A stretch of 32,510 nt of DNA, taken from NCBI GenBank assembly GCA_028874995.1, contig JAPPGM010000073.1, positions 24,238 to 56,747 of the forward strand, read 5' to 3'. A program made the translations under genes and the position numbers. The notes under the pieces were generated by a model. That model saw nothing but the letters and a program-made list of their open reading frames with translations, had not been told where the DNA came from and searched no databases. The stretch is from Gemmatimonadota bacterium. Its GTDB lineage: Bacteria; Gemmatimonadota; Gemmatimonadetes; Longimicrobiales; Gaopeijiaceae. Of this stretch, positions 1-32,510 are shown in pieces (position 1 is the stretch's first letter; each line of letters begins with the position of its first letter).

Positions 1-1026
1 ACACCGGTTGAACCCCAGCTCCCGCCAGGTGACGAGCTGGTCGAGGAACGCCTCGGAGCTCTCGGTCATGCCCCACCATCCGGCGCGGTGTCCTTTGGTG
101 TCTTCGGCCAGGTCGTCACGGGTCCAGCCCTCGCGCGCGGCGATTTGCGCAAGGACCTCGTGCGCGGAGACATGGCCGAAGTGCAGGTACGGTGACAACC
201 CGCTGGTGGCGTCGTGCTCCGGGCGGTTTCGTTCTGTGGCGTAGCTCGCCAACCGCGAGTCGACGAAGGATGAAAGCCGCGCCTCAGCGGCACCTGCCCC
301 TCCTCGTACTTCGGCAGGACCGATCTCGTGATCGATCGGGAGGTGCGCGATCAACGCCGCCGGGTCCCCAAGGTTGGCGCTGGGCCACTGTTTGAGGACC
401 TCCGCGGGGATCGCAACCGTCTCGTGCGGCTGAAGGGCGGCCAGCGGGTCCGGGGCGGGAGCCTCCGGCAAGTGCCCGGGGAGCTCCCGTTGCAGAAAGC
501 GCCGGAACGCGTGTGCGGTAGCAAAGGTGCGGTCCGCCACGCGCATCGGAAGCAGGCCGTTCGAGTCGACGGCCTCAAGGCGGACCGGCAGGCGCGGCGC
601 GACCGACCTCAGCATGCGGGGCAGGAAGAACGCCGGATAGTCGTCGGTCACTACAACCGCCGCCCCGGCGGCCAAGGCCTCCAAGAGCCCTTTCCCGGCG
701 CCGTCCCTGGGCTCGACATACGGATAGCAGGCCACACCCTTCCGCTTCAGGCGCGCCTGGTTGTCCACCATTCCATCGATCACAAACCGGTGGAACCTGT
801 CGCACGCCCACCGGTATCCCGCGCGCAGCGGTTCCAGCACCAGGAGCGGCAGACGAAGCGCATTGCTGTGCTCAACCGCCCGCTGAAGCGCGAAGTTCCA
901 CCGCGTGCGCCGGGAAGCGGTCATCCAGTACAGCACGAAATCGGCACTGGCAGCCAACGGGGCGTCGTTGGCGCGAGTGATGCGGACTGCCGGTGTCGCT
1001 GGTGAACCAGGGGCCGGTTGGGACAT
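1..1026 (-). CDS. phr: Class II-like deoxyribodipyrimidine photolyase, C-terminus cut by window edge
   Basis: Reading the minus strand from the ATG at 1026 gives 342 uninterrupted codons to the window edge, so the 3' end is missing. The product resembles class II CPD photolyases, cytosolic FAD enzymes that split pyrimidine dimers using light. Visible landmarks are the N-terminal Rossmann-type half with WNFALQRAVE (about residues 43-52), a TDDYPAFFLPRM segment near 130, and the FAD-domain motif GLSPYLHFGHVSAHEV near 275-290, followed by FLDQLVTWRELGFN. Class II enzymes are usually about 450-480 residues, so roughly 110-140 residues lie outside. It sits 28 bp downstream of the XdhC C-terminal gene on the same strand and is probably co-transcribed. 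The family assignment is by motif recognition; the class II label is somewhat less certain than photolyase/cryptochrome superfamily. Confidence 0.85.
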   Translation of the reverse strand, partial: MSQPAPGSPATPAVRITRANDAPLAASADFVLYWMTASRRTRWNFALQRAVEHSNALRLPLLVLEPLRAGYRWACDRFHRFVIDGMVDNQARLKRKGVACYPYVEPRDGAGKGLLEALAAGAAVVVTDDYPAFFLPRMLRSVAPRLPVRLEAVDSNGLLPMRVADRTFATAHAFRRFLQRELPGHLPEAPAPDPLAALQPHETVAIPAEVLKQWPSANLGDPAALIAHLPIDHEIGPAEVRGGAGAAEARLSSFVDSRLASYATERNRPEHDATSGLSPYLHFGHVSAHEVLAQIAAREGWTRDDLAEDTKGHRAGWWGMTESSEAFLDQLVTWRELGFNRC

Positions 1027-1054
1027 GGGCCTATCTCCGGTTGTGGGCTGGGTC

Positions 1055-1783
1055 CTACCGCCGCAGCGCCCCGATCACCTCCGCCAGCACCGCCACCGCA
1101 ATCTCCTCCGGCGTGCGCGCCCCGATCGGCAGCCCGATCGGTCCATGGATCCGGTCCAGGACCTCGGCCGAGAATCCCCCCTCCCCCAACCTCTCCCGCC
1201 TGGCACCCTGCGTCTTCCGGCTACCCAGCGCTCCCACGTAGAACGCGTCGCTCTGCAGGGCCGCGATCAGCGCGGGGTCGTCGATCTTCGGATCGTGGGT
1301 GAGCGCGACCACGGCGGTGCGGCCGTCCAGCGCCAGCCCGGCCATCGCGCGGTCCGGCCACTCCTTCACCAGAACCGCCTCGGGAAAGCGGTCCACCGTC
1401 GCGAACCCCTCACGCGGGTCGAGTACGGTCACTCGAAAGCCCGCCAACGCCGCCATCGGGACCAGCGCCTGCGCGATGTGTACCGCCCCCACGACGATCA
1501 GCCGCGGGGCCCGGATGTACGGACGCAGGAAGACCGGCCCGTCCCCCGTCTCCACCGTCCGAGATTCGCCGACCCTGAGCACATCGGCCAGCACTCCTTC
1601 GTCCACGCCGAGGCCATCCGAGCCACGACCGGCCTCGATCAGCTCCTGAGCCCCGTCGCCCAGCCGCGTCGCAAGCACCACATCGCACCCCGACTTCTGT
1701 GCCGCGACAAGTTCGCGCAACACTTTCGCATTCATTCGCGAGGCCTCCTCGGCCCGGTTCCAGGACCGGACTGCGGCAACCAC
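1055..1783 (-). CDS. XdhC/CoxI-family protein, C-terminal (Rossmann) half
   Basis: XdhC/CoxI proteins help mature molybdenum hydroxylases such as xanthine or CO dehydrogenase, binding and delivering sulfurated Mo cofactor. This 242-residue protein carries only the middle and C-terminal Rossmann part. It shows PRLIVVGAVHIAQAL (nucleotide-binding-like loop), VTVLDPREGFA, DRFPEA, VVALTHDPKIDDPAL, YVGALGSRKT, and PIGLPIGARTPEEIAVAVLAE near the end. The usual GAGH loop reads GAVH here. The N-terminal PF02625-type domain is absent and is encoded separately at 2272-2613. The GTG start at 1783 lies 6 bp after the PH-gene stop; an ATG at 1735 (residue 17) is an alternative. No molybdenum hydroxylase structural genes are in the window. 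Confidence 0.85.
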   Translation of the reverse strand: MVAAVRSWNRAEEASRMNAKVLRELVAAQKSGCDVVLATRLGDGAQELIEAGRGSDGLGVDEGVLADVLRVGESRTVETGDGPVFLRPYIRAPRLIVVGAVHIAQALVPMAALAGFRVTVLDPREGFATVDRFPEAVLVKEWPDRAMAGLALDGRTAVVALTHDPKIDDPALIAALQSDAFYVGALGSRKTQGARRERLGEGGFSAEVLDRIHGPIGLPIGARTPEEIAVAVLAEVIGALRR

Positions 1784-1789
1784 ATCCGC

Positions 1790-2185
1790 CTACGCCCCTC
1801 CGAGAATCCTGCCGGCGAGAAACGCGTTCACAGCGCTCACGTCGGTCCCCTTGGCGAAGGACAACTCGCATATCCCGAACCCGCAGCCGCTCACCTTCAA
1901 CTCGGCGTCGAGATCCAGCCTGCCGGAGTTCTCCAGCGAGAAAGCCGTGATCGATTTCCAGGGGATGGAAATGACCGCGACCTTCTTCCCCCTGATCCCC
2001 TGCGGATCGAGCACGATCATCCTGAGATCGGTGAACACGAGCGCGTCCCGCGCACCCTTGAACTCCATTCGCACCTCTTCGCCCTCCAGGAGGAAGTCCC
2101 GGTAGCGCTCGGCCGATGTGCCGATCCGGACCGCGCCGCCGACGTACATGTCGTCGAAGAGTGTCGTCTGTCGCTGCTCTGCCAT
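1790..2185 (-). CDS. Small bacterial PH-domain protein (bPH_1 type)
   Basis: A 131-residue soluble protein with no signal peptide or membrane segment. The pattern FTDLRMIVLDPQGIRGKKVAVISIPWKSITAFSLEN (about residues 50-86, given here only as a landmark series: FTDLR, DPQGIRGKK, SIPWKSI, FSLEN) is typical of bacterial pleckstrin-homology domains of the PF08000 class, whose biochemical role is mostly unknown. The ATG at 2185 has a good ribosome binding site, GGAGG, 8 nt upstream on the minus strand. The gene lies between the two halves of XdhC, with 86 bp on one side and 6 bp on the other, which suggests co-expression with them. Whether it works with XdhC is an inference from position only. Confidence 0.8.
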   Translation of the reverse strand: MAEQRQTTLFDDMYVGGAVRIGTSAERYRDFLLEGEEVRMEFKGARDALVFTDLRMIVLDPQGIRGKKVAVISIPWKSITAFSLENSGRLDLDAELKVSGCGFGICELSFAKGTDVSAVNAFLAGRILGGA

Positions 2186-2271
2186 TTACCCGACCTCCAT
2201 TCGGTACCCCGGGTCCCGTGTCATCAGCGCTTCGCTGGCAACCCACAAATGGGATGGATGCGCCGTCTCGT

Positions 2272-2613
2272 TCAAACCACCGGCTCCACAAACAGATGCA
2301 CCCTCCCCCCGCAAGCCAGCCCCACCTCCCACGCCATCTCGTTGGTCACCCCGAACTCCAGCGTGCGGGGCTCGCCCGACTCGATCACCTCGAGCGCCGT
2401 CTGGATCACCGCGCCCTCGATGCACCCCCCCGAAACCGACCCCGCGAAGTCCCCGTTGGCGGCGATCACCATGTGACTCCCGGCGCGGCGCGGGGCCGAT
2501 CCCCAGGTGCGCGTGACCGTCGCGAGGGCGATCCGGCGGCCCTCGTCCAGCCACTCGGCGGCTTGCGCGAGGACCGGATCGGCGTTCGTGTGTCTGCTGT
2601 TCGAAGGGTCCAT
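2272..2613 (-). CDS. XdhC/CoxI-family protein, N-terminal domain only
   Basis: From the ATG at 2613 this is a 113-residue protein consisting of the XdhC N-terminal domain: ALATVTRTWGSAPRRAGSHM, then GSVSGGCIEGAVI with the family-conserved Cys, and ending shortly after ACGGRVHLFVEPV. In many bacteria this domain is fused to the Rossmann half; here the Rossmann half is a separate gene (1055-1783) two genes downstream. The ATG overlaps, on the opposite strand, the ATG of sufU (2612). A TTG at 2661 would add 16 residues but has no better support; a GGGAGG lies about 15 nt upstream of the ATG, which is too far to be convincing. Predicted role: molybdenum-hydroxylase maturation. Confidence 0.83.
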   Translation of the reverse strand: MDPSNSRHTNADPVLAQAAEWLDEGRRIALATVTRTWGSAPRRAGSHMVIAANGDFAGSVSGGCIEGAVIQTALEVIESGEPRTLEFGVTNEMAWEVGLACGGRVHLFVEPVV

Positions 2614-3082
2614 GGGACCGGAAGCTAACCTCCCGGCGAGGCGGGCAACATTGGCGGCCAACTCAGGCGACGAACTCCACCAGGCCGTGATCCGGGATCA
2701 CTTCCGGCGGCCCCGAAATCGTGGTGCCCTGGACCCGCCCGCTGCCAGCGGCCACGCCCACAATCCCTTCTGCGGGGACACGGTCAGGATCTGGGCTCTC
2801 GTTGACGGCGACCGCATCGCCGACGTGACCTTCGATGGCCGCGGCTGCTCGATCTCCCAGGCTGCCGCATCGATGCTCACCACGCTGGTGAAGGGGAAGC
2901 AGGTTGCGGCTGTCGAAGCGTTGCGGCAGGCGTTCGCCGATGGACTGGCCCCCGACGGACCCGCGCTCCCGAAGGAACTGGGTGACCTGCGGTCGCTGGC
3001 CGGTGTGAAGCGCTTCCCCAGCCGGGTGAGATGCGCGGTGCTGCCCTTCGACGCGCTGGAGGAGGCGTTGCGCGGAGGTTGA
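2612..3082 (+). CDS. sufU: SufU/IscU-like iron-sulfur cluster scaffold
   Basis: A 156-residue cytosolic scaffold on which Fe-S clusters are built or to which sulfur is passed from a cysteine desulfurase. All three conserved cysteines are present: C54 in NPFCGD (with the partner D56), C79 in GRGCSISQAAASM, and C141 in RVRCAVLPFDALEEAL. The insertion between C79 and C141 is SufU-like. The N-terminus ELHQAVIRDHFRRPRNRG matches the family start. I prefer the ATG at 2612, which has GAAGGG about 5 nt upstream; a TTG at 2651 (residue 14) is possible and would remove the start-codon overlap with the divergent XdhC gene. No sufB, sufC, sufD or sufS is seen nearby, so this is a detached copy. Confidence 0.9.
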   Translation: MGPEANLPARRATLAANSGDELHQAVIRDHFRRPRNRGALDPPAASGHAHNPFCGDTVRIWALVDGDRIADVTFDGRGCSISQAAASMLTTLVKGKQVAAVEALRQAFADGLAPDGPALPKELGDLRSLAGVKRFPSRVRCAVLPFDALEEALRGG

Positions 3083-3103
3083 GAAGACCCCTGGGATACC
3101 GTG

Positions 3104-4354
3104 CTACCCCAACCCCACCGCCCCCTCCAGGTCCTCGTGCAGGAACGCCGACTCCATCCGGTCCGACTCCCGTCGCGAAGCACCTATCTCTGCCGCCACC
3201 TCCCGCCACCCCCCGACCGCCCCACCCACCTCGCCTGCGATTCCTCGCGCCTCGCGCACCCCGATCCCGTAGTACCCCGCGGTCGCCAGCGCAAGATCCA
3301 GCGACGCCGTCCCATCGTGCTCGTCGATGTTCGTTGCGAGCACACGGGCACGTTCATCCGTGGGTGTCGGGTTCAGATCGAAGGCCGGCGACAGGCGCCA
3401 TCCCAGGCCCCGGTCGTACAGGAACCCGTGGTTGCGCAGGTGGTCGTCAGTGTTCGAGACCAGAACGCTGAAGACCACACGTCTCCACAATTCCTCGAGA
3501 TCCTTTCTGGGGGCTGCCCCGTGCGACCTTAGCGCGTCGGCGATCTCCAGGTACGAGCGCCGCTCGCTGTCGGCAGCCCCCAGCATGCTCATCGCCGAAA
3601 GGAAGGGGACGCGCCAACCACCCCCGCGATCGAAGCGTCGCAGGACCAGGATGCGCCGCCCACCCACCCTTTCGACGCGCCAGTCCGATACCGCAATCCC
3701 GGCCTTCTTCGCCAAAGCGAGCGCCACCGCCTCCCACAGCACGACGTCGCGGTCGTCGTTCGCGTGGGGGAACTTGGCGATCGCGAGCCCGCCATCCCGA
3801 TCCCGGATCGCCGCCTTCGGGCGGGCACCACCCAGGGACGATCCGGGGCCGATGAGAAGCCGCAAGTCCTCGTCCATTTCATCCCGCCGGGTTACCCGGT
3901 GGCAGGCGGAAAGAAGCCGGCCCAATTCGACGAGCGACGGAACGCGGCCGGGTCGCGGTTCAGCCAGGAAAGGGCCATCACGGTCGGCCCGGAACCGCAG
4001 GGCACCAACGCGGAGTTCGTCGTCCACGAGGAGCAGGAAGTCGGACTCGAAGAGTGTGCGGGGAGGTCGCTTCTCCACTCTCGCCCGCCGGATTTCGGCG
4101 CGCCGCAACAGGACGCGCCCCCACCGGTCGGGAGCCGAGTCGCCGATCGCGCCAAAGAGGGCCTTGCGGGTATGGAATGCGCCGGGCCCACTCGCAAGCG
4201 CCGGCTCGAGGGAATAGCGGTCGGGGCACCGCAGCCATGCGCGGTCGTATTCGAAGGACGCACTCTCGCGACCCCTGCGTACCCGGACCCATAGACGGCA
4301 CACCAGGACGGGCACTCCCCGCATGTCCGCGTGGACCCGAATCTCGCGTTCCAT
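3104..4354 (-). CDS. hipA: HipA-family serine/threonine kinase toxin
   Basis: A 416-residue HipA-like kinase. Characterised HipA toxins phosphorylate glutamyl-tRNA synthetase and cause growth arrest; the target here is not known. Visible elements: an N-terminal subdomain (1-100), the loop SSLGGARPK at 172-180, an ATP-lysine candidate K194 in AIAKF, VLRRFDR near 237-243, the catalytic block NTDDHLRNHGF at 301-311 and the DFG-like AFDLNP at 325-330. All catalytic residues expected for an active kinase are present. The ATG at 4354 lies 12 bp after the hipB stop, a standard hipBA arrangement. It converges on sufU with only 21 bp between stop codons. Confidence 0.93.
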   Translation of the reverse strand: MEREIRVHADMRGVPVLVCRLWVRVRRGRESASFEYDRAWLRCPDRYSLEPALASGPGAFHTRKALFGAIGDSAPDRWGRVLLRRAEIRRARVEKRPPRTLFESDFLLLVDDELRVGALRFRADRDGPFLAEPRPGRVPSLVELGRLLSACHRVTRRDEMDEDLRLLIGPGSSLGGARPKAAIRDRDGGLAIAKFPHANDDRDVVLWEAVALALAKKAGIAVSDWRVERVGGRRILVLRRFDRGGGWRVPFLSAMSMLGAADSERRSYLEIADALRSHGAAPRKDLEELWRRVVFSVLVSNTDDHLRNHGFLYDRGLGWRLSPAFDLNPTPTDERARVLATNIDEHDGTASLDLALATAGYYGIGVREARGIAGEVGGAVGGWREVAAEIGASRRESDRMESAFLHEDLEGAVGLG

Positions 4355-4366
4355 CGCGGCGGGCCC

Positions 4367-4714
4367 CTACCGGCCCGCGGTCCGTCCTCGCCCACCGCTC
4401 CCGCGAGGCACCCGGACGCGCTGCGGAAGCCGTTCCTCCAGGAGATCGAGCCCGAGGACGTCGCGGCTGCGGTCGGCCAGTTCCGCAATTCCGTCGTGCA
4501 GGCCGAGCACGAACAGTACGGTCGAATAGTTGCCCATCGAGACGCCGGGGTCGCCGCGTTCGATCCTGTGCAGCGTGGTTCGGCTGATCAGCGCCCGCTC
4601 CGCAAGCGTCACCGTGCGGATGCGCCGTCGCAGCCGGGCGTCCCTGATGTCGTGGCCGAGCTTCCTGAGCAGGCGCAGAACCGGGAGCGGAATGGTGCTC
4701 TGGATGGTTGGCAT
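4367..4714 (-). CDS. hipB: HipB-like helix-turn-helix antitoxin
   Basis: A 115-residue protein with an Xre/Cro-type HTH at about residues 25-65 (DARLRRRIRTVTLAERALISRTT in sequence order: LAERA, ISRTTLHRIERGDPGVSMGNY), the class of antitoxin that neutralises HipA and represses the hipBA operon. It starts at the ATG at 4714 and is directly upstream of hipA on the same strand. The C-terminal tail is Arg/Gly-rich and probably disordered. The upstream DNA is strikingly AT-rich for this window and holds an imperfect inverted repeat (4721-4767) that is a likely autoregulatory operator. Confidence 0.88.
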   Translation of the reverse strand: MPTIQSTIPLPVLRLLRKLGHDIRDARLRRRIRTVTLAERALISRTTLHRIERGDPGVSMGNYSTVLFVLGLHDGIAELADRSRDVLGLDLLEERLPQRVRVPRGSGGRGRTAGR

Positions 4715-4720
4715 TGTAGT

Positions 4721-4767
4721 GACCAGTATAATAGACGATAAAGAGTAGATAGTAAGCTATTATGGTC
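4721..4767. promoter_or_regulatory. Putative hipBA operator/promoter region (inverted repeat, AT-rich)
   Basis: The left arm GACCAgTATAATAG (4721-4734) and the right arm CTATTATGGTC (4757-4767) form an imperfect inverted repeat immediately upstream of hipB. The 4715-4790 stretch is far richer in A/T than its surroundings. A perfect TATAAT occurs on the plus strand at 4727-4732, pointing toward the riboswitch, and its complement offers TATTAT/TATACT for the minus strand, so divergent promoters may overlap the operator. HipB-family repressors bind such palindromes; binding here is inferred. Confidence 0.5.
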
Positions 4768-4827
4768 TGTATAAGAAGACAAGCCGACCGCCCGTCCGGT
4801 CGTCAATCGTCGCGAGTCTTGCCTCGG

Positions 4828-5016
4828 GTCTCCACCCCCACTACCATCCTCACCACAACACAATTCGGCCGGAGGGGCCAACGGAAGCCGGTGCAAGTCC
4901 GGCGCGGCCCCGCCACTGTGAGAGGCCCGGGAACACCCGGAACGCCTGCCCGGCACGCCACTGGGATCCACCTGCGATCCCGGGAAGGCGGGCCAGGCGC
5001 CCTCAAGCCAGGAGAC
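4828..5016 (+). promoter_or_regulatory. Cobalamin (B12) riboswitch aptamer
   Basis: All conserved boxes of the RF00174-type cobalamin aptamer are visible in order: GGAAGCCGGTGCAAGTCCGG beginning at 4883, the adjoining GCGGCCCCGCCACTGTGAG (to about 4922), CCACTGGGATC near 4959-4968, ATCCCGGGAAGGCGGGC near 4977-4992, and the terminal box AGCCAGGAGAC (5006-5016). The outer helix P1 can form between GTCTCC (4828-4833) and GGAGAC (5011-5016), which sets the boundaries. It precedes the BtuB-like receptor gene, the classic target: adenosyl- or methylcobalamin binding would lower expression of the importer. Confidence 0.95.
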
Positions 5017-5156
5017 GTGCCCATCCGGCGCCCACACGCCGTCCGCGGCCTGACGCCCGCAGATCGCCAAACGCCTCCGCGGGGAGGTGAGGGTAGTGGC
5101 AGCCGGTGACAACGGCCCCTGACCCGGGGACCTCACCGCTGCCCGATGCCGCGGCT

Positions 5157-5187
5157 TCTCCCTCTTTCTTCCGCGCGGGGAGGGAGA
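5157..5187 (+). promoter_or_regulatory. Ribosome-binding-site-sequestering hairpin of the btuB leader
   Basis: TCTCCCTC (5157-5164) is perfectly complementary to GAGGGAGA (5180-5187), giving an 8-bp stem with a 15-nt loop. The 3' arm is the Shine-Dalgarno sequence (GGGGAGGGAGAG) of the receptor gene, whose ATG is at 5194. This suggests the upstream riboswitch acts on translation initiation. Upstream, CCTCC/GGAGG (5074-5078/5083-5087) and GGTGAGG/CCTCACC (5086-5092/5131-5137) share bases and could be competing helices of the expression platform. The pairing is seen; the switching is inferred. Confidence 0.55.
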
Positions 5188-5193
5188 GCCAGA

Positions 5194-7176
5194 ATGAAAC
5201 ACCGCGCCACCCCCGCCGCAACGGCCACCATCGCCACCCTCGTCCTGGTCGCCGCGCTACCGCCAGCCCACCTCAAGGCCCAGGATCCCATCGAACTCGA
5301 GGGCCTCGTGGTCACCGCCAACCGCTGGGCCGAGCCCGCGTGGACCGTGGCCGCCCACGCGACCGTCATCGAGGGGATCGCACTGCGGCGCGCCGGAATC
5401 GAGTACGTTGCCGACGCGCTCCGGCGTGCGCCGGGAATCGCGGTGGTCCGCAACGGATCCTTCGGGGCCGTCACCTCGGTCTTCCTGCGCGGCGGCGAGT
5501 CGGACTACGTCCAGGTCCTGATCGACGGCGTCCCCGTCAACGAACCCGGCGGCGCTTTCGACTTCGGGTCACTGTCCACCGACAACATCGAACGCATCGA
5601 GATCATCCGGGGCCCCGCTTCGGCGCTCTACGGCTCGGACGCGGTAAGCGGGGTCATCCAGATCTTCACGCGCCGGGGCTCCGGCCCTGCGCGGGGCACC
5701 CTGTCCTTCACCGCGGGCAGCTTCGCCACCCGCCGCTGGCGGGGCACGCTCTCGGGAGGAACCGACGCCCTCTCCTACGCCTTCTCCGTGGGCCGCAACG
5801 ATACCGACGGCATCCTCGAATACAACAACGAGCACCGCCGCACCACCTTCACCGGCCGCGTGCAGGGACAACTCGGACCCCGCACCGACGCCACCCTGAG
5901 CGTCCGCTACGACGACCGCCGCTTCAACTTCCCCACCGACGGCTCCGGCGCCCTCGTCGACCGCAACGCCTACACCTACGGCGACGCTCTCACCCTGCAC
6001 CTCGACGCCGGCCGCCGCTGGAGCGACGCCTTCGAAACCCGCTTCACCTTCGACGTCAACGAGACCGACCGCGGCAGCGACGACGCCCCCGACGGTCCGG
6101 CCGACACCCTGGGCTTCTTCGGCTACACCAACCTGAACGACATTCGGCGGACGGGCGGCGGCGCGCGTGCTGTCTGGCGCCCGGCCGGCGGCACCGTGCT
6201 CGCCGCCGGATATGAGCTGGAGCAGCAGTCCATCCGCGCCTTCAGCCGGTCCTTCTCCCAGTACGGGCCGAGTGCGTCCAACTCCGAGAACGATCGGCGC
6301 AACCACGCGGCGTTCACGCAGTTGTCGTGGCAGCGGGGCGGGTTGGCGCTGAACGGCGGGGTGCGGGCGGAAAGCAACGAGCGCTTCGGCACGGCGGCCA
6401 CATGGAAGATGGGCGCAGCCTGGCAGTCCGCGGCCCAACGCACGCGCCTGCGGGCGGCAGCCGGGACGGGGATCAAGGAGCCCACCTTCTTCGAGACGTA
6501 CGCGGCCGGGTTCACAAGGGGCAACCCCGACCTCGAGCCCGAGCATTCGACCAGCTTCGAGGCGGGGCTGGACCAGGATCTCGGCGGCGGTGCGCGCCTG
6601 TCGCTGACGGGATTCAGCCAGAGCTACCGCGACCTGATCCAGTACACCTTCTCGCCGCCGACCCAGGGCGGCCCCAACTATCACAACGTCGCGCGGGCGC
6701 GGAGCCGGGGAGTGGAGGCGGAGGGTGTCGTGGACGCAGGTCCGGTTCAACTCACGGCGAACTACACCTGGCTCTACACAGAGGTGGAGGACGCGGGCTT
6801 CCACGAGGGAGAGGGGGCGACCTTCGTGGCGGGCGAACCGCTGCTCAGGCGGCCGAAGCACACCGCCGGCGGGTCGGCATCCGTGCAGGTCGCGGCGGCG
6901 GCGCGGTTCGAGGTGGGCCTGCGCCACACGGGCGAGCGGGCGGACCGCGACTTCTCCACCTGGCCCGCGACCCCGGTGACGCTGCCCGCCTACACCGTGG
7001 TGGACCTGGCGGCGGAGATCGAGGTCGTGGGGGCGCGGGCGGGGAGACCGGGCTTCGAGTTGACCGTGCGTGCCGAGAACCTGATGGGCGCCGAGTACGA
7101 GGAGGTGTGGGGATTTGCCGCGCCGGGGCGTGGCTTGTACGTGGGTGGGAGGGTGGTGGTGGGCGGGAGCGGATGA
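5194..7176 (+). CDS. btuB: TonB-dependent outer-membrane receptor, BtuB-like (cobalamin uptake)
   Basis: A 660-residue TonB-dependent transporter. The ATG at 5194 gives a signal peptide (Lys/Arg start, hydrophobic core TLVLVAALPP, cleavage around LKAQ) and has a strong GGGGAGGGAGAG ribosome binding site. The mature N-terminus carries a TonB-box-like ELEGLVVTANR, then the plug domain (about 40-165) with VFLRGGESDYVQVLIDG, IERIEIIRGPASALYGSDAVSGVIQI, and a 22-strand-type barrel with GNPDLEPE. The length fits BtuB-like receptors. The cobalamin riboswitch directly upstream supports vitamin B12 or a corrinoid as substrate; no btuCDF genes lie in the window. The C-terminus (YVGGRVVVGGSG) lacks the usual terminal aromatic residue of outer-membrane beta signals. 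Confidence 0.92.
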   Translation: MKHRATPAATATIATLVLVAALPPAHLKAQDPIELEGLVVTANRWAEPAWTVAAHATVIEGIALRRAGIEYVADALRRAPGIAVVRNGSFGAVTSVFLRGGESDYVQVLIDGVPVNEPGGAFDFGSLSTDNIERIEIIRGPASALYGSDAVSGVIQIFTRRGSGPARGTLSFTAGSFATRRWRGTLSGGTDALSYAFSVGRNDTDGILEYNNEHRRTTFTGRVQGQLGPRTDATLSVRYDDRRFNFPTDGSGALVDRNAYTYGDALTLHLDAGRRWSDAFETRFTFDVNETDRGSDDAPDGPADTLGFFGYTNLNDIRRTGGGARAVWRPAGGTVLAAGYELEQQSIRAFSRSFSQYGPSASNSENDRRNHAAFTQLSWQRGGLALNGGVRAESNERFGTAATWKMGAAWQSAAQRTRLRAAAGTGIKEPTFFETYAAGFTRGNPDLEPEHSTSFEAGLDQDLGGGARLSLTGFSQSYRDLIQYTFSPPTQGGPNYHNVARARSRGVEAEGVVDAGPVQLTANYTWLYTEVEDAGFHEGEGATFVAGEPLLRRPKHTAGGSASVQVAAAARFEVGLRHTGERADRDFSTWPATPVTLPAYTVVDLAAEIEVVGARAGRPGFELTVRAENLMGAEYEEVWGFAAPGRGLYVGGRVVVGGSG

Positions 7177-7323
7177 GGTGACTCGCGACAGGGATGCTGA
7201 CCAGGCGTTGACCCCACTGGTTTACCGTGAAAGTCGGAAGTTCCACGAACCGTTGACTTCTGAGTATGTTTCCGAGTAGCTGCCCGACCGGCAAACCCGT
7301 CGTCGACGGAAAGACCGCCTCGC

Positions 7324-8679
7324 ATGGACCTCACCGAAATACTCCGCAGGCCCGAGGGGAAGACCCTGGAGTTCAAACGGGACCTGTCGTCACCCGCGGG
7401 GTTCCTCCGCACCGTGGCCGCATTCGCCAACACCGCCGGTGGGACCATCGTGATCGGTGTCGCGGATCGAACGAGGGACGTACGCGGAGTCGGCGACCCC
7501 CTGGCGCTGGAAGAGCGCGCCGCCAGCCTGATCAGCGACTCGATTCAGCCCAGACTGCTTCCGGATCTCGAGGTCATCGGCTTCCGCGACCGCCAACTGC
7601 TCGCCGTTCGCGTCTATCCGAGCCCGTCAAGGCCGCACTTCATCAAGCGCAAGGGTCGCCGAAGCGGAACCTATGTGCGCGTCGGCTCCACCAACCGGCA
7701 GGCCGACGCCCAGCTCATCGCCGAGATGCAGCGCTTCGCCATCGGCGAGGCCTTCGACCAGTGGCCGATGCCGGAAGTGAACTCGGAAGCGATCGACTTC
7801 CGAGCAGCTTCCGAGTCCTTCGCGCCCGTGCGGAAGCTGTCGCGCAGGAACCTGGAGACCCTGCGACTTCTGACCCCCCACCAGGGTCGCCTCGTGCCGA
7901 CCATCGGCGGGATGCTCCTCTTCGGACACTCCCGTCTGGACCACTTCCCCGACGCGTGGATACAGGCGGGGCGCTTCGCCGGAACGGACAAGGCGACCAT
8001 CCTGGATCACGTCCGGCTCGAGATGCACCCCATCCGGGCCATCGAGGAAGCGGTGGCGTTCGTCGAGAAGCACTCCATGCGCGGCGCGGTCATCGGCAGG
8101 GTCCGGCGCCGCGACCGCTGGAATCTGCCGCCCGAGGCGGTCCGCGAAGCGATCATCAATGCGGTCGTCCACACGGACTACTCGCAGAAGGGCGCGCCGA
8201 TCCGCGTCGCGATCTTCGACGACCGGCTGGAGGTCGAGAACCCGGGACTCCTTCCCTTCGGCCTCACCCTCGAGGATCTGCCGCTCGGGGTGTCCAAGTT
8301 GCGCAACCGGGTGCTGGGGCGGGTCTTCCACGAACTCGGGCTGGTCGAGCAGTGGGGCAGCGGCGTTCAGAGGATGATCTCGGCGTGCCGGGAACAGGGG
8401 CTTCCCGCACCGGTTTGGGAGGAAGTCGCGTTCAGGCTCCGGGTCACCCTGCGGATCGAACGGATCCGGGTGCCGGCGGTCGATGCGAAGGACCGGACGA
8501 TCCTCGACCTGCTCGAAGGGGACGAGGGGCGCCACACCCGGGATATCGCCGAGGCGATCGGGCTCTCGACGCGTGCCACGCGCACTCGGCTGGCGCGGCT
8601 CGTGAAGCGCGGGCTGGTGCGTGAGGTGGGAACGGGGCCGCACGATCCCCGGCGCAGGTACTTGATCGCGTTGGATTGA
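7324..8679 (+). CDS. AlbA_2 (Schlafen-like) domain / HATPase-like transcriptional regulator, COG2865 type
   Basis: A 451-residue protein with three regions. Residues 1-120 form an AlbA_2 (formerly AAA_4) domain: LEFKRDLS, then AAFANTAGGTIVIGVAD and YVRVGSTNRQA. Residues about 150-350 hold the helicase-C-like/HATPase_c_4 region with PPEAVREAIINAVVHTDY, IFDDRLEVENPG, LVEQWGSGVQRM. The C-terminus (about 385-451) is a winged helix: TRDIAEAIGLSTRATRTRLARLVKRGLV. Such proteins are annotated as putative transcriptional regulators or RecG-like ATP-binding proteins and are often linked to mobile or defence loci; the ligand and targets are unknown. It stands alone between btuB and the HEPN module, with about 147 bp upstream that shows no clear promoter. 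Confidence 0.85.
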   Translation: MDLTEILRRPEGKTLEFKRDLSSPAGFLRTVAAFANTAGGTIVIGVADRTRDVRGVGDPLALEERAASLISDSIQPRLLPDLEVIGFRDRQLLAVRVYPSPSRPHFIKRKGRRSGTYVRVGSTNRQADAQLIAEMQRFAIGEAFDQWPMPEVNSEAIDFRAASESFAPVRKLSRRNLETLRLLTPHQGRLVPTIGGMLLFGHSRLDHFPDAWIQAGRFAGTDKATILDHVRLEMHPIRAIEEAVAFVEKHSMRGAVIGRVRRRDRWNLPPEAVREAIINAVVHTDYSQKGAPIRVAIFDDRLEVENPGLLPFGLTLEDLPLGVSKLRNRVLGRVFHELGLVEQWGSGVQRMISACREQGLPAPVWEEVAFRLRVTLRIERIRVPAVDAKDRTILDLLEGDEGRHTRDIAEAIGLSTRATRTRLARLVKRGLVREVGTGPHDPRRRYLIALD

Positions 8680-8782
8680 GCGCGGGCCGGGCGGAGACTC
8701 CGAGCGCCGGCAACCACCTGGTGACGCGGCGCCGATCGCCGCGCGTTAGATTCCTTCGACTCAGACGCGAGAGCAGGACGAC

Positions 8783-9100
8783 ATGGTGGCCCAGGAAAGT
8801 CTGTCGAGAATCAGGACCATTGTGGAGCGTGCCTACGCCGACCATTTCGGCGCCCACGAGACGGAGCTCACGATCAAGCCGTTCGTGGATCATTACGGGT
8901 ACGACATGGTGGATGTCATCTTCGTGTTCGACGAGATGCCGCCGCCGCCCAGGATGGGGGGCGGCGAGTTGCTGGATTTCCAGGAACAGATCCGCGACGC
9001 GATGATCGAAGAGGACCTGCTCATCGACATCGGCTTCCACTATCACCTGCGGGCGGAACTGGAAGAGGCGATGGCGGAGGCGACGGGCTATGAACCCTGA
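8783..9100 (+). CDS. Small acidic protein, partner of downstream HEPN protein (unknown family)
   Basis: A 105-residue protein that I do not recognise. It is acidic (many D/E, a DEMPPPP segment, and a C-terminal ELEEAMAEATGYEP). The likely secondary structure is helix (5-21), two strands (ETELTIKPFV, MVDVIFVFDE), helix (GELLDFQEQIRDAMIEED) and a final strand (LIDIGFHYHL). It has no signal peptide and no nucleotidyltransferase GSxxRG motif. Its 3' end overlaps the HEPN gene start by 11 bp, so the two are translationally linked. The acidic small partner overlapping a HEPN gene is the usual layout of an antitoxin followed by its toxin, but that role is inference. AGGA lies about 7 nt upstream of the ATG. 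Confidence 0.7.
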   Translation: MVAQESLSRIRTIVERAYADHFGAHETELTIKPFVDHYGYDMVDVIFVFDEMPPPPRMGGGELLDFQEQIRDAMIEEDLLIDIGFHYHLRAELEEAMAEATGYEP

Positions 9101-9560
9101 ACACTGGCTCGATGCTGCCGAACAGCTTCTCCATGAATCGCGACCCGGGGCGCCTCGCCAGGTCAACCTTCGATGCGCCGTGAGTCTCGTGTATTACGCC
9201 CTCTTCCACTGGCTGGCGAATTGCGCCGCCGACACGCTCGCCGGTGCTGCGAAGCCGCGGGACCGCAGCTGGACACGGGTCTATCGCGGTCTCCATCATC
9301 ACCAGGTGCGCAAGCAATGCCGCGTGGAACGACTGCCCGGCGGTCTTCCATCATCGATCCGCCGGTTTTCCGCGGAGCTCGTTGTAATGCAGGCCAGCAG
9401 GCACCAGGCCGACTACGACCCGGACACGCGGTTCTCCAAGGGCGACGTTACGGTCTTCCTGGCGACAGCGAATCGTCTCCTTCGGGATCTCCAGGGTACG
9501 ACGCCCGCCGAAAGACGGGCTCTCGCCATACACGTGCTGTTCAGGGAGCGGGCCGCCTGA
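9090..9560 (+). CDS. HEPN-like domain protein, candidate toxin
   Basis: A 156-residue protein with a HEPN-like arrangement: an N-terminal helix HWLDAAEQLLHES, then LRCAVSLVYYALFHWLANCAAD, a connecting HHHQVRKQC segment, and the diagnostic-looking ASRHQADYDPDTRF followed by a long helix VTVFLATANRLLRDL. The R-H pair in ASRHQADYD resembles the HEPN RxxxH/ADY region, although the classical Rx4-6H spacing is not exact. HEPN proteins are often RNases or toxins in two-gene modules. It overlaps the upstream acidic gene by 11 bp. Its biochemical activity cannot be told from sequence; a non-catalytic HEPN is possible. Confidence 0.7.
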   Translation: MNPEHWLDAAEQLLHESRPGAPRQVNLRCAVSLVYYALFHWLANCAADTLAGAAKPRDRSWTRVYRGLHHHQVRKQCRVERLPGGLPSSIRRFSAELVVMQASRHQADYDPDTRFSKGDVTVFLATANRLLRDLQGTTPAERRALAIHVLFRERAA

Positions 9561-9676
9561 GCGGGAAGCCGGGCGAGCCCGAGGGACGGGGATTGCTGGC
9601 AACCGGGCCTTCCCCGCGCTAATGTAACGGGCCCAATCACCCGATCAGAATGCCGCCCACAGCACCGAGAATTGCC

Positions 9677-12427
9677 ATGAACAAGGGCCTTGCCACACCT
9701 GCCCCATCCCGCATCCCCAGCCTGCTCGCGGCCCTCTTCGCCCTAGCCGCCGTGGCCACGCCTTCCACCCCCGCCACCGCCCAGCTCACCACCCCCGAGG
9801 AGCAGTTCGGCTACCGCATCGGCACCGACTACCAACTCATCAACTACCAGGGCCTCACCGGGTACTGGCAGCTCCTCGCCCGCCAATCCGACCGCATGAC
9901 CCTGGAGTCGATCGGCAAGACCGAGGAGGGACGCGAACAGTGGATGGCAACGATCACCTCGCCCGCCAACCGGCCAAACTTGGAGCGCTACAAGGGGATC
10001 GCGCGACGCCTCGCACAGGCCGAAGGCATCACCGAGGCAGAGGCCCGCGCGCTGGCAGCCGAAGGCAAGGCCGTGGTCTGGATCGACGGGGGACTGCACG
10101 CGAGCGAGCTGCTCGGCATTCAGCAGCTCATGGAGCTCGTGTGGCAGATGGTGAGCCGCGACGACCCCGAGACGATGCGCTTCCTGGACGAGGTCATCCT
10201 CCTGGCGGTGCACGCCAACCCGGACGGCCACGCCCTGTACGCCAACTGGTACATGCAAAACGACGACCCGCTCGAGCGCTCCACGCGCGGCATCCCGGTC
10301 CTCTACCAGAAGTACGCCGGGCACGACAACAACCGCGACTTCTACATGGCCTCGCTCGCCGAGAGCGAGAACATGAACCGGGTCATGTACCGCGAGTGGT
10401 TCCCGCAGATCGTCTACAACCACCACCAGACGGGGCCGTCGGGCACGGTCATGTTCGCGCCGCCCTTCCGGGATCCGCCGAACCACAACCTCGACCCGAT
10501 CATCATCACCAGCCTGGACCAGGTCGGGTCGGCCATGCACCACCGTTTCGTCGTCGAAGGCAAGGGCGGCACCACGATGCGGAGCGGCGCCGGCTACTCC
10601 ACCTGGTGGAACGGCGGCCTGCGCACCACGCCCTACTTCAAGAACATGATCGGCCTGCTCACCGAGACCATCGGCCACCCCACGCCGATCGAGATCCCCT
10701 TCCTGCCCAACCGCCAGCTCACCCACGGCGATCTGCCGCTCCCCGTCACGCCGGGCAGGTGGCACTTCCGGCAGTCGGTCGACTACTCGCAGACGGCCAA
10801 CCGGGCCGTGCTCGACTACGCGTCGCGCAACCGCGAGCACCTCCTCTTCAACATCTGGCGCATGGGGATGAACTCGATCGAGCGGGGCAGCCGCGACTCG
10901 TGGACGGTGCTCCCCAGCTGGATCGACCGGGTGGCCGAGGAGGTCGGCGCACGGGGTTCACAGGAGGAGTACGAGCGGTATCTGCGCGACCCGGACAAGC
11001 GCGACGCCCGCGGGTACATCCTGTCCGCCGACCAGCGCGGCTTCCCCACCGCGACCCGCTTCGTGAACGCGCTGCTCAAGGGCGGCGTGAAGGTGCACCG
11101 GGCGGTGGCCGACTTCAACGTGGCCGGGAAGGACTACCCGGCGGGCTCGTACGTGGTGACCGCGGCACAGGCCTTCCGGCCGCATGTGATCGACATGTTC
11201 GAGCCGCAGAACCACCCGGACGACTTCCAGTACCCGGGCGGGCCGCCGATCGCGCCCTACGACAACGCCGGGTGGACGCTGGCGCTCCAGATGGGGGTCG
11301 AGTTCGACAGGGTTCTGGACGGGTTCAGCGGTCCCTTCGAGGAGATCGAGTGGCTGGCGGAGCCGATGGCGGGGGTTGTGGCGGGGATCGAGTCGCCGGT
11401 GGGCTATGTGGTGGACCACGTCAACGCGGCTTTCACCGCGGTGAATCGGGTGCTGGCGAGCGGCGGGCAGGTGTTCTGGGTTGAAGGGACACTCGACGCG
11501 GAGGGAATGTCGCTGGAGCCGGGGGCGTTCTACATCCCCGCGGCGGCCGTTACACGGTCGCAGGTCGAGGAATGGGCCACCGAGCTGGGCGTCACCTTCC
11601 ACGGGGTCGCGGCCAGGTCCGCGGGCGCCATGTTCGAGCTGACCAACGCGCGCGTCGGTCTCTGGGACCGCTACGGCGGCTCGATGCCTTCCGGCTGGAC
11701 GCGCTACATACTGGAGGACTTCGAGTTCAACTTCGAGGTGATCTATCCGCCCGAGATCGACACGGGTTCGCTCAACGACCGTTTCGACGTGATCATCCTG
11801 CCCGACGGCGCGATGGGCGGCGGGCGCGGCTTCCGCTTCGGCGGCGGGCCCGGCGACGATTTCCTGGCGAGCCTGCCGGATTCGTTGCGCGCACGCGTCG
11901 GCTCGCTGAGCGACGACACGAGCCTGCCCGCGCTGCGCGAGTTCATCGAGAACGGCGGCGCGGTGATCGCGATCGGGTCGTCCACCGCGCTGGGCCCGGA
12001 TCTCGGCCTCCCCCTCGCCAACTACATGGTGGGCGACGACGGCCGCCCGCTCGGCCGGGACGACTACTTCACCCCCGGTTCGATCCACGACATCCGCGTC
12101 GAGCACGCCAGCCCGGTCACGCATGGACTGGGCGACCGGGTGCGCGTGCTGCACAGCCACAGCCCCGTCTATCAAATCGAGGAGGGCGCGGCCAACGTGC
12201 GGCGCCTGGCCTGGTACGACTCGGCGGCACCTCTGGTTAGCGGGTGGGCCTGGGGACAGCAACACCTCGAAGGCGGCACCAGCATGATCGAGGCCCACAT
12301 CGGGTCCGGAAAGCTCTTCCTCTTCGGGCCGAAGATCACCTTCCGGTCTCAGTCCCATGGGACCTTCCCGCTGCTCTTCAACGGCATCCACTACGGGGCG
12401 GCGAAGCGGCCTGGGCCGGTGAGTTGA
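9677..12427 (+). CDS. Secreted M14-family zinc carboxypeptidase-like protein
   Basis: A 916-residue exported protein. The ATG at 9677 gives a signal peptide with core IPSLLAALFALAAVA and cleavage near ATAQ. The peptidase domain (about 50-390) has the M14 zinc motif H141-A-S-E144 (GGLHASELLG), NPDGH, NNRDFY, the third zinc ligand H249 or H250 in YNHHQTG, and the catalytic-base candidate E330 in LLTETIG. The C-terminal half (about 560-900) includes a flavodoxin/GATase-like segment with FDVIILPDGAMGG and ENGGAVIAIGSSTALG. All catalytic residues are retained, so an active exopeptidase in the periplasm or outside the cell is expected; such large M14 proteins are common in protein-degrading soil and marine bacteria. 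An upstream in-frame ATG at 9650 would push the signal peptide away from the N-terminus. Confidence 0.9.
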   Translation: MNKGLATPAPSRIPSLLAALFALAAVATPSTPATAQLTTPEEQFGYRIGTDYQLINYQGLTGYWQLLARQSDRMTLESIGKTEEGREQWMATITSPANRPNLERYKGIARRLAQAEGITEAEARALAAEGKAVVWIDGGLHASELLGIQQLMELVWQMVSRDDPETMRFLDEVILLAVHANPDGHALYANWYMQNDDPLERSTRGIPVLYQKYAGHDNNRDFYMASLAESENMNRVMYREWFPQIVYNHHQTGPSGTVMFAPPFRDPPNHNLDPIIITSLDQVGSAMHHRFVVEGKGGTTMRSGAGYSTWWNGGLRTTPYFKNMIGLLTETIGHPTPIEIPFLPNRQLTHGDLPLPVTPGRWHFRQSVDYSQTANRAVLDYASRNREHLLFNIWRMGMNSIERGSRDSWTVLPSWIDRVAEEVGARGSQEEYERYLRDPDKRDARGYILSADQRGFPTATRFVNALLKGGVKVHRAVADFNVAGKDYPAGSYVVTAAQAFRPHVIDMFEPQNHPDDFQYPGGPPIAPYDNAGWTLALQMGVEFDRVLDGFSGPFEEIEWLAEPMAGVVAGIESPVGYVVDHVNAAFTAVNRVLASGGQVFWVEGTLDAEGMSLEPGAFYIPAAAVTRSQVEEWATELGVTFHGVAARSAGAMFELTNARVGLWDRYGGSMPSGWTRYILEDFEFNFEVIYPPEIDTGSLNDRFDVIILPDGAMGGGRGFRFGGGPGDDFLASLPDSLRARVGSLSDDTSLPALREFIENGGAVIAIGSSTALGPDLGLPLANYMVGDDGRPLGRDDYFTPGSIHDIRVEHASPVTHGLGDRVRVLHSHSPVYQIEEGAANVRRLAWYDSAAPLVSGWAWGQQHLEGGTSMIEAHIGSGKLFLFGPKITFRSQSHGTFPLLFNGIHYGAAKRPGPVS

Positions 12428-12467
12428 GGGGCCGCCACCAGCCCGCGCCGAGGGTTCTGCCGAAGCC

Positions 12468-13421
12468 TTGACGGAGCCCCCGCAGTCGGCACCGGCCGGC
12501 AACCCGTCCGATACTCCGGCCGAAACGCAACCGGAACAGGAGCCTCTGAACCCTTTCGAGGCACTCCGCACCCGCACGCTCATACCGTGGATGATCCTGG
12601 GGGGTGTGCTCCTCCTTGCGGCCGTGTATCTCGCCTCCCTGGTCACGCCACTGGATCCCGGCGACCCGGCGACCGAAGACGTCGCGTTCATGCTGTCGCT
12701 CTTCGGCGCGCTGCTGGCGTGGATCGTGTGGGCTTGCCGGCGTGCCGGAGTCAGCTTGCGCCGGCTGGTGGGCAGGATCCCGGCAGGGCACAACTGGTGG
12801 ACTACCCTGGGCCTGCTGATCGTGACCATGGCCTTCTCGATCGGGTCGGGGGCCATCGTCAACTACGGCCTGGCCGTGGCCGCCCCGGGGGTCCTCGAGT
12901 TTCTGCTCGAGGCGGTCGAGCCCAACCCGCCGCTCGCCTACCATGTGGCCATGGCCGTCGTAGCCGTGGTCCTTGGGCCGGTGATCGAGGAACTGCTCTT
13001 TCGGGGAGTCCTGCTCAATCGCTGGGCGGCGAAGTGGAGCGTCGCCAGGGCCGTGGTGGCAACCTCGGTCGCCTTCGGAATCCTGCACGGGAATCCGGTC
13101 GGCGTCACCGTGGCGGGCCTTGTCATGGCCGTCCTCTATCTCAGGACCGGGACGCTTCTGGTCCCCATCGCGTTTCATGCCGCGAACAATCTCGTCGCGA
13201 GGATCCTGGGGTTCATGATGGGTCCGCCGGAGCCCTTGGATGTGGCAGTCGAGATCCAGGGAATCCGTGACGCGGCGCTCTGGGGGGTTGCCATCGTGGC
13301 CGTGACACTGCCGGTACTGGTGTGGTATCTGCGGCGGCATTGGCCCTCGCGGGGGGCACGAATTCCGTATCTTACGGATTATCGTGAGGCGGAAACCTCG
13401 GGAATTGCGGAAAATCCGTAA
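12468..13421 (+). CDS. CPBP-family intramembrane metalloprotease (Abi/CAAX-like)
   Basis: A 317-residue membrane protein with a proline-rich cytosolic N-terminus (1-35) and about eight hydrophobic segments. It carries the three CPBP (PF02517) motifs: E174-E175-LLF-R179-G (EELLFRG), H207 in GILHGNP, and H237 with N240/N241 in FHAANN, which are the expected metal and catalytic residues. Family members are glutamic-type or metal-dependent intramembrane proteases; prokaryotic substrates are mostly unknown, with some linked to bacteriocin self-immunity. The start is TTG at 12468, 40 bp after the peptidase stop, so it may share that transcript. The last codons contain an inverted repeat that seems to belong to the phd/vapC operator. 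Confidence 0.88.
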   Translation: MTEPPQSAPAGNPSDTPAETQPEQEPLNPFEALRTRTLIPWMILGGVLLLAAVYLASLVTPLDPGDPATEDVAFMLSLFGALLAWIVWACRRAGVSLRRLVGRIPAGHNWWTTLGLLIVTMAFSIGSGAIVNYGLAVAAPGVLEFLLEAVEPNPPLAYHVAMAVVAVVLGPVIEELLFRGVLLNRWAAKWSVARAVVATSVAFGILHGNPVGVTVAGLVMAVLYLRTGTLLVPIAFHAANNLVARILGFMMGPPEPLDVAVEIQGIRDAALWGVAIVAVTLPVLVWYLRRHWPSRGARIPYLTDYREAETSGIAENP

Positions 13422-13429
13422 ATTCCGTA
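13364..13429. promoter_or_regulatory. TCCGTA repeats, putative phd-vapC operator
   Basis: TCCGTA (13364-13369) and TACGGA (13373-13378) form a perfect 6-bp inverted repeat with a 3-nt spacer, and two more direct TCCGTA copies lie at 13415-13420 and 13424-13429, the last one 10 bp before the phd ATG (13440). The repeats straddle the 3' end of the CPBP gene (stop 13419-13421). Phd-type antitoxins typically repress their own operon through short palindromes, so these are the likely binding sites. Confidence 0.55.
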
Positions 13430-13439
13430 CTTTGAGAGC

Positions 13440-13748
13440 ATGTCCAGACCAACCGGATCATCCAACCGCTCGCGGGTTGTGAGCGCCACCGAGGCCGCGA
13501 AGAAATTCGGCGAGGTCCTGGCGCGAGTGCGCGAGGAACGCGCGGTCTACGTGGTGGAGCGGCGCGGAAAGCCGGTCGCCCGGATCGTCCCGGTGGAGGA
13601 AAAGGTCTTTACGGAAGCGGACTTCGTCGAACTGATCCGTTCTGGCGCGATCCCCTCGGCAGGGGCGGAGTACCAGCGCGCGGTTGAGGAAGGGATCGCG
13701 TTCTTCAACCGACCCGAGGTGCCGAAGAGTCCTTGGGAACGCTACTAG
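13440..13748 (+). CDS. Phd/YefM-family antitoxin
   Basis: A 102-residue antitoxin. The N-terminal Phd/YefM fold is clear: VVSATEAAKKFGEVLARVREERAVYVVERRGKPVARIVPVEE in order, with the VSATEAAKKFGEVL and ERRGKPVARIVPV signatures at about residues 13-55; this part dimerises and binds operator DNA. The C-terminal tail (from about 60, FVELIRSG... FFNRPEVPKSPWERY) is the probable toxin-binding region. It overlaps the vapC reading frame by 16 bp. The TCCGTA repeats directly upstream are probably its operator. Confidence 0.9.
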   Translation: MSRPTGSSNRSRVVSATEAAKKFGEVLARVREERAVYVVERRGKPVARIVPVEEKVFTEADFVELIRSGAIPSAGAEYQRAVEEGIAFFNRPEVPKSPWERY

Positions 13749-14137
13749 ACGCGAGCGTCCTGATCGCCGCGGAGCACGGCCTGCTTCCTGAAGAACGCGT
13801 GTTCGCGAATCCGGGTCGGGAGAACGGATTGATGGCCATTGCCGCCATTACCGCGGCGGAAATGCTCCATGGCCTTCACCGTGTAGGTGGTTCCCACCGT
13901 GTCAGAGCGGGAGAATTCGCCCGGTTCTGGATGGAGGCGCTGCCCGTGATCCCCTTCGATCTTGAAGTCGCCAAGGTGCACGCGACCCTTGGGGCCCATC
14001 TGGCCCGTGCCGGCACTCCACTCGGCGCGCACGACCTCATGGTCGCGGCCACCGCCGTGCACCTCGGCTACCGCGTGGCAACCCGTGACCGGCGCAGCTT
14101 CCACCGGGTTGACGGCCTGACGGTGGAGTACTGGTGA
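13733..14137 (+). CDS. vapC: VapC-family PIN-domain ribonuclease toxin
   Basis: A 134-residue PIN-domain protein. The acidic metal-binding residues expected of VapC nucleases are all visible: D6 in LLDASVLI, E43 in TAAEMLHG, D101 in GAHDLMVAATAV and D119 in ATRDRRSF. Such toxins cut tRNA or rRNA and are held inactive by the co-expressed antitoxin, here the Phd-type protein encoded just upstream. The start is taken as TTG at 13733, overlapping the antitoxin end by 16 bp; it gives exactly the expected PIN N-terminus and the weak codon plus overlap should keep toxin synthesis tied to, and below, that of the antitoxin. Confidence 0.92.
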   Translation: MGTLLDASVLIAAEHGLLPEERVFANPGRENGLMAIAAITAAEMLHGLHRVGGSHRVRAGEFARFWMEALPVIPFDLEVAKVHATLGAHLARAGTPLGAHDLMVAATAVHLGYRVATRDRRSFHRVDGLTVEYW

Positions 14138-14165
14138 AGCCGAAGCCGGGCGACCGACAACCCGC

Positions 14166-15134
14166 ATGACCCGGGTCGCCGCGATCGACGCCGGGTCGAA
14201 CGCCATCCGCTTCGTTGTCGCCGACTTCGACGGACCGCTCTCGTACACCATCGTCCACAAGGTCCGGGAGCCGATCCGGCTCGGTCACAACGTCTTCACC
14301 CAGGGTGGTCTCGACGAGGACACCATGGACCTCGCGGTCGCGGCCTTCCGCCTCTTTCGCCGTCACATCGACGCGCTCGGTGTAGAGCGGTTCCGCGCCG
14401 TCGCCACCAGCGCGACCCGCGAAGCGGCGAACCGGGACATGTTTCTGGACAGAATCCACGTGCGCACGGGCATCACCCTGGAGCCGATCAGCGGAAAGGA
14501 GGAGGCTCGCCTCGTCCACCTGGCCGTCGGCAGCCGCGTCGACCTGTCGGAGGGCCGCTGGATACTGGTCGACCTGGGTGGCGGCAGCGTAGAGGTGTCG
14601 CTGGTGGACGAGACAGGCATCCTCTGGAGCGAGTCCTACCAGGTCGGCACGGTCCGGCTCCTGGAGACCCTGACCGCCGCGCGGGGCTGCCACGACTCGC
14701 TGCTCGCCTGGGTGCGCCTCCAGTTGCGTCCCCTCACCATCCCTCCTCCAAACGGGTATCCGGGCCCCACCGCCTTCGCCGCGACCGGCGGCAACATCGA
14801 AGCCATCGCCGGGCTGGCGCTCAGCTACCTGGATCCCCTCAAGATCGCGATCCTGCCCTCCAACCGGCTCGACGCAGTGATCCACATGCTCTCCGAGATG
14901 ACCGTGCCCGAGCGGATCCACGAACTGCAGCTGCGCCCCGACCGCGCCGACGTGATCCTGCCCGCGGCGCTGGTCTACCGGCACTTCGCGCACATGGTGG
15001 GCACGGGGCAGGTCGTGGTGCCGAGCGTGGGGGTCAAGGAGGGGGTGTTGCTGGATGTGGCGGCGCGGGCGATGGCCCCTACTTCGCCAGATGCCGTATC
15101 TGCTGAATCGCCACCGACAGCCCCGCGAGGCTGA
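14166..15134 (+). CDS. Ppx/GppA-family exopolyphosphatase / pppGpp phosphohydrolase (short form)
   Basis: A 322-residue cytosolic phosphatase of the ASKHA fold that hydrolyses terminal phosphates of polyphosphate and/or converts pppGpp to ppGpp. Motifs: phosphate loop AAIDAGSNAIRFVVAD (4-19), SATREAANRD, the catalytic Glu region ISGKEEARLVHLAV (about 108-121), phosphate loop 2 LVDLGGGSVEVSLVD, and FAATGGNIEAIA. It lacks the C-terminal HD-like domains of E. coli Ppx, as in the short Ppx1-type proteins, so polyphosphate versus pppGpp preference is open. Its final 56 bp run antisense over the 3' end of the glutamate dehydrogenase gene. It starts 28 bp after the vapC stop. Confidence 0.9.
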   Translation: MTRVAAIDAGSNAIRFVVADFDGPLSYTIVHKVREPIRLGHNVFTQGGLDEDTMDLAVAAFRLFRRHIDALGVERFRAVATSATREAANRDMFLDRIHVRTGITLEPISGKEEARLVHLAVGSRVDLSEGRWILVDLGGGSVEVSLVDETGILWSESYQVGTVRLLETLTAARGCHDSLLAWVRLQLRPLTIPPPNGYPGPTAFAATGGNIEAIAGLALSYLDPLKIAILPSNRLDAVIHMLSEMTVPERIHELQLRPDRADVILPAALVYRHFAHMVGTGQVVVPSVGVKEGVLLDVAARAMAPTSPDAVSAESPPTAPRG

Positions 15135-18100
15135 TCGGCTCCTCCGCCTCCACCTCCTCCAGGATCTGGTGGAACCGGTCCATCTGGGCGTCGTCACCCC
15201 CGAACCCCAGCACCCCCGCCAGCATCCCCTCTCCGTCGAGGGCGCCCGCAGTCAGATTGCGGCGGATCGCCCCCAGGTCGTTGATCAGGCCGAGCGCCCA
15301 ACGCTGTTGCCACTTGCCCTCCCCGCTCGTTCTCTCGATGCAGGCCACGAGCCACGGAATGCGTAGCTCCTCGGTCACCCAGTAGTACATGCGGGCAGCC
15401 GCTACCGGGTCGGTACCGCTGTCGCGGGCCAGGCGCAGGATCTCGAGCAGATGGTCCAGGAAGCGCAGAGCGACGAGGTTGCGCACGAACGCCTCGTCGC
15501 CCACCTGCGGCATGAGTGCGGCCACCCGGTTCTGGAATTGCTCCCGGTCCTCGCCGGCAACGATCTCGTGGAATTTCTCCCTTAGCGCCTCGAGGCCCTC
15601 CAGGCTCCCCTCGATCAGCGAGCTGGTGGGCTCTTCGGGATCGCAGTTGGCGAGCACCCAGCGGGTTGTGCGCTCCAGTACCCGCGCCAGCCCCATCGTG
15701 AAGCGATAGGTGACCGCGGCCGACATGCCTTCCTTTCCGGAACGGATCTTCTCCAGCAACGAGTCATGGCGGGTCAGCCTGGCCGCGACGAGCCAGGCGC
15801 GCGCGATCTCCACGGCGTCCCGGCCGGTCTCGCGCACCAGCCGGCCGATGAACGCGGAGCCCATCAGGTCGACCAGGTCGTTGGTCAGTTGGCAGGCGAC
15901 GATCTCGCGGCGCAGGCGATGATTGACCGCCAGCTCGCGCGGGACGGCCTCGACCGCCGCGGGCGGGAAGTATTCGAAGAAATAGTCCTCGGCGGAGGGG
16001 TCGTCGGGGAGATCCGAGGCGAGGAGCGCCGCTTTCAGGTGCAGCTTGGCGTAGGAGAGCAGGACCGACAGCTCCGGCCGGGTGAGGGACTGGTTGGCTT
16101 CCTTGCGGGCCGTGAGCTCGTCCCAGGAGGGGAGTCCCTCGGCGTCGCGGTCGAGGAGGCCGATGCGGCTCAGGTCGCCCATGAGCGCCCAGTAGTGGTC
16201 CATGCCGCGGCGTGCGCGGTACTCGTCCAGCGAGATGGCCTGGCAACCGGTCTCATTGTCCCGCACGACGAGGCCGGCGACGGTGTCGGTCAACTGCTCG
16301 AGCAGCCGGTTCCGCTCGTCGCGCGTGACCAGGCCCGCGTTCATCGCCTGTTTCAGGAGGATCTTGAGGTTGACCTCGCGGTCGGAGAGGTTCACGCCGC
16401 CGGAGTTGTCGAGCGCGTCGGTGTTGATGCGGCCGCCACCGAGCGCGTATTCGACCCGTGCCGCCTGGGTGAACCCAAGGTTGCCGCCCTCGCCCACGAC
16501 CTTCACGCGGAGAGCCTTGACATCGATGCGCACCGCGTCGTTCGAGGCGTCGCCCGCGTCGGCGTGGCTCTCGGCGCCGGCCTTGACGTACGTGCCGATC
16601 CCACCGTTCCAGAGCAGGTCGACGGGTGCGGCGAGGACGGCCCGGATGAGGCTCTCGCCGTCCAGGGTGGCTTCGTCGGCGCGTAGGCCGAGCGCGTTGC
16701 GGGCCTCCTCGGTGAGCTCCACCGACTTGGCGCCACGGGGCACGATCATCCCGCCGGCGGACAGCTTGTCCCTGTCGTAGTCGTCCCACGTGGAACGACG
16801 CTTGTGGAAGAGGCGTTCGCGTTCTTGAAAGGATGTTTCGGGGTCCGGGTCGGGATCGATGAAGACGTGCCGGTGATCGAAGGCCGCGACGAGGCGGGTC
16901 TGGCGCGACAGCAGCATGCCGTTGCCGAAGACGTCGCCGCTCATGTCGCCGATCCCCGCCACCGTGAAGGGTTCCTTCTGGATGTTGCGCCCCATCTCCT
17001 GGAAGTGCCGCTTGACCGACTCCCAGGCCCCCTTGGCGGTGATCCCGACCTCCTTGTGGTCGTACCCGTTCGAGCCGCCCGAGGCGAAGGCGTCGTCGAG
17101 CCAGAAGTCGTATTCGGCGGCAACCGCGTTGGCGGTGTCCGAGAAAGGGGCGGTCCCCTTGTCGGCGGCGACGACCAGGTAGGGGTCGAAGCCGTCGTGG
17201 CGGATCACGCCCTCGGGCGGTTGGTTCTCGCCGTCGAGGTTGTCCGTGATGTCGAGCAGCCCCCGCATAAGGGTGCAGTACTGCTCGCGTGCCTCGTGCG
17301 CCATCGCCTCGCGCTCGGGAAACAACCGGAGACAGACGAACCCCCCCTTCGACCCGCTCGGCACGATCACCGCGTTCTTCACCACCTGTGTCAGCACCAG
17401 TCCCATCACCTCGGTACGGAAGTCGTCGGGGCGGTCCGAGTGGCGGATTCCGCCCCGTGCCACTGCCGCCCCCCGCAGGTGGATGCCCTCCATCCGCGAC
17501 GACCGCACCCACACTTCGTACCTGAGCCGGCTTTTCGACACTCCCTGCAACCGCTCGGAGTCGAACTTGAAGGAGATGTACGGCACGCCTCCGGACCGGA
17601 CCGTAGGAGTGCGCCCGCCGTTGCGGTAGTAGTTGGTGCGCACCGTGCTCTCGATGACGGTCTGGTAGGCGCGCAGCGCCCGGTCGAAGGCGAGAGAGCT
17701 CACCCCCACCAGTTCCTGGCTGATCTCGCTCCTCACTTCGGCGGCCTTCGCCTCGCGCTCGCTGACGCCGTTGCCGCCTTCGGGATCGAAGCGGGCCGCG
17801 AAGAGGCGGAAGCAGAGGAGCCCGATCCTCGGGTGGTTCTTCAGGGCCGCGCGCAGGACATGCCGGCTCGGCACGGCCCCGATCTGGAAGGCGTAGTGCG
17901 CGTAGGCGCGCAGCACCTCGACCTCTCGCCACGCCATCCCGGCGCGCCGGACCAGGCGGTTGAAGGAGTCGTTGGTTGCGTCGCCCGCCCGAACGGCAAG
18001 GATCGCCTCGGACAGCACGCCGCCGAGCGCGTCCACGTCGATGCGGTCCCCGGCCGAAGTCTGCACGTCGAAGCTGTAGATCGACGAATCGGCCTCGCCG

Positions 18101-19941
18101 CTCCCTTCTCGCAACTCGTACAGGGACACCGCGATCACCTGAAGACCGCAGTTCTCCAGCACCGGCATGAAGTCCGAGAGAATGATCCTGTGCTCGCGGA
18201 TGTACACCTTGAGGTCGAACTTGCCGCCGTGCCGGGTGTCGTCGAAGAAGAGGACCGATTCCATGCGTCCTTCGGCCTTCATGGCCTCCAGTTCCTCGAT
18301 GTCGCGAACCGCCGAGGCCGCGTCGGTCGCGGCCTGGTACTCGGGTACGAAGGCGCCCGCGTAGTGCCGGGCCATGCGCAGCGCCTCCTCGGCCGGGCGC
18401 ACCTCGCTTAGCAGATCCCGCACCTCGTCCAGCCACGAGCGCGTGAGGCTCGTGACCGTGGCTTTCAGGTCGCGCCACTCGATCTCGGCCAGGCGTTCGG
18501 GCGGACCGCCCAGGTAGAAGTGGAGGCGGGCCTGGTCTCCCGCGCCCATGGCGAGGTGATAGTTGAGGATCTCGGCCTTGTAGCGCCGGACCAGCACGCC
18601 CTCGAACTCGCGGCGGAAGGTGCCCGAGAAGCGGGTGCGAGGCATCACGACCAGGATGGACACACCGCGCCCCAGCGCGTCTCGGCGCACCGAGACGAAT
18701 ACCTCCGAGGTGTTGTAGCGGATGAGGATCGTGCGGATGTCCTTCGCGATCTCTTCCGCCGAGGCCAGGAAGAGCTCCTCCTTCGGCAGCGAACTGAAGA
18801 TCGTGATGATCTCCTTGTAGTCGTGCGATCCCTCGGCGGCACCGGCCTGCTCGAGGATGCTCACCAGCTTCTCACGCAGAATGGGTATGTCCTGCGCGGG
18901 TTCGGCATAGGCCTTCGAGGTGAAGAGTCCGAGGAAGCGGTGTTCCCCGACCACCGTTCCGTCGGCACGGAGCTTCTTGACGCCGATGTAGTCCATGCGC
19001 GCGCGCCGGTGAACCGTCGATTCGGCGTTGGTCTTGCTGATGATCAGGACGGGGCCCGCGAGCGCCCTCTCGCGCATCTCATCCGACATCTGGCTGATGA
19101 AGACGGGCTGGGCGTAGTTCGATCTCTCCTCGTCCTGCAGGATGCCCATTCCCGAACCGGGATCGACCGTAACCGCGTCCTCGCCCCCGGGCTCGACCGG
19201 CCGGAAGGTGTAGGAACGGTAGCCCAGAAAGACGAAGCCACCGTCGCGCAGCCAGCGCAGGAAGGCCTGGATTTCGCGGAATTCATCCCGGCGGTGAACC
19301 ACGTCGCGCATGCGGAACCCGAGCTCGGACACCACATCCCCGACCTTGTCGATCATGAGGCCGAAGTCGTCGGTGGCCTTGACGACGTCTTCAAGGCGGC
19401 GCGCGGTCCCGGCCCGCAGCGACTCGCGAACCTCCGGGTCGGCGACCTGCGCCACCTCGGCATAGACCATGGACTCCGTGCGGGTGCGCTCACCGGGGGG
19501 CAGCAGGTCGGTGATCCTTCCTTCCTCGTCGCGCTCGACCGTCATGAGCGGGTAGACGAAGTGGGCGATCTGGAGGTCCTGCGAGGAGAGGAACTCGCGG
19601 ATCGTGTCCACGATGAAGGGCCGCTCCGAGACGTTGGTGCGGACGATCGTGACCGGCGCGGTCCAGGCGCCTCCTTCCCGGCCGGGGTTAACAACTTCCA
19701 CGTCGACCCGGTCTGGACGGCTCCGGTCGAGGAAGTCGAGTGAGCCCGCGCACATGCGGACCAGGTCCTCCGTCGCGCGCTCCTCCAGCAGCTCGGCGGT
19801 GGCCTTGCCGAGGAAGAAGGGCACGAACTTCTCAAGCAGGCGATACCGGTCGGCGTCGGTGGTGTCCCGCAGGGCCTGGAGTACTTCCTCCGTGACGGCC
19901 GGATCGGCCGGTGACCGGGAGGCACCGTCTGGTTGGATCAT
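15079..19941 (-). CDS. gdhB: Large NAD-specific glutamate dehydrogenase (GDH-180 type)
   Basis: A 1,620-residue enzyme oxidising L-glutamate to 2-oxoglutarate and ammonia with NAD+, mainly catabolic; the length fits the 1,550-1,650 residue GDH-180 family. The N-terminal half has ACT-like regulatory domains (NVSERPFIVDTIREFL near 90). The catalytic core shows KNAVIVPSGSKGGF with the likely catalytic Lys at about 865, AADKGTAPFSDTAN, GGSNGYDHKEVGITAKGAWE, DMSGDVFGNGMLLS, NGGIGTYVK and GEGGNLGFTQAARVEYAL. I place the start at the ATG at 19941 (MIQPDGAS); the open frame continues upstream to 20613 but there it is antisense to the nuclease gene. Nearby sucA (32055) would consume the 2-oxoglutarate, though linkage is only by proximity. 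The gene symbol is by analogy. Confidence 0.95.
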   Translation of the reverse strand: MIQPDGASRSPADPAVTEEVLQALRDTTDADRYRLLEKFVPFFLGKATAELLEERATEDLVRMCAGSLDFLDRSRPDRVDVEVVNPGREGGAWTAPVTIVRTNVSERPFIVDTIREFLSSQDLQIAHFVYPLMTVERDEEGRITDLLPPGERTRTESMVYAEVAQVADPEVRESLRAGTARRLEDVVKATDDFGLMIDKVGDVVSELGFRMRDVVHRRDEFREIQAFLRWLRDGGFVFLGYRSYTFRPVEPGGEDAVTVDPGSGMGILQDEERSNYAQPVFISQMSDEMRERALAGPVLIISKTNAESTVHRRARMDYIGVKKLRADGTVVGEHRFLGLFTSKAYAEPAQDIPILREKLVSILEQAGAAEGSHDYKEIITIFSSLPKEELFLASAEEIAKDIRTILIRYNTSEVFVSVRRDALGRGVSILVVMPRTRFSGTFRREFEGVLVRRYKAEILNYHLAMGAGDQARLHFYLGGPPERLAEIEWRDLKATVTSLTRSWLDEVRDLLSEVRPAEEALRMARHYAGAFVPEYQAATDAASAVRDIEELEAMKAEGRMESVLFFDDTRHGGKFDLKVYIREHRIILSDFMPVLENCGLQVIAVSLYELREGSGEADSSIYSFDVQTSAGDRIDVDALGGVLSEAILAVRAGDATNDSFNRLVRRAGMAWREVEVLRAYAHYAFQIGAVPSRHVLRAALKNHPRIGLLCFRLFAARFDPEGGNGVSEREAKAAEVRSEISQELVGVSSLAFDRALRAYQTVIESTVRTNYYRNGGRTPTVRSGGVPYISFKFDSERLQGVSKSRLRYEVWVRSSRMEGIHLRGAAVARGGIRHSDRPDDFRTEVMGLVLTQVVKNAVIVPSGSKGGFVCLRLFPEREAMAHEAREQYCTLMRGLLDITDNLDGENQPPEGVIRHDGFDPYLVVAADKGTAPFSDTANAVAAEYDFWLDDAFASGGSNGYDHKEVGITAKGAWESVKRHFQEMGRNIQKEPFTVAGIGDMSGDVFGNGMLLSRQTRLVAAFDHRHVFIDPDPDPETSFQERERLFHKRRSTWDDYDRDKLSAGGMIVPRGAKSVELTEEARNALGLRADEATLDGESLIRAVLAAPVDLLWNGGIGTYVKAGAESHADAGDASNDAVRIDVKALRVKVVGEGGNLGFTQAARVEYALGGGRINTDALDNSGGVNLSDREVNLKILLKQAMNAGLVTRDERNRLLEQLTDTVAGLVVRDNETGCQAISLDEYRARRGMDHYWALMGDLSRIGLLDRDAEGLPSWDELTARKEANQSLTRPELSVLLSYAKLHLKAALLASDLPDDPSAEDYFFEYFPPAAVEAVPRELAVNHRLRREIVACQLTNDLVDLMGSAFIGRLVRETGRDAVEIARAWLVAARLTRHDSLLEKIRSGKEGMSAAVTYRFTMGLARVLERTTRWVLANCDPEEPTSSLIEGSLEGLEALREKFHEIVAGEDREQFQNRVAALMPQVGDEAFVRNLVALRFLDHLLEILRLARDSGTDPVAAARMYYWVTEELRIPWLVACIERTSGEGKWQQRWALGLINDLGAIRRNLTAGALDGEGMLAGVLGFGGDDAQMDRFHQILEEVEAEEPISLAGLSVAIQQIRHLAK

Positions 19942-20082
19942 GTCTTCACGGGCTCGCGATGGAGATGCAGTGTGAAGCGGGCGAGAGGGGACGGCGCCCA
20001 ACGTTAAACCACTCCCCGGCTTCGCCGCCAGACTGACGTTACCTTTCAACCGTCGGACCCACCCCAGCTCCCGAGTCTCCCG

Positions 20083-21336
20083 ATGCGTTTCCTCCACATC
20101 GCGGATGTTCACCTTGACACCGCCTTCGCGGGACGGTCGGACGACCTGCGCAACCGGCTGCGGCAAGCCTCCCGGGACGCCTTCGCACGTTGCGTGGATG
20201 TCGCGATCGCCGAGAAGGTCGACGCGGTGATGATCGCCGGCGACCTCTTCGACGGCGCCCACCTCTCCTTTGCGACGGAACGCTTCCTGCTGGCCCAGCT
20301 CGGCAAGTTGGCGGACGCGGGAATTCAGGTCGTCTACGCGACAGGAAATCACGACCCCGGGAACGCAGTGCGCGACGGCGGCTTCGACTGGCCCGGCAAC
20401 GTCACGGTGATCGATGGGGAAGAGCCGGTCACGGTCGCGATCCGGGGCCGCGACGGCGGCACGGCCGGGTACGTCACGGGTGTCGGCCACGCCACCAGCC
20501 GCGTCACCACCGACCTCTCCAAGCTCCTCAACCCCGTCCCCGACACTCCCCTCCCCCAGGTCGCGCTGCTGCACACCCTGGTGAAGTCGGTCGCGGGAAC
20601 CGGGGTGCACCATCCCTACGCCCCATCAAGCATCGAGCACCTGCGCGGCGCCGGCTTCCACTACTGGGCGCTCGGACACGTTCACCAGTGCGAGGAGCTC
20701 TCCGCCCATCCTCCGGTCCACTACAGCGGCAACCTTCAGGGCCGCGACACGCGCGAGACCGGCCCCAAGGGAGGCCTGCTGGTGGACCTCAGCGATCCGG
20801 AACACCCCTTGGTGGAGTTCACGGAGTTCTCGCGGGTGCGATGGGAGCACCTGGCGGTGGAGGGGCTGGGAGACGCACACACCCTGGAGGACCTCGTAGG
20901 CGAGATAGCGGCCGCGTGGGAGCGCGCGCGATCGGAAGAGCCCGGTGGCGAGGACACGGAGTGGGTGGTGGCGGTGGACCTCGGTGGACCGTCGCCGCTG
21001 TGGCGTCAACTGCGCGACCCCGAGGAGTTGGAGACGATCGCCGACGAGGTGGCGGCGCGGATCGGCGGACTCAGCTGCGAAGTCCGCACGAGCAAGGTGC
21101 ACTCTCCGGCGCGCGTGGCGGACCACGACGGCCGCCAGGATGCGCTGGGAGCGGCGCTTCGCCTCTGCGCGGAGGTGCGCGGCGGCGCCGACCGGCTCGG
21201 TCTGTCGGACACGGATCTGGCAGGTTACGAGCCGGACCGTGAAGGCTCCGTCGACGCATACCTGAATCGCCTGCTCGACGGAGCCGCCGAGGAGATCCTG
21301 ACCCGAATGCTCACCTCGGGGGACGGCCCGGCATGA
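20083..21336 (+). CDS. YhaO/SbcD-like metallophosphoesterase nuclease
   Basis: A 417-residue DNA-repair-type calcineurin-like phosphoesterase. All five metal-binding motifs are present: D8-V-H10 (HIADVHL), D54 (GDLFDG), N89-H90 (TGNHD), H164 (LLHTLVKS) and H199-V-H201 (ALGHVHQ), as in SbcD/Mre11. The C-terminal 170 residues match the extra domain of YhaO-like proteins better than SbcD. It likely forms a complex with the YhaN-like ATPase encoded next, like the Mre11-Rad50 or SbcCD pair; the two genes overlap by ATGA. It is divergent from gdhB with 141 bp between starts. No clear ribosome binding site precedes the ATG. Confidence 0.9.
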   Translation: MRFLHIADVHLDTAFAGRSDDLRNRLRQASRDAFARCVDVAIAEKVDAVMIAGDLFDGAHLSFATERFLLAQLGKLADAGIQVVYATGNHDPGNAVRDGGFDWPGNVTVIDGEEPVTVAIRGRDGGTAGYVTGVGHATSRVTTDLSKLLNPVPDTPLPQVALLHTLVKSVAGTGVHHPYAPSSIEHLRGAGFHYWALGHVHQCEELSAHPPVHYSGNLQGRDTRETGPKGGLLVDLSDPEHPLVEFTEFSRVRWEHLAVEGLGDAHTLEDLVGEIAAAWERARSEEPGGEDTEWVVAVDLGGPSPLWRQLRDPEELETIADEVAARIGGLSCEVRTSKVHSPARVADHDGRQDALGAALRLCAEVRGGADRLGLSDTDLAGYEPDREGSVDAYLNRLLDGAAEEILTRMLTSGDGPA

Positions 21337-23813
21337 GGTTCGAGTCGATTCATGTCTCCCGCTACGGTTGTCTGGCGGACCTCGCCACCGGTGAGGCGCC
21401 ACTGCCCCCGATCGTTGTCGTGCTGGGCCCGAACGAAAGCGGAAAGTCAACTTTTTTTGACTTCTTGACAACTTTACTTTACGGTTTTCGCCCCGCTTCG
21501 CGTGACCGTCACCCGTTCACGCCGTGGACGGGCGGCAGTCCGGAGGGGTGGGCCCGTCTCCGCATGGACGACGATACGGTACAGGAAATCCACCGGCGCC
21601 TGCTGTCGACCGGCCGATCACGCCTGACCGTGGAGGGCCGGGTGGAGAATATCGCCAACCAGGCCGTCCCTGGCACTGAGCACGTGAGGCGTGTCGTGTT
21701 CCGCCAGGTCTACGCGCTGACCCTGTCGGAGCTGGCGGGACTCGAACGGGAGAGCTGGGATCTGGTGCAGGACCGCCTGGTGGGGGCGATGGCGGCGCCC
21801 GATCTGCGGTCCGCGCGGGTGGTCGCGGCCGAGTTGGAGGCCGAGGCTGCCCGGCTCTGGCGCCCGGACAGGCGTGGCCGCCCCCGCGACCGGATGCTGC
21901 AGGGCGAATTGCGGGAACTGAACGATCGGCTTCGCGACGCGATTGAGCGCGACCGGATGCTGCGGGAGAAGGTGGCCGAGTTGGCCGCGGCAGAGGCGAA
22001 ACTGCGAGCGCTCCGCGAGGAAAGGGTACGCGACCGCAATCGGCGCGGCGTGATGGAGGATCGGCTGAACCGCCTGCTTCCCGTGCGGCGCGCGCTGAAG
22101 CGCATCGAGGAGCTGCGCAGCCGGGCCGGGCAGGTGGAGGAGCTTGTCGGGCTGCCGTCCGACCCGGTCGCGAAGCTGGAAGAGCTGCGACGTGCGGCTC
22201 GCAGCGCCGAGGAGGCGGTGGTGGGCGGGGCGGCGATAGCGGACCGCGGGCCGGACGAGACGCACGACCGTCTGGCCGAACAGGGCAGCCGCCTCTTATC
22301 GGTACCGTGGGAGGAGGTCGACGTCGACCAGCTCGCGGCCGTGTCGATGGACAACCTCCGGCAAATGGTGAACGTGTACCAGACCAAACGCGAGCAGCGG
22401 CGGATCGTCGAGGAGGGTCTGCGGGAGGAGTCCCTCTCGGGCCTGCGGCAGGTGGGGCCATCCGGCCGCTGGCGGCTCGCGTTGGGGTTGACGGGGCTCC
22501 TGACGGGCGGTGGCGTTGTGGCGGTGGCGCGCTACTTCCCCGATCTGCTGCGCCCCGTTCCCGGGGTCGAAGCCAGCCCCGGGGTTGTCTTTCCGGTGGG
22601 TCTCGGCATCGGTGCGCTCGGCCTGCTCGGCCTGATCCTCTGGCTCGATGCGGTGCGACACCGGCGGCGGTACCGAAGGGCGTTCGAGAGCGCGGAGAGG
22701 GGGCGGCGCACGGAACTCATGGGCCTCAAGGAGAGCGAAGATGTCGCGCGCCGCGCGGTCGCCCAGGCCCTGAACGGCCTTCCCGTGAGGACATCGCTGC
22801 TGCAAGAACCGGGGCACGACCTGCCGGCTGCCCTCGAGCGCGTGATGGACGGGCTCGCCGACAGCCGCGACCACGACCGGGCCGCGCGGGAGATGGAATG
22901 GATGCGCGGCAGGACGGAGCGGGTGGAGGCCGAGCTCGAAGCGGCCGCGACAGCGCTGTCGGAGTTGGAGGACCGGCTCCGCGACCTCGGGGACGGCGAG
23001 GTCGACCGCGGAACGGAGTTGGTCCTGCGCCGCCGTGACGCCTTCGAACGGGCGCGCCAGCTCAGGGGCGAACTGGAGCGGCAGCACCCCGCGCTGTCCG
23101 AAATCGAGGGCGAGATCCGCGCCGCCGACGAGGCCGGAGAGAGGTGGGAGTCACTGGCGGATTCGCTGGCCGCCGCCGTCGCTCGGCGGGACGAGACGAT
23201 CAGCGAGGCCGAAGCGCTGCAGAGCACGATCGGCACCCTGCACTCCGAGATCCGCCACCTGCGGGAGGGTCTCACCGCCGACCGCATGGCGGGGAGGATC
23301 AAGGCAGTCAAGACGCGGATACGCGAAGTTCGCGAGAGCCGGGACCGGGCCTTCGTCCTGGCCCGTCTCGTGCGCGAGGCGGATCGCCGGTTCCGCGACG
23401 AGCACCGGCCCGACCTGCTGCTCCGCGCTGCAGACCACCTCCGCTACATCACCCGCGGCCGCTACGACCGGATCGAACTCGGCGGCCCGGGCGACGAGTC
23501 ACTCCATCTGCGCGGACCCGCGACCACTGACGCGACGCGGGTCGGGGAATCCCTCTCACAGGGTACTAGGGAGCAGGTCTACATGGGGCTGCGCCTGGCG
23601 ATCGTCGACCACCTGGACGCCGACGGCGAGCGGCTGCCGCTCTTCATGGACGAGACCCTGGTCAACTGGGACGCGTGGCGGCGGGACCGGGCCTTTGAAC
23701 TGCTCGAGAGGGTGGCCGAGCGGCGCCAGGTGTTCCTGTTCACGTGCCATCCGGCGATGGCGGCGGAGCTGGAGGACCGGGGGGCGAGGATCATCGCGCT
23801 GGGCGTGGAGTAG
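21333..23813 (+). CDS. YhaN-like SMC/Rad50-type AAA ATPase with central membrane hairpin
   Basis: An 826-residue ATPase. Walker A is GPNESGKST at 32-40 (K38). Long coiled-coil segments (about 170-390 and 450-660) flank two central hydrophobic helices (LALGLTGLLTGGGVVAVA and GVVFPVGLGIGALGLLGLILWL, about 383-435), as in B. subtilis YhaN. The C-terminus has the ABC signature-like ESLSQGTREQVYMGLRLAI and a Walker-B-like LPLFMDETLVNWD, then the switch-like FLFTCH. Residues around 40-55 are encoded by an unusual low-GC patch with a run of seven T. It overlaps the upstream nuclease gene by ATGA, so the pair is translationally coupled and probably forms a membrane-anchored DNA-processing complex. 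Confidence 0.9.
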   Translation: MRFESIHVSRYGCLADLATGEAPLPPIVVVLGPNESGKSTFFDFLTTLLYGFRPASRDRHPFTPWTGGSPEGWARLRMDDDTVQEIHRRLLSTGRSRLTVEGRVENIANQAVPGTEHVRRVVFRQVYALTLSELAGLERESWDLVQDRLVGAMAAPDLRSARVVAAELEAEAARLWRPDRRGRPRDRMLQGELRELNDRLRDAIERDRMLREKVAELAAAEAKLRALREERVRDRNRRGVMEDRLNRLLPVRRALKRIEELRSRAGQVEELVGLPSDPVAKLEELRRAARSAEEAVVGGAAIADRGPDETHDRLAEQGSRLLSVPWEEVDVDQLAAVSMDNLRQMVNVYQTKREQRRIVEEGLREESLSGLRQVGPSGRWRLALGLTGLLTGGGVVAVARYFPDLLRPVPGVEASPGVVFPVGLGIGALGLLGLILWLDAVRHRRRYRRAFESAERGRRTELMGLKESEDVARRAVAQALNGLPVRTSLLQEPGHDLPAALERVMDGLADSRDHDRAAREMEWMRGRTERVEAELEAAATALSELEDRLRDLGDGEVDRGTELVLRRRDAFERARQLRGELERQHPALSEIEGEIRAADEAGERWESLADSLAAAVARRDETISEAEALQSTIGTLHSEIRHLREGLTADRMAGRIKAVKTRIREVRESRDRAFVLARLVREADRRFRDEHRPDLLLRAADHLRYITRGRYDRIELGGPGDESLHLRGPATTDATRVGESLSQGTREQVYMGLRLAIVDHLDADGERLPLFMDETLVNWDAWRRDRAFELLERVAERRQVFLFTCHPAMAAELEDRGARIIALGVE

Positions 23814-24047
23814 TGGGCGGGGAAAGGACCGCCAGGAACCGCCGGACCTTGCGGCCGTGTAAGATGGAGGCGCGAGAAACGTAATACGACTACCTTTCCG
23901 GGTAAGCAGCTTGAAACCATTATGGAGGTGTGTGTGAGTCGTCGGAAGCCGTGGGTAGTCGAAAAGGGAGGCACAAGGTTGAACAGCACTGGATCGGGCA
24001 TCAATCGGGGATTCCGCCGGGACGGTCGCCGAAGGACGGTGGAGGGA

Positions 24048-24890
24048 ATGCGGTTGCTCGCGCTCGTCGCGGCGGGAATCCTTGGCAGCGTTCAGGGCAC
24101 CCGCGGCCAGTGGGTCGAGCAACCCGGCAACGGCTGGATTGCGCTGGCCATGTACCATCAGGACACCCGGGAGCGCTTCGGAACAGGAGGCGATGTCGAG
24201 GCGCTGCTCGCCGAAGGGCATGCCGTTGCGACCTCGTCGTTCCTGACGACGGCCGTGGGCTTTGGCGGAGGAGTGGACCTTTGGAGCCAGCTATCCTTCC
24301 ATCGGCTCCGCTACGACGACGCGGCGGCGGACCGCTCGTCCGCCGGGATCGGCGACCTCAAGCTCTGGTTGCGGGCCGCACCCCTCAAGTGGCTGGGTTC
24401 CTCGGTGCCCTTCGCCGTCCGGGCCGGCTTCAAGCTCCCCCTCGGCGATTTCGACGATGTGGCCGCCGACGAGGTCCCGGTCGGAGACGGACAGCGCGAC
24501 TGGGAGGTGCTGGCCGAACTGGGGCACTCGTTCTGGCCGCGTTCCGTCTACGTTTCCGGATGGGTAGGCTACCGTTGGCGTGAGGAGAACACGGAGTCGA
24601 TGAGGGACTTCGGAAACGAGGTGTTCTACTACGCACAGATCGGGGGGCAGCTGGGCCGATTGGGATACAAGCTGGCCATCGACGGATGGAACGGGGCCGC
24701 GAGCGGGACCGGCGGGGTGGTGAGCCCGGGTTTCGAGCGCGATCTCGTGCAGTTCCTCCCGACTCTGTTGTATGACGTCGGTGTTGGACAGGTCGAAGCG
24801 GGTGTGCGTTTCGCCCTGGGGGGCAGAAACGTCACGGCAGGGAGGTCGCTCGTCTTCAAGTACTTCAAGAAATGGGAGCGGTCCCGGTAA
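24048..24890 (+). CDS. Outer-membrane beta-barrel protein, function unknown
   Basis: From the ATG at 24048 this is a 280-residue exported protein with signal peptide MRLLALVAAGILGSVQG and a probable cleavage near TRGQ. The rest is made of alternating hydrophobic/polar strands ending in aromatics (WIALAMYHQD, LWSQLSFHRLRY, FAVRAGFKLPLGDF, VYVSGWVGYRW, VFYYAQIGGQL) and a C-terminal SLVFKYFKKW, typical of a 10-14-stranded barrel. The fold resembles small channel or MetA-pathway phenol-degradation type barrels, but no substrate can be assigned. An in-frame ATG at 23922 would add 42 Arg-rich residues before the signal peptide and is less likely. It converges with the glycosyltransferase gene, with 21 bp between the stops. 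Confidence 0.78.
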   Translation: MRLLALVAAGILGSVQGTRGQWVEQPGNGWIALAMYHQDTRERFGTGGDVEALLAEGHAVATSSFLTTAVGFGGGVDLWSQLSFHRLRYDDAAADRSSAGIGDLKLWLRAAPLKWLGSSVPFAVRAGFKLPLGDFDDVAADEVPVGDGQRDWEVLAELGHSFWPRSVYVSGWVGYRWREENTESMRDFGNEVFYYAQIGGQLGRLGYKLAIDGWNGAASGTGGVVSPGFERDLVQFLPTLLYDVGVGQVEAGVRFALGGRNVTAGRSLVFKYFKKWERSR

Positions 24891-24911
24891 CGGAGGCACC
24901 GCTCGCCGGGA

Positions 24912-25745
24912 TCATCGCGGTGGATGGGTGACGGCGCGCAGACGCTCCCTCGCCAGCGTGTAGAACATCTTCGACCCCACGCGCACCGACATCCCCAGGC
25001 GGCCGGAGATTTTGGAGCGGCCCGCGCTGCGTGGAAGGTTTGGCGCGTCGACCTCCATGATCACCAGGCCGTGCCGCACCGCGCGCAGCTGCATCTGGAG
25101 CGTCCAGCCCCAGTCCCGGTCGTCCATGGCGAGGCGTTCGAGCGCGTCCATGCGGACGGCGCGAAACGGCGCCAGATCCCGGAAGGCGTGCCCGAAGAGC
25201 AGACGGGCCGCGAGGAGGACGATCCGGTTGCCCCAGCGGGCGTGGGCGCGCCGGTTGCCGGTGCCGCCCTCGGGTCCGACCCGAACCCCGAGCGCGAGGT
25301 CGGCGCCCCGCGCCAGGGGGTCGATCACGAGGGGGAGGCGTGCGGCGTTCTCCGGGTGGTCGGCGTCCAGGAAGACGATGGCGGTGGGTGGGGAGGGGAG
25401 GGCTGACAGGTACCGGATGCCGGCCAGGCAGGCGGAGCCGTAGCCGCGCCGGGGTTCCCGCACGACCACCGCTCCGGCGGCGCGTGCGATGGTGGCCGTG
25501 TTGTCGGTGGATCCGTTGTCGGCGACGACCACGCGGTGGAGGCGGTCGATGGGCAGCACTTCGAGGACAGTGGGCAGCGCCTGCTCCTCGTTGAGCGCGG
25601 GAATGAGGACGGCGGTGCGGGCAAGCAGGTCGGGGTCCGGAGGCTTGCCGGCGCCGTCCTGCGTTGTTGGGCCTGCATCGTTTGGGCTGGCCGGGTCGGA
25701 CGGCATGCGGCGTTCCTTGTTGCGTTGCCGGGTTGCCTTGGGCAT
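24912..25745 (-). CDS. Family 2 glycosyltransferase (DPM/DPG-synthase-like)
   Basis: A 277-residue GT-A glycosyltransferase: AVLIPALNEEQALPTVLEVLP, VVADNGSTDNTA, the gap REPRRGYGSACLAGI and the metal-binding IVFLDADHPENA, then GNRRAHARWGNRIVLLAARLLFG, FRDLAPFRAVRMDAL and a GWTLQMQLRAV acceptor region. The set is typical of GT2 enzymes that move sugars to polyprenyl phosphate (dolichyl-phosphate mannose/glucose synthase-like), working at the cytosolic membrane face. No C-terminal membrane helices are evident. Starts at 25745 or 25706 (both ATG); the second removes 13 basic residues. It diverges from the GT-C membrane transferase at 25902, which could use the lipid-linked sugar it makes; that pathway link is inference. 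Confidence 0.88.
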   Translation of the reverse strand: MPKATRQRNKERRMPSDPASPNDAGPTTQDGAGKPPDPDLLARTAVLIPALNEEQALPTVLEVLPIDRLHRVVVADNGSTDNTATIARAAGAVVVREPRRGYGSACLAGIRYLSALPSPPTAIVFLDADHPENAARLPLVIDPLARGADLALGVRVGPEGGTGNRRAHARWGNRIVLLAARLLFGHAFRDLAPFRAVRMDALERLAMDDRDWGWTLQMQLRAVRHGLVIMEVDAPNLPRSAGRSKISGRLGMSVRVGSKMFYTLARERLRAVTHPPR

Positions 25746-25901
25746 AGTCTACCGTTGCCGTAGCGAACAGCGCAAATCGGCGGTCGGCGTCCCCTGTCTC
25801 CACCAGCGAGACCGTCGACTGCGCCCAATCCGGAACCAGCACTGAACATCACCCGTAAAGACCGTCCAGCGGCGGGTGCGCGTGGAACGGCACTCTCTCC
25901 C

Positions 25902-27296
25902 ATGGCGCTCCTCCTGTTGCTCGGCCTCCTCGAAGTGGCTGCCCTCGCCGCCTTCGGATGGATGGACGGGATTGCATTGCCGCTTCCGCGGCTGTTGCTG
26001 CCCGCTGCGGCGTTGCTCTGCTACGTGGGGGCCGGGATTGGTATCGGCCGGGGTACCCCGCCTCCCCTGTTTCTCTTGTGGGGAGTCGGCATCGTCGCCC
26101 GTGTCGCCCTCCTTCCCCTCGCTCCCGAGCTCTCGGACGACATCTACCGCTACCTATGGGACGGTCACGTCCTGGGGGAAGGCGTCAATCCCTACGCCCA
26201 TCCACCGGACGACGAGGCCCTCGCGGCGCTCCGGACGGAGTGGCACGGCGAGATCAACCACCCCCATGTGCCGACCATCTACCCGCCGCTGGCCCAGGTG
26301 CTGTTCGGACTGGTGAACGTCGTTGGGGGAACCATCCTGGCGGCCAAGCTGCTATGGCTCTGCTTCGACCTCGGATGTGCGGCGCTGCTGCAACGGATCG
26401 CCGCCCGCACCGGACGAAACCCGGCCAGGGTGCTCGTCTGGTACCTGTGGTCGCCGCTCCTGATTGTGGAGACGGCGTGGAGCGCCCACTTCGACGCGGT
26501 GGGGCTCTTCCTCATGACGGTGCTGATAGCGGTGGCGGTGGGTGGGCGGGACGACGCCGCAAGGGGTCCACATGCTGGACTGCCTCTGGATCCCGACCCG
26601 TCCTCCCGGGGACGCCTTCTTCGAGCCTGGCAGCGCCCCGCCGTCCTCGGCTCGGTCCTCGGCCTGGCCACCCTGGTCAAGTTCGCGCCCGCCGCCGCCC
26701 TCCCACCCCTGGCCCGGCGTCACGGTTTACGCGCCCTGTTCGCCTTCGCCGCGGTGTGCGCGGTCTTCTATTTCCCCTTCGCGGGTGCCGGGATCTCCGC
26801 GCTGACCGGAGGGTTGCGCACCTATGCGCGGCACTGGTCGGCCAATGAGGGGGCTTTCTCCGTCGTCCTCCATCTGGCCGGGGATCCGGTGGCGGCCCGC
26901 GCAGCTGTTGCCGTCATGGTCCTGGCGGTCGCCGGATACACGGCGTGGCGGCGCTTCTCCGTCGAGCGGGCGCTGCTGTGGGTCCTGGGTGCAGGGCTGC
27001 TGTTGTCGCCCACCGTTCACCCCTGGTACGTGCTCTGGGTCCTCCCGATGGCTGCACTGCGGGGCCATGCCCCCTTCCTCCTGGCCGGTGGCCTCGCGTT
27101 TCTCGGCTACTGGGGACTTGCCTCCTACGAGGCTACCGGAATCTGGCCGCAGCCCGGATGGAACCGGGCGGCCATGTGGCTGCCCGTGTGGGGACTGATC
27201 CTCTGGCGCCTCGTCCCGGCGGGAGCCACGCGCTACACGGCCCCCGGTCGCGAGCGAGAGGAAACCGGCCGCGAAGAGGGCCACGAAGGGGAGTGA
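25902..27296 (+). CDS. Integral-membrane GT-C glycosyltransferase (GT87/mannosyltransferase-like)
   Basis: A 464-residue polytopic protein with about 11 hydrophobic helices. The GT-C signature loop after the first helices is LSDDIYRYLWDGHVLGEGVNPYAHPP (about 78-103; key acidic pair DD), typical of polyprenyl-phosphate-dependent mannosyltransferases and DUF2029/GT87 proteins. Further landmarks are TIYPPLAQ, WSAHFDAVGLFLM and SPTVHPWYVLWVLP. The active site would face the periplasm. The hydrophilic C-terminal tail REREETGREEGHEGE and the preceding 175 residues are antisense to the 3' extension of the opposing glycosyltransferase. Its donor could be made by the divergent GT2 at 24912-25745. Confidence 0.82.
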   Translation: MALLLLLGLLEVAALAAFGWMDGIALPLPRLLLPAAALLCYVGAGIGIGRGTPPPLFLLWGVGIVARVALLPLAPELSDDIYRYLWDGHVLGEGVNPYAHPPDDEALAALRTEWHGEINHPHVPTIYPPLAQVLFGLVNVVGGTILAAKLLWLCFDLGCAALLQRIAARTGRNPARVLVWYLWSPLLIVETAWSAHFDAVGLFLMTVLIAVAVGGRDDAARGPHAGLPLDPDPSSRGRLLRAWQRPAVLGSVLGLATLVKFAPAAALPPLARRHGLRALFAFAAVCAVFYFPFAGAGISALTGGLRTYARHWSANEGAFSVVLHLAGDPVAARAAVAVMVLAVAGYTAWRRFSVERALLWVLGAGLLLSPTVHPWYVLWVLPMAALRGHAPFLLAGGLAFLGYWGLASYEATGIWPQPGWNRAAMWLPVWGLILWRLVPAGATRYTAPGREREETGREEGHEGE

Positions 27297-28655
27297 GGCC
27301 CAATACCCGGCGGACAGCGCGAGCATCCCGCCCAGAACCATGTAGCCACCCGCACCGATCGCCACCGCCCGGCCACGAAACGCCCCACCCGGTGATTCTC
27401 TTCGCGGTCGGTGGGACGCACCGGTCTTGGGGGTCCTTTCGAACGGGTCCCGCACCGGACGGAATCCACGGAACACCGCCCGGCTGAGCACTGCCGAGAG
27501 TCCCGCGCCCAGCACCAGCGCGTCCACCGCTCGTCGGATCGCCCTGTCCCAGGCGCGCCCTCTCCGCCGCGCGGCAGTGAGGTAGTAGACGATGAAGGGG
27601 CCGGCCGCACCGGCGAACAGGGCCAGGTCGAGCCACCAGAGCGCGTCCAGGTCCAGTTGCCGTCTGGCGAACGCGGCCGGGACGATGAGAAGCGCGAGAG
27701 CGAAGGTCAGGGGATAGGCGAACTGGCCGCAGAGATGCACGACCGCCTCGAACTTGACGACGGGGCGAAGCGGGCTGCGGAGCACGCGGGGAAGCAGCTT
27801 GCGCGCAGCCTGGACGCCGCCCTGCGCCCAGCGCCTCTGCTGCACCAGGAGCGCGGCGGGTGTGCGAGGGAGTTCGGCCGGGACACCCACTTCGTCCCGC
27901 AACACGAAGTGCCATCCCGCCATCTGCGACCGGTAGCTGATGTCGAGGTCCTCGGTCAGCGTGTCGTGATCCCATCCGCCCGCGTCATCGAGCGCCTTTC
28001 TGCGCCACATCCCCGCCGTCCCGTTGAACTTGAAGAACCGTCCACCCCGGTACCGTCCCCTCTGTTCCACCAGGAAGTGCCCGTCCAGCAGAAGCGCCTG
28101 CGCGCGGGTCAGCCAGGATTCGTCTTCGTTGAGGTGCTCCCAGCGGGCCTGCACCATGCCGACCCGGGGATCGGCCATGGACGGGAGGAGGTCTTCGAGG
28201 AGGCCCGGCTGAGGGACGAAATCGGCGTCGAGAATGAGGATGTAGTCGCCCTTGGCCGTGTTGAGGCCCTCGGCGAGGGCGCCTGCCTTGTAGCCCCGTC
28301 GGTTGGCGCGGTGGTGGACGGTGATGTCGATGCCTCGCTGCCGCCATTCGTGGGCGCGCTGCCGGGCCAGGGCGGTGGTGTTGTCGGTGGAGTCGTCGAG
28401 GACCTGGATCTGGAGGAGGTGTTGCGGATGGGAGAGGCGGCAGGTGGCGTCGATCAGGCGCTCGACGACGTGTTCTTCGTTGTAGATGGGAAGCTGGACG
28501 GTGACGGTGGGGGGGGCGGGGGCTGACGACAGGTTGTCGGGCATCCGCCGCCGGGACAGGAGAAGCAGGCTGATCCGGTGTGCCGCGAAGGGAAGGAGGA
28601 GAGCAAGGACACCGCCGTAGAGGGAGACGGCGACGACGCTGAGGAGGTCGGTCAT
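26727..28655 (-). CDS. Cellulose-synthase-like processive GT2 with antisense C-terminal extension
   Basis: A 642-residue membrane GT2 of the cellulose/glucomannan synthase group. From the ATG at 28655: N-terminal helix(es) 5-33, VQLPIYNEE (53-61), DD at 87-88, DxD 143-145 (LDADF), TED 234-236 and QxxRW 272-276 (QQRRW), then five hydrophobic helices ending near residue 471 (SLPFVALFAAGFLSLATG). The last 171 residues are hydrophilic, low in hydrophobics and lie wholly antisense to the opposing GT-C gene; they look like frame read-through, not a domain. A TAG exists in the +1-shifted frame at 27235-27233, so one extra base would explain the loss of the natural stop. The start is fixed by an ATGA overlap with the upstream Cys4 gene. 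Confidence 0.88.
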   Translation of the reverse strand: MTDLLSVVAVSLYGGVLALLLPFAAHRISLLLLSRRRMPDNLSSAPAPPTVTVQLPIYNEEHVVERLIDATCRLSHPQHLLQIQVLDDSTDNTTALARQRAHEWRQRGIDITVHHRANRRGYKAGALAEGLNTAKGDYILILDADFVPQPGLLEDLLPSMADPRVGMVQARWEHLNEDESWLTRAQALLLDGHFLVEQRGRYRGGRFFKFNGTAGMWRRKALDDAGGWDHDTLTEDLDISYRSQMAGWHFVLRDEVGVPAELPRTPAALLVQQRRWAQGGVQAARKLLPRVLRSPLRPVVKFEAVVHLCGQFAYPLTFALALLIVPAAFARRQLDLDALWWLDLALFAGAAGPFIVYYLTAARRRGRAWDRAIRRAVDALVLGAGLSAVLSRAVFRGFRPVRDPFERTPKTGASHRPRRESPGGAFRGRAVAIGAGGYMVLGGMLALSAGYWASLPFVALFAAGFLSLATGGRVARGSRRDEAPEDQSPHGQPHGRPVPSGLRPDSGSLVGGKSPVAEKREATGQEEGGMAPQCSHREDPEHVPGVNGGRQQQPCTQDPQQRPLDGEAPPRRVSGDRQDHDGNSCAGRHRIPGQMEDDGESPLIGRPVPRIGAQPSGQRGDPGTREGEIEDRAHRGEGEQGA

Positions 28656-28861
28656 TCGGGAGGGTCGCGAGGAGTTGGCTCGAATCCGCGACACCGGAGC
28701 ACCGGGAGCGGAGGGTACCTGGGAAAGGTAGGGTCGCGACGGTGGCGCTCACAGAGGTAGAAGACGGACCCTCGCCGGGAAGTGACGCGGCGCATCCAGA
28801 TGCACCGGGCGCAGAGGCCGACTTGCGGGGGGGAACCCCCGGGTTCAGGCGGCGATTCCAC
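28652..28861 (-). CDS. Cys4 mini-protein (zinc-ribbon-like), coupled to the GT2 gene
   Basis: A 69-residue protein starting at GTG 28861. Four cysteines are arranged as C17-x2-C20 ... C37 ... C57, with the distinctive context RRGSVFYLCERHRRDPTFPRYPPLPVLRC in order (28-57) ending in RGFEP. I recall similar short Cys4 proteins with a GSxFYLC and FPxYPxLPV pattern across several phyla as unnamed hypotheticals; this is memory, not a search. The pattern suggests a small metal-binding knob. Its TGA stop and the ATG of the glycosyltransferase share the bases ATGA (28655-28652), so translation is coupled. It begins 136 bp after the stop of the third paralogue gene and may have its own promoter there. 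Confidence 0.75.
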   Translation of the reverse strand: MESPPEPGGSPPQVGLCARCIWMRRVTSRRGSVFYLCERHRRDPTFPRYPPLPVLRCRGFEPTPRDPPE

Positions 28862-28997
28862 GTACTCGCGCGTGCCTGTTCTCCCAGTCGCTCAAACAGC
28901 GTCGCTGAGAGGGGCGGTCATTCTCGCCGGTCACGATGAGATGGCTCCAATCCGAGGAGGGAGCAAAGGCCGGCGTGTCCGGGTGTCCGGGGTTCGG

Positions 28998-29678
28998 TCA
29001 CCCGTCGCGGCCGTCAGCTGCGTACTGTTCAGCCTTCATCACGAACAAACTCGTGGTTCCCGCGTGCGTCAGCGCAAAGAGTGAGAACAGTACGGCCTCA
29101 GGGACGCCGCGCTCGTCTCCGATCACTCCCCCGGCAAGGAGGCCACCCAGACCCACCCCGACGACCGAACCGAGCAAACCGGGCAAGAAGCGGCCCCCGA
29201 CGAGTTTCGCCCCGAGTGCGGGACCGATGGCCATCGCCGCGGCTCCACCCGCAATCAGGAATTCCCCTCCACTACCGCGCGGCGAATACGCCCCCTTCAA
29301 TGCGAGGGCGTAGGCGACAGCATCAGACAACGCGGCGGCAATCGACGTCGTCAGAAACACCCCTACCCCGGACAGGCCCGGAGCCGGACCCCCGCGTGAA
29401 GTCTCCTGCACCACCCCGGGTGGCCTCGCCCAAAACTGCGGCCGAGTCCCTGTGGACCCGTGGCCGCCAGTGACCCTTGCGCCAGCCGATTCCGTCAACC
29501 GGTAAGTTCCATGAAACGGGCTCCGCTTCGCTTCCTCGATGGCCGCGCTCAGCGACAGGCCCTCCCGTTGCCCCGCGCGCTGGCAGGCAGCTTCGCACGG
29601 CAGTGAGAGCAGCGCTGTCAGCAATAGGCAGCCTGGAATGACCGTCCGCAATTCGTACGGCTGATCACGGAGCGCCAT
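28998..29678 (-). CDS. KRSPFH-motif secreted/membrane paralogue 1 (unknown function)
   Basis: A 226-residue protein from the ATG at 29678. It has a signal peptide (core VIPGCLLLTALLSLP, cleavage near CEAAC), then at once the motif SAAIEEAKRSPFH, a Gly/Thr/Arg-rich linker, and a C-terminal region of about four Gly/Ala-rich hydrophobic helices (GVFLTTSIAAALSDAVAYALAL, FLIAGGAAAMAIGPALGAKL, LPGLLGSVVGVGLGGLLAGGV, VLFSLFALTHAGTTSLFV). The open frame extends upstream to 29975 but that part overlaps the next paralogue. I know no family for it. It lies 8 bp after the stop of paralogue 2, so they form one transcription unit. The helix part resembles paralogues 2 and 3 in layout more than in sequence. 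Confidence 0.75.
   Translation of the reverse strand: MALRDQPYELRTVIPGCLLLTALLSLPCEAACQRAGQREGLSLSAAIEEAKRSPFHGTYRLTESAGARVTGGHGSTGTRPQFWARPPGVVQETSRGGPAPGLSGVGVFLTTSIAAALSDAVAYALALKGAYSPRGSGGEFLIAGGAAAMAIGPALGAKLVGGRFLPGLLGSVVGVGLGGLLAGGVIGDERGVPEAVLFSLFALTHAGTTSLFVMKAEQYAADGRDG
29512..29570 (-). repeat. Conserved KRSPFH-coding block, copy 1
   Basis: 59 bp aligned with copy 2 (30177-30235) shows 54 identical positions, including a 33-bp perfect match (29521-29553 versus 30186-30218). It encodes the motif after the signal peptide. Flanking sequence diverges quickly. Confidence 0.8.
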
Positions 29679-29686
29679 CGTCGTAG

Positions 29687-30346
29687 TCAATCCCTGGACC
29701 CGAAAGGCTTGACGGTCAGCACGCTGACGGTAAGTCGTACGCCGTAATACGCGAGTGCAGCAGGGAATATCGCATCCGCGGAGAGGGAACCTTCGAGTTC
29801 GTTGGCAACAAGGACGAACGTTCCGACGCCCAGCCCGGTACCAAGAAGCGAAGACGCAAACGCCGACCCGGCCCTCACTCCGGCCCGGTGCATTGCCAGA
29901 GCGGTCACGGAGGACGACGTGGCAGCGAAGCCGATCCGGCCCAACCACCGTCGGTCTCTTCCCAGGAGATACCATCCAATGAGATCTCCCACCGCGATCC
30001 CAAGCGCCGTCGCAAGAATCAGGTGACGGGGCTCATCGTCCGCACGATCCGTTTGCGAAGCCGTTTCCCTTGACAGTGGGGTGTGGCCGAAGGGAATCGG
30101 GGTACCGGCCGCCAGCGGTCGGGCGGCGGTCTCTACAGTCTGCGCGTTGACGACGGGATCGGCCCGGTCAGCGCGGTGAAACGGACTCCGCTTCGCTTCC
30201 TCGATGGCCGCGCTCAGCAGCAGGCTCTCCCGCTGCGACTCGAGCTGGCCGGAGGCTTCTTCAGGCAACGGAAGGAGCGCGGCTGAAAGCAAACAGGCAG
30301 GCACGCCAATTCGGGGAGGGAAGAAACATCGCATCATACGTCTCAT
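29687..30346 (-). CDS. KRSPFH-motif secreted/membrane paralogue 2 (unknown function)
   Basis: A 219-residue protein starting at ATG 30346 (ATGs at 30337 and 30334 are alternatives). Signal peptide MRRMMRCFFPPRIGVPACLLSAALLPLP with cleavage near ASGQ, then LLSAAIEEAKRSPFHR, a linker of about 45 residues, and four hydrophobic helices: ILATALGIAVGDLIGWYLLG, IGFAATSSSVTALAMHRAG, SAFASSLLGTGLGVGTFVLV and AIFPAALAYYGVRLTVSVLTV. The second half is clearly homologous to paralogue 3 (shared LGIA-GDLI, SLLG-GLG-GT and YYGVRL-V). It lies 61 bp downstream of the pgeF-like gene and 8 bp upstream of paralogue 1. Function unknown; the topology suggests an inner-membrane anchor with a periplasmic N-terminal tag, or four helices if the signal is cleaved. 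Confidence 0.78.
   Translation of the reverse strand: MRRMMRCFFPPRIGVPACLLSAALLPLPEEASGQLESQRESLLLSAAIEEAKRSPFHRADRADPVVNAQTVETAARPLAAGTPIPFGHTPLSRETASQTDRADDEPRHLILATALGIAVGDLIGWYLLGRDRRWLGRIGFAATSSSVTALAMHRAGVRAGSAFASSLLGTGLGVGTFVLVANELEGSLSADAIFPAALAYYGVRLTVSVLTVKPFGSRD
30172..30235 (-). repeat. Conserved KRSPFH-coding block, copy 2
   Basis: Shares 54 of 59 bases with copy 1 (29512-29570) and a 23-bp perfect match (30172-30194) with copy 3 (31740-31762). The minus strand encodes AAIEEAKRSPFHR. Confidence 0.8.
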
Positions 30347-30407
30347 CGCTCTTGCCGGGGAGTCGATCCAGCATAGGCGGGCCTACGCGGACGATCGCCG
30401 CGGCGTT

Positions 30408-31247
30408 TCAAGGAAGCGGCAATCCTTCTGAATCGCATTCCGCGACGATGCCGATGAACGCCCTCTGCCGACCCAAATCGCCTCGACGGTGCGAAAAATA
30501 CCTTCCGTCAGTGCACAGGGTGCATTCGGTGCTCACGCTGACCCGTCTCGGGCTGACACCGGACGCGATCACCTGTGTCTGGATGACCCGCCTCAGATCG
30601 AGCAGCCCACGTGCCCCGGGAGTCCCCTCGCCCAGGGCCTTGAAGACCTCCGGTCCCACTTCGTAGCATGCTCCGCATATGGCTGGCCCGAGATGAACAG
30701 ACACGTCGTCCGTGCTACATCCGAAGCTTTCGTGCAACGCTGCGATCCCTCGCTGCACCACCCGCGCCGCCGCCCCCCGCCATCCCGCATGGAACAGCCC
30801 GACCGCCTTGCGCACCGGGTCGGCGACGAACACGGGGACGCAGTCGGCGACCGTCACGGTCAGGAGGACGCCCGGCCGGCCGGTCACATGTCCGTCCGCG
30901 TCTCCCACCACGCACACGCCCGCAGACATGTCCACATGCGCCAAGGTGAGCGATCCGTGCACCTGCCGGCTGCGGACGACCGAACGCCAGGGCCGTCCCG
31001 CAGTGAGCGGAAGCATGCCCAGAAGGGGCGGGACGCCCGGGTCTGTATTGGAGTCGGGTGTGCCGGACCCGGTGTCAGCGCCGAGGGGGCCCGCATCGGA
31101 TCCCGGACCAGAGCGCCGGGTCGTGCCCGCCCGCAGCCACGGGAAGCGAGTCACCCAATCCGAAACGGGGGTTATGGGAGAGTGCCGGGCGCCCAACGGG
31201 CCATCGTCGGTGGACCGTGGACGCTTCGTCGCCTCAACGCCGGGCAT
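30408..31247 (-). CDS. pgeF: PgeF/YfiH-family purine nucleoside phosphorylase (laccase-domain, LACC1-like)
   Basis: A 279-residue cytosolic enzyme from the ATG at 31247. The family (formerly polyphenol oxidase/laccase domain) phosphorolyses or deaminates purine nucleosides, and PgeF also corrects misincorporated residues in peptidoglycan precursors. The zinc/active-site triad is visible: H97 (RQVHG), C136 (VADCVPV) and H153 (HAGWRG), followed by GPAICGACYEVGPEV and the C-terminal CTLCTDGRYFSHRRG. Residues 45-75 form a Gly/Asp/Pro-rich insertion. The ATG overlaps the end of paralogue 3 by 14 bp, indicating coupling; an upstream TTG at 31271 is less likely. It is sandwiched between two KRSPFH-motif paralogues. 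Confidence 0.92.
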   Translation of the reverse strand: MPGVEATKRPRSTDDGPLGARHSPITPVSDWVTRFPWLRAGTTRRSGPGSDAGPLGADTGSGTPDSNTDPGVPPLLGMLPLTAGRPWRSVVRSRQVHGSLTLAHVDMSAGVCVVGDADGHVTGRPGVLLTVTVADCVPVFVADPVRKAVGLFHAGWRGAAARVVQRGIAALHESFGCSTDDVSVHLGPAICGACYEVGPEVFKALGEGTPGARGLLDLRRVIQTQVIASGVSPRRVSVSTECTLCTDGRYFSHRRGDLGRQRAFIGIVAECDSEGLPLP

Positions 31248-31911
31248 TCCATTCTCGGCTCTCTCGCTCAAGACGCCTGGTCAGGGCCAGGGTGACCCCG
31301 AGACGCACGCCATAGTAGACGATCGCCGCGGGAATAATCGCCGCGTAGTAGAGAGGCTCCGCCAGCGCATACGCCGTGACCAGGCCCGTCCCAATCCCCA
31401 ACCCATGGCCAAGAAACGACGACGCGACCGACGCCCCGGGCGACACCCCCGCCCAGCTCGTTGCCAGTGCCGTCAAGGATGGCGAGAGAACAAAGAAGGA
31501 GGCCCAGGCCATCCCTTCGGTTCCCGAATTCGCCGCGAGACCAAGGCTGATGAGATCTCCCGCCGCGATCCCAAGCATCGCCGCAATAGTCGCGTAACGG
31601 GACCCGTCATCCGCCGAATCGGCTTGCGCGGCCCTCTGAGGCGAAGACGGTACCGATCCGGTGGCCAGCGCGACATTGTCCGCGCGCCAGGCGGCGCGCA
31701 CGACTGCCCGCGGATTGACGTGAGGGCGGGCCCGAACCACGCGGTGAAACGGACTCCGCTTCACCTCGGCGATCGCCGCGCCGAGCGCTTCAAGCGACCG
31801 CCGTTGATCTTCCAGCCCACTCTGCGCACGCCCCTCAATCGGGAAAGCCACCAGCGCCGCCGACGCGATGCCCAACAGCGCCATTCCTGCCTTTCCTGGA
31901 ATCCGATTCAT
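31234..31911 (-). CDS. KRSPFH-motif secreted/membrane paralogue 3 (unknown function)
   Basis: A 225-residue protein from the ATG at 31911, with a strong AGGAGG ribosome binding site 5 nt upstream (31922-31917). Signal peptide core GMALLGIASAALVAFP with cleavage near GRAQ, then LGAAIAEVKRSPFHR, a linker to about residue 105, and four hydrophobic helices (IAAMLGIAAGDLISLGLA, ASFFVLSPSLTALATSWAG, VASSFLGHGLGIGTGLVTAY, IIPAAIVYYGVRLGVTLAL). Homologous to paralogue 2 over the helices. It is the first gene of the apparent operon paralogue 3 - pgeF - paralogue 2 - paralogue 1 and diverges from sucA. No characterised family recognised. Confidence 0.8.
   Translation of the reverse strand: MNRIPGKAGMALLGIASAALVAFPIEGRAQSGLEDQRRSLEALGAAIAEVKRSPFHRVVRARPHVNPRAVVRAAWRADNVALATGSVPSSPQRAAQADSADDGSRYATIAAMLGIAAGDLISLGLAANSGTEGMAWASFFVLSPSLTALATSWAGVSPGASVASSFLGHGLGIGTGLVTAYALAEPLYYAAIIPAAIVYYGVRLGVTLALTRRLERESREWNARR
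31740..31762 (-). repeat. Conserved KRSPFH-coding block, copy 3
   Basis: 23 bp identical to 30172-30194 in paralogue 2, coding KRSPFHR with the same codons. Similarity then drops (the Ala/Glu codons upstream differ). Confidence 0.8.
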
Positions 31912-31916
31912 GTGAA

Positions 31917-31922
31917 CCTCCT
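31917..31922 (-). promoter_or_regulatory. Strong Shine-Dalgarno of paralogue 3
   Basis: On the minus strand AGGAGG precedes the ATG at 31911 by 5 nt (TTCAC). It fixes the start of the gene and marks it as well translated. Confidence 0.8.
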
Positions 31923-32054
31923 GTTTCCGGTGGGAGGATACGATTCCTGTGGGGCCTTATGGTCTACTACGCGTCAGTGTTTCAGACCGACTGATGTCGC
32001 CACCCCCCACCGGCTCTCCCCCGGCGCCGAAAAGGTACTAGTTTTCTCCACACC

Positions 32055-32510
32055 ATGAGCAGTTACTTCGACAGTCAGAATGCGGCCTACGTCCAGGCCC
32101 TCTATGAGGACTTCACGCGGAACCCGGAGGCCGTCCCACACGAGTGGCGCGACCTCTTCCGCCGTGGCCACCGCGAGCTGCTGGAGGCGGGGCTGCTGGT
32201 GGCCGACGGTCGCGCGCATTCGACGGACGGCGGTGCAGTTCCGACGCCGGCAACGGAGCCCATCCGGACACCCGTTCCAGCGACGGAGCCGTCTGCCACA
32301 CCCGCAGCAGCGTCCCCCACCGAACCGGCGAAACCCGATCCCCGCCTCCTCTCCCTCGTCGCCCTTGCCTCGAACCTGCTTCAGGCCTTCCGCGAACACG
32401 GCCATCAGGCCGCGCGTATCGACCCCCTCGGGAGCACGCCCCCCGGTCACCCCCAACTCGACCCCGCCTACTTCGGCACCACCATGGAGGAGCTGGAGGA
32501 GATCCCCACC
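32055..32510 (+). CDS. sucA: 2-oxoglutarate dehydrogenase E1 component, N-terminus only
   Basis: The ATG at 32055 opens 152 codons that run off the window. The N-terminus SYFDSQNAAYVQALYEDF, followed by NPEAVPHEWRDLF, is the E1 N-terminal segment that contacts the E2 core of the 2-oxoglutarate dehydrogenase complex. A Pro/Thr/Ala-rich linker (about 55-95) is followed by LLSLVALASNLLQAFREHGHQAARIDPLG, the usual start of the conserved body. The enzyme decarboxylates 2-oxoglutarate in the citric acid cycle using thiamine diphosphate; the catalytic part lies outside. It is divergent from paralogue 3 across 143 bp that must contain both promoters (a TACTAG at about 32037 is a possible -10). Confidence 0.93.
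   Translation, partial: MSSYFDSQNAAYVQALYEDFTRNPEAVPHEWRDLFRRGHRELLEAGLLVADGRAHSTDGGAVPTPATEPIRTPVPATEPSATPAAASPTEPAKPDPRLLSLVALASNLLQAFREHGHQAARIDPLGSTPPGHPQLDPAYFGTTMEELEEIPT

Follow-up and report, generated by a model that had tools for sequence, protein, structure and literature searches.

TonB-dependent transporters, otherwise divergent, carry close to their mature N-terminus a short conserved peptide, the TonB box, which is bound by one shared partner. PEP-CTERM/exosortase tags, likewise short, are located at the C-terminus of unrelated exported cargo of a lineage. In the stretch of DNA that we have analyzed (32,510 nucleotides from a Gemmatimonadota bacterium, referred to here as the window) a short tag is found near the predicted mature N-terminus of three proteins, all of which belong to an undescribed, expanded family. 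Few members of the phylum serve as experimental models.

Tagged genes of the window and spread of the family

A preliminary description of the window had proposed that three minus-strand proteins share a tag after a predicted signal peptide, and all of these ORFs and tags are indeed present (Table 1), each tag being SAAIEEAKRSPFH or a variant of it; the tag stretches read LSAAIEEAKRSPFHG in paralogue 1, LSAAIEEAKRSPFHR in paralogue 2 and LGAAIAEVKRSPFHR in paralogue 3. The order of genes along the minus strand is paralogue 3, the PgeF-like gene, paralogue 2 and paralogue 1. In each case the tag lies ∼40 residues from the protein start and ∼10 residues past a cleavage site of the AxA↓Q type, and each of the three genes has the features by which the family is defined, namely a signal peptide with an A↓Q site, the tag pattern, a linker and a four-helix domain. 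Paralogue 1 most likely starts at the ATG at 29678; the 325-aa ORF listed for it, starting at 29975, overlaps paralogue 2.

Table 1. Positions of the tagged genes, their tags and the intervening gene in the window
Feature	Position	Strand	Description
Paralogue 1	28998..29678	-	226 aa: signal peptide, tag LSAAIEEAKRSPFHG, linker, four helices
Tag of paralogue 1	29511..29552	-	LSAAIEEAKRSPFH
Paralogue 2	29687..30346	-	219 aa; layout as paralogue 1; 8 nt upstream of paralogue 1
Tag of paralogue 2	30176..30217	-	LSAAIEEAKRSPFH
Paralogue 3	31234..31911	-	225 aa; layout as paralogue 1
Tag of paralogue 3	31744..31785	-	LGAAIAEVKRSPFH
PgeF-like gene (Cu-oxidase_4, PF02578)	30408..31271	-	neighbour here, no functional part of the tagged family

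A search with the paralogue 2 protein returned diverged homologues within the genus, and an N-terminal profile built from 20 homologues, with which family copies were counted, gives ∼60 of them, the three genes of the window among them. Of the 23 genomes of one Longimicrobiales (Gemmatimonadota) genus, 11 have tagged copies, with 1 to ∼17 per genome (∼11 in G000, the genome of the window, and 16-17 in G003), and the tag is retained in the low-copy genomes G006, G011 and G013. The five carriers that are named are metagenome-assembled genomes (Gemmatimonadota/Longimicrobiales), and the bin names of some of these suggest marine sponge symbionts. No convincing match to the tag was found beyond the genus in the wider family, while a full-length profile, run over the order, the class and the phylum (up to 395 genomes each), returned only one further complete copy, in a genome (G209) from another family of the same class, outside the order. 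The family had been proposed to be lineage-specific, and this distribution, one genus and a single intact copy in another part of the class, bears the proposal out.

The copy in G209 adjoins a tyrosine recombinase/integrase gene (PF00589, PF13356, PF22022; L158:7766-8995 with L158:9005-9577 for the two genes) and is ∼75% identical to a copy in G018, so that it was likely acquired by horizontal transfer. Viral contigs contained no relative of the tagged family and no tRNA integration sites were found near copies in 22 stretches. A separate observation is a dispersed repeat of ∼100 bp that is common to genomes of different families of the class (L158:7514-7614; L161:4875-4974; L028:4124-4221; L038:8600-8773; L102:5653-5705).

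Scans of 51 members against Pfam, NCBIfam, PHROGs and PADLOC gave no family beyond weak single-member matches, a sequence search of the PDB gave only weak, unconvincing matches, Foldseek against the PDB gave nothing below E 1, and the literature texts contained neither a mention of the tag nor a paper that brings together Gemmatimonadota, sponge, symbiont and signal peptide. As far as the searched libraries go the family is undescribed, as had been suspected.

Tag, linker and helical bundle

Identities were compared over the 1275 pairs of an alignment (A4) of 51 members. The layout is constant in all intact copies, comprising a signal peptide, AxA↓Q, the tag L..A[IMV].E[AV]..SPFH, then ∼42 residues of variable linker and a hydrophobic domain predicted to form four helices, and the placement of the tag just past the signal peptide, claimed at the outset for the window, is thus true of every intact copy. 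Mean pairwise identity is 0.61 for the tag, 0.25 for the signal peptide, 0.24 for the helices and 0.14 for the linker, with the tag more identical than the helices in 99% of pairs, so that the initial impression of a tag much better conserved than the rest extends to the family as a whole. Paralogue 3 has orthologues in G021 and G018, placed between sucA and pgeF. Among the orthologues of paralogue 3 tags are 93-100% identical, helices 51-71% and linkers 43-67%. The length of the linker is conserved (36-53 aa) but its sequence is not. The inferred +1 Gln is invariant and the -1 Ala is 90% conserved. Paralogue 1 had been thought to keep mainly the tag and layout, which the present results contradict: with a profile from which it was left out its post-tag region scores E=9e-22, compared with 0.37 for the best of 90 shuffled controls, and paralogue 1 is a full homologue, helices included.

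Genome-wide, a tight DNA pattern of K-R-S-P-F-H-like codons matches the three window tags only, while the looser pattern E-x3-SPFH gives 12 matches as opposed to 1 for the reversed control, 9 of these in family members. The other 3 of the 12 loose matches lie in frames that are unrelated or probably do not code for protein, and none of them is behind a signal peptide. With ∼60 copies the family extends well beyond the three genes. Different C-terminal domains behind the tag had been named at the outset as the support to look for. None were found: every intact carrier found has the same divergent four-helix domain, and a general N-terminal sorting tag on varied cargo is rejected because the intact tag carriers found all share one domain type. 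The tag is restricted to one family and hence is no general sorting tag for unrelated proteins, a notion disfavoured both because no unrelated carrier was found and because exosortase (PF09721) is absent from all 23 genomes of the genus; an exosortase/PEP-CTERM-type system is rejected on the latter grounds.

The same two results bear on another reading, in which the tag serves as a signal for sorting or processing. It would then be a pro-region recognized by a protease, chaperone or outer-membrane targeting factor of its own, and cleavage might follow SPFH. We consider this rather unlikely given that the tag is found on one protein family with no unrelated cargo and that the genus has no exosortase, even though the tag has a fixed site just past the signal peptide (a median of 10 residues after the +1 Gln) and is short and strongly conserved, the residue behind it being in most cases small or basic (A 23, R 9 and G 7 of 56).

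The AlphaFold model of paralogue 3 has a confident four-helix bundle (pLDDT mostly above 88) and shows the tag as a helix (pLDDT 71-83), with a low-confidence linker; the model of paralogue 1 is poorer than that of paralogue 3. The hydrophobic moment of the tag helix is unexceptional (0.45 compared with 0.33 ± 0.15 for shuffled sequences). The best VIA structural alignment of the bundle, for which matches are unspecific, is to 5mlz, the GtrA-like TM domain of dolichyl phosphate mannose synthase (DPMS), with Z 8.6 and an rmsd of 4.2 over 115 residues, and this score may simply reflect an arrangement common among helical bundles, for which Z values of this size are often obtained. Membership of GtrA_DPMS_TM (PF04138) by sequence is rejected, there being no Pfam match for family members and none in the six frames of G000, and to our knowledge GtrA proteins are without such a signal peptide and tag. 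A TonB-dependent transporter is rejected as well, with four predicted helices, no barrel and no Pfam match. In 44 of the 51 members loop L23 and the C-terminal tail are basic, and L12 and L34 acidic. By the positive-inside rule these charges would place the C-terminus, and hence the start of TM1, in the cytoplasm, in conflict with an exported N-terminus; either the rule would be misleading for this weakly charged bundle, or the mode of insertion or the membrane itself would be unusual.

Bundle homologues with a signal peptide but without a recognizable SPFH tag are found in sister genera (L130, L132-L134), with E values of 4e-7 to 2e-10 against the bundle profile in the set scanned; in the one sister genus that was searched, 2 of 11 genomes have a single tag-less relative each. 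A different multicopy tag in a sister genus is rejected, since the L132 protein has one weak homologue only. A further tag-less bundle relative, L129:1423-1986 (G009), has repeated PFH/PFY motifs (APFHAAP, GPFYPM, SPFYPM) before the helices and no clear signal peptide.

Judging from the sister-genus sequences, a bundle without a tag would be viable, and this would be a mild argument against a purely internal role. In such a role the tag would fold back on the bundle of the same protein and cap it, gate it or supply a catalytic segment. An internal role would account for a tag that always accompanies this bundle and is consistent with the tag helix, which is predicted with fair confidence for paralogue 3. 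The bundle residues, however, are far more variable than the tag, unlike a co-evolving docking surface, and the linker is long and poorly predicted, so that together with the tag-less homologues we regard an intramolecular element as unlikely.

Codon usage and history of the loci

Codon pairs for the same residue differ in 47% of cases in the tag and 58% in the body, family-wide. Because the tag codons vary, the constraint is mainly on the protein, and a DNA-level palindrome or element as the conserved unit is rejected as the main cause. The Ser of SPFH is encoded by AGT in 34 of 49 copies, compared with 7% elsewhere in the same genes, and the tag Phe by TTT in 29 of 54, compared with 22% elsewhere in these genes (for the Ser and Phe codons see, for example, window 30176-30184 and 31744-31752). 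Paralogues 1 and 2 have an identical tag in which 2 of 14 codons are changed, as opposed to 18 of 27 in the body (Fisher p=0.0025). Fewer codon changes in tag than body are seen in two tandem pairs (p=0.0025 and 0.011), these pairs having been picked from several examined, which suggests local gene conversion in addition to the constraint on the protein; it may have homogenized the tags of paralogues 1 and 2.

It might thus be asked whether the tag is conserved merely through recent duplication or gene conversion, with no special function, as the near-identical tag codons of paralogues 1 and 2 and the enrichment of the rare AGT and TTT codons would have it. We regard this as highly improbable. 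Over the family as a whole the tag codons vary nearly as much as those elsewhere and the tag persists in low-copy genomes. The family tree contains locus-specific groups, each with its own conserved neighbours and some uniting G000, G012, G018 and G021; since the tag is common to groups that split before the multicopy genomes diverged, recent duplication alone is insufficient.

At the locus of the window sucA-pgeF-GT2 is conserved and the number of family genes is variable: the window and G021 have three each, one of those in G021 being frame-shifted, and G018 has one; ∼four family genes lie beside pgeF in G003. Clustering around a PgeF-like gene, which had been noted for the three paralogues, proves local to one locus; other loci have other neighbours, and PgeF is a mere neighbour here. 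Broken copies are present in several genomes, and together with the variable gene number they indicate quick turnover of a family in which the tag is retained. Two contigs of G000 (L040 and L041 on C52 and C53, each ∼4.58 kb) bear the same family gene and are probably one element assembled twice. Within the window ∼570 bp (26727-27296) are common to two ORFs on opposite strands, that of a GT2 glycosyltransferase on the minus strand (655 aa) and a GT87-like ORF on the plus strand, and full-length matches to the GT2 ORF are kept in G018 and G021 (83-86% identity).

Multiple, tandem copies with fast turnover and broken members, and one copy beside an integrase in another family of the class, might also be expected if the proteins were exported effectors or pore formers that serve a host-associated or competitive lifestyle and are delivered by means of the tag. 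This we judge very unlikely, as there is no match to a known protein, defence or phage family and many copies are single, in conserved housekeeping neighbourhoods.

Proposed role of the tag and comparison with known systems

Our preferred reading, held tentatively and with somewhat less than even confidence, is that in a lineage-specific, multicopy family of Sec-exported membrane proteins a flexible arm displays the tag as a docking peptide, which binds one shared envelope partner. Against this reading stand the occurrence of the tag on one domain type only, the loop charges, the unexceptional hydrophobic moment of the tag helix and the possible gene conversion between paralogues 1 and 2. The family, its layout, the conservation contrast, the copy-number turnover and the restricted spread are observed, and from them we infer export, cleavage and docking to a shared partner in the following manner. 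The signal peptide would be cut at AxA↓Q, as judged from the consensus, freeing a mature N-terminus that bears the conserved 14-residue helix-plus-SPFH peptide. This peptide would be presented on the flexible arm of ∼42 residues, anchored by the fast-evolving four-helix bundle, and would most likely be the handle by which all these proteins dock to the same envelope partner, with the anchors having diverged so as to act with or at different membrane sites. A fixed peptide that is always mature N-terminal on a flexible arm, with drifting linker and anchor, is what would be expected if the peptide docks to a single partner that is itself conserved, which makes plausible both a docking handle and the recognition role first proposed for the tag. 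More doubtful, though possible, is that up to ∼17 divergent membrane proteins per genome present a near-identical N-terminal peptide to a single periplasmic hub, in what would be an undescribed tag-partner code. A 14-residue peptide that is fixed while its surroundings drift to ∼24% identity is a usable bait for the partner, and with such a bait one could learn whether a docking or sorting code of the envelope exists that is particular to the lineage.

A likeness to the GtrA/DPMS TM domain (PF04138; 5mlz), the best structural alignment, would be in the arrangement of the four-helix bundle, while PF04138 is unmatched by the tagged family. The family resembles the TonB box in that many divergent exported proteins, export being predicted here, bear a short conserved peptide close to the mature N-terminus; TonB-dependent transporters, however, are β-barrels with another motif sequence, whereas members of the tagged family are predicted helical bundles. 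As with PEP-CTERM tags, a short tag is common to many exported proteins of a lineage, but the PEP-CTERM tag is C-terminal and on unrelated cargo, whereas the tag described here is N-terminal and belongs to one family.
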